This document shows positions 1 to 58,895 of a DNA stretch of 58,895 nt, piece by piece (positions within the stretch are counted from its first letter, which is position 1; each line of letters opens with the position of its first letter). The notes beneath the pieces are model-generated. The model was not told the origin of the DNA and did no database searches. It saw nothing but the letters and a program-made list of their open reading frames with translations. Source of the stretch: Bacteroidaceae bacterium (lineage in GTDB: Bacteria > Bacteroidota > Bacteroidia > Bacteroidales > Bacteroidaceae). The DNA is taken from NCBI GenBank assembly GCA_017458585.1, contig JAFTAJ010000027.1, positions 1-58,895 of the forward strand, in the 5' to 3' direction. Position numbers and translations under genes: made by a program.

Positions 1-66
1 ACATCATATCGTATTAAAGAAACCAGAAAAATAATCAATAACAAGTAATGTTTAACACACTTTTTG

Positions 67-74
67 TACCTTTG
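67..74 (+). promoter_or_regulatory. Bacteroidota -7 promoter box
   Basis: The string TACCTTTG fits the TAnnTTTG -7 element used by the Bacteroidota primary sigma factor. It points rightward, but only the repeat array follows it. It could drive an untranslated transcript through the array. The match is visible; activity is inferred. Confidence 0.4.
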
Positions 75-90
75 CAGCACCTAACCGAAA

Positions 91-124
91 TGGTATACTT
101 TTAAATTATTATTTGGTATACTTT
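91..124 (+). repeat. 11-nt direct repeat pair, 23-nt spacing
   Basis: The string TGGTATACTTT occurs at 91-101 and again at 114-124. The start-to-start distance of 23 nt is about two helical turns. The pair lies between the -7 box at 67 and the 21-nt array. It could be a binding-site pair or an unrelated repeat. No gene is attached to it. Confidence 0.45.
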
Positions 125-167
125 AGCGTTATCATTTACACAGTATAAGACAAGGTGCCCAAATCCT

Positions 168-838
168 CCATTTTTTCGTCAAAAAACGGGTTTAGCCGTG
201 CAAAATACTTCATTTTTTAGAGAGAAAGATCCACTTTTCGAGAAAAAAACTCCACTTTTAGAAAAAATATCCCCACTCTCCGACATACAAAAACCCACTC
301 CCAGGAAAATTAACCCCACTCTTATTTCCGCGAGAGTGGCTTTAGATTTCACGAGAGTAGCTTTTTGTTACCACGAGAGTAGGGATAAATAAAATAAGAG
401 TGGACTTAGCAAAAACGAGAGTGCACTAAAACTTACCGCGACTTGCCAAGATTTTAGCGCACTCTTACAGAAACTTAGCGCACTCTTGCAGAAACTTAAA
501 CGGACTTCGCCTAATTTTATGCAGAGTTCGTGGAATTTTAAGCGGACTTTGTTCGAAAAAAGCCTGAGTTGCTGATATTATCTCCGCCGAGATACAACTT
601 TGTCTCGGCGAAGACACACTTGTGTTTCGGCGGAGATACATTCGTGTCTCGGCGAAGACACGAGCGGGAAGTCGCGCAAAAACTGGACGAAGTCTGCTTA
701 AAATCCGGGGAGGACACGCTAAAATTAAACGAAGGCCGCTTAAAATCTGACGAGGGGGCGCTAAGATTTCACGAGAGCGGCTTTAGTTTACATGAGAGCG
801 CGATAGAATATATCGTGCTTACGCTAAAAGTCGGTGAC
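168..838. repeat. degenerate 21-nt tandem array A (about 31 units)
   Basis: This 670-nt stretch holds no convincing gene. It is built from units almost all exactly 21 nt long. The left part repeats a CACTCTT-like core, the middle carries ACGAGAGTGG-like cores in the opposite sense, and the right part carries GACGAAGTCTGCTTAAAAT-like units. Units differ from their neighbours at many positions, but the period persists and only occasional units are 20 or 22 nt. Because 21 nt equals seven codons, short open frames across it encode heptad-like peptides (for example LKSGEDT, LKLNEGR, LKSDEGA near 700-790). These frames are not maintained over the array. The same unit family recurs at 24674 and 58291. 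Confidence 0.85.
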
Positions 839-845
839 GCTATTA

Positions 846-1673
846 TTATTTGCTGAGCACCTGCTTAATACTCTCTGTCCAGAAGTGGGCGAGGAGGATA
901 GCGCCCTCGGGGTTGGGGTGGAGGTAGAACTTGACACCATTACCGAGGGAGGAGTCCTCGGCCACGAAGAGGTCGGTGCGGTTCTGGAAGGCACGGAAGG
1001 TCTTACGGCTACCCTGGAAGACACGCTGGGGAGAGGCTTTCTTGTACTCCTTGCACAGAGCGTCTATCTCCGGCAGGTAGGTCTGCAGGCGCTCGAGGCC
1101 CTGATGGAGATAGCGCGTGGCGTTGTAGGTGTGGGGATGATACCAAAGAGGATAGTTGATGATGACTTTTGCCGCAGGGTAGCGGTGGAGGATATAATCA
1201 ACTATCTTCTTTATGTTTGCGCGATAGTCGGCAGGGGCTACGGGGGCACCGGTGCAGCAGTCGATGGCGCTGTCGTTGGTGCCGAGCATCATGGTGAAGA
1301 TGAGGGCGCCGTCCTTCTGCGCAAGCTCATCGGCGGCTGCCACCATCCGTTGGAAGATGCGGCTGTTGCGCTCGGGCAGCCAATCGACGGTGGTGGAGCC
1401 CGACACACCGCAGTTGCGGTAGTTGACTTCGTAGCCCTCGGCGGTGAGCAGCTCGCTCACCCTCACGGGCGGTGCCTCGGTGGTGTGGTTGATTTCGGCT
1501 CCGTAGGTGATGCTGTTGCCGATGAATACGATGTTCAAAGACCCCCTCCCCGCTCCCCCATGAAGGGGGAGTGCTGAAGACTTTTGGGATGGGGGAAGGA
1601 TTGAAGAACTGAAGATTGAAGATTGTGCATTAACTGCAAGGCAGATGAGTGCGAAGAGTGCGATTCTTTTCAT
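846..1673 (-). CDS. secreted SGNH/GDSL hydrolase
   Basis: The product is a 275-residue secreted esterase of the SGNH fold. Block I is GNSIT at residues 52-56 with the nucleophile at Ser54. The block II glycine lies in NCGVSGS, block III is GTND at 131-134, and the catalytic His lies in LHPN near residue 252. The N-terminus is hydrophobic (residues 1-17). Residues about 18-45 are an unusual Ser/Pro/Gly stretch encoded by a 7-nt repeat (GAAGATT type) plus a C/G-run palindromic element at 1539-1579, so the mature domain starts near residue 46. The gene ends where array A ends. It is divergent from the next gene. Such enzymes usually deacylate carbohydrates or lipids; the substrate is not visible. 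Confidence 0.85.
   Translation of the reverse strand: MKRIALFALICLAVNAQSSIFSSSILPPSQKSSALPLHGGAGRGSLNIVFIGNSITYGAEINHTTEAPPVRVSELLTAEGYEVNYRNCGVSGSTTVDWLPERNSRIFQRMVAAADELAQKDGALIFTMMLGTNDSAIDCCTGAPVAPADYRANIKKIVDYILHRYPAAKVIINYPLWYHPHTYNATRYLHQGLERLQTYLPEIDALCKEYKKASPQRVFQGSRKTFRAFQNRTDLFVAEDSSLGNGVKFYLHPNPEGAILLAHFWTESIKQVLSK
1539..1579 (-). repeat. palindromic C/G-run mini-element, in frame in SGNH gene
   Basis: This is a copy of the dispersed element seen at 3555, 8667, 17219, 22344, 22629, 29703, 30287 and 48659. Runs of C and G pair around ATGAA (CTCCCCCATGAAGGGGGAG), next to a further C-rich run. On the minus strand it is read through as coding sequence between the signal peptide and the catalytic domain. 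It belongs to the same family by architecture, not by exact identity. Confidence 0.7.
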
Positions 1674-1744
1674 AATTCAGATGTTTTAATTGCTATTTGG
1701 GCGCAATTTAGTCATTTCTTATCACATAAATGCAAAAAATGGCG

Positions 1745-1752
1745 TAACTTCG
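1745..1752 (+). promoter_or_regulatory. -7 box TAACTTCG for the membrane-anchored protein at 1762
   Basis: TAACTTCG ends 9 nt before the ATG at 1762, so the predicted transcript has almost no leader. This supports the ATG at 1762 rather than an upstream in-frame ATG at 1690. Confidence 0.55.
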
Positions 1753-1761
1753 CTCCAAATT

Positions 1762-2304
1762 ATGGGAAAAGCGACGAACAAGATACAACTTGGCAAGTGG
1801 ATACTGCGTAATGTGGTGGCCGCGATAGTGGGGCTGGCGGTGTTCACGGCGGTGGTGAACTTCAACCGCAGCTACCATTGGCTGTGGTTCACCTTCACCA
1901 AGACCAACCTCGCCGACATCAAGGCCGACCGGCACCTGAGCCTCGAGGAACGCCTGGCGCACCGTCTCGGCACGGACTACGACTTCGTGCAGATGGTGAA
2001 AGGCATGACGCCCGAGAATGCCGTGGTGTACTACCCCTCGCGCGACGATTTCCTGGCCACGCCCTCCCATGGCAAGAAGATGCCGTTTCGCGGCACTATG
2101 AGCGACAAGGTGGCCGCCATCCGTGTGCTCTATCCGCGCAGGGTGGTGACCGCTGAGGAGATGGGGCTCACGCCGTATGCCGACAAGATAACACACATCG
2201 CCATCGTCAACGGCCTGCACCGCGACATGGTGGATTATCCCTGCGACACGATGCCCATTCTTGATGTGCTGCCAATGAATGCGGAGGATTATGTACCGTA
2301 TTGA
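1762..2304 (+). CDS. membrane-anchored protein of unknown function
   Basis: The protein has 180 residues with one predicted transmembrane helix at about 14-33. A charged domain follows, facing the periplasm or outside. I do not recognise the family. The start at 1762 is preferred over 1690 because a -7 box lies between the two. The gene precedes the polytopic membrane protein at 2399, separated by a 10-nt repeat array, and the two may be cotranscribed. GC content and codon use match the neighbouring core genes. The soluble part contains no catalytic motif I can name. Confidence 0.65.
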   Translation: MGKATNKIQLGKWILRNVVAAIVGLAVFTAVVNFNRSYHWLWFTFTKTNLADIKADRHLSLEERLAHRLGTDYDFVQMVKGMTPENAVVYYPSRDDFLATPSHGKKMPFRGTMSDKVAAIRVLYPRRVVTAEEMGLTPYADKITHIAIVNGLHRDMVDYPCDTMPILDVLPMNAEDYVPY

Positions 2305-2396
2305 GAAGGAGATAGAGGTAGATAGAGGTAGATAGAGGTAGATAGAAGGAGATAGAAGGAGATAGAGGTAGATAGAGGTAGATAGAGGTAGAAGAG
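2305..2396 (+). repeat. 10-nt tandem repeat between two genes
   Basis: Units of the type GATAGAGGTA or GATAGAAGGA repeat about nine times and fill the whole gap up to the start codon at 2399. The sequence is purine-rich on the plus strand and contains several AGG runs. Changes in copy number would alter the spacing upstream of the membrane-protein gene. Confidence 0.85.
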
Positions 2397-2398
2397 TA

Positions 2399-3820
2399 AT
2401 GCTCATACTGGTGTTCATAATAGGATTTATGCTGCTCTGGCGCATAGGCAAGGGAGCCTCGCTCTTGGAGCGGGTGGGATTTGCCTTGCCCGTGGGCTTG
2501 GGCATCATAACCGTGTGCATGCTCCTGATGGACTGGATGGGCATCGCCCTCAGCCGCACCAATATGACGGTACTGACTATCGCCCTTCTCCTTGCAGCCA
2601 CAGCCGCAAACGTTCGATATCTCAAACTTTCGAACTTTAGAACTTTCAAACTTTCGAACTTTTCCTGGTTCAACCTCGTGTGGCTGCTGCTGCTGGTGGG
2701 CGTGATATACTTGGAGTATGTCAACATCAGCAAGTGCCTCATCTACCCCACCTACGACCGCGACTCGATGGCTGCGTTCGACACCTTCGGCTATGTCTGC
2801 TCGCAGGAGGGCACCTATCTGCGCATGAGTCTGTTTGAGCCTGACTACATCCCGTCGCTGCAACACGCGGGCAGCGCCATGGGCTATATGCCAATGCTGC
2901 AACTCTCCTACGCGTATGTATATATATTTGGTGCAGCCACCTCAAAAGCTGTGCCCGCGTTCATCTACCTCGGCTTCCTCTTCGGGCTCTACGGCCTTTG
3001 CCGCCGCAGACTCACCCACACGGCCTCAATGCTGGTGTTGATGGGCGTGATGCTGACGCCGGAAATGACATCCTTTGCCTCCCACTCCATGACCAATGTG
3101 ATGCACGCCTGCGTGGCCTCAGCGGCGATAATATACCTGTGCCTATGGCTGGAGCGGCGCGAGATCCACGACCTGCGGCTATGCGCGGTGCTGCTGGCGG
3201 TGAATGTGTGGATGCGTGCGGAGGGAATAGTGTTCATCGGCGTCGCGCTGTTATTAGTCCTAAGTTCGAGAGTTCGAAAGTTCGAAAGTCAATCGTCAAT
3301 CGTCAATGGTCAATGGGCAACCCTCTATTGTCTGTTGACTTTGCTGCCCCTTGTGCTATGGACGGTGTGCAGCCATGCGTGCGGTCTCTCCTCGGAGAGC
3401 GCGCTGATAATGCATCCTTTCTGGGACGGAGAGAAGATGCTCACCATCCTAAGCGGCATCTGGGAACTGATGAGCGGCGGCGAGTTCTACGGCTGGACCT
3501 TCCACCTCGCGCTCATCATGTTTATTGTTAATCTTATCTATAGCAAGGTCAAATCCTCCCCCTATAGGGGGATAAGAGGGGGTCTCCTCTTCTGCGCCAT
3601 CCTACTCGGATTGGCAGGCTATATCCTCGTGCTCTATCACGTTGACTACCAGTGGGACACCGTGCAGAATGTGCTGGCCTTCTCCGCCAAGCGCTTCCTG
3701 TTCTGCTTCGTGCCGATGGCGTGGTACTTCAGCGTCAGCGTATTGCCCATGCGGAAGCTGGCCGAATGGCTGGAGAGAACATTAGGAGTTAGGAGTGAGG
3801 AGTTAGGAGTGAGGAGTTAG
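2399..3820 (+). CDS. polytopic membrane protein, GT-C-like
   Basis: This is a 473-residue inner-membrane protein with about ten hydrophobic segments. After the first membrane segments comes an acidic loop (PTYDRDSMAAFD), which recalls the acidic first loop of GT-C glycosyltransferases; no family can be named securely. Four stretches derive from repeats: an 8-nt array at 2618-2669 (KLSNFRTFKLSNF), an 8-nt plus 7-nt array at 3266-3318 (RVRKFESQSSIVNGQW), a palindromic element at 3555-3590 (SSPYRGIRGGLLF) and a 7-nt array at the C-terminus (GVRSEELGVRS). The stop codon lies inside the last array, so the original C-terminus has probably been replaced or extended. The gene is otherwise intact. Confidence 0.7.
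   Translation: MLILVFIIGFMLLWRIGKGASLLERVGFALPVGLGIITVCMLLMDWMGIALSRTNMTVLTIALLLAATAANVRYLKLSNFRTFKLSNFSWFNLVWLLLLVGVIYLEYVNISKCLIYPTYDRDSMAAFDTFGYVCSQEGTYLRMSLFEPDYIPSLQHAGSAMGYMPMLQLSYAYVYIFGAATSKAVPAFIYLGFLFGLYGLCRRRLTHTASMLVLMGVMLTPEMTSFASHSMTNVMHACVASAAIIYLCLWLERREIHDLRLCAVLLAVNVWMRAEGIVFIGVALLLVLSSRVRKFESQSSIVNGQWATLYCLLTLLPLVLWTVCSHACGLSSESALIMHPFWDGEKMLTILSGIWELMSGGEFYGWTFHLALIMFIVNLIYSKVKSSPYRGIRGGLLFCAILLGLAGYILVLYHVDYQWDTVQNVLAFSAKRFLFCFVPMAWYFSVSVLPMRKLAEWLERTLGVRSEELGVRS
2618..2669 (+). repeat. 8-nt repeat array inside membrane-protein gene
   Basis: Units of the type CTTTCGAA or CTTTAGAA repeat in frame. They encode a Leu-Ser-Asn-Phe pattern between hydrophobic segments. The related complementary unit GTTCGAAA appears at 3266 and in tamB. 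Confidence 0.75.
3266..3318 (+). repeat. 8-nt and 7-nt repeat arrays inside membrane-protein gene
   Basis: GTTCGAAA-type units run directly into GTCAATC/GTCAATG 7-nt units. Both are read in frame as a hydrophilic insert between two membrane segments. Confidence 0.75.
3555..3590 (+). repeat. palindromic C/G-run mini-element, in frame
   Basis: The sequence contains CCCCCTATAGGGGG, then GATAAGAGGGGGTCTCCTCTTC. It is nearly identical to the copy at 8667, which lies in the signal peptide of tamL. Here it encodes SSPYRGIRGGLLF between two transmembrane segments. Confidence 0.85.
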
Positions 3821-3845
3821 GAGTAAGGAGTGAGGAGTAAGGAGA
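3782..3845 (+). repeat. 7-nt tandem array (TTAGGAG/TGAGGAG) over the gene end
   Basis: About eight 7-nt units alternate TTAGGAG, TGAGGAG and TAAGGAG. The first units encode the last residues of the membrane protein and supply its TAG stop. The rest is intergenic. Confidence 0.85.
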
Positions 3846-3906
3846 AAGAAGACGTGTTTTTTACTTAATTTTCAATCATCAATTCCCCTTTATCAATTAT
3901 AATTAG

Positions 3907-3914
3907 TATCTTTG
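3907..3914 (+). promoter_or_regulatory. -7 box TATCTTTG for tamB
   Basis: The box ends 6 nt before the ATG at 3921. Transcription is expected to begin at or next to the start codon, which implies a leaderless or nearly leaderless tamB-tamL mRNA. Confidence 0.6.
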
Positions 3915-3920
3915 CGCATC

Positions 3921-6900
3921 ATGAATATTAAGCGACTGCCAGTATGTGTGTTGAAATGGCTCGGGAGGATAGTGCTCTCGGTGGTCATTCTTATTATGTT
4001 GCTGGTGGTGGCTGTATATCTGCCCCCCGTGCAGCAATGGCTCAAAGGTCTGGCCGAGGACTACCTCAGCGAGGAGACGGGCATGGAGGTGAAGATTGAA
4101 AGGGTGAGACTCTCTCCGTGGCTCGATCTGGAGGTGGACAATATGAGTGCCGTGGACAAAGGCGACACCGTGGTGGCTGCCCGCCAGCTGCTGCTCGATG
4201 TGAAGGTGCTGCCTCTGCTAAAGGGACAGGTGGACCTCAACGGCTTTGAGCTGCGCGAGGCCAAGCTGAACACCAAAGACTTTATCAGCGACACGCATGT
4301 GGAGGGACAGTTCCGTCTGTTGAAGATGGACATCCCCGCCGTATGCGACCTCAAGCAGAAGCATGTTGATGTTAACCGCGTGAGGCTGAAAGGAGCCGAT
4401 ATGCGTATAGTGCTGAGCGACACCGCCGCCGTGGACACCACGCCGTCGGAGCCCGTGGAGTGGCGGCTGGCGCTGGGCGAACTGAAGGTGGAGGACACCA
4501 AGTTTGACGTAAGTTTGAAGTCAAGAGTTCCAGAGTTCGAAAGTTCGAAAGTTCGAAAGTTCGAGAGTTCAAGGGGCGAGGAAGCGCTCCAAGAATACAT
4601 GCGCCTGCGGGGCGACATCAACAATCTCAGCCTCAAGCAGGCGGACATCAACCTCAAGGACGAAGAATATAAGGCTGGCGAAATAATCCTCAATGCCAGG
4701 AATGTAGGCTATGACGTGCCCTATGAGAAACCCGTGAAAGGACTCGACACCAGCCACCTCTTTATGCCGGAGCTCAATCTCAATGCCCGCGATTTCTCCT
4801 TCGGCAAAGATGGCATCGATGTGAATCTCGAGCGTCTGAACCTCAAGGAGAAGAGCGGCCTGGAGCTCACCAACATGAGTGGCACCCTGCACTACGACTC
4901 CACCCTCGTCAGCCTCAGCAACGGCCGCATAGAGACACCCAACAGCAAGCTGGATGCCGACGTGCAGATAGGCGACGACGACCGCATGACCGTCAAGGTG
5001 AACGGCGATGTGGGCAAGAAGGATATCATGCTGCTGGGCGGCGACGCGCTGGGCGACTTTGGCAAGCAGCTGCCCGACAAGCCCGTCAATATCAACATGC
5101 GTGCCGAGGGCACGATGGACGACCTTGACATCGACTACTGCCACCTCAACATACCGGGCAATATGGAGATGCGCCTCAGCGGACGCCTCAACCAGATTGG
5201 CTCCGACCGTCGTCGCAACGGACGCCTCCACTACGACATCTCCCTCAAGGATGCCAGCTTCCTGCGCCGCATGATGCCCAGAGACCTGCAGAGCACCCTG
5301 CGCATACCCAATGGCACCCGCATAGGCGGCGATGTGGACTTCCGCGGCAGCCAGTTTAACCTTAACAAAAACACCATCTACAGCGGCAAGGGCAGCCTCA
5401 GCTTCACCGGCAAGTTTGATGCCAACAGCATGGCCTACAACGGACGCCTCACCGCACGCCAGTTCCCCTTCCAGAACTTCCTGCCGGGCTCAGGACTCAA
5501 CACCATGAGCGGCGAATTCAATATCAGCGGAAAGGGCACCGACTTCCTCTCCTCCGGCACCACACTTAATATCGATGCCAATCTCGGCAACTTCTCCTTC
5601 GCAGGCCTGCCGCTTGACAATATACGCCTCAAAGCGCAGCTCAACGGCAACAATGCAGAGGGCACCATCCATGCCGACAACTCATGGCTCAAGGCCAACC
5701 TCGACTTCACCGCCAGCCAGCTCGACGGCAGACTCAGCGGCTCGCTCGACGGCAACATTGCCCGTCTCAGCCTCAAGCCCTTCGGTATCGGCAAGGACGA
5801 TATGTACTATATGGCCGACGTCCACCTCAAAGGCTTCTATGAAGAGAAGAGCCAAAAGATGGCCCTCGGCGGCACCATCGACCACCTCAATGCCGTTGAC
5901 TCGCGCCTCGGCTATCCTGGCGGAGCCATCAACTTTGGCCTCGGCACCAGCCCCGACTCCACACACATCTATCTCAGCTCCGGCGACATGACACTTAGGG
6001 CACGCGCCGAGGAGCCATTCGACAAACTCATCAGCGACCTCGCTAATGTGGCCGACGAGTTGTCCACCAAGATCAGCGCCGCACAGCTTGACCACAATGC
6101 CCTGCGTCAGATGCTACCCGACATGAGACTACACCTTAACGCTGGCAGCAACAATCCGCTCCAGCAAATACTGCTCATGAGCGGATATAGCTTCGACAGC
6201 CTTCGCGCAGACATCACCACCAACATAGCCACCGGCATCAACGCCGATGTGAAGATGGCAAATGTACGCACCGGCGCAATACTCCTCGAAGACTCACGCC
6301 TCACCATTGTGCAAGACAGCGATGCCTTGCGCTTCAATGCCTGCATCGAAAACACCAGCAAGAAAAACCCCAACCGCTTCAAGGCAGCCCTCGATGGCAG
6401 CCTGCTCAGCGACGGATTACAAGTGATGGCCAACTTCAAGGACGACAAGGGCCGCGAGGGCATCAACATCGGCACCCGTGTCAAGCTCGACGGCATGGGC
6501 GGCATGGCCTTCACCCTCATACCCGAGGTGTCCACACTCGCCTACCGCCAATTCAAGGTCAATGCCGACAACTACCTCCGCCTCGACTCCGCAGGCTACT
6601 TCTACGCCAATATCGACCTGCTGGCCGACGACCGCACCAATATCAAGCTCTTCTCCATTGCACAAGACGACAGCCTCAGCCGTAAGCCTAACCAAGATAT
6701 CACCCTCTCGTTGGCCAACATCAACCTACACGACATCAGTAGCGTCGTTCCCTTCATGCCCAGCATGAGCGGATGGCTCGACGGCGATATACATATCATC
6801 AAGACCCCCCAAAGCTTCACCGCCGTAGGACAGCTGCAGAGCCGCAAGCTCGAGTATGACGGCCTCTATATCGGCGAGCTGGGCACCGAGCTCTTCTATA

Positions 6901-8621
6901 TGCCAGAGCAGGACGGACACTACGTCGTGGCACAGATACTCAGCGACGACCACGAGGTGGCGGTGCTCGACGGACACTACTACGAGCGCCAAGGCGGCAC
7001 CCTCGATGCCAGCCTCAACCTCAACCGCTTCCCCACCATGCTGCTCAACACCTTCCTCAGCGACGATGGCACCATTGCCCTGCAGGGATGGGCCAACGGC
7101 GAGATAAGCGTCAAAGGGCCCACCGACCGGCTCACCTTCAACGGACAGCTCAAGCCCGACTCCATCCACATCTATTCAGACCTCTACGGCTTTGACCTCG
7201 CTATGGAGAACAAAGACATAGCCATCAACAACGGCAAGATAATCTTCGACCAGATGAAGTTCCTCGGCCGCCAGAGCCAGAACCCCCTCGTCATCGACGG
7301 CGACGTGGACTTCGGCGACCTTGGCAATATCATCTACGACCTCACCATCAAGGCCAAGGACTTTGAGCTCATCAACGCCGAGCGAACCAAGAAGACACTC
7401 CTCTGCGGCAAGGTCTATGTCGATATGGACGCCACCCTCAAGGGCAAGTCAGGCTTCATGATGCTGCGCGGCGACTTCAACGTGCTGAGCAAGACCGACC
7501 TCACATATATCATGCGCGACGGCCCCCTACAGGTCGATGACCAATTCAGCGGCCTCGTAGAGTTTGTGGACTTCAGCGATGAGGGCGCAGAGCAAGAGGC
7601 CGAAGAGACCAACACCGGCGGACTCTTCGTCAACCTCAACCTCCGTGTCGACGAAGCCACCCACCTGCATTGCGACCTCAGCGAAGACGGCAAGAGCTAT
7701 GTGGACTGCCGAGGCGGCGGCAACCTCGCCATGCGTATGTTCCCCACAGGCGACATGAGTATGGAAGGCCGCTACAATATCATGAGTGGAGAGATGAAGT
7801 ACACCCTCCCCTTCATCCCCCTCAAGACCTTCACCTTCGCCGAGGGCAACTACATCCTCTTCAACGGCGACATCGACAACCCCATCCTCAATATCACCGC
7901 CACCGAGCGCACCAAGGCAACCGTCACCGGCGACAACGATGTCAGCCGCATGGTAGTCTTTGACGTAGGCGTCAAGCTCACCAAGTCGCTCAGCAACATG
8001 GGCATAGAGTTCCTCATCGATGCACCCGAAGACCCCGAGGTGCAGATTGAGCTCGCCACCATGGGCGTGGAGGCAAAGAACAAGGCAGCCATCACCATGC
8101 TCGCCACAGGACTCTATATGTCCGCAGGCAACAAGGCAGGCTTCAAGGCCAACAACGCCCTCAACTCCTTCCTCGAGAGCCAGATACAAGGCATAGCAGG
8201 CGATGCACTCAAGACCATCGACATCAGCGTCGGAGTGGAAGGCAACACCACCGCTACAGGCGACACCCAGACCGACTACACCTTCCAGTTCTCTAAGAAA
8301 TTCTGGAACGACCGCGTCACCTTCGTCATCGGAGGCAAGGTCACCACAGGAGCCGACGACAACACCTCCTCCTCCCAGAGCTTCATCGACAACATATCCC
8401 TCGAGTACCGCCTCAACCGCTTCGGCACACGCTACATACAAGTCTTCTACGACAACGACACCCACGACCCCTTCGAAGGCAGCTACTCCTCAGCCGGAGC
8501 AGGCTACATCTGGCGAAGCAAGACCGAGCACTTCGGCGACCTGCTGCTCTTCAAGCGCAAGAAGAAAGTCGTGCAGGCAATCAGAGAAGCGGAAACACAA
8601 GACGCCAACAATGAAAAATAA
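3921..8621 (+). CDS. tamB: TamB-like translocation and assembly module protein
   Basis: This 1566-residue protein has one N-terminal membrane anchor (about residues 17-35). A very long AsmA/TamB-type beta-rich body rich in Asp, Asn and Gly follows, with a C-terminal DUF490 (TamB) domain. TamB spans the periplasm and works with an Omp85 partner in outer-membrane assembly or lipid transport. The ATG at 3921 is chosen because a -7 box directly precedes it; an in-frame TTG lies 9 nt upstream, inside that box. The gene overlaps tamL by 11 nt, so the two are translationally coupled. An 8-nt GTTCGAAA array at 4519-4575 inserts a Ser/Lys/Glu-rich stretch at about residues 200-218, probably a tolerated surface loop. 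Confidence 0.9.
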   Translation: MNIKRLPVCVLKWLGRIVLSVVILIMLLVVAVYLPPVQQWLKGLAEDYLSEETGMEVKIERVRLSPWLDLEVDNMSAVDKGDTVVAARQLLLDVKVLPLLKGQVDLNGFELREAKLNTKDFISDTHVEGQFRLLKMDIPAVCDLKQKHVDVNRVRLKGADMRIVLSDTAAVDTTPSEPVEWRLALGELKVEDTKFDVSLKSRVPEFESSKVRKFESSRGEEALQEYMRLRGDINNLSLKQADINLKDEEYKAGEIILNARNVGYDVPYEKPVKGLDTSHLFMPELNLNARDFSFGKDGIDVNLERLNLKEKSGLELTNMSGTLHYDSTLVSLSNGRIETPNSKLDADVQIGDDDRMTVKVNGDVGKKDIMLLGGDALGDFGKQLPDKPVNINMRAEGTMDDLDIDYCHLNIPGNMEMRLSGRLNQIGSDRRRNGRLHYDISLKDASFLRRMMPRDLQSTLRIPNGTRIGGDVDFRGSQFNLNKNTIYSGKGSLSFTGKFDANSMAYNGRLTARQFPFQNFLPGSGLNTMSGEFNISGKGTDFLSSGTTLNIDANLGNFSFAGLPLDNIRLKAQLNGNNAEGTIHADNSWLKANLDFTASQLDGRLSGSLDGNIARLSLKPFGIGKDDMYYMADVHLKGFYEEKSQKMALGGTIDHLNAVDSRLGYPGGAINFGLGTSPDSTHIYLSSGDMTLRARAEEPFDKLISDLANVADELSTKISAAQLDHNALRQMLPDMRLHLNAGSNNPLQQILLMSGYSFDSLRADITTNIATGINADVKMANVRTGAILLEDSRLTIVQDSDALRFNACIENTSKKNPNRFKAALDGSLLSDGLQVMANFKDDKGREGINIGTRVKLDGMGGMAFTLIPEVSTLAYRQFKVNADNYLRLDSAGYFYANIDLLADDRTNIKLFSIAQDDSLSRKPNQDITLSLANINLHDISSVVPFMPSMSGWLDGDIHIIKTPQSFTAVGQLQSRKLEYDGLYIGELGTELFYMPEQDGHYVVAQILSDDHEVAVLDGHYYERQGGTLDASLNLNRFPTMLLNTFLSDDGTIALQGWANGEISVKGPTDRLTFNGQLKPDSIHIYSDLYGFDLAMENKDIAINNGKIIFDQMKFLGRQSQNPLVIDGDVDFGDLGNIIYDLTIKAKDFELINAERTKKTLLCGKVYVDMDATLKGKSGFMMLRGDFNVLSKTDLTYIMRDGPLQVDDQFSGLVEFVDFSDEGAEQEAEETNTGGLFVNLNLRVDEATHLHCDLSEDGKSYVDCRGGGNLAMRMFPTGDMSMEGRYNIMSGEMKYTLPFIPLKTFTFAEGNYILFNGDIDNPILNITATERTKATVTGDNDVSRMVVFDVGVKLTKSLSNMGIEFLIDAPEDPEVQIELATMGVEAKNKAAITMLATGLYMSAGNKAGFKANNALNSFLESQIQGIAGDALKTIDISVGVEGNTTATGDTQTDYTFQFSKKFWNDRVTFVIGGKVTTGADDNTSSSQSFIDNISLEYRLNRFGTRYIQVFYDNDTHDPFEGSYSSAGAGYIWRSKTEHFGDLLLFKRKKKVVQAIREAETQDANNEK
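4519..4575 (+). repeat. 8-nt GTTCGAAA array inside tamB
   Basis: Units GTTCGAAA and GTTCGAGA repeat without interruption and are translated as a PEFESSKVRKFESS-like stretch. The array keeps the reading frame, although a single 8-nt unit change would break it. Confidence 0.8.
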
Positions 8622-11181
8622 ATATCAAATATCACATCTTACATCTTACATCTTCCCTCTTACATCTTCCCCCTTTAGGGGGATAAGAGGGGGTCTCCTC
8701 TTCTTCCTCCTCCTCACCGCATGCTCCACCACCGACCGCTTGCCTGAGGGAGAGACCCTCTACACCGGCATCGGCACCGTGAGCTACGTTGACCAGGGCG
8801 GCAAGGACCAGGACTCGCGCCACCAGCTTCAGAAAGGCGGAGTGATAGTAGCCATTGCCGACGCCGCACAGCAGGTCAAGAAAGCCTTTGAGGGCAAGAG
8901 CTATCGCACCACCAAAGAGAGTAGCATCGACAGCGCCCTGCTCGCACTCACCCCCGACGAGAGAGGAGCCGAGAAACTCGCCTTCGAGCCCGTGGAAGAA
9001 GAAATAGAGGCGGTGCTCGCCTACCCGCCCAACAACTCCTTCTTCGGCAGCTCACGAGTGCGCACACCGTTGCCCATCGGCCTGTGGGCATACAACGCAT
9101 GGGGTGACAAGCAAAAAGGCCTCGGCCACTTCCTCTTCAAGGCCGTGGGCAGCCAGCCCGTGCTTATCTCCTCCGTCAGCCCCGACACCCGTGCCAAGGT
9201 AGGCGAGAACGTGCTCCACAACTACGGATTCTTCCGTGGACACATCGACTACGACATTGCCCACCACAAGCACAACGACCGCAAGGCCAAAGTCAACTAC
9301 TATGTCCATTCAGGGCGAGTATGGCGCATCGACTCCATAGAATACCTCGGATTTCCCGACTACGCCGACAGCCTCATACAAGCCACGCGCACAGACAGCC
9401 ACCTGCAGAAAGGCGCACCCTTCACCGCCGTCACGCTGCAAAACGAGCAGACACGCATCGCCAACATGCTCCGCAACCGTGGCTACTACTACTATAAGCC
9501 CACCTTCGCCACCTACAAGGCTGACACCGTGGCCAAGCCCTACAAGGTGCAGCTGCGCATGCAATGCGCCCCCAACCTGCCATCAGTCGTGGCCAGGCAG
9601 TGGTACATAGGCAACATAAACATCACCGTGCTGCGCAACACCTTCGACACCCCCGACCAGACAATCACCCTGCCGCGAGGCACCTACACCTACTCCGGCC
9701 ATAAGCCACCCATCAAGCCCGATGCCCTCATGCGCAATGTGCTCCATCGACGCGGCAGTCTCTATCGGGCCTTCGGACAGGAGAAGACACAAGAGTTGCT
9801 TAACGAACTCGCCCTCTTCTCCAACCTCACCCTGCGCTATACCCCTCGCGACACCACCGCCTTCCGCCAGCGCAGCAATGCCGATAACGAAGCGTCAATG
9901 GTCAATACTAACGACACTCTCGACCTACACATAACTGCCGTGATGGAGCCGCGCTACAACGCAGACTTCGAAATCAATGTCACCGAACGCAACAGCGACC
10001 GCATAGGCCCGGGCATCTCACTCGGACTGAAAAAGAAGAACGCTTTTCGCGGAGCAGAAATGCTCAGCTTCAAACTCTTCGGCTCCTACGAATGGAGCAC
10101 CAATCTCAAAGGCGACCGACAGCATGGTCTGTTCAACTCCTATGAGGTAGGCACCAAACTCTCCCTCGACCTGCCGCGCATGTTGCTGCCAGGCATGCAT
10201 CCGCAGCGGCTTCGCTTCCCTGCCACCACAAGCATCAGCATCTACGGCGACCTGCTTAACCGAGCCACCTTCTTCCGTATGCTCTCCTTCGGCACAAGCC
10301 TCACCTACTCATGGCGACGCAACCGCACCTCACGCCACGAGTTCTCGCCATCACTCACCTACAGCAAGCTCAACCGCACCACCGCACAGTTTGACTCCAT
10401 CCTCTATGAGAGCCCCGCCCTGGCTGTGTCGATGCAAGATCGCCTCGTGCCCGCAATGCAATATACCTATGCCTACACCTCGCCGCGCAACACACGCCAC
10501 CCCGTCACATGGCAGCTGTCAATCAAGCAGGCAGGATTCTTCACCTCCGCGGTATATGCTATCGGCGGCAACAAGTTCAACGAGAAAGACAAGAAACTCT
10601 TCAACAACCCCTTCGCCCAGTTCATCAAAGTCACCAGCGAGCTCCACAACAATTGGCGCCTCAACACTAACACACGCCTCGTCACCCGCGTGATGGGCGG
10701 CATAGCATGGGCATACGGCAACTCCAACATAGTGCCCTACAGCGACCAGTTCTACTCAGGCGGAGCCAACAGCATACGAGCCTTCCCCATCCGCCGCGTA
10801 GGACCGGGACGCTTCGTCAGCAGCGGCGACAAATACGCCTATCTCGACCAGACAGGCGATATCAAGCTTGAGGGCAACATAGAGCTACGCTTCCCGTTGT
10901 TTGGCACCATCTACGGAGCCACTTTTGTTGACGCAGGCAACGTATGGCTGCTTCGCAAAGACGAATACCGCGAGGGCGGCACCCTACGCGCAGGCAGCTT
11001 CCTTAAGGATCTCGCCCTTGGCACCGGCGTAGGACTCCGCTACGACATGGACTTCCTTGTGCTGCGCCTCGATCTCGGATTTGCCCTCCACGACCCCGCA
11101 TCCACACGGCCGGGATACTTTGCCACCGACAAATTCTCCGACCGCTTCGCCCTGCACTTCGCCATAGGATATCCCTTCTAG
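8611..11181 (+). CDS. tamL: TamL: BamA/TamA-family outer-membrane lipoprotein
   Basis: The 856-residue protein is the Omp85 partner of TamB. The signal peptide ends in a lipobox (LLTAC, Cys38), which marks the lipidated TamA variant of Bacteroidota. POTRA-like domains follow, then a surface-antigen beta-barrel ending in an aromatic residue (AIGYPF), as outer-membrane proteins do. The start at 8611 overlaps the tamB stop. The signal peptide is odd: residues about 7-19 come from a 7-nt CTTACAT array and residues 19-31 from a palindromic element (SSPFRGIRGGLLF). The hydrophobic core and lipobox remain intact. The role is assembly or insertion of outer-membrane components at the cell surface. Confidence 0.9.
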   Translation: MKNKYQISHLTSYIFPLTSSPFRGIRGGLLFFLLLTACSTTDRLPEGETLYTGIGTVSYVDQGGKDQDSRHQLQKGGVIVAIADAAQQVKKAFEGKSYRTTKESSIDSALLALTPDERGAEKLAFEPVEEEIEAVLAYPPNNSFFGSSRVRTPLPIGLWAYNAWGDKQKGLGHFLFKAVGSQPVLISSVSPDTRAKVGENVLHNYGFFRGHIDYDIAHHKHNDRKAKVNYYVHSGRVWRIDSIEYLGFPDYADSLIQATRTDSHLQKGAPFTAVTLQNEQTRIANMLRNRGYYYYKPTFATYKADTVAKPYKVQLRMQCAPNLPSVVARQWYIGNINITVLRNTFDTPDQTITLPRGTYTYSGHKPPIKPDALMRNVLHRRGSLYRAFGQEKTQELLNELALFSNLTLRYTPRDTTAFRQRSNADNEASMVNTNDTLDLHITAVMEPRYNADFEINVTERNSDRIGPGISLGLKKKNAFRGAEMLSFKLFGSYEWSTNLKGDRQHGLFNSYEVGTKLSLDLPRMLLPGMHPQRLRFPATTSISIYGDLLNRATFFRMLSFGTSLTYSWRRNRTSRHEFSPSLTYSKLNRTTAQFDSILYESPALAVSMQDRLVPAMQYTYAYTSPRNTRHPVTWQLSIKQAGFFTSAVYAIGGNKFNEKDKKLFNNPFAQFIKVTSELHNNWRLNTNTRLVTRVMGGIAWAYGNSNIVPYSDQFYSGGANSIRAFPIRRVGPGRFVSSGDKYAYLDQTGDIKLEGNIELRFPLFGTIYGATFVDAGNVWLLRKDEYREGGTLRAGSFLKDLALGTGVGLRYDMDFLVLRLDLGFALHDPASTRPGYFATDKFSDRFALHFAIGYPF
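8634..8668 (+). repeat. 7-nt CTTACAT array in the tamL signal region
   Basis: CTTACAT and CTTCCCT units repeat four to five times and encode the polar N-terminal part of the tamL signal peptide. The same unit type appears intergenically at 52141 and, with changes, at 58685. Confidence 0.75.
8667..8700 (+). repeat. palindromic C/G-run mini-element in the tamL signal peptide
   Basis: CCCCCTTTAGGGGG is followed by GATAAGAGGGGGTCTCCTCTTC. It differs from the copy at 3555 at only a few bases and is in the same reading frame there. It adds SSPFRGIRGG directly before the hydrophobic core of the lipoprotein signal. Confidence 0.85.
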
Positions 11182-11248
11182 AGTATAAAAAATACGCGGG
11201 AAGCAAAAAAAATCCAGATTTCCTTACTCCTTATTCCTAATTTATTAT

Positions 11249-11256
11249 TACCTTTG
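11249..11256 (+). promoter_or_regulatory. -7 box TACCTTTG for the initiator tRNA
   Basis: The box lies 16 nt upstream of the mature 5' end of the tRNA, which fits a short trimmed leader. Confidence 0.6.
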
Positions 11257-11272
11257 CACCCGAAATCATGAT

Positions 11273-11345
11273 CGCGGAGTGGAGCAGTTGGTAGCTCGCC
11301 AGGCTCATAACCTGGAGGTCGCATGTTCGAGTCCTGCCTCCGCAA
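11273..11345 (+). tRNA. initiator tRNA-fMet (CAT)
   Basis: A 73-nt cloverleaf with anticodon CAT. Initiator features are visible: C1 faces A72 (no Watson-Crick pair) and the D-stem has A11:U24. The anticodon stem has G30:C40 and G31:C39, but A29:U41 instead of a third G:C pair. One T-stem position (52:62) is a T/C mismatch. CCA is not encoded. A hairpin follows directly. Confidence 0.9.
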
Positions 11346-11356
11346 CTAACAACCAA

Positions 11357-11393
11357 GCAATCCCGTCTGCCATGAAAGCATGCGGGATTGTTT
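11357..11393 (+). terminator. hairpin terminator after tRNA-fMet
   Basis: CAATCCCG at 11358-11365 pairs with CGGGATTG at 11383-11390. An inner TGC/GCA pairing and a short T-run follow. The hairpin covers the in-frame ATG at 11380, which argues that the transporter starts further downstream. Confidence 0.6.
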
Positions 11394-11412
11394 AATTAAA
11401 ACACCTTCCCTC

Positions 11413-13149
11413 GTGTACTGGCTGAACAGACTTTTTACTGACACCGATAGTGTGGCACACATAGTGCTCGTGCTGGCTCTGGTTATCACGCTTGGCTATA
11501 AGCTGGGCAAGCTCAAGATTGGCAGCGTGACGCTGGGCAGCACCTTTGTGTTGTTTATCGGCATACTGGCGGGCCATGTGTATAACGCTGCAGGGCTGGC
11601 CAACAGCGACGGATATGCCCTGCCGTTGCCAGTACTCAACTTTGTGCAGGACTTCGGCCTTATCCTCTTTGTCTATTGCATTGGTCTGCAGGTGGGCCCG
11701 GGCTTCTTCTCCTCGTTCAAGAAAGACGGTCTGAGGCTAAACATGTTCTCCATATTGACCATTCTGCTCAACATCGTGGTGATGATTGGGTGCTACTATC
11801 TGTTTTTCGACACCAGCGACCAGAAGGACCTGCCTATGATGGTAGGTGTGCTGTGCGGCGCGGTTACCAACACGCCTGGCCTGGGTGCCGCCAACGAGGT
11901 GCTGGGAGAGGCAGCCGCCAACAACCCCGCCCTGCAGCAAGCTATGGAGGGTCATGAGATAGCCAGTGCCTACGCTTGTGCCTATCCCCTGGCTGTGGTC
12001 GGCATGATTGGAGCGGTGGTGCTGCTGCGCTATCTGCTGAAGATAAAACTGGAAAGCGAGCAGGCGCAGGTGGAACACGAGATGGAGGAAAACCCTCACG
12101 CCAAGCCCTACCGCATGACCATCAGGATGCAGAACCAAGCCCTCGACGGTATGTCCATTCGCAAGATACGCGACTTTGTGAGCCGCAACTTCGTGTGCTC
12201 ACGCATGGAACGAAATGGCGAGGTGAGCACTCCCACCATTGACTCGGTGCTTAAGCAGGGCGACTTGCTGCGCATTGTGTGTGCCGAGGATGACGCCGAA
12301 GCAGTTACTGCCTTCTTGGGCATTGTAGAGGACAAGGATTGGCAGCTGGCCCCGTCGCCCATCATCTCCAAGCGCGTGGTAGTGACCAAGCCCGAGGTGG
12401 AAGGCAAGACATTGGCACAGATGCACTTCAGCAGTATGCTGGGTGTGAATGTGACACGCCTGACGCGCTCTGGCATCGACCTCTTTGCCGATCGCAACCT
12501 GAGGCTGCAGATTGGCGACCGTCTGCTATTAGTGGGGCCGCAGGAGAGCATCAACCATGCTGAGAGTGCCGTAGGCAACTCCATCAAGCGACTGAAACAT
12601 CCCAACATCGGGCCGCTCTTCCTGGGTGTGTTGCTGGGTGTGTTGCTGGGCAGCATCCCCTTTGCCATCAGCGGCATCCCCACCCCCGTGAAGCTCGGTC
12701 TGGCCGGAGGTCCGTTGATTGTGGCCATCCTGATTGGTGCCAAGGGCTACAGGCTACGCATCACATCCTACACCACTACGAGTGTAAATATGTTCGTGCG
12801 CGAACTGGGACTCAGCCTATTCCTCGCAGCTGTCGGCATCAAGGCGGGAGCCAATTTCTGGGACACCCTCTCGCAGGGCGACGGCATCAAATATGTATGG
12901 GTGGGCTTTATCATTACCGTGATACCTATCTTTATCATGGGTGTGTGGGCTCGCCTGCGGCTAAAGCTGAACTTCTTCACTCTCAGCGGCCTGATTGCCG
13001 GCACCTACACCGACCCTCCGCTGCTGGGCTTTGCCACTGAGGCAACCAACAACAATGCCCCTGCAGTCGGATACTCCACCGTCTATCCCCTGTCAATGTT
13101 TCTGCGCATCCTTAGCGCACAGTTGATTATCTTGCTTTGGTGTGCTTAG
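11413..13149 (+). CDS. AspT/YidE-type transporter with two RCK_C domains
   Basis: This 578-residue inner-membrane protein of the aspartate:alanine exchanger-like family has two blocks of about five membrane helices (residues about 1-165 and 380-578). Two TrkA_C/RCK_C regulatory domains lie between them. The GTG at 11413 gives the family-typical start (YWLNRLFTD followed by a membrane helix). The alternative ATG at 11380 lies inside the tRNA terminator and would add eleven atypical residues. The substrate cannot be read from sequence; homologues exchange amino acids or dicarboxylates. A promoter is not obvious, so read-through from the tRNA is possible. Confidence 0.85.
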   Translation: MYWLNRLFTDTDSVAHIVLVLALVITLGYKLGKLKIGSVTLGSTFVLFIGILAGHVYNAAGLANSDGYALPLPVLNFVQDFGLILFVYCIGLQVGPGFFSSFKKDGLRLNMFSILTILLNIVVMIGCYYLFFDTSDQKDLPMMVGVLCGAVTNTPGLGAANEVLGEAAANNPALQQAMEGHEIASAYACAYPLAVVGMIGAVVLLRYLLKIKLESEQAQVEHEMEENPHAKPYRMTIRMQNQALDGMSIRKIRDFVSRNFVCSRMERNGEVSTPTIDSVLKQGDLLRIVCAEDDAEAVTAFLGIVEDKDWQLAPSPIISKRVVVTKPEVEGKTLAQMHFSSMLGVNVTRLTRSGIDLFADRNLRLQIGDRLLLVGPQESINHAESAVGNSIKRLKHPNIGPLFLGVLLGVLLGSIPFAISGIPTPVKLGLAGGPLIVAILIGAKGYRLRITSYTTTSVNMFVRELGLSLFLAAVGIKAGANFWDTLSQGDGIKYVWVGFIITVIPIFIMGVWARLRLKLNFFTLSGLIAGTYTDPPLLGFATEATNNNAPAVGYSTVYPLSMFLRILSAQLIILLWCA

Positions 13150-13272
13150 AAAAGGGAAGCCAAGGCTACATTTCCCGCGCAAGTTAACCACGAAAGTGTA
13201 AATTCTTCTGGAATTTGCAGCTGTTTTGTGAAGTTTAAGGGCATTTATGCCCTATTATATATTTCTTTTTAG

Positions 13273-13280
13273 TAACTTTG
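13273..13280 (+). promoter_or_regulatory. -7 box TAACTTTG for wza
   Basis: This strong match lies 65 nt upstream of the wza ATG at 13346, which leaves a leader of about 60 nt. It is the likely promoter of the polysaccharide export genes. Confidence 0.6.
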
Positions 13281-13345
13281 CCGCGCTAAGTATATATATT
13301 GGCTTAATAGCTTTATCGTTTAATGGATTAAAAAACACATACGAT

Positions 13346-14164
13346 ATGAAGAAGATTCTGCTGATTCTCACCGTTGCGGCCACTGCGCTAATGACCTCCT
13401 GCGTTAACAACAAGGAGATGATCTACTTGCAGGGAGCCGACTCCATTTATGCCAACTCCATTGCTATCGACAAGAACTTCCAGCTCTTGATTCAGAGCGA
13501 CGACCAGCTGGCTATCTCCATCACCTCGCGCGATGCAGCGCTGATTAACCAGTTTAACAATAGCATCCTGGTAGGTTCTGGCGGTGGCTCTAGCCCATCA
13601 GGCGGTTCCTATACCAGTCAGGCTATGACGCAGAGTGGCGTGTGCTACTTCTACGTATACCAGGACGGCTATATCGAATTTCCTATCGTCGGCAAGGTGA
13701 AAGCTGCAGGCCTGACCGTAGATCAGCTGTCGGAGAATATCCGTCAGCAGTTGTCGAAGGATGTCAACGATGTGCAGGTGACGGCCAAGATTATGAGTTT
13801 CAAGATCACCGTGCTGGGCGACGTGAAGACTCCCGGCACACAGAGCTACACTGGTCAGCGCCTGACGCTGCTGGAGGCTCTGGGCCGCGCCGGTGACCTC
13901 AACGCCAGTGCCATCCGCACCAATGTGCTGGTTATCCGCGAGGAGAACGGCAAGCGCACATCCTACAAGGTGGACCTCACCAAGCCTGAGTCGGTGTTTA
14001 ACTCACCTGCCTACTACATGCAGCAGAACGACCTCGTTTATGTGGAGTCCAACAAGTCGGTGAAGGTAAAGGGTAGCACCTCCTACACTTACCTCACTGT
14101 TACAGGCACCCTCGTCAGTATGGTAGCCTCAATTGTCTCACTTATCATAGCATTGACACGATAA
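13346..14164 (+). CDS. wza: Wza-like polysaccharide export lipoprotein
   Basis: The 272-residue protein belongs to the polysaccharide biosynthesis/export (Poly_export plus SLBB) family. The signal peptide ends in a lipobox (LMTSC). The export motif region lies around ITSRDAALINQF and the SLBB-type region around ITVLGDVKTPGTQSY. A hydrophobic C-terminal helix (about residues 250-268) is likely the outer-membrane-spanning helix of the Wza octamer. A Ser/Gly-rich loop lies at about 75-90. The start at 13346 gives a normal signal peptide; an in-frame upstream extension to 13247 lies across the promoter and is rejected. It is the partner of Wzc at 14661. Confidence 0.9.
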   Translation: MKKILLILTVAATALMTSCVNNKEMIYLQGADSIYANSIAIDKNFQLLIQSDDQLAISITSRDAALINQFNNSILVGSGGGSSPSGGSYTSQAMTQSGVCYFYVYQDGYIEFPIVGKVKAAGLTVDQLSENIRQQLSKDVNDVQVTAKIMSFKITVLGDVKTPGTQSYTGQRLTLLEALGRAGDLNASAIRTNVLVIREENGKRTSYKVDLTKPESVFNSPAYYMQQNDLVYVESNKSVKVKGSTSYTYLTVTGTLVSMVASIVSLIIALTR

Positions 14165-14169
14165 AACCT

Positions 14170-14203
14170 AGTCACAAAGTCACAAAGTCGCAAAGTCGCA
14201 AAG
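14170..14203 (+). repeat. 8-nt array, left inverted flank of four-helix-bundle gene
   Basis: Units AGTCACAA and AGTCGCAA repeat four times. Positions 14186-14203 are the exact reverse complement of 14626-14643 on the other side of the four-helix-bundle gene. Confidence 0.85.
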
Positions 14204-14236
14204 CTTTATAGTCGCAGAGTTACAAAATTTTTCCTT

Positions 14237-14608
14237 ATGTCAAAAAGGAGCATCGAAAATCTTTTCATTTGGAAACAAGCTCGTGAAGTAGTTAATCTTG
14301 TCTATATGATGATGAAAGAATGCAAGGACTATAGCTTTCGCGACCAAATTCAGAGAGCTGCTGTTAGCATTATGAATAGCATCGCAGAAGGATTTGACTC
14401 CGGCTCAGATGCAAGATATGCAAGTTCTCTCAATATAAGCAGAGGTAGCTGCGCAGAAGTTTACAGCATGCTATACCTGTGTGAAGACTTTAAACTGTGT
14501 ACACCAGAAGAACGCGTTGAAATACAAACACGATTAGCACAAATATCTACAGGAATCATAAATTTGAATTATACACTATCCGCAAATAACCAAAGAGTAT
14601 CTTCATAA
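14237..14608 (+). CDS. four-helix bundle protein (23S rRNA IVS/S23 family)
   Basis: This 123-residue protein belongs to the four-helix bundle family first seen in 23S rRNA intervening sequences; it is also related in fold to the Avd accessory protein of diversity-generating retroelements. Typical family features are visible: the N-terminal FIWKQAREVV, the RDQIQRAAVSIMNSIAEG core and the Y...L.ISRGSCAE segment. The gene is more AT-rich than its neighbours and splits wza from wzc, which are usually adjacent. Perfect 18-nt inverted repeats made of 8-nt units flank it at 14186-14203 and 14626-14643. This suggests a transferable cassette. The biochemical function of the family is not established. 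Confidence 0.85.
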   Translation: MSKRSIENLFIWKQAREVVNLVYMMMKECKDYSFRDQIQRAAVSIMNSIAEGFDSGSDARYASSLNISRGSCAEVYSMLYLCEDFKLCTPEERVEIQTRLAQISTGIINLNYTLSANNQRVSS

Positions 14609-14615
14609 ACTATAT

Positions 14616-14643
14616 GACTATGCGACTTTGCGACTTTGCGACT
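14616..14643 (+). repeat. 8-nt array, right inverted flank
   Basis: CTATGCGA and CTTTGCGA units. Positions 14626-14643 mirror 14186-14203 exactly. The 20-nt string GCGACTTTGCGACTAACAAA that includes its right edge recurs at 18031-18050. Confidence 0.85.
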
Positions 14644-14660
14644 AACAAACTTTATTATTT

Positions 14661-17108
14661 ATGTCTGAAGTTATTGAGAACCACAATTCCGTCCAAGAGG
14701 AGGAACGCAGTAATAATATGCTTAACATTGCGCTGTTCTGTTTGACAGTGCTTAGGAAGAACTGGCGTTGGTTTCTGTTGAGCCTCATTGTTTGCCTTGG
14801 CCTTGCATATCTGTATGCCAAGCGCCAGCCGCGCATTTTCCGCCAGAGCGCCACTATCCTTATTAGTGAGGGCGACCCAAAGACGAATAAGAACAGGGCC
14901 TTCAACAATATACAGGACCTGAGCGGTATCTCGGCCAACGACAATCTCAAGGACGAGATGTTTATTCTCACCTCGCGCCGCCTTATGGGACGTGTGGTTG
15001 ACAAGCTGAAGCTCGATGTGTCGTATGGCACTACTATGCGCTTCACCCCCATCTCGCTGTATGAAGACTCGCCCATTCAGGCCGAGTTTCTTGAGCCCTT
15101 CAAGGGACATGTGATGTTTGAGGCCGAGATAAACGGCAACTCCGTGAAGGTGGATAAGCTGCGCTTCGACGGCGAGAAGACGGGCTTCCAGAAGACCGTC
15201 ACCTTCGGCGAGCCGTTTAAGACTCCCGCCGGTATCGTAGTGCTGAAGAAGACCAAGTACACTCGCAAGTACGATAACAAGACCATACGTATCTCACGCT
15301 CCAGCCGCGAGGATGCCATCACAAGCTACCGCTCACGCATCGGTGCCTCGGAGAATGACAAGGATGCTAACCTTCTCACCATCTCCTGCATGGATGCCAA
15401 CCGTGGCAGAGCTAACAAAATCCTTAACACCCTGCTTGAGGTGTATAAGGCAGACATCGTGGATTCAAAGAACACCTCGGGAAAGAAGACCGCCGAGTTT
15501 ATCGATGAGCGTATCGCCCTTATCGGCTCGCAGCTGAGCGATGTGGAGCGCGACCTCGTCAACTTCAAGCAGGAGAGCAACCTGCTCGACTTCAACCTCA
15601 ACGTTACCAACTATCTGCAGGAGAGCATGGCCTCCAACCAGACGCTGCTTGACCTTGAGACGAGGCTGGCAGTGGTAAGCTCGTTGAGAGACTTTATTGT
15701 CAACAGCGCCAACAACGAGAAACTGATTCCCGTGCTCGGCGCTCTGGGCAATGCCTCGATGGAGAGCCAGATCAACCAGTATAACCAGCTGATGATTGAG
15801 CGCAACAATCTGTTGGCCAACTCATCCATCACAGCGCCTACCATCGTGCAGCGCGACCAGGTGCTCAAAGAGATGCGTCACACCATCTGTGCCGGCATCG
15901 ACAGCTACGTCAACTCCATCCGCATCCAGCTGGCCAAGGCTCGTGGCTCCGACAATCGTCTGCGCTCGCAGATGACCAGTGCTCCGCAGGCTGAGATCAA
16001 GACTCTCGATATCACCCGTCAGCAGAAGGTAAAGGAAGCCCTCTACACCTACCTGCTCAACAAGCGCGAGGAGAATGCCCTGCAGCTGGCCATCAACGAT
16101 GCCAACGTGCGTATCGTAGAGTATCCCTATGGTGTAAAGTCTCCCGTGTCGCCCCATACAGGGCGCATCCTTCTGGTGGCTTTCATCCTGGGTCTCGCCA
16201 TTCCCGCAGCCATCTTCTGGTTCCTCATCACTATGGACAAGACCGTGCGTGGCCGCAAGGATATCGAGGACACCCTCTCCGCTCCTATCCTGGGTGACAT
16301 CCCACGCTGGGACGATGAGCGCAACGAAAATAAATTCCTTACCAAGGAAGATAACGGCAAGACTATCTCCGAGGCCTTCCGTGTGCTCCGCTACAATCTC
16401 AATATGATCAGCCAAGAGGGAGTCATCGCCATCACCTCGTCCACCCCGTCGCAGGGCAAGAGCTTCATCTCCCGTAACCTCGCAGCCATCCTTGCCATCG
16501 GTGGAGCAAAGACAATGCTTATCGACGCCGATATCCGCAAGAACTCCGTGTCTGAGGTGCTCGGTCTGAAGCGCACCAACTATGGTCTGACATCCTATCT
16601 GGCCAAGCAGTGTGAGATAGAAGATATCATTGCTAAGAACGTGAGCGAGAACCTCGACATGATTCCTGCCGGTGTGCGTCCGCCTAACCCCGCCGAGTTG
16701 CTGATGAGCAGCCGCCTCGATACCCTTATCAAGACTCTGCGCGAAGACATGGGCTACAAGTATGTCATCATTGACTGTACGCCTACCATCAACGTGGCTG
16801 ACTCAGGCATCGTGAACCGCGTGGCCGACAACACTCTCTATGTCATCCGCGTTGGTGCAGAGGACCGCCGCTTCCTCCCCGACCTGGAGAAACTCTATAA
16901 GGAAGGCAAGTTCAAGAATATGAGTATCGTTGTCAACGACAGCAATGTCAAGGGCCAGGGCGGCTACGGCTATGGCTATGGTTATGGCTCTGGCTATGGT
17001 TATGGCTATGGCTATGGCTACGGCTATGGTTACGGCTACGGCAACGAGCATAAGCACCGCACCAAGCTCGGCCACAAGATTGAGAAGTTCCTGAGTATCC
17101 GCAAATAG
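14661..17108 (+). CDS. wzc: Wzc-like chain-length regulator and tyrosine autokinase
   Basis: This 815-residue inner-membrane protein has a Wzz domain, the first membrane helix at about 34-52, long periplasmic coiled coil and a second helix near 500-520. The cytoplasmic BY-kinase has Walker A STPSQGKS at about 593-600, Walker A' MLIDADIRK at 619-627 and Walker B VIIDCTP at 702-708. The C-terminus (769-794) is an almost pure Tyr-Gly dipeptide run with 12 tyrosines and one Ser, the autophosphorylation cluster, followed by a basic tail. Phosphorylation cycles of such tails control capsule or exopolysaccharide polymer length together with Wza. Confidence 0.92.
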   Translation: MSEVIENHNSVQEEERSNNMLNIALFCLTVLRKNWRWFLLSLIVCLGLAYLYAKRQPRIFRQSATILISEGDPKTNKNRAFNNIQDLSGISANDNLKDEMFILTSRRLMGRVVDKLKLDVSYGTTMRFTPISLYEDSPIQAEFLEPFKGHVMFEAEINGNSVKVDKLRFDGEKTGFQKTVTFGEPFKTPAGIVVLKKTKYTRKYDNKTIRISRSSREDAITSYRSRIGASENDKDANLLTISCMDANRGRANKILNTLLEVYKADIVDSKNTSGKKTAEFIDERIALIGSQLSDVERDLVNFKQESNLLDFNLNVTNYLQESMASNQTLLDLETRLAVVSSLRDFIVNSANNEKLIPVLGALGNASMESQINQYNQLMIERNNLLANSSITAPTIVQRDQVLKEMRHTICAGIDSYVNSIRIQLAKARGSDNRLRSQMTSAPQAEIKTLDITRQQKVKEALYTYLLNKREENALQLAINDANVRIVEYPYGVKSPVSPHTGRILLVAFILGLAIPAAIFWFLITMDKTVRGRKDIEDTLSAPILGDIPRWDDERNENKFLTKEDNGKTISEAFRVLRYNLNMISQEGVIAITSSTPSQGKSFISRNLAAILAIGGAKTMLIDADIRKNSVSEVLGLKRTNYGLTSYLAKQCEIEDIIAKNVSENLDMIPAGVRPPNPAELLMSSRLDTLIKTLREDMGYKYVIIDCTPTINVADSGIVNRVADNTLYVIRVGAEDRRFLPDLEKLYKEGKFKNMSIVVNDSNVKGQGGYGYGYGYGSGYGYGYGYGYGYGYGYGNEHKHRTKLGHKIEKFLSIRK

Positions 17109-17128
17109 CGGGACGCTTACTATACAAA

Positions 17129-17169
17129 CAATTGAGCCTGCATGTCATCATGCAGGCTCAATTGCTTTT
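17129..17169 (+). terminator. strong terminator after wzc
   Basis: A perfect 16-bp stem (CAATTGAGCCTGCATG and its complement) with a TCAT loop is followed by C and TTTT. It ends the wza-wzc transcript and may also act on the convergent glycosyltransferase transcript. Confidence 0.9.
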
Positions 17170-17218
17170 GCGCGTCTACGTTTCTCCCCTAAGCTATGCC
17201 CTTTTATGCCCTTTGATT

Positions 17219-17264
17219 CTCCCCCTAAGCTAGGGGGAGTGCCCGAAGGGGGAGGGGGTGTGTC
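17219..17264 (+). repeat. palindromic C/G-run mini-element at the GT2 gene end
   Basis: CCCCCTAAGCTAGGGGG, then AGTGCCCGAAGGGGGAGGGGGTGTGTCC. It is close to the copy at 22629. On the minus strand it encodes the last residues of the glycosyltransferase (GHTPSPFGHSP) and supplies its stop codon. Confidence 0.85.
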
Positions 17265-17970
17265 CTTTCCACCTATATTTAATCAGCCACCAAGCAGCTA
17301 TCAGGCCGTCGGTCAGGCGCACCTTCTTGCCCTGCTCTCGAGTGCGGGGGAAGTAGCTGATGGGCACCTCCTGTATCTTCAGTCCGCGACGCGCTATCTT
17401 TGCCGTCACCTCAGGGCAGAATTCAAAGCCGCGGCACTGCAGGTTGACAGACTTAAGCAGCGGAGTGCTAAACATCTTGTAGCACGTTGCCTCGTCGGTG
17501 AGGTGCTGGCCATAGAGGATATTCGCCAATGCCGTCAAGATGCGGTTGCCGTAGTAGAAGAAACGGCTGCCCTGCCTGCCGCCCACGAGGAATCGCGAGC
17601 CATAGACCACAGGCAAGTTGTCGGCAATCATCTTGTTGAGCATCACCACATAGTCGTTGGGGTCGAGCTCCTCGTCGGCATCTTGTATCACCACATAATC
17701 GCCAGTCACAGCAGGCAGCGCCGTGCGGATGGCCATTCCCTTACCCATGTTAACACTATGATTGAGCAGCTTCACGCTGGCCGCGACGTCTGAGCCCACA
17801 AATGCCTCTGCATGAGCCGCAGTATCGTCGGTGGAGCCGTCGTTGACCACTATTATCTCCTTTCCAATGCCATGAGGCAGCTCCACCTGCAGCACTTTTC
17901 TCAGCACAGCTGCAAGATTGGCGCCCTCATTGTACGCGGGAATGATTATGGAAAGGTTAGTATCTTTCAT
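17230..17970 (-). CDS. GT2 family glycosyltransferase (polyprenol-phosphate type)
   Basis: The 246-residue cytoplasmic enzyme resembles dolichol/polyprenyl-phosphate mannosyl- or glucosyltransferases. The GT-A fold start is SIIIPAYNE, NDGS lies at 43-46 and the metal-binding DAD at 97-99. It has no C-terminal membrane segment. The last eleven residues come from a palindromic mini-element, so the native end has been replaced. It lies convergent to wzc and next to RluA on the same strand, separated by an 8-nt array. It could supply a lipid-linked sugar for export polysaccharide or glycoprotein; the donor is unknown. Confidence 0.85.
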   Translation of the reverse strand: MKDTNLSIIIPAYNEGANLAAVLRKVLQVELPHGIGKEIIVVNDGSTDDTAAHAEAFVGSDVAASVKLLNHSVNMGKGMAIRTALPAVTGDYVVIQDADEELDPNDYVVMLNKMIADNLPVVYGSRFLVGGRQGSRFFYYGNRILTALANILYGQHLTDEATCYKMFSTPLLKSVNLQCRGFEFCPEVTAKIARRGLKIQEVPISYFPRTREQGKKVRLTDGLIAAWWLIKYRWKGHTPSPFGHSP

Positions 17971-17972
17971 AA

Positions 17973-18050
17973 CTCTCGACTCTCGACTATGCGACTTTGC
18001 GACTCTATGACTCTGCGACTATGCAACTCTGCGACTTTGCGACTAACAAA
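17973..18050. repeat. 8-nt GCGACTTT-type array between GT2 and RluA genes
   Basis: About nine units (CTCTCGA, CTATGCGA, CTTTGCGA, CTCTGCGA, CTATGCAA) fill the gap. The right edge is identical over 20 nt to the right flank of the four-helix-bundle cassette, but no gene is present here. Confidence 0.85.
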
Positions 18051-18738
18051 ATTCCGCAGTTTCATCGAGGGATTTGGCCAGCGTGCGCCACAGATTAGTG
18101 TCGGGGCACGGAGCCTGTATGTCTATCATCTGGTGGCTCACGGGATGCTCAAACCTCACCCTCCAAGCGTGGAGCGATATGCTGCCATCGGGATTGCTGC
18201 GCGGAGCGCCGTATTTCAGGTCGCCCTTGATGGTGCACCCTATTGAGGCGAGCTGGCAGCGTATCTGATGATGGCGCCCAGTGAGCAGGCGCACCGCCAA
18301 CAGATGGTAGTTGTCGGAGGAGGCTATCAGTCGGTAGCGCAGCCTTGCCAGCTTGGCATCGGGGCGCTCCACGGGGCTGACAAACGATTTGTTGAGCCGC
18401 TCGTTGCGAGTAAGCCATGAGGTTATCTCGCCCTCCGCCTCGCGGGGTTTGTTGGCGACGATGGCGAGGTAGGTCTTCTCCACTCCGCCGTCGCGAAAGA
18501 GGTTGTTCATGCGAGTCAGCGCCTTGCTGGTTCGGGCAAACACCACCACTCCGCTCACAGGGCGGTCCAGACGGTGAGTAACACCAAGGAACACCTGCCC
18601 TGGTTTGGCATAGTGTTCCTTGATATAAGCCTTGACGATATCGCTCAAGGGAGTATCGCCTGTCTTGTCGCCCTGCACTATCTCGCCGGCGGCCTTGCAG
18701 ACGGCTATCAGATGGTTGTCTTCGTAGAGAACGTGCAT
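18043..18738 (-). CDS. RluA-family pseudouridine synthase
   Basis: A 231-residue enzyme that isomerises uridine to pseudouridine in rRNA or tRNA. The catalytic motif HRLDRPVSG places the nucleophilic Asp at residue 58. Further family motifs are TGRHHQIRCQL and a C-terminal RFEHPV region. It lacks the N-terminal S4 domain of RluC/RluD, so it belongs to the short RluA/TruC-like group; the exact target site is not visible. Its start codon directly abuts the fabG stop, so they are cotranscribed. Confidence 0.88.
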   Translation of the reverse strand: MHVLYEDNHLIAVCKAAGEIVQGDKTGDTPLSDIVKAYIKEHYAKPGQVFLGVTHRLDRPVSGVVVFARTSKALTRMNNLFRDGGVEKTYLAIVANKPREAEGEITSWLTRNERLNKSFVSPVERPDAKLARLRYRLIASSDNYHLLAVRLLTGRHHQIRCQLASIGCTIKGDLKYGAPRSNPDGSISLHAWRVRFEHPVSHQMIDIQAPCPDTNLWRTLAKSLDETAEFC

Positions 18739-19485
18739 TTACATATTCATGCCGCCGTCCACCTGGATAACCTGTCCGGTAACATAGCTGGAGAGGTCGC
18801 TGGCCAGATAAACGGCTGTGTTGGCGATGTCCTCCACCTGTCCGCCGCGGCGCAGAGGGATGCTCTTTATCCATTCGTTGCGCACATCCTCGGGCAGGGC
18901 AGCGGTCATGGCTGTCTCGATGAAGCCCGGAGCGATGGCGTTAGCGCGGATGCCGCGTGAGCCCATCTCCTGTGCCACACTCTTGGCCAGAGCGATAAGG
19001 CCGGCCTTGGAAGCAGCGTAGTTGCTCTGTCCGGCATTGCCGTGCACGCCCACTACAGAAGCCATATTGATAATGTTACCACTGCGCTGGCGCATCATAA
19101 TCGGAGTGCAGGCATGGATGAAGTTGAAGGCCGACTTGAGGTTCACAGCGATTACTGCGTCCCACTGAGCCTCGGTCATACGCATCATCAGGCCGTCCTT
19201 GGTGATACCGGCGTTGTTCACCAGGATATCGATGGAGCCAAACTCCTCCTTCACCTTATTTACCACCTCCTCGGTCTGGGCAAAGTCTGCCGCATTGGAG
19301 GCATAGCCTACGCATTTCACACCCTTGGCAGCTATCTCGGCCTCAGTAGCCTTGCCGTTCTCGTCAATCACAAGGTCGGTGAACGCTACATTAGCGCCTT
19401 CTTCTGCAAACTTCAGGGCAATAGCCTTGCCAATACCACGAGCCGCTCCAGTAACGAGGGCTGTCTTTCCTGTTAAAAGTCCCAT
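18739..19485 (-). CDS. fabG: 3-oxoacyl-ACP reductase (short-chain dehydrogenase)
   Basis: The 248-residue SDR enzyme reduces 3-oxoacyl-ACP with NADPH in fatty-acid elongation. The cofactor motif TGxxxGIG is at 12-19 and NNAG at 90-93; the catalytic residues are Ser143, Tyr156 and Lys160 (NYAASK). The family start MGLLTGKTALVTG fits exactly. It lies 24 nt downstream of the TetR regulator, which probably controls it together with itself. FabG is far more conserved than other SDRs, and the match is convincing. Confidence 0.93.
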   Translation of the reverse strand: MGLLTGKTALVTGAARGIGKAIALKFAEEGANVAFTDLVIDENGKATEAEIAAKGVKCVGYASNAADFAQTEEVVNKVKEEFGSIDILVNNAGITKDGLMMRMTEAQWDAVIAVNLKSAFNFIHACTPIMMRQRSGNIINMASVVGVHGNAGQSNYAASKAGLIALAKSVAQEMGSRGIRANAIAPGFIETAMTAALPEDVRNEWIKSIPLRRGGQVEDIANTAVYLASDLSSYVTGQVIQVDGGMNM

Positions 19486-19509
19486 AATTAATTATTTACA
19501 ATTTTACGA

Positions 19510-20100
19510 TTAATACTGTTTCACACCAAGCATGCGCCTCACCATGTTCACCACCACGGGGCGGCTGCTGTCCTCGGTCATACCGTTGCGCAGGCGACCG
19601 AAGATATACGGCACCTCCAGACCCTTGATGCAATAGTGAATCACGTCGGCCAGCAGGTCTTCGTTCTCCACATGAAACTGGCCCTTCTCGCAGCCCTCCT
19701 TTATCACGCGGCGGTAGAGCTCCAGCTCCTCGTGGTCAAAGGCCTGGCGCACCTTCTCCACCATCCAGATGTTGCGGAAGAACTCAGCCCTCAGGTTACC
19801 GTTTCTCACCACAGCCTCCTTTACCATATTAAGATGCGTGTATATGAGGGTGGTAATCTTGAGTTCGGGCTCCATGTCGCGGGCAGCCACCTCCTCCATC
19901 TTGTCGGAGATGCGGTCCACCTCGGTCTCTATCACCGCCGAGTATATTTCCTCTTTGTTGGCAAAATAGGCGTAGAGCGTACGGCGCCCCTTGCCCGAGG
20001 CCTTGGCAATATCGTTCATCGTGGTGCCGTTGAGTCCCTTCTTGGCAAAGAGCCTGCGCGCCACGTCTATCAATAGAATTCTTGTTTTTATCGTTGACAT
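19510..20100 (-). CDS. TetR-family transcriptional regulator
   Basis: A 196-residue regulator. The N-terminal helix-turn-helix lies at about residues 5-50 (ARRLFAKKG, then GRRTLYAYFANKEEIY). A helical ligand-binding and dimerisation domain follows. The ATG at 20100 is chosen; an in-frame extension to 20139 would cross the promoter and operator. A perfect 8-8-8 inverted repeat at 20115-20138 lies just downstream of the -7 box, so autorepression is likely. The linked fabG suggests an acyl-CoA/ACP or drug-like ligand, which is inference only. Confidence 0.88.
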   Translation of the reverse strand: MSTIKTRILLIDVARRLFAKKGLNGTTMNDIAKASGKGRRTLYAYFANKEEIYSAVIETEVDRISDKMEEVAARDMEPELKITTLIYTHLNMVKEAVVRNGNLRAEFFRNIWMVEKVRQAFDHEELELYRRVIKEGCEKGQFHVENEDLLADVIHYCIKGLEVPYIFGRLRNGMTEDSSRPVVVNMVRRMLGVKQY

Positions 20101-20114
20101 AAATTTCGGAAAAA

Positions 20115-20138
20115 TGCACACTATATTTTCAGTGTGCA
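20115..20138. promoter_or_regulatory. probable TetR operator (8-bp inverted repeat)
   Basis: TGCACACT and AGTGTGCA are separated by 8 nt. The repeat covers the predicted start of the minus-strand transcript, next to the -7 box at 20137-20144. Length and symmetry fit a TetR dimer site. Confidence 0.75.
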
Positions 20139-20144
20139 AAGTTA
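20137..20144 (-). promoter_or_regulatory. -7 box TAACTTTG for tetR-fabG-rluA
   Basis: Read on the minus strand, it ends 36 nt before the TetR start codon and touches the inverted repeat. Confidence 0.65.
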
Positions 20145-20228
20145 CGTATTTTCATTCATTCTACTATAAAAAGCCTACATTCTTTTTCTTTTTTGTATTG
20201 AAAACACCCTTTTTTCCGCAAAAATCAG

Positions 20229-20236
20229 TAATTTTG
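20229..20236 (+). promoter_or_regulatory. -7 box TAATTTTG for the FAS1 lipoprotein
   Basis: The box lies 40 nt upstream of the ATG at 20277. Confidence 0.5.
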
Positions 20237-20276
20237 CCATCAATAAGATAATGTGTATATATCAAAATCAACAAAT

Positions 20277-22340
20277 ATGAAACTTTATAGGTTATTCTCC
20301 ATTGCTCTCGTGGCAGGCGCCATTCTGCTTGGCGGCTCGTGTGTCGATAAGGTTGACGAGAGCGACATGTACACCTTCAAGGGTAAGACCGTGCTCGGCA
20401 TTCTTGAGAGCAACGACGACTATTCCTATTATGTTGACCTTCTTGGCAAGGTGCATTTCACCAGCCGCGAGGAGTCGTCAACGGCAGCCCAGCTGCTCTC
20501 CGCCAGAGGCAACTACACCGTCTTTGCCCCTGACAACGCAGCCATCCAGGCCTACCTCGACTCCCTGTACAACACCACGGGCTACCCCGTATCGCAAATC
20601 AGCGACTCGCTGGCCACCTCCATCGTCAAGAACTCCATCATCGACACCGGCGACCGCGAGGCCTATTTCTCCACCGACTTCAACAGCGGAGTGCTCGACG
20701 TCACCAACCTTGACGACCGCTTCATAGCCATCGACTTCCAGCCCACCGAGACCAAGACACGCATCGTCATCAACAGCAGCTCCACCATCACCCGTGGCGA
20801 CAACCAGGCCTCCAACGGCGTGGTCCACGGCATCGACCGCGTGCTTGAGTTCACCAACTCCAGCCTCGCCGAGCTCATCAAGCAGACACCCAACCTGCAG
20901 ATATTCGGTGAGTTGCTGCGCATCACCCACTGGCAGGACTCCCTCACCAAATATCGCGATATGGAGTATGAGAAGACACCCCACGGCCCCGGCATCTTCT
21001 ACGACGGCATCACCAACTACCACACCATCTCGCCCGAGCATCGCTACTTCGGCTACACAGCCTTTGTGGAGACCGACAGTGTGCTCGCCCTCTACTGGCA
21101 GCTGCCCGCCATCCGCTATCAGGCCAACGGCGCCATCGAGAACTGGGACGAGGTGTACGACGCAGTCCTCGCCAAGTGCAAGCAGCTCTACCCCAACGCC
21201 ACCAGCACCGACCCCACCGACGAGAACAACGCCCTCAACAAGTTCATAGCCTACCACCTGCTGCCCGAGCGCATCCGCTGGGACCAGATAGTGCTCCACC
21301 ACTGCGAGATGGGCTACGGCTACGGCGAGCCCAGCCAGCTCGGTGTCGATTGCTATGAGTACTACGAGACCATGGGCTATCAGGAGCGCCGCCTGATGAA
21401 GATAACCGAAGGCGCACAAAGCGACGGCAAGCGCATCAACCGCAAGGTCATCTACGACTACGGAGAGAACGGCGACAAGCTCAATGTCAAGACAGTGGTG
21501 CGCCCCGGCATCCTCATCACCGAGAACAACGGCAACTATATCCATCAGGCCCTCAACGGATTCTACTACCTCATCAGCGAGCCACTGGTGTATGACCAAG
21601 ACGTGCCCAACCTCGTGCTCAACGAGCGTCTGCGCTGGGACTACTCCTCGCTCGTGCCCGAGATAATGACCAACAACCTGCGCAACGTGAAGAGCAACAC
21701 CTTCATCGCGCTCGACGCCAACTACTTCGACCATATCCGCATGACCGAGGCCACCCACTACAAGTACAACTCCTACTACACCGCCACCGTGGAGAACTAC
21801 CAGGGCGACGAGCACAATATCAACGGCCAGTACGACTTCACCATCGAGCTGCCGCCCGTGCCCTTCCGCGGCACCTATGAGTTCCGTATCAGCGTGGCCC
21901 ACGGCGGCCACCTCGGCATGGCCCAGCTCTATATCGGCAAAGACCCCGACCGTCTGCATGCCTGCGGACTGCCCGTTGACCTGCGCCGCGACGTATCTGC
22001 CGACGACATAGGCTACAAGCTCGACGGCCCCGACTGGGAAGTCAACCGTCAGGTGGACAAAGACATGCGATTGCGCGGATGGATGAGGCCTCCGCAGCAC
22101 GACGGCATCAAGACCGGCTACGGCACCCCGCCCCAGGAGTCCATGCGCTCCTCAGTCAGCAAGGGCCCCTACGCCCGACTGCGCTACGTGGTCTATACCG
22201 GCACCTTCGACCCCGCCGACCGACTCTACATGCGTGTCAAGAACGTGCTTGAGAACCCCGCCGCCAGCTTCGAGATCGACATCCTCGAGTACTGCCCCAA
22301 GAGCATCTACGCCGGCGAGGAAGCAGAGGACATTTGGTAA
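20277..22340 (+). CDS. FAS1 (fasciclin) domain lipoprotein
   Basis: A 687-residue surface or periplasmic lipoprotein with lipobox LGGSC (Cys22). A fasciclin domain occupies about residues 40-210 (NYTVFAPDNAAIQAYLDS; NGVVHGIDRVLEF). A second FAS1-like region and a C-terminal beta-rich domain, likely ligand-binding, follow. In Bacteroidota such proteins often sit near SusC/SusD pairs; none is visible here. The ATG at 20277 gives the normal lipoprotein signal; an upstream GTG at 20253 would only add eight polar residues. The downstream GH127 enzyme may act in the same glycan pathway. Adhesion or glycan binding is the likely role; the ligand is unknown. Confidence 0.8.
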   Translation: MKLYRLFSIALVAGAILLGGSCVDKVDESDMYTFKGKTVLGILESNDDYSYYVDLLGKVHFTSREESSTAAQLLSARGNYTVFAPDNAAIQAYLDSLYNTTGYPVSQISDSLATSIVKNSIIDTGDREAYFSTDFNSGVLDVTNLDDRFIAIDFQPTETKTRIVINSSSTITRGDNQASNGVVHGIDRVLEFTNSSLAELIKQTPNLQIFGELLRITHWQDSLTKYRDMEYEKTPHGPGIFYDGITNYHTISPEHRYFGYTAFVETDSVLALYWQLPAIRYQANGAIENWDEVYDAVLAKCKQLYPNATSTDPTDENNALNKFIAYHLLPERIRWDQIVLHHCEMGYGYGEPSQLGVDCYEYYETMGYQERRLMKITEGAQSDGKRINRKVIYDYGENGDKLNVKTVVRPGILITENNGNYIHQALNGFYYLISEPLVYDQDVPNLVLNERLRWDYSSLVPEIMTNNLRNVKSNTFIALDANYFDHIRMTEATHYKYNSYYTATVENYQGDEHNINGQYDFTIELPPVPFRGTYEFRISVAHGGHLGMAQLYIGKDPDRLHACGLPVDLRRDVSADDIGYKLDGPDWEVNRQVDKDMRLRGWMRPPQHDGIKTGYGTPPQESMRSSVSKGPYARLRYVVYTGTFDPADRLYMRVKNVLENPAASFEIDILEYCPKSIYAGEEAEDIW

Positions 22341-22343
22341 AAA

Positions 22344-22384
22344 AAACAGACCCCCTCTAACTCCCCCTTGTAGGGGGAGGATAG
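22344..22384 (-). repeat. palindromic C/G-run mini-element (intergenic)
   Basis: The minus strand reads CTCCCCCTACAAGGGGGAG, then TTAGAGGGGGTCTG and a T-run, matching the design of the copies at 3555 and 8667. It lies just after the FAS1 lipoprotein stop codon and could double as a hairpin terminator. Confidence 0.7.
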
Positions 22385-22385
22385 G

Positions 22386-22510
22386 TGAGGGTGAGAAGTG
22401 AGAGTGAGAGTGAGTGGTGAGTGTGAAACCCCGAAGGGGTGACAGATAACAGACGGGGGTGCAACCCCCGGTACGGATACAAACAAAAAAGCCCTGAAGG
22501 GGCGACAGAA
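22386..22510 (+). repeat. GTGAGAG array followed by three small hairpins
   Basis: A GTGAGAG-type microsatellite (22386-22424) is followed by CCCCGAAGGGG (22429-22439), GGGGGTGCAACCCCC (22455-22469) and GCCCTGAAGGGGC (22491-22503). The last two hairpins are separated by about 20 nt. The set fills the gap before the GH127 gene. Confidence 0.75.
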
Positions 22511-22536
22511 TCGTAAATCGCTAAATAAGTCGCAAA

Positions 22537-24630
22537 ATGAAACTCAAACTGTTTTTTGTCGTACTATTCGCCCTCGCCGTTAATGGTCTGGAGTCAAGAG
22601 GCGAGAGTCGAGATTCTGGATCTTTGACTCTCCCCCTTAGCAAGGGGGAGTCCCCGCAGGGGGAGGGGGTGTGTACTTACTCCCCCTTCGACGTAGGCGA
22701 GATAAAACCCGAAGGCTGGCTCCGCGACTGGGCCTCCCTGGCAGCCCGCGGCATGACCCGCAAGATAGGCGAAGACTTCACCGAGTTCGTCCGCGGGTGG
22801 GCCGACCCCAACCAGGGCGGCTGGTGGCACTATGAGCAGACAGCCTACTACACCGACGGCTACACGCGCCTCGGTTTCCTGCTCGACGACACCCTGCTCA
22901 TCAATCGCAGCCGCCGCGTGATGGACGCCGTCATAGCCCGCCAGCGTCCCAACGGCTACATCCACTCCAACACCCAGAATTATGTTGACAAGTGGGGCAC
23001 CACCGATGCCGATTACGGCCTCTACTGGAGCGAGGGCGTCTTCTGCCGCGCAGCTCTGGCCTACTACTCCGCCACCCACGACCAGCGCGTGCTCGACATG
23101 CTCAAGCGCGTCTATCACGACTTCCCCCTCTTTAAGTATAACGCCCGCGAAGGCCATCACTTTGGCGGCGGCGACCTCGACAATATGCGCAAGATTGCCG
23201 GCATAGAGAATATGTTTGAGCTCACCCGCCACACAGGCGACCCCTACTTCGCCGACCGCGCCATGCAGGTGCTCAAGGCCTACGAGCCCGCCTACATCCA
23301 GACATGGGTCAACGAGCAGGACTTCCTCCACACCGCCATGTGCCACGGCGTCAGCTACAACGAGGCCTCCAAGCTGCCCGCCATAGGCTATATCTGGGGC
23401 GCCGGCCCCGAGTGGCTGCAAGCCTCCGTCAACAGCTACGAGTTCCTGCAGACCCACTCCATGCTCCCCATCGGCAGCAACTCCAGCAATGAGTTCCTCC
23501 ACGGCATCGGAGCCTTCGAGGCCACCGAGAGCTGCGACATCAGCGACTTCATGTGGAGCAACATCTGGATGGCACGCGCCACCGGCGACCGCCGCTACGG
23601 CGACCGCATAGAGCGCGACTGCTTCAACGCGCTGCCCGGAGCCGTCAACTCCTCCTTCACCCAGAGCCTCTACACCCAGGCGCCCAACCGCATCCCGGGC
23701 TTCCACCTCCGCATACGCGACGATGGCAACTACTACAAGGAGATGCACTGGCCCACCTGCTGCCCCGCCAACCTCAACCGCGCATTGCCCAACTACATCA
23801 TCAATATGGCAATGCTCGGCACCGACGGCAGCCTGCTCTGGCTCACCTACGGCCCCGCCCACCTCAAGAGCCGCGACGGCCGCTACGATGTGCAATGCGA
23901 GACACAATACCCCTTCCGCGACGAGCTCATCTTCCATATCAACGCCATGCCCGCAGGCCAGATGCTGCGGCTGCGCATCCCCGAGTGGTGCACCTCGCCC
24001 TCCATCGCCTTCTTCGACGCCGAGGGCCACGCCGTCAGCCCCAAGAACTACAGGATGCAGATACACGACGGCTACTACCTCATCGCCCCCAAGAACGACA
24101 AGGGCACCCTGCCCCATACCATCCGCCTGATTCTCTTCATGGAGCCCCAGCTCACCGTCGCCAAGGAGCACTTCCCCGCATACAAGGGCGCCAAGGCACC
24201 CTCCTGGGGCATGATGGTCAGCCCAGACAATGAGCACGGCCTCGACGGCTTCATCGACGGCGGCACCTACGCCTGCGTCAGCTACGGCCCCCTGCTGCTC
24301 GGCCTGTCGATGCAAGACCGCCCAGGCGACTATTTCGACATCAACGAAGAGCTGTGGCATGAGTACCGCTACGCCCTCGACGCCCGCAGCCTCAACCGCG
24401 GCTTCCTCGAGCAGAAAGACATGCCCGCCCGCTTCTCCTGGCGGCTCGACAACGCCCCCCTCTCCATCGACGCCACCGTCCACCTCGTCGATTGGCAGCC
24501 CGACAAGGGCGACCCCGTCATGCCCATCCAAGAGCCCGCCGTGCTGGAGCGCGACATCCACGTCAAGCTCATCCCCTACGGCTTCATGGCCTACCGCATC
24601 GCCATGTTCCCCTACCTCAGTAAGCCCTAA
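22537..24630 (+). CDS. GH127 beta-L-arabinofuranosidase-like enzyme
   Basis: This 697-residue secreted glycoside hydrolase of the GH127/DUF1680 group removes beta-L-arabinofuranose from glycans. The zinc/cysteine catalytic site of the family (Glu338, Cys340, Cys417, Cys418 in HypBA1) maps to Glu331 and Cys333 (ATESCD) and Cys408-Cys409 (HWPTCCPANLNR), with Cys408 the expected nucleophile. An alpha/alpha barrel precedes C-terminal beta-sandwiches. A signal peptide is present at residues 1-17. Residues about 27-47 derive from a palindromic mini-element at 22629, placed between signal peptide and catalytic domain. A related family such as GH146 is possible. Confidence 0.88.
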   Translation: MKLKLFFVVLFALAVNGLESRGESRDSGSLTLPLSKGESPQGEGVCTYSPFDVGEIKPEGWLRDWASLAARGMTRKIGEDFTEFVRGWADPNQGGWWHYEQTAYYTDGYTRLGFLLDDTLLINRSRRVMDAVIARQRPNGYIHSNTQNYVDKWGTTDADYGLYWSEGVFCRAALAYYSATHDQRVLDMLKRVYHDFPLFKYNAREGHHFGGGDLDNMRKIAGIENMFELTRHTGDPYFADRAMQVLKAYEPAYIQTWVNEQDFLHTAMCHGVSYNEASKLPAIGYIWGAGPEWLQASVNSYEFLQTHSMLPIGSNSSNEFLHGIGAFEATESCDISDFMWSNIWMARATGDRRYGDRIERDCFNALPGAVNSSFTQSLYTQAPNRIPGFHLRIRDDGNYYKEMHWPTCCPANLNRALPNYIINMAMLGTDGSLLWLTYGPAHLKSRDGRYDVQCETQYPFRDELIFHINAMPAGQMLRLRIPEWCTSPSIAFFDAEGHAVSPKNYRMQIHDGYYLIAPKNDKGTLPHTIRLILFMEPQLTVAKEHFPAYKGAKAPSWGMMVSPDNEHGLDGFIDGGTYACVSYGPLLLGLSMQDRPGDYFDINEELWHEYRYALDARSLNRGFLEQKDMPARFSWRLDNAPLSIDATVHLVDWQPDKGDPVMPIQEPAVLERDIHVKLIPYGFMAYRIAMFPYLSKP
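22629..22676 (+). repeat. palindromic C/G-run mini-element in the GH127 N-terminus
   Basis: CCCCCTTAGCAAGGGGG, then AGTCCCCGCAGGGGGAGGGGGTGTGTAC. Near-identical in layout to the copy at 17219. It is translated as LPLSKGESPQGEGVCTY between signal peptide and mature domain. Confidence 0.85.
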
Positions 24631-24673
24631 CTTTGGAACTCTGGTATTTTAGAACTCTGAAACTTTAGAACAA

Positions 24674-25074
24674 GCGCGACTTCACCAATTTTTTACGTGA
24701 CCTCGCCAATTTTTTCTGCGACCTCATCCATTATTTGCGCGAGTTCGCCATATTTTTGTGCGACCTTATTCTATTTTATCCCAACTTCCCGCAATTATCT
24801 CCGCCGAGATAATAAATTGTTTCGGCCGAAATAATACATTGTTTCCGCCGAAATGATACATTGTTTCGGCGGAAATACTTCGACGAAGTCTGCTTAAAAT
24901 CACGCGAAGTCAGTTTTTTTTGGCGGGAGAACAGCTTAAGTTGTGACGAAGTCCGCTTAAATATTCGGGAGGTCGCACTAAGGTTATGGGAGGTATGCGT
25001 TAGTTTCAGCGAAGCCTGCGTTTGTTGTAACAAGGGGTGCTTTCATCTTAACGGAGGCGCACGACAAGAGTTTT
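24674..25074. repeat. degenerate 21-nt tandem array B (about 19 units)
   Basis: About 400 nt without a gene. The first units are GCGACCTCGCCAATTTTTT-like at 21 nt spacing. Four units of 22 nt follow with the semi-palindromic pattern CCGAAATNATACATTGTTTCGG. The right half returns to 21-nt units of the type GACGAAGTCCGCTTAAAT, as in array A. An open frame across the right half encodes heptads of the VxLxxRE type but is not a credible protein. Confidence 0.85.
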
Positions 25075-25101
25075 TTAGCGGAAAAATGAAACTTTTTTCG
25101 A

Positions 25102-25124
25102 GGTGTGCCCCGAAACGGCACACC
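25102..25124. promoter_or_regulatory. perfect inverted repeat upstream of a -7 box
   Basis: GGTGTGCC and GGCACACC are separated by 7 nt. The repeat lies 7 nt upstream of the box TACCTTTG at 25132-25139, so it would overlap the -33 region. It looks like an operator or an RNA hairpin. Confidence 0.55.
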
Positions 25125-25131
25125 ACATTGC

Positions 25132-25139
25132 TACCTTTG
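25132..25139 (+). promoter_or_regulatory. -7 box TACCTTTG upstream of the WYL gene
   Basis: This is the distal of two boxes before the WYL regulator. A 16-codon open frame starts at the ATG at 25148, but it shows no family features. Confidence 0.45.
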
Positions 25140-25204
25140 CACTCGTAATGCAGAAAAAGCAGCAATTCTCGCACATGAACCCTTGCGAAATAATCTAGAA
25201 TCAC

Positions 25205-25212
25205 TAACTTTG
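25205..25212 (+). promoter_or_regulatory. -7 box TAACTTTG for the WYL gene
   Basis: The proximal box ends 19 nt before the ATG at 25232, which gives a leader of about 13 nt. Confidence 0.6.
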
Positions 25213-25231
25213 TGGCATATATCATAACACT

Positions 25232-26131
25232 ATGGCAACACAGACACTCAGAAAGTATGTATGGCTCATCAACACCATACACAAACATCCGGGAATCTCC
25301 TTTAAGGATATCAACGACAAGTGGCAGTACAGCGATCTCAGCGAGGGCAACGAGCTACCTTTGCGCACCTTTCACAAGTGGCGCAACGCTATTTACAAAG
25401 TCCTTGGGCTGAGGATCGCTTGGCGTGATGGCGATGGCTATTTTATTGCCAATGACGACGACATTAAAGAAGGCACCATTCGTAAGTGGCTGATGGACAA
25501 CATCTCCGTCAGCAACATACTTATGTCCAACCTGGCGCTGAAAGACCGCATCCTACTCGAAGATGTTCCCTCCAGCAAGGACCATTTGAACACTATCCTT
25601 GAGGCGATGCAGACCAACACCGTGCTCAGTTTCACCTACCAGGGCTTTGGCCGCAAAAATGCCCACACCTTCGATTTGCATCCCTACTGCGTAAAGCTTT
25701 TCAAGCAGCGGTGGTATATGCTTGGCTTCAGCCCATCCGATAACAGGCTCCGCATCTATGCCCTTGACCGCGTCGATAAGATTGAGCTGAAGAACGGCCA
25801 GACATTCTGTATGCCGCGCAATTTCAATGCAGAAGATTACTTCATGAATTTTTATGGCATTGTCGCAAACTCCGACAAGGAGCCGGAGCAGATCCTCATC
25901 AAGGTGTCCGCCGAGCAAGCAAAATATATCAAGACGCTGCGGCTGCATTGGTCCCAAGATATTATGGAGGACAACGACGAGTACACCATATTTAAATATA
26001 AACTGTGTCCCGAATACGACTTCATGCAGGAGCTGTTGTCGCATGGTGCTGACCTGGAGGTACTTTCTCCCGAATGGCTTCGCGAAGAGATTGCCGAGAA
26101 GGTAACAGGCATGTATAATCTATATTACTAA
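25232..26131 (+). CDS. WYL-domain transcriptional regulator
   Basis: A 299-residue protein with an N-terminal winged-helix-like region (residues about 1-75), a helical linker and a WYL domain at about 118-205 (TNTVLSFTYQGFG; VKLFKQRWYMLGFS; RIYALDRV). A WCX-like C-terminal extension follows. WYL proteins sense ligands or nucleic acid and often regulate defence or DNA-damage genes. Two -7 boxes and an inverted repeat precede the gene. It is followed after 3 nt by an exonuclease gene and then by rmuC and a UDG-like gene, which suggests a DNA-processing group. Confidence 0.87.
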   Translation: MATQTLRKYVWLINTIHKHPGISFKDINDKWQYSDLSEGNELPLRTFHKWRNAIYKVLGLRIAWRDGDGYFIANDDDIKEGTIRKWLMDNISVSNILMSNLALKDRILLEDVPSSKDHLNTILEAMQTNTVLSFTYQGFGRKNAHTFDLHPYCVKLFKQRWYMLGFSPSDNRLRIYALDRVDKIELKNGQTFCMPRNFNAEDYFMNFYGIVANSDKEPEQILIKVSAEQAKYIKTLRLHWSQDIMEDNDEYTIFKYKLCPEYDFMQELLSHGADLEVLSPEWLREEIAEKVTGMYNLYY

Positions 26132-26134
26132 GCG

Positions 26135-26626
26135 ATGACAAACTTTGCTGCTATAGACTTTGAAACTGCCAACTGTGAGCGCAGCAGCGTGTGCAGCGTT
26201 GGTGTGGTAGTGGTGCGCGATGGCAAGATTGTGGATACGTTCTATTCGCTCATCCAGCCAGAGCCTAACTACTATAACTATTGGTGTACCGAAGTGCACG
26301 GATTGACGCGCAGAGATACCGAGGAGGCTCCCGTCTTTCCCGAAGTGTGGGCACAGATAGCGCCGATGATAGAGGGACTTCCCCTTGTGGCTCATAACAG
26401 TCCTTTTGACGAGGGATGCCTGAGGGCCGTCTTTGATGTGTATCAGATGGACTACCCCGAATATGAGTTCTATGACACCTGTCGCGCTTCGCGCCGCGCT
26501 TTCCCTGACCTGGAGAACCACCAGCTCCATACCGTCTCCGCCGCCTGCGGCTATTGCCTTGAGCATCATCACCACGCCCTCGCCGATGCCGAGGCCTGCG
26601 CACGGATAGCGATGGAGATATTGTGA
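26135..26626 (+). CDS. DEDDh 3'-5' exonuclease (DnaQ-like)
   Basis: A 163-residue stand-alone exonuclease domain. Exo I is AIDFETAN with Asp8 and Glu10. Exo II is in AHNSPFDEGCL and Exo III is in HHHALADAEACA, with the His and Asp of the DEDDh class. There is no polymerase or BRCT domain. It starts 3 nt after the WYL gene stop and is probably cotranscribed with it. The role is trimming of DNA or RNA 3' ends; the substrate is not visible. Confidence 0.88.
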   Translation: MTNFAAIDFETANCERSSVCSVGVVVVRDGKIVDTFYSLIQPEPNYYNYWCTEVHGLTRRDTEEAPVFPEVWAQIAPMIEGLPLVAHNSPFDEGCLRAVFDVYQMDYPEYEFYDTCRASRRAFPDLENHQLHTVSAACGYCLEHHHHALADAEACARIAMEIL

Positions 26627-26665
26627 TTTCAACCGAACATGCGCACTATATATATAAAAAGGTAG

Positions 26666-26673
26666 TAACTTTG
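26666..26673 (+). promoter_or_regulatory. -7 box TAACTTTG for rmuC
   Basis: The box ends 18 nt before the rmuC ATG at 26692. Confidence 0.6.
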
Positions 26674-26691
26674 CAGCGTATTTAGAAATAT

Positions 26692-28158
26692 ATGGAAATA
26701 ACTTACATTATACTAGCTATTGCGGTCATTGCCGCAGGCGTTCTTGGCTACCTCATTGGTGGTCAAAGAAAAAACGGGATCATCACCAAACTAACTGCCG
26801 AGCGTGATGTTCAGAAGGCGAATGCGAACCACCTCGAAAGGAGGTTAGAAACTCAGCAAACGGCCAGCGAGAAACAACTGAGCGAACAAAAAAGCAACTT
26901 TGAGGGACAGATACAGGAACTCAAGGAAAACTTCGAAAAACAGGTTAACGAACTAAAATCGTCGTTCGACAAGCAACTTCAGCAGACGAAAGAAGCCCAC
27001 GAGGGGCAGCTTGCAGCCTTGAAGCAGATGAACAAAGAACAGGTAAAAAGTCAGCTCGATCTAATTCGCGAGCAAATGCAGACAACATCTGAAAGGGTTC
27101 TCAAACTGCGTCAAGACGAACTTAGCGAGCACAACAAGGAACAGGTCTCGAAGATTATCGACCCGCTGCAAAAAAGTCTGAAAGACATGCAGGAAGCACT
27201 CGACAAGAACAAGGAGCAGCAGACTGAGGCGCTGACGCGACTGGACGAGAGCATCAAGATTAACATGCAGAAGAGTGCAGCCATCAGCGAGACAGCCGAT
27301 CGGCTGACACGTGCTCTGACGGGAGAAGTTAAAGTGCAGGGCAACTTTGGCGAGTTGAAACTAAAACAACTGTTGGAAGACCTGGAGTTGAAAGAGGGTG
27401 AGCAGTTTGACACCCAAGAGACCTTGAAAGATAAAGGAGGCAAGGGGCTGAAAGGAGACGATGGGCATGGATTGATACCCGACTTCATCCTCCATTTCCC
27501 CAACAATCGCCACGTGGTAGTCGACTCCAAAATGTCGCTCACCGCCTACGAACGCTACATGAACGCCGAAGACAACACACCAGAGAAGAGCAAATTCCTG
27601 AAAGCCCACATAGATAGCGTGAGAGCACAAGTGAGGCGACTGGCTCGTAAGGAGTACACCAGATTCCTGCCCGAAGGCTACAACCGCCTAAATTTCGCCA
27701 TCATGTATGTGCCCATCGAAGGGGCGCTAAACCTTGCCCTGGTGAATGATGCCACTTTGTGGCGTGAGGCTTACGATGAGGGTGTGATGATTCTCGGCCC
27801 CCAAACCATGTATATGAATCTTCGTGTGCTGGAAATGATGTGGACGCAGGTGCGGCAACTAAAAAATCAACAGGCGATGATGGATGCCGCCAACACCATC
27901 ATCGAGCGCGTACAAGACTTCGGCTCCCGCTTTTCGGATGTAGAGTCAAGCATGAACGACACGCTCCGGAAAATGACCAAGTTGAAGATTACAACTGCAG
28001 AAAGCGGTCCCAGCATCATAACCGCTGCCAAGAACCTGCTGAAGGCCGGCGCAAAAGAGAACAAGAAGAAAAAGAATCTCGCCGAACTGGATGAAAGCAT
28101 GTTCATCGAAGAAGAACATCCAGATGGTTCCAACGAATTAAACTCCCCCTCCATTTGA
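26692..28158 (+). CDS. rmuC: RmuC-family DNA recombination protein
   Basis: This 488-residue protein has an N-terminal membrane anchor (about 4-24), a long coiled coil rich in Glu, Gln and Lys (about 35-180) and the conserved RmuC nuclease-like domain (about 190-450; VDSKMSLTAYERY carries the D-x-K element). RmuC limits inversions at short inverted repeats and has been linked to defence against foreign DNA. The TGA stop is followed in the same frame by 36 sense codons before the next TGA at 28267. Either the C-terminus has been shortened by a nonsense change or this is chance. Confidence 0.9.
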   Translation: MEITYIILAIAVIAAGVLGYLIGGQRKNGIITKLTAERDVQKANANHLERRLETQQTASEKQLSEQKSNFEGQIQELKENFEKQVNELKSSFDKQLQQTKEAHEGQLAALKQMNKEQVKSQLDLIREQMQTTSERVLKLRQDELSEHNKEQVSKIIDPLQKSLKDMQEALDKNKEQQTEALTRLDESIKINMQKSAAISETADRLTRALTGEVKVQGNFGELKLKQLLEDLELKEGEQFDTQETLKDKGGKGLKGDDGHGLIPDFILHFPNNRHVVVDSKMSLTAYERYMNAEDNTPEKSKFLKAHIDSVRAQVRRLARKEYTRFLPEGYNRLNFAIMYVPIEGALNLALVNDATLWREAYDEGVMILGPQTMYMNLRVLEMMWTQVRQLKNQQAMMDAANTIIERVQDFGSRFSDVESSMNDTLRKMTKLKITTAESGPSIITAAKNLLKAGAKENKKKKNLAELDESMFIEEEHPDGSNELNSPSI

Positions 28159-28302
28159 ACACCCAAAAAACAAGAACCACTCTTTCAGCAATTTGCTGAG
28201 AGCGAAACGGAAGAAAAAGATGTGATGGTAAAGGTCGTGGTAAACCTGATTAATCAAAGGAACAACTGACAAGGAAAGCGACTTCATCTAATATTAATTG
28301 CT

Positions 28303-28950
28303 ATGAAACATGTGTTTTTTGAACCTTGGGTGGGAAAAAATTACAAAACAGGAATTAGCGGTAAAAAGATTATGGTCATGGGTCATGTCCATGTCTGTGG
28401 GGGCTGCGATAAATGCGGTGTTGTTAAAGAAGCAGAAGAATGTGCGCATTTTACGAGAGGTTCTGTCACTAAATACCTAAAATGGAGAGAAACGGGCGAA
28501 GTTCCATCTAAAGGATATGACGGATGGCTTAACACTTATCTTAATTTTGCAAAAGCTTTTTTTGGATATGAGCCTGACACGATAGAAAAAGAGAACGAAC
28601 TTTGGGACTACATCTTATTTTACAATTACGTACAAACTTCTGTTCGGAATTGGAATGAAAAACCCTCTAAATCTGATTATGAAAACTCCCAGAAACCATT
28701 TCTTGAGGTCATCAACAAATACGAGCCAGATATAATCATCGTATGGGGCAAACCTGCCTATGATAATGCACCAGGCGGGGGCAATGAAGAAAAACCAATC
28801 AAGTTTGAAGATGTAGAAGCAAAATGTTATTCATACACTTTAACATCTGGGAAGCGATGTACTATGATTTCAATACATCATCCAAGTATGCTCTTTTCAT
28901 TTTTTAAATGGCATGAAATAATAAAAAAAACATTAACGAAAAGACTATGA
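28303..28950 (+). CDS. uracil-DNA glycosylase-like protein
   Basis: This 215-residue protein appears to have the UDG-like fold: an early MVMGHVHV strand, VWGKPAY in mid-to-late sequence and a late SIHHPS motif typical of the second catalytic loop. Cysteines at 32, 35, 38 and 47 (CGGCDKCG, then EECAH) could bind a metal or Fe-S cluster, as in UDG families 4 and 5, but their spacing is different. The gene is AT-rich compared with its surroundings, which suggests acquisition. It overlaps the next gene by 4 nt. Family assignment rests on motif resemblance only. Confidence 0.55.
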   Translation: MKHVFFEPWVGKNYKTGISGKKIMVMGHVHVCGGCDKCGVVKEAEECAHFTRGSVTKYLKWRETGEVPSKGYDGWLNTYLNFAKAFFGYEPDTIEKENELWDYILFYNYVQTSVRNWNEKPSKSDYENSQKPFLEVINKYEPDIIIVWGKPAYDNAPGGGNEEKPIKFEDVEAKCYSYTLTSGKRCTMISIHHPSMLFSFFKWHEIIKKTLTKRL

Positions 28951-29306
28951 ATTTTAGCGAACTCTTGCACAAGGTGTCGTTCGAGGAGATTATGCTGCAC
29001 TTAGACAACTTCACTCCCAGAGAGGAATATAGCCGTAAGTATGAGTTGCTGCGCTGTTCAAGGGTTGAGGACTATGTCAACTCCTTCGATGATCCTGCCT
29101 GGATTGTTAAAGAGATTCAAGACAACCCTATTGTCTTCAAAGACGACAACGGCTGTCTTGTATCTAACATAAGCAACGAAAACGGGTGGGACTATGTCCT
29201 CGCGCAGAAGATAGTACTTGAGCCCGGAACTGAGGCTCCGTGGGCAAGGATTGCCGCTCTGTGTCTGGAAGATACAGACACAGAGCTTAGGGAGTTTACG
29301 CAATAA
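28947..29306 (+). CDS. small protein coupled to the UDG-like gene
   Basis: A 119-residue soluble protein whose ATG overlaps the stop of the UDG-like gene (ATGA), so translation is coupled. It starts MNFSELLHKVSFEEIM and is rich in acidic and aromatic residues. I do not recognise the family with confidence. The coupling suggests a partner, regulator or immunity-like role for the upstream gene. No membrane segment or catalytic motif is seen. Confidence 0.65.
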   Translation: MNFSELLHKVSFEEIMLHLDNFTPREEYSRKYELLRCSRVEDYVNSFDDPAWIVKEIQDNPIVFKDDNGCLVSNISNENGWDYVLAQKIVLEPGTEAPWARIAALCLEDTDTELREFTQ

Positions 29307-29325
29307 AGAAAACTGAACCGACGGT

Positions 29326-29508
29326 TCATACTGCATCAGCCATCAAGTCCTTGTGACCGATAAGGCTGAACACGGTTATCGCTTTGTCTTCGTTAAGAAT
29401 ACGCAGCGTACGGAGTATCTCGTTGAGCGTAGAACCGCTGGTCGTCACATCGTCTACCACCAATACATTTTGTTGGTGGATTGAGGCACAGAGAACCTCG
29501 TCAGTCAA
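29326..29508 (-). pseudogene. phosphoribosyltransferase C-terminal remnant
   Basis: Sixty codons keep the PRPP-binding loop of type I phosphoribosyltransferases (VLVVDDVTTSGSTL) and the following helix and strand. No N-terminal half exists upstream on this strand, because the double SGNH gene ends 27 nt away. The family (ComF-like) normally exceeds 150 residues. It is therefore a decayed or truncated gene. Confidence 0.65.
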
Positions 29509-29535
29509 ATTTCAGTGGTGAAATTCTACTTTTTC

Positions 29536-31443
29536 CTACTGGCGCACGTACTTCTCGAGGTTGCGGGCTACCACCTCGTAGCCGCGGGCATTGGGGTGGA
29601 GGCCGTCGGAGAAGAGAGACTCTATCAGTTCGCCGCGCTCATCGACGAGGCCGGGGGAAAGGTCGATGTATTGACAATTGACCATTGACAATTGACCATT
29701 GTCACACACCCCCTCCCCGGGCTCCCACCCCTCAGTCGCACACCCCATCCCCCTTACGGGGACTTCCCCTAACTTAGGGGCAGAATATTTTTGTCTTGAC
29801 TCTTGACTATTTATCTTTTCTTGCAGGAGGGCGTTGATATTGTTGACGCGCTGGAGCTGGCCGCGGCGGGGCATGATGCCACACTGGTAGATGCGGGCCT
29901 TGGGCTGGTGCTGACGCACGGCCTGGATGAGGAGCAGCATGCCCTCGACTATCTCTTCGTCGGTGTTGGTGGAGAGGTTGTTGGTGCCAAGCAGGAGGAA
30001 TACTTTCTCGGCATTGTAGCCGTCCAGCTCGCCGTGCATGATGCGCCAGAGGCCGTTCTCGATGCGGTCGAAGCCGAAGCCCATATTGCGGGCGATGCGG
30101 CCCTTGAAGAGGCGGTCCCAGCTGGCGCGGTAGTCCTTAGCGTCAGATCCGGAGCGGTCATCGGTCCAGTAGTGGGTGATGGAGTTGCCTATCATCACTA
30201 TCTGGGGCGCCTGCAGACAGTTCTGCTGGAGTATATGCTCGTGGCGGTCGTGCCAGATGTAGGGGTCACGCTGCTGGGTGCGAGGGAAAAAAAGACCCAC
30301 CCCCTTCCCCTCCCATGAAGGGAGGGGGGAAAGGAATATTTGGTGGAGCTTGCGGATATAGGCGTTGGCGTACTCGCGCATACCTACGTCGTTGGGGTGG
30401 ATGCCCTCCACCATCGACTCCTGGGAGAAGGCGAGTTCCTCGTGGTCGAGGTAGTAGAGACCTGTGACGCCGCGCTGGCAGAGGGTGTCGTAGGCTCGGC
30501 GCTGCTCACGGTTGGAGTCGGCGTAGCGGTCGATGGCCCGCTGCGAACTGGAGGCGTTGGCGTAGTGGTGCTCCACGAGGAGGATGGGGGTGTCGGGGTG
30601 CACGGAGCGCAGCTGCTCCACGCCGCTCACCATGCGGTCGAAGATGAGGGGCACCTTTTCCTCGGTGAGGTTGGGCAGGCAGTCGAGTATATAGAGCTTG
30701 GCATCTATCTCGTTGATATAGTTGAACACCTCGGTCTCCAGCATGCCGTTGCCAGAGAAGGCTAGGTTGATGAGGGGATAGCCCGTCTCGCGCTTTACGA
30801 TATTGGTCCATGCCATACCGGTGCGCGAGGCGCAGGCTCCCTGGCCGATGGAGGTGCCATAGACTACGATGGGGGCCTCCTGGGTGACGGGCATCAGGCG
30901 CAGGTCGTAGTCGTCGTCAACGCCTATCTCCATCCACTTCACCTCGTTGTAGAGGGGCAGGAAGAGCTCATAGTCGTAGCCGCGGCTCTCGCCGGTGAAG
31001 TAGGTGAGGTGGCGAAACTCATAGTTGATGGTGTCCTTGAATGAGAGGTCGAAGCGCGAGGCGCACCATCGCAGCTCGCCGTTGGCATCGGTGGCGTAGA
31101 GGTCGAGACCCGACACGCCGGTGGTGGGCATGTGGAACATGTTGAGGCCACCGGTGACCTGGTAGCGCACACGTATGCTGGGGGCGTTGGAGCGAAACTT
31201 GATGGAGAGGCCTGCCGACTGCTTGGAGAGGCTCCATACGGCTGAGCGCACTTCGTGCTGAGCACGGTCGGGCAGACGGTGGTAGTTGGTCTTGAGCTCC
31301 TCGCCCCACCAACGGCCGCAGACATAGCTGGTGCCAGGAGGGGAGTCAAGAGGATTGAGCCAGCGCGTTTGGCCATTGACCATGGACCATTGACCATGGA
31401 CCATTAACGCCAGGAGGAATAGTCTGAGAATATTTTTTTTCAT
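29536..31443 (-). CDS. two-domain SGNH/GDSL esterase
   Basis: This 635-residue secreted protein carries two esterase modules. An N-terminal GxDLY domain (SGLDLYA) leads into the first SGNH domain (VYGTSIGQG). The second module has VMIGNSITHYW, LLGTNN and DGLHPNARG. Repeats shape the gene. The signal peptide end (MVHGQWSMVNGQ) comes from 7-nt CATTGAC/CATGGAC units. The linker between modules carries a palindromic element (30287-30333; LPSWEGKGVGLFF). The second domain is interrupted by a longer element and a 7-nt array at 29676-29783. Despite this the catalytic Ser and His motifs are intact. It probably deacetylates glycans with its neighbours. Confidence 0.83.
   Translation of the reverse strand: MKKNILRLFLLALMVHGQWSMVNGQTRWLNPLDSPPGTSYVCGRWWGEELKTNYHRLPDRAQHEVRSAVWSLSKQSAGLSIKFRSNAPSIRVRYQVTGGLNMFHMPTTGVSGLDLYATDANGELRWCASRFDLSFKDTINYEFRHLTYFTGESRGYDYELFLPLYNEVKWMEIGVDDDYDLRLMPVTQEAPIVVYGTSIGQGACASRTGMAWTNIVKRETGYPLINLAFSGNGMLETEVFNYINEIDAKLYILDCLPNLTEEKVPLIFDRMVSGVEQLRSVHPDTPILLVEHHYANASSSQRAIDRYADSNREQRRAYDTLCQRGVTGLYYLDHEELAFSQESMVEGIHPNDVGMREYANAYIRKLHQIFLSPLPSWEGKGVGLFFPRTQQRDPYIWHDRHEHILQQNCLQAPQIVMIGNSITHYWTDDRSGSDAKDYRASWDRLFKGRIARNMGFGFDRIENGLWRIMHGELDGYNAEKVFLLLGTNNLSTNTDEEIVEGMLLLIQAVRQHQPKARIYQCGIMPRRGQLQRVNNINALLQEKINSQESRQKYSAPKLGEVPVRGMGCATEGWEPGEGVCDNGQLSMVNCQYIDLSPGLVDERGELIESLFSDGLHPNARGYEVVARNLEKYVRQ
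29676..29702 (-). repeat. 7-nt TTGACCA/TTGACAA array in the SGNH gene
   Basis: Four units encode NGQLSMVNCQ in frame, next to the palindromic element at 29703. Confidence 0.8.
29703..29783 (-). repeat. palindromic C/G-run mini-element in the second SGNH domain
   Basis: The minus strand reads CCCCTAAGTTAGGGG, then AAGTCCCCGTAAGGGGGATGGGGTGTG and a second G-rich end. It is longer than other copies, possibly a composite. It is translated between the last long helix and the DGLHPN motif. Confidence 0.8.
30287..30333 (-). repeat. palindromic C/G-run mini-element in the inter-domain linker
   Basis: CCCTCCCATGAAGGGAGGG forms the core and a CCACCCCC run follows. It lies in frame between the two SGNH modules. 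Confidence 0.75.
31371..31416 (-). repeat. 7-nt CATTGAC/CATGGAC array in a signal peptide
   Basis: Four to five alternating units encode the end of the signal peptide of the double SGNH esterase (VHGQWSMVNGQ). Confidence 0.8.
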
Positions 31444-31454
31444 GAGCCATTAAG

Positions 31455-31495
31455 ATTAAAAACTAATAAGGTGGCGCATTAGTGGCGCCACCTTA
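31455..31495 (-). terminator. terminator after the GH89 gene
   Basis: On the minus strand an 11-bp stem (TAAGGTGGCGC at 31467-31477 pairing with 31485-31495) with a 7-nt loop is followed by TTAGTTTTTAATC. It lies between the GH89 stop and the next start. Confidence 0.75.
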
Positions 31496-31511
31496 CTAAG
31501 ATATAGGGATG

Positions 31512-33839
31512 TTACTTGTTCTTGCGGAACTTGGAGTCGGGCTGTGCGAGGATGAGTGGTTTCCACTTAGCCACGAGCTCGCGAGCAATAGCTACGCCGT
31601 CACCCACTGGCTCTGACGGGAACTCACCGATGCACTCCTTCCACCACTTCTCCTCGAAGTCGGTGATGGTCTTCTGAGCTTCCTTCTCCTCTTTCTCGCC
31701 AAACTCCTTGCCCTCAATCACAGCCTTGTTGACTGCTGCAAAGAAGAGCTTGTAGCGCTGTGCGTAGAAGGAGCCTACGAGGCCGTTCCACTGGCGTGAG
31801 GCGTAGTCGTTGAGCAGCGCAGCCTTCTCGCCCCAAGTGGTGAGGAGGTTGCGGGCGTTCTGCTCATAGTACTTCACCTCTAGGCTGTCGGTGCCGCCCT
31901 TCTCGCGTGCTTCCTCAATCCACTTACCCATGAGGAAGGTGCGCTCGCTGGCGCAGAGGCGGTCAACGTCCTCCATGAGGTCGAGCATCTGGCGCTCCAT
32001 CTCCTGCATCTTGTTGAAGTCGCCCTTCTTGTAGGCAGCCTTGTAGGCAGAGAAGATGGGCAGCGAGTAGTTGCCGAGCAGCTGGCGGGTGAAGTTCACC
32101 ACGTCGAGCTTATAGTTCTGTGCTGTGCTCTTGCCCTTGAGCATAAGCTCTACGGCGTCGAGGAGGTCCTTGTTGTCATACTTGATGCCGGTGCCGCGGT
32201 AGTAGGTGCGGAACTTGTTCTCGCTCTCGCCCCACTTGTCGCTCATGAACGGGCGGACATTGATCTGCGGGCACTGTCCCGGGTGGTCAGCCTCGGTATA
32301 GACGGTCTCGCTCAGCAGCTTCCATGCAGCACGGATGTTGGGGTCGGTGCTGTTGGAGCGCTCGTCGGCCACGTGCTCAATCCACTTGGCCACGTCGTTG
32401 GTCTGGGCGATGTCCCAAGCCTTCTCGAAGATGTACTCATACATGAAGGTGTTGCAGTCGAAGCCCTCGAGGGTAGAGCCGAGGCCGATGAAGTTGTCGC
32501 CGCCCTCCTTATAGGTGTTCTCTATGCGCTCGTTGACAGTGGCGAGGTTACCGCTGAGGAAGGTGTTGCCACCGAAGTTGCCGAGGTAGCACCATACGTA
32601 GGGCACGCCGTAGTACTTGTCGGTCTTCTTCCAAATCTCGGTGTTCTCGCAGTAGTAGTCGAGCAGGATGGAGCGATCCTTAGGATAGGAGGTGATATAC
32701 TTGCGGATACGTGCGCAGCTGTCGCCGGGCTCGCCATAGGCGGCCACGTCGCCGTCCTTATTCTCGCGTACGCCCCAGTCGCGCCACTCGTTGTAGAAGA
32801 GCCAAGTCATCTGCAGCCAGATAGCCTTGGGGTCAGCCTTCTTCAGATTCTCGAAGGTCTGCTTGCCCTGGCGTGCGAGGTAGTCGGACTTGTATGAGGG
32901 AGGCTCCAGCTCGTTGAAGAGGTCGAGACCGTAGATGTGGTCGGTGCCGTAGGTCTTGATTTCCTCCTCCATAAACATCTTCTGAATCTGCGGATAGAGC
33001 TTGTCGGAAGGATCGAGGTAGGAGCAAGCGTATTGGTCGGAGTAACCGGACCAAGAAGCTATCTTGGTAATCTTAGCATCGGGGTAGTACTTAGCCAACT
33101 CCTGGGGCACATGGCCGGCGAAGGCGGGCAGTACGGGGCGCATGTTGAACTCACGCTCGCGAGCCACAATCTTCTTCTGCAGCTCCTCCTGGTCGTTGAG
33201 CCATGACATGGGCACAGCCTTGATGGCACCCTCCTGGCCTGGCCAGTAGTCGATGTTCATCATGCGGTGCCAAGGCAGGTGGGCAGGACCGGTAAAGTAA
33301 GCGCGTACCTCCTCGTCGGAGAGGCCCATCTTCATCCATACCTTGCGCCAGATAGACTCCTGACCGGTGATAGCCAGCGGCAGGTTGATGCCGTTGAGAG
33401 CCATCCAGTCGATGAAGTGCTCCCAGTCGCGCCAGTTCCACCACGGCATGGTATAGCCGAAGGTGCAATAGTTGAGGAAGAAGCGCTCCTTCACTCGGGC
33501 TCTGATGGTAACGGGCTCGCTGATGGGCACGATAGCCTTGGGAGCGTCGAACTTCTCATCCACAAACCAGCTGACTACGGTGTTGCAGTAGTACTTGAGG
33601 TAGTAGTTGAGGCCCACAGCCATTGAGTTGGCATTGTTGCCGCCAACAATAAGCTTGCCATTCTCGGTGGAGAGCTGGAAATAGTCACCTGTCTTCTTTG
33701 CGGGCAGTTTCTTGCCCTCAATCTGTGAAGACAACTCGGGGAGCAGTCGGCCCACCAGACCCTTGAAAGCAGAGAGGTCGTCGGCCATCACTCCTAACGT
33801 GAGCACGAGGCTCATCGCTAATGCTAAGATCTTTTTCAT
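31512..33839 (-). CDS. GH89 alpha-N-acetylglucosaminidase
   Basis: This 775-residue secreted enzyme is homologous to NAGLU and removes terminal alpha-linked GlcNAc from mucin or heparan-type glycans. Signal peptide 1-19; NAGLU_N domain; TIM barrel with the conserved FLNYCTFGYTMPWWNWRDWE and ITGQESIWR segments; helical NAGLU_C. Candidate catalytic acids are Glu310 (LFNELEPPS) and Glu458 (STLEGFD). Its own -7 box (33893-33900) precedes it and a terminator follows. Adjacent sialate esterase and SGNH genes indicate a host-glycan theme. Confidence 0.92.
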   Translation of the reverse strand: MKKILALAMSLVLTLGVMADDLSAFKGLVGRLLPELSSQIEGKKLPAKKTGDYFQLSTENGKLIVGGNNANSMAVGLNYYLKYYCNTVVSWFVDEKFDAPKAIVPISEPVTIRARVKERFFLNYCTFGYTMPWWNWRDWEHFIDWMALNGINLPLAITGQESIWRKVWMKMGLSDEEVRAYFTGPAHLPWHRMMNIDYWPGQEGAIKAVPMSWLNDQEELQKKIVAREREFNMRPVLPAFAGHVPQELAKYYPDAKITKIASWSGYSDQYACSYLDPSDKLYPQIQKMFMEEEIKTYGTDHIYGLDLFNELEPPSYKSDYLARQGKQTFENLKKADPKAIWLQMTWLFYNEWRDWGVRENKDGDVAAYGEPGDSCARIRKYITSYPKDRSILLDYYCENTEIWKKTDKYYGVPYVWCYLGNFGGNTFLSGNLATVNERIENTYKEGGDNFIGLGSTLEGFDCNTFMYEYIFEKAWDIAQTNDVAKWIEHVADERSNSTDPNIRAAWKLLSETVYTEADHPGQCPQINVRPFMSDKWGESENKFRTYYRGTGIKYDNKDLLDAVELMLKGKSTAQNYKLDVVNFTRQLLGNYSLPIFSAYKAAYKKGDFNKMQEMERQMLDLMEDVDRLCASERTFLMGKWIEEAREKGGTDSLEVKYYEQNARNLLTTWGEKAALLNDYASRQWNGLVGSFYAQRYKLFFAAVNKAVIEGKEFGEKEEKEAQKTITDFEEKWWKECIGEFPSEPVGDGVAIARELVAKWKPLILAQPDSKFRKNK

Positions 33840-33892
33840 TGCGTTTGAAAATTGGTTTTGGTTATTATTTGTTGGTTTTTATTTTTCCGTCG

Positions 33893-33900
33893 CGAAGATA
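33893..33900 (-). promoter_or_regulatory. -7 box TATCTTCG for the GH89 gene
   Basis: Read on the minus strand, it leaves a leader of about 47 nt before the ATG at 33839. Confidence 0.5.
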
Positions 33901-33962
33901 ATGAAAAAAACGCGTCTAATCGAATTTTATACAGAAAATATTCTTTTTCGCTGCTTTTTCTG

Positions 33963-36059
33963 CTAGAAGATGAATGTAGATGCAGGCAGTCCCGCTTCAT
34001 TCACCAGATTGGCGCGAGTAAACGGCTGCCAGCCGTAGCGCACACTAACAGGACTGGGCACTGCGGCAGACCTCACGCGCACCGTCTTGCCCTCCACCGT
34101 TGCTGTGGCTGCATGGTAGAGACCATCGCTGCCTGCCACCTCGAAGGAGCGCACAGGGGCACCGTCGGAGGTGCGCAGCATGGTAGCGCAATCAAAGCTT
34201 ACCACTATAGAGCCTCCGTCTCTGCTCATCTCCACAGGTGTCGGTCCTTGCGAGATGATGTCGCGTCCATAGCTGTGGCGCAGAGCCTGGAGTGCGAGGC
34301 GTTGTCCCACCTGTTGCTTTCGCGTGGGGTGCACATCAAGCGAGTCGCCCACATCGGTGCTGACGGCCATCCAAGTGTAAGGCAGACGCTCGGCCAGCAG
34401 GCGCTGGCTGTTGCGGAAGCGTGGCCATGACGGACGATTGAGGCTACTCAGTTGCACGAAATAGAAGGGCAGGTCTGCCTTGTCAAACGCCTTTCTCCAA
34501 CTCTTCTCCAGCAAGGGGAACAGAAGCTCGTGCAACTCCGTGTTGTGGGCATTGCTCTCGCCCTGATACCATATCACTCCCTTGAGGGCCGTGCCCTCCA
34601 ACGGACGGATGCCGGCCTCATACATATAACACGGCTCGTAGGGATGGCGCTGAAGCTCACCTCCAGCAGAGAGAGCCTGCGTGATATTCTTGGCGGCGCG
34701 TCCGCGCACCCAGCCTTGTATATGGTCGTTGTCAAGCCATTTGTAGAGTATCTGCGGATAGTCCCACTGTAGTGTCCAACGGTCAATCCAAGCCTCAGCG
34801 GGAGTGCCGCCTACCGGATTGCATATCAGACCGATATGCACTCCCTCCTCCAGGCTCTCGGCAAGAGTCTTTCCGAAATGGTAAGCCACCGCCGACATGC
34901 GCGCTGCGTCGGCTGTCTCCATAGTCTGCCATCCCGCAGTAGTAAGATATTTGAGAGCGTTCACAGAGTCGAGCACCTCCTTTGGCCACTCCACATTGTC
35001 GGTGGCAGCTATGGCACTCATCTGCAGCAGGTGGAGACGCTGCTGGTGCGGTGCTTCGCTGAGATCCTTGGCTGCCGTGGCGCAATTGCCCAGCATAAAC
35101 TCCATATTGCTCTGACCGGAGCACAGCCATACATCGCCCACCCAGACATTATTGTATTTTAGAGAGAAGCCCCCTCTTTTTCCCGAAGATTTAATGCTAA
35201 GCGTGTAAGGGCCGCCAGCCTTCTGTGCGGGCAACTCTACGCGCCACCTGCCCCAAGTGTCGGCCTGTGCTTCTGACTTGCGAAGCGTCGATCCGTCGAG
35301 CTTCACTTCAACCTTGTCGCCGACATTGGCCGTGCCGCTAATCACCAGCGGCTGGTCGCGCTGCAGCACCATGTTGTCGCTATAGGTCAAAGGCATCCGC
35401 AGTCCGCCATAGTCACCCGTGATATTCTGATAGACGGTGCGCGCCAAGATGCCCGCTCCTTCGGCATTGGGGTGCAGGGCATCGGGCAGCAGGTCGGGCC
35501 TGTTGTAGAGCGGAGTGAACAAATCTATCAACCCCACCCCGACACCGTAGGCCACGGTGCGAATAGCATCACTCACCTGCTTATGCCAGTCGCGCGTGCC
35601 GCTCTGGAAGCGATGGTGCTGATGGCCTATGGGCGAGAGCAGACAAATCCATATCTTTGCCTTGGGGTTAGCCACGCGGAAAGAGTCTATCAGTGCGCGG
35701 TACTCGGGTATGAACTCCTCGCTATAGTTGGGCCACCAGCGCGGGTCGGTATCATTGAGGCCGAGATGGATGACCACAATGTCGGCCTTAAAGTCCATCG
35801 CCGCACGATACTCCGGCTGCTTGGTATAGGCCATCGGACTGCGGCTGGTGAGCGTGGCGCTGCTGCGCCCGAAGTTGCGCACATCGTAGTCGTCGCCCAG
35901 CATCCGCTGCAGCTGCACGGGATAGCTGTAGTGCTCGCGGTCCTCTATGCCGTAGCCGTATGTCACACTGTTGCCCACGCAGGCAACTTTTGTCTTTTCC
36001 TTAGCGCTCACTCCTGCCACGAACAGCGTCAGCAGAAGCAGGATGATTGTCTTTTTCAT
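33963..36059 (-). CDS. two-domain sialate O-acetylesterase
   Basis: A 698-residue secreted enzyme. The first module is an SGNH esterase (GNSVTYG with Ser31; GLND; ALHPNAEG). The second is a SASA/NanS-type sialate O-acetylesterase domain (VWLCSGQSNMEF carries the nucleophile; VIWYQGESNA is the second block). It removes O-acetyl groups from sialic acids so that sialidases or other enzymes can proceed. Signal peptide 1-19. It starts 2 nt after the cca stop, so it may be cotranscribed with cca and also read toward GH89. Confidence 0.9.
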   Translation of the reverse strand: MKKTIILLLLTLFVAGVSAKEKTKVACVGNSVTYGYGIEDREHYSYPVQLQRMLGDDYDVRNFGRSSATLTSRSPMAYTKQPEYRAAMDFKADIVVIHLGLNDTDPRWWPNYSEEFIPEYRALIDSFRVANPKAKIWICLLSPIGHQHHRFQSGTRDWHKQVSDAIRTVAYGVGVGLIDLFTPLYNRPDLLPDALHPNAEGAGILARTVYQNITGDYGGLRMPLTYSDNMVLQRDQPLVISGTANVGDKVEVKLDGSTLRKSEAQADTWGRWRVELPAQKAGGPYTLSIKSSGKRGGFSLKYNNVWVGDVWLCSGQSNMEFMLGNCATAAKDLSEAPHQQRLHLLQMSAIAATDNVEWPKEVLDSVNALKYLTTAGWQTMETADAARMSAVAYHFGKTLAESLEEGVHIGLICNPVGGTPAEAWIDRWTLQWDYPQILYKWLDNDHIQGWVRGRAAKNITQALSAGGELQRHPYEPCYMYEAGIRPLEGTALKGVIWYQGESNAHNTELHELLFPLLEKSWRKAFDKADLPFYFVQLSSLNRPSWPRFRNSQRLLAERLPYTWMAVSTDVGDSLDVHPTRKQQVGQRLALQALRHSYGRDIISQGPTPVEMSRDGGSIVVSFDCATMLRTSDGAPVRSFEVAGSDGLYHAATATVEGKTVRVRSAAVPSPVSVRYGWQPFTRANLVNEAGLPASTFIF

Positions 36060-36061
36060 GG

Positions 36062-37540
36062 TTATTGTAGATTATTTATAGGCTTCAGCCCCATCTCCGC
36101 AGCCTTCCTGAGCATAAACTCATGAGCCGCGTCGTGTTCGTTGGGTATCTTACCGTCGAGGATGGCATCCTTGATAGCCATCTTTATCGTGCCCACCTCG
36201 CGGCAAGGCGTGAGGCCGAAGGTCGTCATTATCTCTTCGCCGCTCACCGGCGGTTGGAAGTTGCGTATCCTGTCGCGCTCCTCCAGGTCCACCAGCTTGC
36301 GCCTGACGAGCTGGAAGTTGTCGCGAAAACGCTGTTTCTTCTGCTCGTTGCGGCTGGTGATGTCGGCATCGCACAGCGTCATGAGATCGTCGATATCGTC
36401 GCCCGCGTCGAAGAGCAGGCGGCGAACTGCACTATCGGTCACCTCGTCGTCAATGATAGCGATAGGTCGCATGTGGAGATCCACCAGCTTCTGCACATAC
36501 TTCATCCTCTCGTCCATAGGCAGTTTCAGACGGCGGAAGATGCCGGGCACCATGCGCGCCCCGATGAAGTTATGGTTGTGGAAGGTCCACCCCTGCGCAG
36601 GGCTATACACCTTGCAGCGCGGCTTGCCTATATCGTGGAGCAGAGCCGCCCAGCGAAGCCAGAGCGAGGAACTCTCCAACTCTTGAGCCCCTTGAACTTT
36701 TGAACTTTCGAACTTTACCACATTGTCCAGCACTTCGAGAGTGTGGTAGAAGATATTCTTGTGGCTCTGTCCGTTGCGCGACTCCTTGATATTGAGCGCC
36801 GCCAACTCGGGAAAGACAATCTCCAGCAGGCCACAACGCTCCATCTCTACGAAACCCACCGATGGCGTAGGCGACATCATTATCTTGTTTATCTCGTCAA
36901 TGATGCGTTCGCCGCTGATGATGCTGATGCGCTCTTTGTTGCGGCAGAGGGCATCGAAGGTCTCCTCGTCGATGCGGAAATTGAGCTGGGTGGCGAAGCG
37001 TATGCAACGCATCATGCGCAGCGGGTCGTCGCTGAATGTTATGTCGGGATCGAGGGGCGTGCGGATGATGCGGTCCTCCATGTCCTCCTGTCCGTAGAAC
37101 GGGTCAATCAGTTCGCCGAAGTGGTCGGCATTGAGACACACACCCATCGCGTTGATAGTGAAGTCGCGACGCTCCAGGTCATCCTGCAGAGTGCCGTCCT
37201 CCACAATGGGCTTGCGCGAGTCGCGCTGGTAGCTCTCCTTGCGCGCCCCTACAAACTCTATCTCCATACCTCGCCACTTCACCTGCGCGGTGCCGAAGTT
37301 GCGAAACACGCTGAGGTGCGCACCCTTGCCCAGATCCTTCACCAACGCCGTAGCCACCTCAATGCCACTGCCTACCACCACCACGTCGATGTCCTTCGAC
37401 GGGCGCTCGAGGAATAGGTCACGCACATAGCCGCCGATGAGGTAGCACTCCACACCCATCGTGTCGGCAACATTTCCAATGCGATGAAAAACAGGAGCTT
37501 TCAGAGCCTCGCAGATATCTTTTTGACTGAGACTGCGCAT
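36062..37540 (-). CDS. cca: tRNA nucleotidyltransferase with HD domain
   Basis: This 492-residue enzyme adds or repairs the tRNA 3' CCA end. The nucleotidyltransferase head has GGYVRD and DIDVVVVG; the RNA-binding neck includes RRDFTINAMG; the HD domain has ALLHDIGKP. The ATG at 37540 is chosen because the -7 box at 37560 directly precedes it; an upstream start at 37570 would lie within that promoter. An 8-nt AACTTTCG-type array inserts about 16 residues (KFESSKVQGAQELESSS) between the first His of the HD domain and the HD pair. This is a tight place for an insert, but the frame and metal motif survive. Confidence 0.92.
   Translation of the reverse strand: MRSLSQKDICEALKAPVFHRIGNVADTMGVECYLIGGYVRDLFLERPSKDIDVVVVGSGIEVATALVKDLGKGAHLSVFRNFGTAQVKWRGMEIEFVGARKESYQRDSRKPIVEDGTLQDDLERRDFTINAMGVCLNADHFGELIDPFYGQEDMEDRIIRTPLDPDITFSDDPLRMMRCIRFATQLNFRIDEETFDALCRNKERISIISGERIIDEINKIMMSPTPSVGFVEMERCGLLEIVFPELAALNIKESRNGQSHKNIFYHTLEVLDNVVKFESSKVQGAQELESSSLWLRWAALLHDIGKPRCKVYSPAQGWTFHNHNFIGARMVPGIFRRLKLPMDERMKYVQKLVDLHMRPIAIIDDEVTDSAVRRLLFDAGDDIDDLMTLCDADITSRNEQKKQRFRDNFQLVRRKLVDLEERDRIRNFQPPVSGEEIMTTFGLTPCREVGTIKMAIKDAILDGKIPNEHDAAHEFMLRKAAEMGLKPINNLQ
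36686..36718 (-). repeat. 8-nt array inside cca
   Basis: Units of type GAACTTTC/GAACTTTT read in frame, related to the array in tamB and the one at 2618. Confidence 0.7.
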
Positions 37541-37559
37541 ACTTTCTTCGTATCTTGCG

Positions 37560-37567
37560 CAAAAGTA
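37560..37567 (-). promoter_or_regulatory. -7 box TACTTTTG for cca
   Basis: On the minus strand the box ends 19 nt before the ATG at 37540. Confidence 0.5.
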
Positions 37568-37573
37568 CAAAAA

Positions 37574-37608
37574 AGTTAGGAGTTAGAAGTTAGAAGTTAG
37601 GAGTTTTT
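37574..37608. repeat. 7-nt GTTAGGA/GTTAGAA array between divergent promoters
   Basis: Five units lie between the cca promoter and the promoter of the lipoprotein at 37627, so copy-number changes would move both upstream regions. Confidence 0.8.
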
Positions 37609-37610
37609 AT

Positions 37611-37618
37611 TAACTTCG
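37611..37618 (+). promoter_or_regulatory. -7 box TAACTTCG for the small lipoprotein
   Basis: The box ends 8 nt before the ATG at 37627, so the mRNA is nearly leaderless. Confidence 0.55.
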
Positions 37619-37626
37619 CAGCAGAA

Positions 37627-38040
37627 ATGAGAACAACACTTTTTCTTCTGATATTGGCCGCGGCAATGATTAGCTGCGGCGAGAGGCAAGCCACAGCACC
37701 CGACCCCGAAGTGGAAGGACAGCAGTGGCTAAGTAAGGCCCGCACGGCACTAAGCGACTCTGACTTTGTTGCTGCGCGCAGTTGCATCGACAGTCTGCGC
37801 AATAGATGTGCCGAAGCACTCAATGCCCGCGAACAGGGCATCCTGCTACTCGACTCGATAGAGTTGGCTGAAGCGCACCGCCAGCTGGCTGACGCCCAAA
37901 AGGCGGCGGCGCAGCAGGACCTCGACATCTATGCACGCGACTCGGTGGACACCCATCTCGACCGCATGGTCACTAAGGTGCGATTCTTTGAGAAAAAACT
38001 GGAGCACGACATCGCAGGGTTTAGCCACCACGAACAATAA
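37627..38040 (+). CDS. small coiled-coil lipoprotein
   Basis: A 137-residue lipoprotein with lipobox MISC (Cys17). The mature part is almost entirely helical: Ala/Asp/Arg-rich helices with heptad spacing, including LLLDSIELAEAHRQLADAQKA. It probably acts as a periplasmic or outer-membrane scaffold. I do not recognise a named family. It is transcribed divergently from cca and lies upstream of a minus-strand tRNA-Cys. Confidence 0.75.
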   Translation: MRTTLFLLILAAAMISCGERQATAPDPEVEGQQWLSKARTALSDSDFVAARSCIDSLRNRCAEALNAREQGILLLDSIELAEAHRQLADAQKAAAQQDLDIYARDSVDTHLDRMVTKVRFFEKKLEHDIAGFSHHEQ

Positions 38041-38062
38041 CCGAGAGATAGCTGTGAGCAAC

Positions 38063-38095
38063 AAAAAACTTCGGAGCCGCACGGCGACTCCGAAG
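38063..38095 (-). terminator. terminator of tRNA-Cys
   Basis: A perfect 8-bp stem (CTTCGGAG at 38069-38076, CTCCGAAG at 38088-38095) is followed on the minus strand by six T residues. Confidence 0.88.
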
Positions 38096-38101
38096 CAGGA
38101 G

Positions 38102-38172
38102 AGGTACCTAGCAGAATCGAACTGCTGTACACGGTTTTGCAGACCGTTGCCTAGCCACTCGGCCAAGGTACC
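38102..38172 (-). tRNA. tRNA-Cys (GCA)
   Basis: A 71-nt cloverleaf with acceptor stem GGTACCT/AGGTACC, anticodon loop CTGCAAA (anticodon GCA) and the discriminator U73 expected for cysteine. CCA is not encoded. A clear terminator follows. Confidence 0.93.
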
Positions 38173-38259
38173 AAGACTCAAAAGCGAGTGCAAAATTAGC
38201 GGTTTTTTCGTTACGCACCAAAGAATATGTAACTTTTTTTGATTAAAACAGTAAATAAG

Positions 38260-39588
38260 ATGTCTTTTCTACAGCGCATACAAGCCACCATCCGTCAACA
38301 CGACCTGCTGCCGCAGCCCAGTGGCGCGGAGACTGTGCTGGTGGCTCTGAGCGGCGGTGCTGACTCTGTGGCTCTGCTACGCAGTATGCTGCAGTTGGGC
38401 TATAGGTGCGACGCTGCTCATTGCAACTTCCACCTGCGAGGCGAGGAGTCGGACAGGGATGAGGAGTTTGTCACCAAACTGTGTCACAAACTTGGCATCA
38501 CGCTCCACAAGCGCGACTTCGACACCACCGCCTACGCTGCCGAACGAAAGGAAAGCATAGAGATGGCAGCGCGTGACCTGCGCTACGGATTCTTCCGCCA
38601 ACTGCTCAACGACAAGCATTACACTGCCGTAGCCGTAGCCCACCATCGCGATGACAACGCTGAGACGATACTGCTCAACATTATGCGCGGCACAGGACTG
38701 CAAGGACTCACGGGCATGCCCTACAGCAACAACGGCATTGTGCGCCCGCTGCTCGATGTGAGCCGTCAGGACATCACCGACTATCTGCGCGACTTGGGGC
38801 AGGACTATGTGACCGACAGCACCAACCTCACACCCGACGTAAAGCGCAACGCCGTGAGACTGAAGCTGATGCCGCTGCTCCGCCAACTAAACCCCGCCAT
38901 CACAGACACCCTGCTGCAGAACGCTGCCAATGCCCGCGAAGCACAGCAATATATTGCATCACGCGCGTATAGTATTAATAAGGTAGAGCAGAGTGACGGC
39001 TCCGTGGCCATACGCAAACGCGATATCGACGGTCAGGCGCTGCTCTTCGAGATTCTCCATCCGCTCGGATTCACTCCCGCACAGATAAACGATGTGTGGC
39101 GGAACCTTGACGACCAGCCGGGGGCCATCTTCCGCAGCGCAACGCACGAACTGCTGCGCGACAGGGAAAATATTATAGTTCGAGAGTTCCAGAGTTCCAG
39201 AGTTCCAGAGTCTTGCGTCTCTTTTAATGCTGGAGATGATGCGGCACTCTTAGGGCAGGGCATCCGCACACGCATCGTGGCTGCCGACAGTATTGACGAG
39301 ATAAGCAAAGACCCGTGCGTTGCCTGTCTCGACGCCGACAAGGTGGGCGCCTGTCTCTGCTTGCGACCTGTGAAGCAAGGCGACCGCTTCGTACCATTCG
39401 GCAGTAAAGGCAGCAAACTGGTGAGCCGCTACATGATAGACCATAAGTTCACTGCCTTCCAGAAAGAGCGCCAACTGGTGCTCACCAACGGCACAGATAT
39501 AGTGTGGCTCGTGGGACAGCGCCCCGACGATCGCTACAGAGTTGTTAAAGAAACAAAAAACTTTCTCCTAATTGAGACTTTTGCTTAG
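38260..39588 (+). CDS. tilS: tRNA(Ile)-lysidine synthase
   Basis: This 442-residue enzyme converts C34 of the CAT-anticodon tRNA-Ile to lysidine. The PP-loop SGGADS is at 31-36. The HHRDDNAETILL and GLTGM motifs confirm TilS rather than TtcA. The ATG at 38260 is used; an in-frame TTG at 38239 gives a less typical N-terminus. An 8-nt GTTCCAGA array (39179-39210) inserts REFQSSRVPES in the linker before the C-terminal TilS domain. The reading frame is intact. Confidence 0.92.
   Translation: MSFLQRIQATIRQHDLLPQPSGAETVLVALSGGADSVALLRSMLQLGYRCDAAHCNFHLRGEESDRDEEFVTKLCHKLGITLHKRDFDTTAYAAERKESIEMAARDLRYGFFRQLLNDKHYTAVAVAHHRDDNAETILLNIMRGTGLQGLTGMPYSNNGIVRPLLDVSRQDITDYLRDLGQDYVTDSTNLTPDVKRNAVRLKLMPLLRQLNPAITDTLLQNAANAREAQQYIASRAYSINKVEQSDGSVAIRKRDIDGQALLFEILHPLGFTPAQINDVWRNLDDQPGAIFRSATHELLRDRENIIVREFQSSRVPESCVSFNAGDDAALLGQGIRTRIVAADSIDEISKDPCVACLDADKVGACLCLRPVKQGDRFVPFGSKGSKLVSRYMIDHKFTAFQKERQLVLTNGTDIVWLVGQRPDDRYRVVKETKNFLLIETFA
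39179..39210 (+). repeat. 8-nt AGTTCCAG array inside tilS
   Basis: Four units (AGTTCGAG, then three AGTTCCAG) are read in frame in the inter-domain linker. Confidence 0.8.
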
Positions 39589-39607
39589 ATAGTCAAACTT
39601 TTCTTTG

Positions 39608-39615
39608 TATCTTTG
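39608..39615 (+). promoter_or_regulatory. -7 box TATCTTTG for the zinc protease
   Basis: The box lies 56 nt upstream of the ATG at 39672. Confidence 0.5.
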
Positions 39616-39671
39616 CTCTTCGAAAATTTGAAATCACCTTTTACGTTTAACTTTTTTATATCATTTACATA

Positions 39672-42149
39672 ATGAAGAAGACATTCTTACTCCCTTTTGC
39701 TCTGGCAGCAGGATTCGCTGTTGCCGGCGCACAGGAAATAAACGAGATTACCTTTGAGGACGGTCACTTTATCCTGGCCGATGACATGTTCTGCAGTTTT
39801 GCCGCCAGTCCCGACAAGACGCCCAAGGCGCCTAAGGCTCCCAAAGCCCCCAAGGGAGACAAGAAGCAAGTCCCCGCTGGCGCACCCAAGGCAGGAGTGC
39901 CCAAGTCGCCCATATTCAACGACAAGGCTGCCATGCTGCCCGCCACAAAGGACGAGGACAATTGGTTTATCGAGGTGCCCGACAGCCTGCTGGGCCGTAT
40001 GTTGCTGACCGTGACACGCTTCACCTCCACTCCCGCAGGACTGGAGATTTACGGAGGCGAGCAGCTGCGTCACCAGACAGTTTATTTCGAGAAGACTTTC
40101 GCCAACGGCAAAGATGCCCTGTTGCTGCGCCAGAATCGCCTGTACACCTATGCCGACACCATCGACGCCATCGCCAAGGCCGTGAATGTCAGCAGCAGTG
40201 ATCCTATCCTCGGCATCTTTAAGATAGAGGAGACCAAGGATCATAAATATAAAATCAATATCTCCTCGCTGCTGTTGCAGAACGATGCCTTCAGCCTCGC
40301 CAATTACCATAAGACAGAGCTCCGCATCACTATGCAGAACCCTGGTGCCAGCTATGTGGAGAGTATCCACTCCTATCCCATCAACACGGAGATACGCGTG
40401 GTGCGCACCTTCAACACCAGCAATGGCGGCACCCACACCTTTGGCATGAACACCTCGTTTGTGCTGCTGCCCAAGGAGCCTATGCGCCAGCGCATCTTCG
40501 ACCCCCGCGTGGGCTTTTTCATCGACGGTTATGAGCTTTACTCCGACGCCCAGCAGTCAGTGGAGGAGCGCTACTTTATCACACGCCGCCGCCTCGAACC
40601 CAAGAATGAGGAAGATGCCGCCAAGCAGCGCAACGGCGAACTGATAGAGCCCAAGACGCAGATTGTCTATTACATTGACCCAGGCACACCTAAGCAGTGG
40701 AGACCCTACCTCATTCAGGGCGTCAACGACTGGAACGTTGCCTTTGAGCAAGCCGGATGGAAGAACGCCATCACCGCTAAGGAGTGGCCCGAGAACGACT
40801 CCACCATGTCGATGGAGGACGCCCGCTATTCTTTCATTATGTACCTTGCTTCCGACATCGCCAATGCCTATGGCCCGAATATTCACGACCCGCGCTCCGG
40901 CGAGATAATGGAGAGTCATGTGGGCTGGTATCACAATGTGATGAAGCTCGTACACGACTGGTATCAGGTGCAATGCTCTGCCATCGACCCCGAGGCTCGC
41001 AAAGCTAAGTTCAGCGACGAGCTGATGGGCGAACTGATACGCTTCGTCTCCTCTCACGAGATAGGCCATACGCTCGGCCTGAGGCATAACTTCGGCTCCT
41101 CCAGCACCGTGCCAGTGGATAGTCTGCGCTCCAACAGCTTCCTTGAGAAATGGGGCCACACACCATCGATTATGGACTACGCCCGCTTCAACTACGTGGC
41201 ACAGCCTGGCGATGGAGTGGAGGTGAAGAACCTCTTCCCGCGCATCAACGACTACGACAAGTGGGCCATCGAGTGGGGCTACAAGCCCATCTTTGACGCT
41301 ACCTCCGCAGAAGACGAGCAGCATGTGCTGCAGACAGAGGTTACTCGCCGTCTGGATGCCAACAAGCGTCTGTGGTGGGGCGATGGTGAGAGAGGAATAG
41401 CTGACCCGCGCTGCCAGACCGAAGACCTCAGCGACGACGCCATCAAGGCCAGCACTCTCGGCATTGAGAATCTCAAGCGCATTCTTCCGCAACTGGCCAG
41501 CTGGAACTACTGGGGCACCGACGTGCGCAGCGACAAGGTGCGCACTATGTACAGCCAGGTGGTAAACCAATATTTCCGCTACATGCTCCACGTAGCCAAC
41601 AATCTTATCGGTGTATATAACACTACCGCTGCACCCGAACAGCAAGCAAAGATGTTGCAGATTCCGCCGGTGGAGAAGGCCAAGGCTGTGATTCCCTTCC
41701 TCAAGGAGCAGTTCTTTGAGAAGCCCGAATGGCTTGTCAACGTGCCCTACGCTGACCGTATCTTCGCCAATCCTGACGACCAGCTGCAGAGCATTGCCAA
41801 TCGCATACTGCCTTCCCTCATAAGCACCTACCGCATAGGCCAGCTCAACCCCAACTATGGTGCCGCCAATTACCTCAGCGACCTGAAGGATGCCATATTC
41901 AAGGGCTTCAACACCAGCCAGCCCGTGGACAGCTACGACCGCTTCCTGCAGCGCACCTTTGTCAACACTCTCTGCAACGAATATACCGGCATGCGCAACT
42001 CCACCGCCAACGACGCTCTCGCTGCAGTGCTGATGACGCTGAAGGATATCGACCGCCGACTCAAGAACGTAAGCAACGCCGACCCTGTCAGCGAGGCTCA
42101 CTACACTATGCTTAGCGACAAACTGCAGCGCGCCCTCGTGGTGAAATAA
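39672..42149 (+). CDS. secreted zinc metalloprotease, DUF5117/DUF4953 type
   Basis: This 825-residue protein carries a metzincin-like site HEIGHTLGLRHN (His462, Glu463, His466, His472). It has the layout of the Bacteroidota DUF5118-DUF5117-DUF4953 proteins: a signal peptide (1-20), a DUF5117-like beta-rich N-half and a C-terminal protease half. Residues about 50-80 are a low-complexity KAP repeat (TPKAPKAPKAPKG). It has its own promoter and is followed 16 nt later by the FMN/4Fe-4S membrane protein. The substrate is unknown; homologues act outside the cytoplasm. Confidence 0.9.
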   Translation: MKKTFLLPFALAAGFAVAGAQEINEITFEDGHFILADDMFCSFAASPDKTPKAPKAPKAPKGDKKQVPAGAPKAGVPKSPIFNDKAAMLPATKDEDNWFIEVPDSLLGRMLLTVTRFTSTPAGLEIYGGEQLRHQTVYFEKTFANGKDALLLRQNRLYTYADTIDAIAKAVNVSSSDPILGIFKIEETKDHKYKINISSLLLQNDAFSLANYHKTELRITMQNPGASYVESIHSYPINTEIRVVRTFNTSNGGTHTFGMNTSFVLLPKEPMRQRIFDPRVGFFIDGYELYSDAQQSVEERYFITRRRLEPKNEEDAAKQRNGELIEPKTQIVYYIDPGTPKQWRPYLIQGVNDWNVAFEQAGWKNAITAKEWPENDSTMSMEDARYSFIMYLASDIANAYGPNIHDPRSGEIMESHVGWYHNVMKLVHDWYQVQCSAIDPEARKAKFSDELMGELIRFVSSHEIGHTLGLRHNFGSSSTVPVDSLRSNSFLEKWGHTPSIMDYARFNYVAQPGDGVEVKNLFPRINDYDKWAIEWGYKPIFDATSAEDEQHVLQTEVTRRLDANKRLWWGDGERGIADPRCQTEDLSDDAIKASTLGIENLKRILPQLASWNYWGTDVRSDKVRTMYSQVVNQYFRYMLHVANNLIGVYNTTAAPEQQAKMLQIPPVEKAKAVIPFLKEQFFEKPEWLVNVPYADRIFANPDDQLQSIANRILPSLISTYRIGQLNPNYGAANYLSDLKDAIFKGFNTSQPVDSYDRFLQRTFVNTLCNEYTGMRNSTANDALAAVLMTLKDIDRRLKNVSNADPVSEAHYTMLSDKLQRALVVK

Positions 42150-42165
42150 AAACAACTCTTTTCTA

Positions 42166-43215
42166 ATGGTAAAGCAATTACTCTGCCTCGCAGCATGCAT
42201 ACTGATGGTTGTGGGCGCTGCTGTGCGCCGCAACGCAGCAGTCGCTCCTGAGGAGTCTGCGCCCATAGCCGGCACTATCAACACCTCTGGCCTCGGTGCC
42301 GTCACCGGCTATGCCGGTCCGGTGCCTCTGCAGATATATGTAAGCAATGGTGTGGTGGACAGTGTGATTGCTTTACCCAATGTTGAGACACCCAACTTCT
42401 TCGATCGTGTGGAGGAAGAGCTCCTCCACAGATGGGACGGTCTGACCATCGAGGAGGCGGCCCAGCTGAATGTAGATGCCGTGAGCGGTGCCACCTATTC
42501 ATCCAAAGCCCTCATTGACAATATGCAGCGCGGACTGAAGGAACTGGGTGCAGGAAAAGTGGAAGCACAAGTCGGTGAGGATGATGCTCAACCCTTAGAG
42601 TTCAAGATTGAGATTATTGCAGGTCTTATTGTGGCGTTGATGGCCGCGTTCATTCCTCTTTTCTGGAAAAACCGCACCTATCGCATTATCCAGCAGTTGC
42701 TTAACGTGGCTGTCCTCGGTTTCTGGTGCGGCGCATGCCTCTCCTTCTCCTCTGTGCTCAGCCTCTTCAATGGTCAATTGTCAATGGTCAATGTGCACTG
42801 GCCTACAATCCTCTTGCTCGTTTTGCTTATCGTGGCGATTGTGTGGCCTCTCTTCGGCAAGAAGTCGCATTACTGCAACCATGTCTGCCCCTTCGGCTCG
42901 TTGCAGGAACTCTGCGGTCGGTGCGTGCCCCACAAATTCAGTCTGAGTCTCCGCGCAGTCAAGGCACTCACACTCTTCCGCCGCATTCTCTGGGCGTTGC
43001 TGATGCTCTGCCTCTGGACAGGAGTGTGGTTCGAGTGGGTTGACTACGAGCCATTCTCTGCCTTCATCGTGCAGTCCGCCTCTACGGCAGTGCTTGTCAT
43101 TGCCGCAGTATTTGTGCTACTCTCCTTCTTTATCAACCGTCCCTACTGTCGCTTCGTATGCCCTCTCGGCACATTGCTCAAGATAAGTCAGGGCACAGAG
43201 ATAAAGAAAAAATAG
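42166..43215 (+). CDS. flavinylated membrane electron-transfer protein (FMN-binding plus 4Fe-4S)
   Basis: A 349-residue NosR/RnfG-like protein. The extracytoplasmic FMN-binding domain has the covalent flavinylation motif SGATYSS, with Thr110 the acceptor for ApbE. Four to five membrane helices follow, then two polyferredoxin-type cysteine motifs (CNHVCPFGSLQELCGRC and CRFVCPLG). It probably carries electrons across the membrane to an extracytoplasmic acceptor. A 7-nt GTCAATG/GTCAATT array at 42769-42792 encodes NGQLSMVN between two helices. It converges on the PQQ-like lipoprotein with a 3-nt gap. Confidence 0.88.
   Translation: MVKQLLCLAACILMVVGAAVRRNAAVAPEESAPIAGTINTSGLGAVTGYAGPVPLQIYVSNGVVDSVIALPNVETPNFFDRVEEELLHRWDGLTIEEAAQLNVDAVSGATYSSKALIDNMQRGLKELGAGKVEAQVGEDDAQPLEFKIEIIAGLIVALMAAFIPLFWKNRTYRIIQQLLNVAVLGFWCGACLSFSSVLSLFNGQLSMVNVHWPTILLLVLLIVAIVWPLFGKKSHYCNHVCPFGSLQELCGRCVPHKFSLSLRAVKALTLFRRILWALLMLCLWTGVWFEWVDYEPFSAFIVQSASTAVLVIAAVFVLLSFFINRPYCRFVCPLGTLLKISQGTEIKKK
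42769..42792 (+). repeat. 7-nt GTCAATG array inside the flavoprotein gene
   Basis: Three units, in frame, in a loop between membrane helices. The same unit type is at 3291, 29676, 31371 and 44917. Confidence 0.75.
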
Positions 43216-43218
43216 GCC

Positions 43219-44721
43219 TTACTTTACAGAAAAGCGGTAAATCTCGCTGCCTCGCGAGCCCACCACGAAATGATTGTCCACAACAACGGGAGAACTCTCG
43301 AAGTTGTTGACCATGTGTTCGCGGAACAGCACCTTGCCCGTCTTGCCTTCAATGAGATAGGCGTTGCCCGAGCTGTCGCCGGTGAAGATAAAGGCTTGGT
43401 TCTTTTCGTTATAGAAAGCCACGGGGCTTGACCACGCGAAAGCATTGAGTGGAGTGCGATAGACTATCTCGCCAGTCTTCTTGCTGAATGCAGTAAACTC
43501 GGCGTTGCTACTGTTGCCACGCTGACAGATATTGGCAAATATCAAGTCCTCGCAGTCTCCCTTGCCAAGCAACGGTGTGCAGTATAATCCGCCGTCGAAA
43601 TGCTTTCCTCCGATGTTGAGTTTGCGGCAAGGAATCTGCTGTTCCCACACAAGCTGACCGGTGAGTCCGTTAAGCTTGACGAAGTGGCAAATGCCGTTGT
43701 TGCCCTGCTTGTCAACCTCGCAACCGGTATAGATGTAAGGCACGCCGTCAGTCACTTCGCAAACGATGCTACCGTCGATGTCGTCGTGGTTGTTGTAGTG
43801 CCACACAGGGCGCATAGTGTTGAGATTGATGCAGATAACATTTCCGCTGTTGTCGCCAAACCATCCGTAGTTGCTGTAAACGCAGATACTGTTCTCCACT
43901 CCAGGCGCTGCTCCACGGCAACGATAGCGCAGAGCCGTATGGAGCGTGATGGTGTTGTCCTGTACCTTATATTTATATATGGTACCATTCTCGCCAGGCC
44001 AGAACAAGAAACCGCCCACCACCACGGGCGAAGAGTCGAACGCTCCCCAGCTACGCTGGGCCTTGCGGTCGGCACCCGAGAAGAATACTCGTTTATGCTC
44101 ACGCAGGTCAATGGCTACCTGCCCCATCGGAGCAACCTTGGGAATGCCTTGCCCCACAAAGAGCAGGTTGCGCTGCACAGGCTCCAGCGAACAAGTGCCT
44201 TTGATGGGATTGGTAACATCGATATACGGGCGACTCTCTTTGCCATCGCCAAAGTTCAGGAAATAGACGCGGCCACATAGCGAGGCAACAATTATCTCTC
44301 CACTCTTACGCAGGTAAAGCGGCTGTCCCGTCCATCCTGTTCCACCGCCCCATGTGCCCATAGATGTCTTGGACGCATCGAAGAAGGTGTTGAACTGCCA
44401 ATCTTTCACGATGCTGGTGGGAGTGCCCTTCACCGTGCCGCCGTAGTCGGCGTTGCGCAACGTATTGCCACGGAAAGTGAACCACCCTTCCTTGCCGTCA
44501 TACACACTCTCCACAGTGGAAAGGTTGCCATCGGTGGCTGTATCTGCAACCTCGATGGTATAACTCACAGCCGCTGCCGAGGGCAATACGGTGTCTGGCA
44601 AAAGAGCCAGCGGCTCCTCCGTGGCAAGGGTGTCTGCTTCTTCTGTAGAGAGGTCGCCTTTATTGCCGCAAGAAAAGAAGGCAAAGGCAGCTACTATGTA
44701 TAGAAAAAACCTGCTTCTCAT
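43219..44721 (-). CDS. PQQ-like beta-propeller lipoprotein
   Basis: A 500-residue lipoprotein with lipobox FFSC (Cys18). An acidic Ser/Thr-rich linker (about 20-70) leads into WD/PQQ-like propeller blades (GWFTFRGNTLRNADYGG; GKVLFREHMV near the end). Such proteins often act as periplasmic scaffolds, resembling BamB in fold, or bind cell-envelope ligands. No PQQ-dehydrogenase active site is visible. It starts 4 nt inside the small gene at 44718 and converges on the flavoprotein gene. Confidence 0.85.
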   Translation of the reverse strand: MRSRFFLYIVAAFAFFSCGNKGDLSTEEADTLATEEPLALLPDTVLPSAAAVSYTIEVADTATDGNLSTVESVYDGKEGWFTFRGNTLRNADYGGTVKGTPTSIVKDWQFNTFFDASKTSMGTWGGGTGWTGQPLYLRKSGEIIVASLCGRVYFLNFGDGKESRPYIDVTNPIKGTCSLEPVQRNLLFVGQGIPKVAPMGQVAIDLREHKRVFFSGADRKAQRSWGAFDSSPVVVGGFLFWPGENGTIYKYKVQDNTITLHTALRYRCRGAAPGVENSICVYSNYGWFGDNSGNVICINLNTMRPVWHYNNHDDIDGSIVCEVTDGVPYIYTGCEVDKQGNNGICHFVKLNGLTGQLVWEQQIPCRKLNIGGKHFDGGLYCTPLLGKGDCEDLIFANICQRGNSSNAEFTAFSKKTGEIVYRTPLNAFAWSSPVAFYNEKNQAFIFTGDSSGNAYLIEGKTGKVLFREHMVNNFESSPVVVDNHFVVGSRGSEIYRFSVK

Positions 44722-44912
44722 TCTGCTATCATCTCCTTGAATCGCTTGAGTATGTGTAACCTTTCTTCCTCTGTGAGTGTCGGAAACCTCTCCTCCAGCA
44801 AGCGCAGCAACACCTCTGCGGCACGTTTGCGCTCAGCGGCCTGCCCTGCTCTTACTCCGCTGGCATAGCCGCCGTGAGGCAATAGTGCTCTGTTGAAATT
44901 GCCGTCGCTCAT
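44718..44912 (-). CDS. small basic/helical protein upstream of the propeller gene
   Basis: A 64-residue cytoplasmic protein with a charged amphipathic helix (AERKRAAEVLLRLLEERF) and a second helix. Its stop overlaps the start of the propeller lipoprotein by 4 nt, so translation is coupled. No family is recognised. Confidence 0.55.
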   Translation of the reverse strand: MSDGNFNRALLPHGGYASGVRAGQAAERKRAAEVLLRLLEERFPTLTEEERLHILKRFKEMIAE

Positions 44913-44916
44913 TTAA

Positions 44917-44939
44917 TGGTCAATGGTCAATGGTCAATA
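44917..44939. repeat. 7-nt TCAATGG array before the small gene
   Basis: Three to four units lie 5 nt upstream of the start codon at 44912 (minus strand), where a leader or ribosome-binding region would be. Confidence 0.8.
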
Positions 44940-44950
44940 GAATATCGCGA

Positions 44951-45024
44951 GAGCCTTGTCAGTGGTCGCGCCGTCTCGAAAGAGCAAGGATGCTCTTTAG
45001 GCGCGGGCTGACGTTAAAAGGCTC
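44951..45024. other. long imperfect hairpin downstream of purC
   Basis: Four nested arm pairs are visible: GAGCCTT/AAGGCTC, GTCAG/CTGAC, GCGCC/GGCGC and AAAGAGCA/TGCTCTTT with loop AGGA. No strong T-run follows on either strand. It could be a processed RNA end, a small structured RNA or a mobile hairpin element. Confidence 0.6.
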
Positions 45025-45036
45025 GAGAGCGAAGCG

Positions 45037-45978
45037 TCAATTCAGATATTCCTCCACATTGCGGCGGATGCGCTCAGCCACATCGGCAGTATCCTCGCGG
45101 ACAAAAGTCTCGCCGGTGATATGCTCATAGAGCTCGATGTAGCGGTTGGAGATACCCTCCACAATGGCGGGTGTCATCTCGGGCACCTGTTGGCCGGCCT
45201 TGCCTTGGAAACCATTGTCCATCAGCCACTCCCTGACAAACTCTTTGGAGAGCTGCTTCTGCGGCTCACCCTTAAGGAACTTCTCCTCGTAGCCCTCGCT
45301 GTAGAAATAGCGGCTGGAGTCAGGGGTGTGAATCTCGTCCATGAGATAAATCTGTCCGTCGTGCTTGCCAAACTCATACTTGGTGTCCACCAGAATGAGT
45401 CCACGCTTGGCGGCTATCTCCGTGCCACGCTTGAAGAGGGCAAGGGTATATTTCTCGAGCAGCTCATACTCCTCGGGGGTGGCCAGACCGCGCTCCAGTA
45501 TCTCTGCCTTGCTGATGTCGGCATCGTGTTCGCCTATCTCTGCCTTGGTGGTCGGGGTGATGATAGGCTCGGGGAATTTCTGATTTTCCCTCATTCCATC
45601 GGGGAGTTTCACCCCACATATCTCACGCACACCACTCTTGTATGCCCTCCATGCGCTACCGCACAGATAGCCACGTACAATCATCTCGAGCGGGAAGCCC
45701 TCGCAGAAGACACCCACCGTGACCATTGGGTCGGGAGTGGCCAATTTCCAGTTGGGACAAATATCTACGGTTTCATCGAGAAATTTTGCTGCAATCTGAT
45801 TGAGCATCTGTCCCTTGTAAGGAATGCCCTCGGGCAGTATTACATCAAATGCGGAGATGCGGTCGGTAGCCACCATCACGAGGCGGTCGCCAAGGTTGTA
45901 CACATCACGGACCTTGCCATGGTAAACACCCTGCTGGCCCTTGAAATTGAATTCTGTCTTTGTTAAAGCGCGTGCCAT
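45037..45978 (-). CDS. purC: phosphoribosylaminoimidazole-succinocarboxamide synthase
   Basis: This 313-residue enzyme joins CAIR and aspartate with ATP in purine synthesis. Family motifs: GKVRDVY near the start, [28 protein letters not shown] and [11 protein letters not shown]. Length and start match the long-type SAICAR synthetase of Bacteroidota. It lies 60 nt downstream of phoH on the same strand, with a TTAGGAG-type array between them. Confidence 0.95.
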
Positions 45979-46019
45979 ATTGATTTGTTTTTAAGTTTTA
46001 TATCTGCTGTTTGTTTGAA

Positions 46020-46062
46020 GCTCCTAACTCCTAACTCCTCACTCCTCACTCCTAACTCCTTT
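46020..46062. repeat. 7-nt CTCCTAA/CTCCTCA array over the phoH end
   Basis: Six to seven units. On the minus strand they encode the last residues of PhoH (GVRSEE) and its stop, then continue between the genes, exactly as at 3782 for the membrane protein. Confidence 0.8.
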
Positions 46063-46983
46063 CTCATACGCCTCCACTATGCGCGTAACGAGTCGGTGGC
46101 GCACTATGTCGCTCTGATCGAGATGCACGAAGGAGATTCCCTCCACATCCTTCAAGATATGGAACGCCTCTATCAAGCCCGAGCGCTGCGACAGCGGCAG
46201 GTCTATCTGTGTAACATCGCCCGTGATAATCATCTTGGTATTGGCACCCATGCGAGTGAGAAACATCTTTATCTGGCTGGAGGTAGTGTTTTGCGCCTCG
46301 TCGAGGATGACCACAGCGTCGTTGAGTGTGCGTCCACGCATAAAGGCAAGGGGAGCTATCTGTATCACGTTCTGCTCCATATACTCCTGCAGCTTGGCAT
46401 GGGGAATCATCTCCTCCAGCGCGTCGTACAGCGGCTGCAGATACGGGTCTATCTTCTCCTTCATATCGCCCGGCAGGAAGCCGAGTTTCTCACCAGCCTC
46501 CACAGCGGGACGACTGAGCACGATGCGCCTTATCTCCTTGCGTTTGAGGCTGCGCACCGCCAGCGCTATGCTGATAAAGGTCTTACCCGTACCGGCAGGG
46601 CCGATGGCAAACACCATGTCGCTGTGCTCAAACGCCTGTATCAGTTTTATCTGGTTGCCACTGCGTGCACGGATAGGCTTGCCCGTAGTGCTATAGACGA
46701 TGACATGTTCGGCGCTCTCCTCGCGGGTCTTGCCGCCGTTGAGCAGCTGCACTATGTCCTCCTCGTTCAGGGCGTTGTACTTGGCGCAATGCTCCACCAA
46801 CTTGTCGTACAATGTAGAGAAAGCCCTGATGTCGTCCTCCGAGCCCATGGCCTTGACGATATTGTCGCGGGCGAGGATGCGCAGCTTCGGAAAGAGCGAC
46901 TTTATCATGCGCATATTGGCGTTGCCCGCTCCATAAAAGACCACGGGTGCCACCTCCTCAAGGACAAACACTTTTTCTATCAT
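46039..46983 (-). CDS. phoH: PhoH-like ATPase
   Basis: This 314-residue cytoplasmic P-loop ATPase of the PhoH family, often linked to RNA metabolism under stress, has Walker A GPAGTGKT at 128-135 and Walker B VVILDEAQN. The N-terminal region resembles the KH-like part of PhoH/YbeZ. The C-terminal GVRSEE is encoded by a 7-nt array. The leader contains an 8-nt CTAAACGA array, and the promoter is at 47050. Functional assignment beyond ATPase is inference. Confidence 0.92.
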   Translation of the reverse strand: MIEKVFVLEEVAPVVFYGAGNANMRMIKSLFPKLRILARDNIVKAMGSEDDIRAFSTLYDKLVEHCAKYNALNEEDIVQLLNGGKTREESAEHVIVYSTTGKPIRARSGNQIKLIQAFEHSDMVFAIGPAGTGKTFISIALAVRSLKRKEIRRIVLSRPAVEAGEKLGFLPGDMKEKIDPYLQPLYDALEEMIPHAKLQEYMEQNVIQIAPLAFMRGRTLNDAVVILDEAQNTTSSQIKMFLTRMGANTKMIITGDVTQIDLPLSQRSGLIEAFHILKDVEGISFVHLDQSDIVRHRLVTRIVEAYEKGVRSEE

Positions 46984-46999
46984 TGCCTTAACAGCTAAT

Positions 47000-47040
47000 T
47001 TCCTAAACGACTAAACGACTAATTTTCTAAACGACTAAAC
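47000..47040. repeat. 8-nt CTAAACGA array in the phoH leader
   Basis: Five units, one degenerate (CTAATTTT), lie between the phoH -7 box and its start codon, so they are in the 5' untranslated region. Confidence 0.8.
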
Positions 47041-47049
47041 TATTTGAGG

Positions 47050-47057
47050 CAAATTTA
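47050..47057 (-). promoter_or_regulatory. -7 box TAAATTTG for phoH
   Basis: On the minus strand the box lies 66 nt upstream of the phoH ATG, with the 8-nt array in between. Confidence 0.5.
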
Positions 47058-47101
47058 GTAAGAAATCATCATTTTTAGTAGCTTTTGTAGCCGAAAAGGA
47101 C

Positions 47102-47109
47102 TATTTTTG
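47102..47109 (+). promoter_or_regulatory. -7 box TATTTTTG for the DUF5715-like gene
   Basis: The box supports the ATG at 47131 over an upstream in-frame TTG at 47107 within the box. Confidence 0.5.
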
Positions 47110-47130
47110 TACTTGTTTTCGATTATCGCA

Positions 47131-47895
47131 ATGAAATTGTCGCCCCCACTCAGCAAGAAACTCATCTTTGAGGTGGCTTTTCTGGCCATCGTCATCATAC
47201 TGTTTGTCGTCAAGACATGCTCGCCCTCAGAGTCTGCCGTCAGCCTCGATGGCACCGACAGCGTGGATGTCTTTCTGACGCAGGCGCTCCATGCCCCACT
47301 GCCCAACGAAGCTCCAGCCAAGGCGCACCGCTTGCTGGGGGTGAGCAGCTACGAGACAGCCTTCCCCGACATCAACGACGAGCAGCTGGTGTCGGCTCAG
47401 CGCCACGGCATCAAGCCGCTGCAAGACCGCAAGCAACTCAAGGACTTGGCGCAAAGCAAGCTGGAGCCCGTTTACCGGTGCCCATTCTACCATGTGGACA
47501 ACCTGAAGAGCTCCGTGCCCTACCTCGTGCCGAGGGCGAAGAGGCTGCTCGATGTCATTGGGCGCAACTTCACCGACTCGCTACAGATGAAGCACCTGCC
47601 ACTGGCGCGACTCACCGTTACCTCCGTGTTGCGCACCATCGACGATGTCAACAAGCTGCAAGGCTCCAATGTCAACTCCACGCCCAACAGCTGCCACTTC
47701 TATGCCACCACCTTCGACATCAGCTACACACGCTATCAGCCTGGCGTGAGCATCGACGGCAAGCCTCAGCGCCTGGTGCGTGACGACACACTCAAATGGG
47801 TGCTCAGCGAAGTGCTGCGCGACCTGCGCCAGGCCGGCACCTGCCATGTCAAGCACGAGAGAAAGCAAGGCTGCTTCCACATAACCGTCAAATAA
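47131..47895 (+). CDS. DUF5715-like membrane-anchored protein (M15-peptidase-like motif)
   Basis: This 254-residue protein has an N-terminal membrane anchor at about 11-28. The folded part contains VTSVLRTIDDVNKLQ and NSCHFYATTFDISY. The latter resembles the SxHxxGxAxD zinc site of D-Ala-D-Ala peptidases of the M15 group, so a peptidoglycan-related role is plausible. The family is recognised from Bacteroidota as DUF5715 with moderate confidence. truA follows after 29 nt that contain a 7-nt CCTAATT array. Confidence 0.7.
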   Translation: MKLSPPLSKKLIFEVAFLAIVIILFVVKTCSPSESAVSLDGTDSVDVFLTQALHAPLPNEAPAKAHRLLGVSSYETAFPDINDEQLVSAQRHGIKPLQDRKQLKDLAQSKLEPVYRCPFYHVDNLKSSVPYLVPRAKRLLDVIGRNFTDSLQMKHLPLARLTVTSVLRTIDDVNKLQGSNVNSTPNSCHFYATTFDISYTRYQPGVSIDGKPQRLVRDDTLKWVLSEVLRDLRQAGTCHVKHERKQGCFHITVK

Positions 47896-47924
47896 ATTCC
47901 TAATTCCTAATTTCTAATTCCTCC

Positions 47925-48656
47925 ATGCGCTACTGCATCATCTTCGCCTACGACGGCACCGCCTACCACGGCTGGCAGCTGCAGCCCAATGCCCCCACCG
48001 TGCAACGAGCACTGGAGGAAGCCCTCCGCATGGTGCTACGCGCCGATGTGGGCGTGGTGGGAGCAGGGCGCACCGACACCGGAGTGCATGCCCGGATGAT
48101 GGCGTGCCATTTCGACTACGAGAAAGAGTTGGACTGCGCCCATCTCGCCTTTAAACTCAACTGCCTGCTGCCCTCCGACATCGCCGTCAGCGAGGTGAAG
48201 GCCGTGGCCGACGACTGGCACGCCCGCTTCAGTGCCATCGCGCGTACGTACCAATATTATATTATCACGCGCAAGGACGCTTTCCTCCATCCCTATGCCC
48301 TGCGCCTCTACTTCCCCCTCGATGTGGAGCGGATGAACGAGGCCGCACGCCTGCTGCTGACCCACGACGACTTCGGATGCTTCTGCAAGTCGCACTCCGA
48401 CAACAAGACCAACCTCTGCACCGTCACCGAGGCGCAGTGGACCACTACGGACGACGGAACGCTGGTGTTCCGCATTACCGCCAACCGCTTCCTGCGCAAC
48501 ATGGTCCGGGCCATCGTCGGCACCCTCCTTGAGGTTGGCAAGGGCAAGATGAGCATCGACGACTTCCGTCAGGTGCTGCTCAGCGGCAAGCGCACCGAGG
48601 CAGGCGAGTCAGTCCCCGCCAAAGGACTGTTCCTCCAAGAAATCACCTACCCTTAA
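47925..48656 (+). CDS. truA: tRNA pseudouridine(38-40) synthase
   Basis: A 243-residue enzyme that forms pseudouridine at positions 38-40 of tRNAs. The catalytic motif GRTDTGVHA has Asp51. AYDGTAYHGWQ at the start and NRFLRNMVRAIVG near the end are TruA signatures. Length is normal. It is probably cotranscribed with the DUF5715-like gene. Confidence 0.95.
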   Translation: MRYCIIFAYDGTAYHGWQLQPNAPTVQRALEEALRMVLRADVGVVGAGRTDTGVHARMMACHFDYEKELDCAHLAFKLNCLLPSDIAVSEVKAVADDWHARFSAIARTYQYYIITRKDAFLHPYALRLYFPLDVERMNEAARLLLTHDDFGCFCKSHSDNKTNLCTVTEAQWTTTDDGTLVFRITANRFLRNMVRAIVGTLLEVGKGKMSIDDFRQVLLSGKRTEAGESVPAKGLFLQEITYP

Positions 48657-48658
48657 AA

Positions 48659-48752
48659 TTCTCCCCCTATAAATTGGCTCAACCTTGGAATCCCCATTCA
48701 GGGGGAACTTAAGAGGGTCTGGGGAGTGGCCAAAGGCCGAGGGGGTGTGTAC
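48659..48752 (+). repeat. divergent palindromic C/G-run element after truA
   Basis: CTCCCCCTAT, AATCCCCATTCAGGGGGA and GAGGGGGTGTGTAC share the ends of the mini-element family but carry extra sequence in the middle. It lies in the truA to transporter gap. Confidence 0.65.
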
Positions 48753-48770
48753 AGTCGAGCGCGAAGCGCA

Positions 48771-48945
48771 ATAACTTCTGAGGAGCCGCAGGCTCCGATA
48801 ACTTCTGAGCGAAGCGATAACTTCTGAGGAGCCGCAGGCTCCGATAACTTCTGAGCGAAGCGATAACTTCTGAGGAGCCGCAGGCTCCGATAACTTCTGA
48901 GCGAAGCGATAACTTCTGAGGAGCCGCAGGCTCCGATAACTTCTT
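48771..48945 (+). repeat. 46-nt tandem repeat, four copies, next to a start codon
   Basis: Each 46-nt unit contains ATAACTTCTGAGGAGCCGCA then GGCTCC, and a shorter ATAACTTCTGAGCGAAGC. The hairpin GGAGCC-GCA-GGCTCC recurs at exact 46-nt spacing (48782, 48828, 48874, 48920). The array stops 4 nt before the transporter ATG at 48950, so it occupies the whole ribosome-binding region. Confidence 0.92.
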
Positions 48946-48949
48946 AAAT

Positions 48950-50746
48950 ATGACCGAACTGATATTCCTTGGTTTTAACATCCATGCGTGGATAACCATC
49001 CTCACCGTCTTTTCAATGTTCACCGTGCTGCTGTTCACCAAGTGGCGCAGCGACATCGTCTTCCTCGGAGCCATCGGCGTGCTCTACGTCACCGGCGTCC
49101 TTGATGCCAAGGACGCCTTCTCGGGCTTCAGCAACACCTCGGTAGTCACCGTGGGAGTGCTGTTTGTGGTCGTGGCGGGCCTGATGTACACCGGTGTGCT
49201 GCAATATATAGTGAGGTATCTGCTTGGAGCGCCCAAGAGCTACTCCAGGGCGGTGATGCGGCTGATGATGCCCGTTGCCGTGCTCAGTTCGTTTCTGAGC
49301 AACACAACGGTAGTGTCGCTCTTCGTCAACGTTGTCAAGATGTGGGCGAAGAAGCTCAACATCTCGCCCTCCAAACTGCTCATCCCCTTGAGCTATGCCT
49401 CGGGCATGGGCGGCGTGTGCACCCTCATCGGCACCCCTCCCAACCTGATTATCAGCGGACTCTACGAGGAGAAGACGGGAGAGTCCATGAACATCCTGGC
49501 CACCGCCCTGCCCGGACTGTTCTGCCTCGCCATCGGTGTGCTGTCGGTCATCGCCTTACGGCGCCTGCTGCCCGACCGCAAGGTACCTGAGAGCGCCTTC
49601 GACTCGCCGAGCGACTACACCGTGGAGTTGCAGGTTCCGTCCGACAATCCCTATATCGGCAAGACACTGGGCGAGGCCGGCCTGTTCCGCGTCAAGGGCG
49701 GCAGCCTGATAGAGATGTTCCGCTTCGACGATATCCCCACGCCCGTAAGGGAGGACGAGCTCATCATGGGTGGTGACCATCTTATCTATGCCGGTCAGAT
49801 AGACGAGCTGATAGAGATGGCGTACAACCACCAACTGGTGAGTGCCGACCACCATATCTTCTCCATGAGCGAGATAGACACCCATTCGCGGTTGCGCACG
49901 GCCTACATCACCTTTGGCAGCAGCCTGATAGGCAAGACCATTGGCGGCAGCACCTTTGAGAAAGACAACAATGTGACGCTGGCAGCCGTCGCCCGTCGTG
50001 GTGAGCGCATCAACCAGGCGCCGCGCAGCGTGGAGCTGAAGGCTGGCGACACCCTGCTGCTGGTGTGCCCCAAGCAAGCCAACATCAACTCCTCGTCATT
50101 GCAGCGCGACCTCCACTTCTTTGACTCCGATGCCGTGCCCAACATCGGCACCGGCACCATCGTCTCCACCCTAATCATGATAGCCATGGTCGCCCTCTCG
50201 GCCCTCGGCGTCCTGCCGCTGCTCCACTGTGCCTTCATCGCAGCCGCCGCCATGCTCATCTGCCGCTGCTGCAACATGGAGCAAGCCATGCGCTCCATCA
50301 ACTGGGAGATACTGATGGTCTTCGCCGGCAGCGCCGTCCTCGGCCTCGCCATACAAAATACGGGCATCGCCGAGCGGCTGGCCTTCGGCATCCTCGATGT
50401 GTGCGGCTCCAACCCCATCGTAGTGATGGCAGCCATCTGCTTTGTAGGCACCTTCATCACCGAGTTCATCTCCAACACCGCGGCGGGAGCCATGTTCTTC
50501 CCCATTATGTATCAAGCGGCGGTGCATCTGGGCTACGACCCCTTCCCCTTCCTCATAGCCCTGATGGTCAGCGTCAGCAGCAGCTTTGCCACACCCATCG
50601 GCTCGCCCACCCACATGCTGGTGTATGCCCCTGGCGGCTACCGCTTCAGCGACTTCATGCGCATTGGTCTGCCGATGAACCTCATCATCCTCGCAGCCAA
50701 TATCCTCATCGTCAACATCGTCTATCCGCTGACGCCCTTACAGTAA
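48950..50746 (+). CDS. SLC13/DASS-type anion transporter with two RCK_C domains
   Basis: This 598-residue inner-membrane transporter has about ten to twelve helices in two halves. The conserved SNT-containing loops are SNTTVVSL in the first half and SNTAAGAMFFP in the second, and the GSPTHMLVY motif is near the end. Two TrkA_C/RCK_C domains occupy residues about 210-370. Family members carry dicarboxylates, sulfate or phosphate with sodium. The upstream region is a hairpin-rich tandem repeat rather than a normal leader. Confidence 0.88.
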   Translation: MTELIFLGFNIHAWITILTVFSMFTVLLFTKWRSDIVFLGAIGVLYVTGVLDAKDAFSGFSNTSVVTVGVLFVVVAGLMYTGVLQYIVRYLLGAPKSYSRAVMRLMMPVAVLSSFLSNTTVVSLFVNVVKMWAKKLNISPSKLLIPLSYASGMGGVCTLIGTPPNLIISGLYEEKTGESMNILATALPGLFCLAIGVLSVIALRRLLPDRKVPESAFDSPSDYTVELQVPSDNPYIGKTLGEAGLFRVKGGSLIEMFRFDDIPTPVREDELIMGGDHLIYAGQIDELIEMAYNHQLVSADHHIFSMSEIDTHSRLRTAYITFGSSLIGKTIGGSTFEKDNNVTLAAVARRGERINQAPRSVELKAGDTLLLVCPKQANINSSSLQRDLHFFDSDAVPNIGTGTIVSTLIMIAMVALSALGVLPLLHCAFIAAAAMLICRCCNMEQAMRSINWEILMVFAGSAVLGLAIQNTGIAERLAFGILDVCGSNPIVVMAAICFVGTFITEFISNTAAGAMFFPIMYQAAVHLGYDPFPFLIALMVSVSSSFATPIGSPTHMLVYAPGGYRFSDFMRIGLPMNLIILAANILIVNIVYPLTPLQ

Positions 50747-50761
50747 GCAGTAATCTGCTAC

Positions 50762-51004
50762 CTATTTCTTCGCGTTCCCTTTGCAGTATTTGCATAGGTG
50801 GCGGCCTTTCTTGATGGCCTCAGCCATGCTGATCTGCTTCACCTCGCCCTTGCAGCTCTTCAGGGCATCGCATTTCTGGCTGAGATGGTACGACTTGGCG
50901 GCCTTGCCGGTGCAGATATACACCCTGGCGTTCTTCTTAATCTGTGCGGAAGCGCTGCTGCACAGTAGCGCCATTGCCGCAATAAGGGTTAGGATGTTTT
51001 TCAT
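50762..51004 (-). CDS. small secreted cysteine-rich protein
   Basis: An 80-residue protein with a signal peptide (1-20). The mature part holds Cys31, Cys45, Cys51 and the pair Cys71-x2-Cys74 in the pattern YHLSQKCDALKSC, then GRHLCKYC. This pattern occurs as a small metal-binding module in some nuclease and envelope proteins. The ATG at 51004 gives the signal peptide; longer in-frame starts would run into the YhcG gene. Confidence 0.8.
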   Translation of the reverse strand: MKNILTLIAAMALLCSSASAQIKKNARVYICTGKAAKSYHLSQKCDALKSCKGEVKQISMAEAIKKGRHLCKYCKGNAKK

Positions 51005-51071
51005 AACGTCTATTCTTTTAATTAATTGTCCCGAATTCGATACAAATAGGGCTGCCACATGACCACCCCGC

Positions 51072-52106
51072 CTATTGTCCCAACAGCCTATCCAGTTGCG
51101 CTTGCAATTCCTCACGATTTGGCAGATAAAGCTGATAACGAGCGGCAAAAAGTTGATTGTCTATACCCTGAAGAGCATACTCCATCAAGAGTTCGTCTTT
51201 TCTTGCACCCAACACAATGCCTACAGGAGGATTATCATTCTGTTGGCATACCTCATTCTTGAAATAGTTCAGATAGAGATTCATATGCCCGATGTCGCTG
51301 TGCTTTATCTCTGATCGTTTCAGGTCTATCAGAACATAACATTTCAGGATGGCATGATAGAACACCAAGTCCACCTTGAAACGGCGACTACCGATTGGGA
51401 CAACATACTGCCTCCCAATAAAGGCGAAGCCACGCCCTAACTCCAGCAGGAATTGCTCCATGTGGGACTTCAGCGCATCTTCCAGTTCCTTCTCCTTGTA
51501 GCGTCTCTGGCGAGGTAGTCCGGCAAACTCCAACACAAACGGGTCGCGGATGATATCCGCTGCTGTCTGTACCTGATGCCCCTCGTTCGCAAGGGCCAGA
51601 ACACCATCTTTGTCTGTACTAAGTGCAAGACGCTGAAACAGCGAGGAATTGATTTGACGTCTCAACTCTCTTACCTTCCACCCCTCTTTGATACACTCCT
51701 TCATGTAGAACTGCATCTCCAACGGTTCGTCACACTTTAGCAACTCTAAATAATGGCTCCAGCTCAATTTGTGTGACACTGTCGCACATTTTGGAAAAGC
51801 GAGGTAAAATTTTCGCATATATGTCAGTACCGAACGGCTAAATCCTCGGCCTCTTAATCTCGTCAAGTCTTTGGATAAGTTAACCAACAACCTATCTCCA
51901 TACTTAGCTTTAGCATTACCACCTTGTTCGAACTCAACAATATACTGCCCTGTTTGCCAGTTTGCATCCAATAGTTCTGTGTTGATTGCAAGTGCAGCCT
52001 TATTTTTCGCATTCTCCCAAAGATCGGAAATTTGTGAGACAAGTCTCACATATTCCGAATCGCCGGTTTGCAATAAACCCTTTGCTGTTGTTAAATCGTT
52101 TGCCAT
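51072..52106 (-). CDS. YhcG/DUF1016-family PD-(D/E)xK nuclease
   Basis: This 344-residue protein has the helical DUF1016 N-domain (LWENAKNKAALAINTELL; TRLRGRGFS) and a C-terminal PD-(D/E)xK fold with Asp246 and Asp261-Leu-Lys263 (FKVDLVFYH; VLIDLKRSE). Such proteins frequently travel with restriction systems and mobile DNA; their cellular target is not settled. It is last in the leftward defence island, 124 nt after the ApeA-like gene. That gap contains a CATCTTA-type array (52141-52172), so it may have its own promoter. Confidence 0.85.
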   Translation of the reverse strand: MANDLTTAKGLLQTGDSEYVRLVSQISDLWENAKNKAALAINTELLDANWQTGQYIVEFEQGGNAKAKYGDRLLVNLSKDLTRLRGRGFSRSVLTYMRKFYLAFPKCATVSHKLSWSHYLELLKCDEPLEMQFYMKECIKEGWKVRELRRQINSSLFQRLALSTDKDGVLALANEGHQVQTAADIIRDPFVLEFAGLPRQRRYKEKELEDALKSHMEQFLLELGRGFAFIGRQYVVPIGSRRFKVDLVFYHAILKCYVLIDLKRSEIKHSDIGHMNLYLNYFKNEVCQQNDNPPVGIVLGARKDELLMEYALQGIDNQLFAARYQLYLPNREELQAQLDRLLGQ

Positions 52107-52140
52107 ATATTCTATAACGTTTTTATTCTGTTTCTATTAT

Positions 52141-52172
52141 CACATCTTACCTCTTCCTTCTAACATCTTACA
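52141..52172. repeat. 7-nt CATCTTA array in the defence island
   Basis: Four units (CATCTTAC, CTCTTCC, ATCTTAC types) lie between the ApeA-like and YhcG genes. Confidence 0.65.
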
Positions 52173-52230
52173 TCTCTTTAGTATGAAGAACTCGGAAAAG
52201 TTACATATTTCATTAGACTTCTTCATACTT

Positions 52231-53583
52231 CTATTCAGGAGCGACCTCCTCACTATGTGTAGTGGAAAACACTTCACCTTCAAGTTTTATTGGTTCTGTT
52301 TGTTCAATGTCCCGCTTTGATTTGCCAATCATACGAAGATATGAATTATGACTTTTGGAAAAAATCTTATTAATCTCTTCGTTGGAAAAACCGACAAAGT
52401 TCAGCAAACAGCAGAGTAGGAGTTTTCTCAATTTGTGATTCAAATCGTAGAGTCGGAGACCATCTACAACGTGTTCTTTCTTCCCTGGGGGCAGAAGATG
52501 TGAGAAATAATGACGAGAATCACGAATACAATCAATATCTTCATCCGACAATTCCAAAATAGCAATATCAGAAAAGTCTTGTCTTAAGTTTTCAAGAATG
52601 CACGTAATTCCAAGACCATCCTTTTTATATCTGCAATAATAGCCCTCAACAGCTTGAGTGACTATTAGGAAGTCATTACTGCAGAATGTTCCACCATGGC
52701 CGACACTATCTATTAGATGGGCTCGTATTGGTAAAGAGTTTTTCTCTTCATACCATTTCCGAATAATTGAGGGGAATGAATCCTTTATAGTGTCATAAAC
52801 AAACAAGTATTCCCAAAATCTCTCCGGTGAGACAGAACTTTTTTCTTTTTTATCGAAGATTTCTATTGTCCAATTCTTAGTAGGATCAGGTTTTTTATCC
52901 TTGTCAATAAGTTGGAAACGGCTATATTGCACAGGGGTTAGTGTAGCAAAAGAGAGAAATTGTTCGAAAGCATACACTTTACGTTTTGCACCTTGCGTGG
53001 AAACAGGTTTTGTAAAAACGAATTTGAGAGTGCTGAGTTGTTCCACCTCAACCCTCATTCCGATTTTCGTATGTGAGAACTGTACTTCTCCTTGAAGTTC
53101 TAGGTTACATCCTTCTTCTATCTGAACAGAAACATGATGCGCATTGTTTAAATCAGCAGACCACGTAAATAACTTTTCATTGCCATTATAATGGAGACAA
53201 TTTGGATTAAACCAATATGGCAACTCGTCAAAATAGACTTTAACATCGTAATTCCCCGACTCATCTAACGACCTTATATGTTTACCTACTGCAACAACTT
53301 GAGCCGTATATTTAGCCATAGAGAATGGGCAACTTGTATTAAATGTCATTGCCTCATGGCTGTTGAAGATACTAATTTTCTTTGATTCGGACGAAATTCC
53401 CCAAATAACACCATGTTGTACAACTTCTTCCCCAGCAAAACGGTCCATAGGAGATTCTGAACCTAAAGCTCCTATAGTTTCAAGCACTATCCGGTCTCTC
53501 TCAACAATTAGAGTACCAGGAATCTGGTTGCCTTCATCATCAGGCAGCCACCATAGTCCTTTATAGCTTCTAGAATCTTCCAT
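52231..53583 (-). CDS. apeA: ApeA-like anti-phage HEPN protein
   Basis: This 450-residue protein matches the ApeA layout: an N-terminal ApeA domain that opens with GLWWLPDDEGNQIPGTL and a C-terminal HEPN domain at about 300-420. The HEPN RNase motif R-x4-H is RHYFSH (Arg357, His362), preceded by Arg354. ApeA is a known single-gene phage-defence protein thought to cut RNA when triggered. Here the gene starts 16 nt after a DNA methyltransferase and is part of a restriction-modification operon. A short alternative start is not needed. Codon use is AT-rich like the rest of the island. Confidence 0.85.
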   Translation of the reverse strand: MEDSRSYKGLWWLPDDEGNQIPGTLIVERDRIVLETIGALGSESPMDRFAGEEVVQHGVIWGISSESKKISIFNSHEAMTFNTSCPFSMAKYTAQVVAVGKHIRSLDESGNYDVKVYFDELPYWFNPNCLHYNGNEKLFTWSADLNNAHHVSVQIEEGCNLELQGEVQFSHTKIGMRVEVEQLSTLKFVFTKPVSTQGAKRKVYAFEQFLSFATLTPVQYSRFQLIDKDKKPDPTKNWTIEIFDKKEKSSVSPERFWEYLFVYDTIKDSFPSIIRKWYEEKNSLPIRAHLIDSVGHGGTFCSNDFLIVTQAVEGYYCRYKKDGLGITCILENLRQDFSDIAILELSDEDIDCIRDSRHYFSHLLPPGKKEHVVDGLRLYDLNHKLRKLLLCCLLNFVGFSNEEINKIFSKSHNSYLRMIGKSKRDIEQTEPIKLEGEVFSTTHSEEVAPE

Positions 53584-53599
53584 ATATTGCCATTATTGT

Positions 53600-54790
53600 T
53601 TACTTAATTCCCAAAAATTCGCTCAATGGCTTTACTTTTGCCTTGAATGTGTACTTATCCTCTTTGAGATTGGGATAATGTTTTAGGGGTATTGGCTTTG
53701 TTGGGTCAAAATGAAGCACCACGTAATACGCTGCATTCCGAGGATCAAAGCCATATTGCTGTAGTGTCTCTCGCGTCCATATCTGAAAATGTCCCTTCGT
53801 TTTCAGTTTGAAGAGTTGAGCATTCTCACCATTGGTATGCAGCAAGACATAGTTGAGTCGCTCAAAGCCAGGAGTGACAAGTAAAGAACCTTTTGAATCG
53901 CCTGCGCGAAGATAACAGATACCAGTCTCAACCATCTTATTATATAAGTTTGGGCGAGCGTGGTTGACCATGACCATCACTTCCTCAGGATTTTCTGACA
54001 TCTTCTTCAATATCCAATCCGACTTAACAGAATCTTCTATCTCATATTTGCGACGGATTCCATAATCAAGAAACTCTCTACTTTGATCTATTCCTATAAA
54101 CTTTCGTCCAAGTAGATTTGCGGCAACACCTGTAGTGCAACTACCTGCAAATGGATCGAGAATGGTCTCACCCTCTTTAGTAGATGCAAGTATTATGCGA
54201 TATAGCAGACGTAGGGGCTTTTGAGTAGGATGTTTACCCAACTTCATTTCCCATGACGAAATGAATGGAATTCTCCACACGTCAGCCATTCGTGCACCTC
54301 CATTTATTTGTTCCATCAAGTCGCAATTGAAAAAATGCGGAATCTTTTCCGACTTTCTTGCCCACACAATATATTCTGCAGTATAATTGAAATAGTTACG
54401 TGAAAGTGTTGGCTTAGCGTCTGATTTTTGCCATACAATAATATTAAGGACTTTAAATCCCAATTCAACCAGACATGTAGCAACAGAAAAAATATTGTGA
54501 TAAGTTCCACTAATCCATATAGTACCACTATCTTTTAAAACATCACGGCAGACTGTAAGCCATTCTTTGTTGAATCTATTGATATTGTCAAGGTCTGTAA
54601 CTCTATCCCATTCACCTTTCTCAAAATTCTTCCATTCACCATTTATCTTTATTGACTGATTACGTGAAAGGAAATATGGAGGGTCAGCGAAGACCACATC
54701 ACACTTTTTGCATAATGAACTCATCACTTCAGTTGCATCACCTAGGTACAGTTCAAACTGATGATCGTTTGATTGAAAATAGGCCTCCAT
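53600..54790 (-). CDS. beta-class N6-adenine methyltransferase (DpnA/HinfI-like)
   Basis: A 396-residue DNA methyltransferase. Motif IV DPPY at 36-39 precedes motif I (LDPFAGSCTTG, 211-221), the beta-class order. The region WISGTYHNIF and KHPTQKP resembles M.DpnA and M.HinfI, so GATC or GANTC targets are possible. Odd points: motif I has FAGSC rather than FxGSG, and about 130 residues follow the catalytic core without a domain I recognise. It lies 17 nt after the M.EcoRV-like gene and may be a second modification specificity or a protection factor for the operon. Confidence 0.88.
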   Translation of the reverse strand: MEAYFQSNDHQFELYLGDATEVMSSLCKKCDVVFADPPYFLSRNQSIKINGEWKNFEKGEWDRVTDLDNINRFNKEWLTVCRDVLKDSGTIWISGTYHNIFSVATCLVELGFKVLNIIVWQKSDAKPTLSRNYFNYTAEYIVWARKSEKIPHFFNCDLMEQINGGARMADVWRIPFISSWEMKLGKHPTQKPLRLLYRIILASTKEGETILDPFAGSCTTGVAANLLGRKFIGIDQSREFLDYGIRRKYEIEDSVKSDWILKKMSENPEEVMVMVNHARPNLYNKMVETGICYLRAGDSKGSLLVTPGFERLNYVLLHTNGENAQLFKLKTKGHFQIWTRETLQQYGFDPRNAAYYVVLHFDPTKPIPLKHYPNLKEDKYTFKAKVKPLSEFLGIK

Positions 54791-54807
54791 TTGATATTAT
54801 TTAGAAA

Positions 54808-55725
54808 TCAGGCAAATAGCAATTCTAATTGCTGCGCTTCCTCTTGATACTGTGGCTCCTGCAAGTCGAAGTTGAAAACTAACGCTTCTACCATCGGGTG
54901 TCGATTCTCTATGTGACCACCACCATGATAATAATGTTCTTGCGTCAACACATTGAAACGATTCCAGAAACGGTTCATCATTTCGTTCTCACGGAACTCA
55001 TTATGATGCCAGGTTGATAGAATGAAATGAGCAGGTGTACACATCAAAGCTGCGAAGAGGGCTTCTTCATCTTCTTCTGTCCATCCATTATAATAATCCA
55101 CATAGCGACCAAAATATGGAGGATCACAATAAATGATGTCACCTACCTTAGCCATATTGATAGTGTCGATGAAACCTTGATTCAAAAATTGCCAATCACC
55201 CTTTCGGATAATCTTTTCAGCAGAAGCGATCTGATTACATATTTTCGAAATATAGGCAGGTGCAAAACGATTGGGCTTTTGACAGAAAGGAATATTCCAC
55301 TGACCCTTTTTATTGAAACGCATCATCCCATTGAAACCTGCTCTAGACAAAAAGATAAAATCAAAGGGACTATGGTCACGGTTAAACCGATTCTTCACTT
55401 CACGATAGTATTCATAGCCATTCTCATCAGCCTGTTCTAACACTTTACCTTCTCGTTCCAAATAGGCTCTCATATTATATTCAGTGATACTGCCGTCTTT
55501 GATACTATTATAGAGATTTATTATGTGAGGATTAGTGTCACTAACGATATGCCTCCCCTGAACAGGGGAGTTCAAACCAACAACACCTGTACCAAAGAAA
55601 GGCTCTATCCAGTTGGCATTTTCAATGTCGATACCTGATTGCAAAATGGTATCATTTATCCATGGAACAAGTTTTGTCTTGATACCCTGTGATTTGATAG
55701 GTGGAACTATAACTTTCTTATTCAT
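54808..55725 (-). CDS. M.EcoRV-like adenine methyltransferase
   Basis: This 305-residue alpha-class (D12, Dam-like) N6-adenine methyltransferase closely resembles M.EcoRV from end to end: VPPIKSQGIKTKLVP at the start, the SAM motif FFGTG at 43-47, PFCQKPNRFAPAYISKI in the target region, the catalytic DPPY at 201-204 and STWHHNEFREN near the end. It should protect GATATC by methylating its first adenine, as M.EcoRV does. It starts 3 nt after the endonuclease stop, so the two are coupled. Confidence 0.95.
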   Translation of the reverse strand: MNKKVIVPPIKSQGIKTKLVPWINDTILQSGIDIENANWIEPFFGTGVVGLNSPVQGRHIVSDTNPHIINLYNSIKDGSITEYNMRAYLEREGKVLEQADENGYEYYREVKNRFNRDHSPFDFIFLSRAGFNGMMRFNKKGQWNIPFCQKPNRFAPAYISKICNQIASAEKIIRKGDWQFLNQGFIDTINMAKVGDIIYCDPPYFGRYVDYYNGWTEEDEEALFAALMCTPAHFILSTWHHNEFRENEMMNRFWNRFNVLTQEHYYHGGGHIENRHPMVEALVFNFDLQEPQYQEEAQQLELLFA

Positions 55726-55728
55726 TGT

Positions 55729-56583
55729 CTACTTCTTTCTTGCCTTCTTCAATATTTCATTTGTTTCCTCAAGTGTATCCATATAGGCCAAGTACGAGTC
55801 AAGGTCTGTATAATTTGGCTGAGCCATATCCATCTGTTTGGCTTCACCTGCTGTTCGGTAGTTAATCCAATAGTCATCAAAGATAATCTCAGCATCATCA
55901 CCAAACCTTTCCACAAAAGGACCTTGTCCATTTACCATTTTATCTAAGTCGGCAATACCACCTATGTTCTTGGTGTTACCGCTGCCAGGATGGTCTATGG
56001 CAATTTTATATTTAGGCTGTAGAAAGAAGATAAAACTCTTGATGACAGACTTAATCTGAACAAGTTCATCAAGACCATATACTTGAAATTCATCACCAGT
56101 TTCATCTGCCTGACGATATACTATACCTAATACAAGATGGCTCTTGTACTCATGATACGGGTGCTGGATATTTTTTGTGGAATTCCTGTCACGGAAATAG
56201 CCAGAGAAGGCTCCGAGTGTCATTCCTTTAATCTTCTTTTCCTCAACACCCTTCTTCTTAGAAACCTCATAATAGGTGGTTTTGAAATCAACGGCAAACA
56301 AACTTCCATCCTGTTTATCTTTGAATGTTAGGTCCGGATAATAATTCTGCGCATCGGGAAGTTCAAGTTCCAATTCATTCCTTTCAGCAAAAAGTTTAAG
56401 TTTGGGAATCAGTATTATCTCGATAATCTTCGAAACGACCTTGGTGTCATGTGAAATGGTGTAGATATTCTTATCTACATCTATGAAACCTTTTACTTTC
56501 CATTCCTCGCCATCTGTTTCCAGATGCTTTTTGTAAGAACTAATCTCGTCAAGAAGTAGTTCGTAGAATTTGTTACTTTCCAT
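55729..56583 (-). CDS. EcoRV-like type II restriction endonuclease
   Basis: A 284-residue nuclease homologous to EcoRV (245 residues). The catalytic PD-(D)xK site is Pro83-Asp84 and Asp99-Phe-Lys101 (YYPDLTF; AVDFKTTY), equivalent to Asp74, Asp90 and Lys92. The recognition loop GSGNTKN (200-206) preserves the GSGNT residues that read GAT in EcoRV, so blunt cleavage of GATATC is predicted. It has a longer insert near 105-120 and C-terminal tail. GATATC occurs repeatedly in this window (for example near 2614 and 6694), consistent with protection by methylation rather than site avoidance. Confidence 0.94.
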   Translation of the reverse strand: MESNKFYELLLDEISSYKKHLETDGEEWKVKGFIDVDKNIYTISHDTKVVSKIIEIILIPKLKLFAERNELELELPDAQNYYPDLTFKDKQDGSLFAVDFKTTYYEVSKKKGVEEKKIKGMTLGAFSGYFRDRNSTKNIQHPYHEYKSHLVLGIVYRQADETGDEFQVYGLDELVQIKSVIKSFIFFLQPKYKIAIDHPGSGNTKNIGGIADLDKMVNGQGPFVERFGDDAEIIFDDYWINYRTAGEAKQMDMAQPNYTDLDSYLAYMDTLEETNEILKKARKK

Positions 56584-56605
56584 ATTGGCTAAAGAATATT
56601 AGATA

Positions 56606-57259
56606 TTAATACATAACATATTCTCTTTCTTTTCTTATCTCATCCAGCACTTTCCCGTTATACGAGAAATACTTGGCACCTTGATAGGCACCGGAGGCGT
56701 TACGTTGTTCTTCTGGCATGAAAGTACCCACAAACGGAGAGAGTTTATAGATGCGACCTTCATACTCGATGCTATCATCAGAGGCCACTTTTACAACAAG
56801 TCCCGTTGGGTCAAAAGTAACCTGCTCGCCAATCTTGATGCCACACATAGAGAACTTGAATCGTGGACGTTTCACTTCACGCTTCGCCGTTTCCTTGTGT
56901 TCACATTCTACTATTGGTTTGTTGTCCTCATAGAGCGTCACCTCCGCATCGTCAATCGTCATTGCAATATCACGGAAAATGTCGAGTGCCATCTGTGGAG
57001 CTACATTGAAAAACTCGCGGTTCTGACGGATGCGCAGGTCGGTGAGTCGGTCAATGGTCTTATGGACCAATTTCTCCACCTCGTTATACTTCACCGTCTT
57101 CATCGTGGCAAAAATCTCGAAAGGCAAGGGGACAGCGGTATTATCCAGCTCCTTGCTCCGCACATCCACGGGACGGCTACTTTTGCCGATCTTCACCCAA
57201 TCCTCGCGAAAGCTGGGATTGGTCAGAATGTAAACATATCCAGGTTCTTTATTTGCCAT
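56606..57259 (-). CDS. T5orf172/GIY-YIG protein with DUF4357-like C-domain
   Basis: A 217-residue protein that opens with GYVYILTNPS and VKIGKS, the T5orf172 (MUG113) form of the GIY-YIG nuclease fold. After a helical part, residues about 130-185 resemble DUF4357 (FKFSMCGIKIGEQVTF). It is the first gene of the island, 22 nt before the EcoRV-like endonuclease. It could be a controller, an accessory nuclease or an independent defence gene. The catalytic Arg/Glu pattern is only partly visible. Confidence 0.8.
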   Translation of the reverse strand: MANKEPGYVYILTNPSFREDWVKIGKSSRPVDVRSKELDNTAVPLPFEIFATMKTVKYNEVEKLVHKTIDRLTDLRIRQNREFFNVAPQMALDIFRDIAMTIDDAEVTLYEDNKPIVECEHKETAKREVKRPRFKFSMCGIKIGEQVTFDPTGLVVKVASDDSIEYEGRIYKLSPFVGTFMPEEQRNASGAYQGAKYFSYNGKVLDEIRKEREYVMY

Positions 57260-57306
57260 ATGTATTTATCTTTTAATCTTCTTACTATCTTCTATGTCTC
57301 TTCCTG

Positions 57307-57588
57307 CTACTGTCTTGCCATCGTCTTCCTTCCTTGACCTTTGGCCGAGCCTGCTTTTGCTCGGCAATAATCAAACGAATTTCTTGAGCCCCTTCTTATC
57401 TCTTTTTTCTCACATCCAAGCCATGGTGTAAGCTTATCCAGAGTGTTCAGACCTATGATTTGAACGCAAAAGGCAAGTATTTGATATTTTGACCTCGCGT
57501 TACGTTCAAGTACCAATTTGGCATACTGAAACTCTACTTCGTTTTTTTCTCCGCTCCGCAAAGTTACGATTTTTTTCTGACCCCGCAA
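57307..57588 (-). other. doubtful open frame / long leader of the defence operon
   Basis: An open frame of 93 codons with a basic C-terminus. Its ATG lies upstream of the -7 box at 57559-57566, so that promoter would not transcribe the start. I see no family. The stretch is better viewed as an untranslated leader of about 290 nt before the T5orf172 gene, possibly with a short peptide. Confidence 0.3.
57559..57566 (-). promoter_or_regulatory. -7 box TAACTTTG, probable defence-operon promoter
   Basis: On the minus strand this is the only clear -7 box upstream of the T5orf172 gene. The implied leader is about 290 nt. Confidence 0.5.
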
Positions 57589-57776
57589 GAAAAGCGTCCC
57601 GTTTTATAGAAATCATTAGTAGGCCGCATAAAAAAATTAGCTCAATAGAACAAAAAACTTCCCCTTAATATCACCCTCAAAAAACGCAAATCTCTCTCCT
57701 TACTCCCTAGTGACCTTAAAAATCTTTATTATCCCACCAGCATAACTCCCTCACTTTCAGAACTTCTTTTCGGAGG

Positions 57777-57910
57777 TGGTGGGGATGGTGGGGTTGATTT
57801 CTATAGGCGGCAAAAAAAAATACCTAAATCCGAAAATGTTTTCTCTTTTCTCAAGCCGATTTACGCTTTTTTTTTAATATTCCTAGGAAACAACCCCACC
57901 ATCCCCACCA
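57777..57910. repeat. 20-nt perfect inverted repeat with G/C-run arms
   Basis: TGGTGGGGATGGTGGGGTTG (57777-57796) is the exact complement of 57891-57910. The 94 nt between are A/T-rich. The right arm continues with further CCCACC units. No gene is seen from 57600 to 58290 apart from this structure and short hairpins. Confidence 0.85.
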
Positions 57911-58290
57911 TCCCCACCCCTTTATCCGCCCTCAAGACACAGGGACAAATCGGGGATGGGCTCTTTCTTCCCTTCTCCTTTCTCCATGAGGAAGGGAGTT
58001 TTTTATGAGATTTTTATGATGAGGTTAGACGCCCAAGAATCAGTAATTCAGCAGATTCGGCGTGTCGAAATGAGTTTTTTTCGATATATGTCATAAAATC
58101 TTTTCTTTAAAAAAATAATATAGAAAGTTTTAGAGAAAAGTTGGGTAAAAACTCAAAATGGCTGACATAAGTAGCTGTCCCTCCGACAGTTACACCTCAT
58201 GAGACAACTACAAAAAACTCAAAAAAAACTATTTGTCAGAAGGGTAAGGCTTGGGAATCAGCACGAGCCTCCCCGAGCGCAGAATATGCA

Positions 58291-58500
58291 CTCTCGTGAA
58301 AATTATCCCTACTCTTATAAAATCTAACCCCACTCTTACGAAAACTAAACCCGCTCTCATGAAATCTAACCCCGTTCTCGTGGAAATAAGAGTAGCTTAA
58401 GTTTATCGGAGGTCTGACTTCTGTGAAACGAGCTGGGGGTTACGTGACATGAGCTCTGACATATGTGTCATGAGCCCCGACTTATCGCCGTTTCTCTCAT
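58291..58500. repeat. 21-nt tandem array C (ten exact-length units)
   Basis: Ten consecutive units of exactly 21 nt. The first four read CTCTyayGAAAwCTAACCCC-like. The fifth changes orientation (GGAAATAAGAGTAG) and the last five are GTGACATGAGCTCTGACAT-like. This is the same family as arrays A and B. Confidence 0.88.
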
Positions 58501-58520
58501 AAAAAAATATTTTTCTTTTT

Positions 58521-58612
58521 TTGCCTCCATGCCTCCATAACCCATTGGAAAGTCAATGCTCATCGGCATTCGCAGTATGGAGGCAAGTATGGAAGCAATG
58601 GAAGCAAGCGCC
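58521..58612. repeat. inverted pair of GCCTCCAT-type short repeats
   Basis: TGCCTCCATGCCTCCATA on the left faces TATGGAGGCAAGTATGGAAGCAATGGAAGCA on the right. The layout of two units, a spacer and three units parallels the inverted repeat at 57777, but with a different unit. The surrounding 58560-58868 frame is low-complexity and not counted as a gene. Confidence 0.65.
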
Positions 58613-58684
58613 CAAAATAGACAGATTGCAGCAAAAAACTCGCAAAAAATCCGTCAGGATGTGACGGGGCTTCGACAGGTGGAG

Positions 58685-58745
58685 TGTTAAAGAAGTAAGA
58701 TGTAAGAAGTAGGATGTAAAATGTAAAATGTAAAATGTAAAAATG
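58685..58745. repeat. 7-nt GTAAGAT/GTAAAAT array
   Basis: About eight units of the types AGTAAGATG, TGTAAGA and TGTAAAA at 7-nt spacing. The same unit recurs at 58820-58848. Confidence 0.8.
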
Positions 58746-58895
58746 TTTTTTGTGTTTTTGCTTTCGCTCAGGTAGTAACCTCGCAGAGGTGGATGAGGTG
58801 GATGCAGGCGACATTCGTCGAAGTAAGATGTTTGATGTAAGATGTAAAATTTTTTTTGTTTTTGCCAATGAGCCGTGAGCGTTAGCTCTTTGGCG

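Follow-up and report, generated by a model that had tools for sequence, protein, structure and literature searches.

What keeps a 21-nt period running for several hundred nucleotides through DNA whose successive units share little sequence? The question arises at positions 168-838 of the window, by which we mean the whole 58,895-nt stretch of Bacteroidaceae DNA analysed here, where the first-pass annotation had described one drifting array of 31 units.

Mirror-symmetric elements in the window

The predicted periodicity was confirmed by autocorrelation. Self-match at lag 21 reached 0.463 in 168-838, a z of 12.4 when set against 300 mononucleotide shuffles, and the same shuffles revealed harmonics at lags 42 (z = 10.9) and 63 (z = 5.5), whereas control stretches at 1000-1670 and 57260-57930 gave lag-21 z values of 0.2 and 1.5. 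Lag-21 z was also high at 24670-25060 (11.0) and at 58280-58480 (10.5), where relatives of the same family had been proposed at 24674 and 58291, and both proved to be further elements of the same type.

Units were located with a 21-nt profile (trained consensus ACGAGATCGGGGTTAGTTTTC, later ACGAGGTCGGCGTTAGTTTTC), which is biased in that its training loci had been picked for their similarity to the window. It placed 23 directional units in 241-812, to which four 22-nt core boxes in 578-661 are added; thus the 21-nt period stands and the count of 31 does not. Positions 168-240 are periodic, yet the profile scored no units there. Nor is the region one array: it holds two adjacent mirror-symmetric elements, each with minus-strand units on the left and plus-strand units on the right, and the switches of orientation noted at first sight are real and mark these two elements. 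The idea of a heptad-coding relic is not supported, as 168-838 contains no ORF of at least 100 aa.

By the unit profile, element 1 comprises a left arm of four minus-strand units with their heads toward the centre (241-325), a 4-nt dyad centre (326-329) of what we call the 25 class, and a right arm of five plus-strand units (330-435). Element 2 has seven units in each arm (427-573, minus, the first overlapping the end of element 1; 666-812, plus), separated by a 92-nt core (574-665) with four palindrome-like boxes at a 22-nt step (578-595, 600-617, 622-639 and 644-661). Element 3 is built likewise, with a left arm of five minus-strand units (24686-24790) plus a weak sixth at 24665, a 92-nt core (24791-24882) with four boxes at a 22-nt step (24795-24878), and a right arm of eight plus-strand units (24883-25050); its left arm also gave three overlapping plus-strand profile hits (24676, 24697 and 24739). 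Element 4 has four minus-strand units (58298-58381), a 4-nt centre of the 25 class (58382-58385) and four plus-strand units (58386-58469), three of which are of a diverged type (e.g. GAGCTCTGACATATGTG).

The window contains a second kind of periodicity, namely simple tandem arrays of 7/14 nt (3782-3844, 8634-8675, 29670-29701, 31373-31405, 37573-37605, 46021-46060 and 58695-58742) and of 8/16 nt (2625-2662, 4526-4570, 14170-14203, 17972-18044 and 39177-39211), as well as a 46-nt tandem array of four copies at 98% (48761-48944). Beside element 4 lies a dispersed module (about 58500-58649) with a clean right end at about 58649, possibly a separate MITE; it recurs in loci L090, L094, L100, L113 and L129, partly apart from arrays, and in L085 its end is slightly earlier.

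Spacing, direction and centre gap

Architecture was measured in 120 fetched loci, from the own genome and five related ones, and in three pieces of the window. Neighbouring units were spaced by exactly 21 nt in 642 of 704 cases, by 22 nt in 53 and by another distance in nine (17-25 allowed), after removal of 12 spacings in three runs of 7-nt simple repeats (654/716 before removal). Such repeats, of the AGGAGTT type, occupy 1405-1516 and 2624-2791 of locus L135 within a called ORF and also give a lag-21 signal. Neighbours within an arm agreed on average at 13.3 of 21 positions, and distant units at 12.3. The view that the period is kept more strictly than the sequence is borne out by the contrast between spacing and neighbour agreement, and some orthologous sites keep the period without alignable sequence.

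Direction and symmetry were equally regular. Among 74 pairs of neighbouring arms, 63 ran minus then plus, with the heads facing the centre, eight showed the reverse order, two were minus-minus and one was plus-plus. The centre gap, counted from the last minus-unit start to the first plus-unit start, was 25 in 23 of the 63 head-in elements and 113 in 16; 19 of the remaining 24 equalled 25 plus a multiple of 21-22, the exceptions being 4, 4, 32, 55 and 66. Left and right arm lengths were uncorrelated (r = 0.09). Because the centre gap also moves mostly in steps of 21-22 bp, the reading of the period as two helical turns, already put forward in the first-pass annotation, is a natural one. A 10.5-bp harmonic in G+C was absent from both classes, with values of -0.02 and -0.04 at lags 10 and 11 and 0.91 at lag 21 in the 113 class, and of -0.24, -0.16 and 0.65, respectively, in the 25 class.

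Core boxes and strand pairing

Elements of the 113 class carry a 92-nt core. The eleven printed cores of the TTTCSGCSGAAA type, read by eye, each contain four boxes in a frame of 13 + 3 x 22 + 13. A set of 25 cores of this box family, in which at least three boxes were required and steps of 21-23 allowed, yielded 95 boxes; 68 of 70 steps were 22, and 16 cores had four boxes. The own genome also contains cores of the TTCCGCGCGGAA and TTTTCATGCCCATGAAAA types at a similar step (by eye), and the coexistence of several box families within one genome is awkward for a single sequence-specific reader.

Boxes of one core share half-sites. Box-by-box covariation appeared strong at first, in a set that included false cores inside genes and in a comparison between cores, but vanished on shuffling within cores (positions ±4 to ±9, p = 0.22 to 1.0). 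Pairs at the box centre were less complementary than in these within-core shuffles (p = 0.006 and 0.005). Lack of covariation and non-complementary centres fit dimer sites, not strand pairing. Mirror pairing of the arms was likewise not significant, either in 59 elements (p = 0.09; 11.04 versus 10.90 when shuffled) or in an earlier set of 21 elements divided by class (p = 0.08 and 0.056), and a long-hairpin model was rejected on this ground; the arm unit showed no dyad in 934 distinct 37-nt stretches. Taken together, unpaired arms, boxes without covariation and arm units without a dyad make it unlikely that pairing, in RNA or as a cruciform, is selected. Spacing, direction and symmetry are what is kept; strand pairing is not.

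Gene context

Of 67 clusters, 47 could be classified, as lying between tandem (28), convergent (14) or divergent (5) genes; the other 20 were at contig or stretch edges (18) or inside called ORFs (two, the L135 7-nt repeats). Gene calls for this purpose came from a simple codon score, and most of the neighbour genes scanned are ordinary cellular ones. Where a gene start faces an array, the motif TAnnTTTG, which we take to be the Bacteroidetes promoter motif, was present between the two on the strand of the gene in 33 of 38 intervals. On the other strand these intervals contained it in 14 of 38 cases, and the arrays themselves in 10 of 38. One instance of this promoter-type motif, TACCTTTG, lies on the plus strand at 25132-25139, between element 3 and a WYL-domain gene at 25232. 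Elsewhere in the window, the minus strand carries an EcoRV-type restriction endonuclease gene and, next to it, a T5orf172-domain gene (55729-57259).

The ends of neighbouring genes bear on whether the arrays act as RNA, being transcribed as bidirectional terminators or long hairpins. Some arrays begin at or near a stop codon, some first units contain GCGC with six T after it on one side and a run of A on the opposite side, strong folds were predicted in the three stretches folded (z = -2.8, -6.4 and -5.1), and a simple, crude detector found no separate terminator-like site before the array at 39 of 56 gene ends facing one. The same detector did find such a site at the other 17, however, and in the related genome G005 the core flanks have the opposite polarity, with a T-run before and an A-run after (by eye). 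Adding the pairing results above, we consider a role at the RNA level unlikely. At gathering score, Rfam models detected only two tRNAs in the window and gave no match to the arrays.

Copy number and range

The sequence model R1 gave 151 matches in the own genome at E ≤ 1, which were grouped by hand into about 69 clusters in 2.4 Mb, of which three reach no better E than 0.09-0.16. A search of 60 relatives at E ≤ 0.01 gave matches in G013 (95), G009 (79), G007 (44), G016 (22), G011 (12) and G012 (12), with one or two in each of G001, G008 and G053 and none in the other 51. At E ≤ 1e-5, seven of 301 genomes of the family matched, comprising the own genome, five of the same genus and, outside it, G202, around whose single match no periodic array was detected. 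The presence of this unit family in seven genomes of one genus is well supported. We found no match to 168-838 in plasmids and phages, and no exact match to one two-unit pattern in viral contigs.

Arrays of the same step with other sequences were found with a sequence-blind detector, which gave zero hits in five mononucleotide shuffles of the window. In small same-genus samples it revealed 21-22-nt arrays of other palindromes in G005 (GGAAYRTAYRTTCC) and G004 (TRAACRTAYGTTYA) and, at a lower threshold, a TCCGSCCGGAAA array at a contig end of G010 and a 42-nt repeat of two 21s in G006; a TTGAAAGGCCTTTCAA array came from a stretch of G001 fetched for another reason. All of these palindromes were read by eye. 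The samples of G014, G017 and G018 yielded no array to this detector and that of G008 only a weak pyrimidine-rich stretch, which was not counted; neither was a 21-nt hit in G023, from another genus, which looks like coding sequence. Palindrome arrays of 22 nt also occur in two of 80 named lpxC loci (L208 and L212, from other Prevotella-type genomes). A core of G007, present at several loci of that genome, gave mostly arm matches in G016. That several related species have the same step in different letters suggests that spacing matters, and not exact sequence. Absence from related genomes, which the first-pass annotation had named as counting against it, is thus not what we found: the unit family occurs in other same-genus genomes, and further ones contain same-step arrays of a different sequence.

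These distributions could also come from a selfish dispersed repeat. Under such an explanation, a non-autonomous MITE- or REPIN-like family spreads, diverges and is homogenised by gene conversion, a mobilising enzyme recognises its architecture, with no gain to the host. The roughly 69 clusters that a single family has in the genome, and its near-restriction to one genus, agree with this, as does the G005 family, of which G005 has 50 matches, G004 one and the eight other genomes searched, the own included, none. One array lies between lpxC-fabZ and lpxA, an interval of 710 nt in the own genome and of 43 and 21 nt in the two named relatives for which it was measured; named lpxC loci come no closer than 77-79% protein identity, in metagenome genomes of Bacteroidales. 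Internal blocks recur among paralogous copies at unrelated sites, contigs tend to break at arrays (an array is found no more than 1 kb from 17 of 94 contig ends), and intergenic sites upstream of promoters are where harmless insertions survive. Since the genomes are mostly drafts and arrays lie near contig ends, some chimeras are possible.

Other observations fit a selfish family less well. No target duplication, precise empty site or common outer ends were seen in the few pairs aligned, all of them diverged comparisons; arm lengths vary without correlation between left and right; and sites at which the arrays differ in sequence but not in step would require re-invasion of the spot or replacement. 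RAYT mobilisation, in turn, was rejected, as the Y1 (RAYT-type) transposase, PF01797, does not correlate with arrays: among the seven carriers it was found in G000 and not in G007, G009, G011, G012, G013 or G016, an absence that is not certain because the carrier drafts are 63-86% complete. Overall, we regard a selfish origin without benefit to the host, the strongest competitor of the reading proposed below, as a tangible possibility, albeit a somewhat improbable one.

Orthologous sites and unit turnover

Twenty-eight comparisons had at least 400 flanking bases aligned. In seven of these (L108/L167, L117/L201, L137/L172, L124/L197, L127/L161, L132/L188 and L132/L189), both species have arrays and the flanks are 82-90% identical, but only 0-67 bases of array align; L124/L197 is possibly an assembly chimera, and the L127 array was seen by profile and by eye and not by the blind detector. 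Loci of relatives were picked by R1 matches, so presence in both species partly reflects selection of the sample, whereas failure to align does not. At least 150 nt of array aligned in ten other orthologous or near-orthologous pairs (L095/L153, L096/L164, L096/L197, L097/L170, L107/L180, L118/L158, L118/L203, L122/L184, L135/L175 and winA/L204), and the remaining 11 rows were left out as paralogous genes, one-sided or unclear cases and one empty site. Replacement of the array at orthologous sites is, therefore, not the rule. In the window, 488-1535 aligns to G013 over 1048 bases on both sides, including the left arm of element 2 from 488 onward. L122 and L184 align in their outer arms and have cores of different box families, and array L187 of G007 lacks a counterpart in the window at about 38.0 kb.

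Aligned arrays often differ by whole units. One array differs by exactly 21 nt between G009 and G013, and 18 of 40 array gaps of at least 3 nt are 19-22 nt long, compared with two of 179 in the flanks; one-base gaps are also common in arrays (241/321). The earlier argument that tandem duplication is insufficient was thus incomplete, because ordinary gain and loss of units does occur, together with exchange from array to array. A neutral minisatellite, in which tandem 21-mers made by slippage are now drifting, would explain these one-unit gaps and the greater likeness of adjacent than of distant units. Nevertheless, slippage predicts neither head-in mirror arms, a centre gap quantised by 21-22, palindromic cores nor the same step across unrelated families. 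Moreover, substitutions avoid the informative positions of the unit: when units were aligned across ten locus pairs, these positions had changed in 66 of 680 cases and the others in 127 of 748 (Fisher p = 7e-5; Spearman -0.69). We consider neutral drift very unlikely.

Divergence of arrays and flanks disagrees in both directions, and gene conversion could therefore contribute to the conservation of those positions: array units are 1.2% and flanks 14.3% diverged between L158 (G009) and L203 (G013), whereas another locus pair has 12.4% in the array and 3.7% in the flanks. The low array divergence of L158/L203 points to recent exchange between species or to a shared conversion source.

A proposed assembly site

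Our preferred reading, offered tentatively and at slightly less than even chances, is that the elements are putative DNA-level sites for protein assembly, phased at two helical turns, and spread and exchanged by recombination. Subunits placed at steps of 21-22 bp would lie on one face of the helix and could stack along the DNA or wrap it, with the core boxes as putative dimer sites and the arm units as putative directional sites. The geometry would be fixed by selection and the letters would be exchangeable, given the gain and loss of units, the recombination between arrays and replacement by copies of whichever family is locally abundant. A likely role would be in chromosome structure, as a local wrap, a loop anchor or a supercoil barrier between transcription units, rather than in regulation of single genes.

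An assembly site is supported by the strict 21-nt spacing, the head-in arms, the quantised gap, the 22-bp step of the boxes and the lack of a pairing signal, by the slower change of informative unit positions, and by related species that have the same step with other palindromes and some orthologous sites where the array sequence was replaced and the architecture kept. Against it stand the arrays that do align at ten pairs, the possible contribution of gene conversion to conserved positions, and the samples with no array (G014, G017 and G018) or no convincing one (G008). Even spacing of arrays along contigs, tested on the R1 family list, is also weak (p = 0.011, becoming 0.026 after fixing arrays at contig ends).

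A broader claim, which we consider rather doubtful, is that these arrays represent a class of element defined by geometry, a mirror-symmetric two-turn stack between transcription units whose letters are replaced from species to species while the step, the head-in arms and the quantised core are kept, in logic like the fast-evolving centromeric satellites of fixed repeat length. Protein assembly and selfish spread may also both be true together. If the geometry is selected, this would be a bacterial repeat with conserved length and unconserved sequence, which sequence searches would miss elsewhere; if the family is selfish, it is one of unusually strict architecture. We know of few architectural sites in Bacteroidales, and the arrays offer a handle on chromosome organisation in this order.

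Comparison with known systems

The initial statement that no named element has these properties needs qualifying, for REP/BIME elements and the BrickBuilt MITE are related kinds; a literature search for such arrays returned only BrickBuilt and REP-type work as relevant, which does not prove absence from print. BrickBuilt belongs to a Bacteroidales host, Porphyromonas gingivalis. According to its description, it consists of short, tandem, imperfect units, is always intergenic with long predicted stem-loops, and has 19 copies in strain ATCC 33277 and no BLASTn match outside the species; its 23-nt units, which show 0-11% mismatches inside one element, form a direct run that has a leader, a tail and small terminal inverted repeats (PMC4596501). 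Here, by contrast, strongly diverged units follow at a 21-nt step in two opposed, head-in arms, between which palindromic boxes of 22 nt may lie; a 23-nt unit of low divergence in one direct run was not found. As regards leader and tail, aligned pairs have no common outer ends, and the clean-ended module beside element 4 is separate.

REP/BIME elements and REPINs resemble our arrays in their short palindromic units, intergenic position, many copies, inverted arrangement and species-specific sequences. Each REP unit, however, is a hairpin palindrome, whereas the arm units lack a dyad and the palindrome-like boxes lack box-by-box covariation. To our knowledge, no REP/BIME element has a 21-22-bp step with a quantised centre. 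BIME-2 elements are described as strong gyrase sites in intergenic repeats (PMC6379681).

Palindromic boxes at two-turn spacing also recall Lrp/AsnC sites. According to a review on Lrp, DNA is bent or wrapped where dimer sites follow each other on one face at a distance of two or three turns, with about 100 bp wrapped around three dimers in one Lrp-type case (PMC2995911). The boxes differ from such sites in belonging to many-copy repeats whose sequences vary per species, against a recognition helix that is conserved in the Lrp of the genus. An Lrp/AsnC protein occurs genus-wide, once in most genomes (G010 has a second, different paralog), and its recognition helix is, by eye, near-identical in 12 same-genus genomes with different boxes. 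Lrp does not, therefore, plainly read the species-specific boxes, and it was rejected as their reader. Four of these 12 genomes have a periodic array near the lrp gene, at a distance of up to about 1 kb in G000, G007 and G004 and of up to 2 kb in G001, a proximity that we take as chance because the sides differ. The array coordinates at these four places, not listed in the order of the genomes, are L363 4395-4716, L354 1888-2334, L355 1635-1816 and L357 2152-2372. A 10/20-nt simple repeat of the AAAGTAGATA type is found just upstream of the own-genome lrp (L354 3072-3328).

Finally, iteron arrays and the ends of Tn7 consist of directional repeats of about 20-22 bp at two-turn spacing, and Tn7 ends carry several 22-bp sites in inverted orientation. 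The elements described here differ from both in having dozens of chromosomal copies, a variable number of units and, among the neighbouring genes scanned, mostly ordinary cellular ones.
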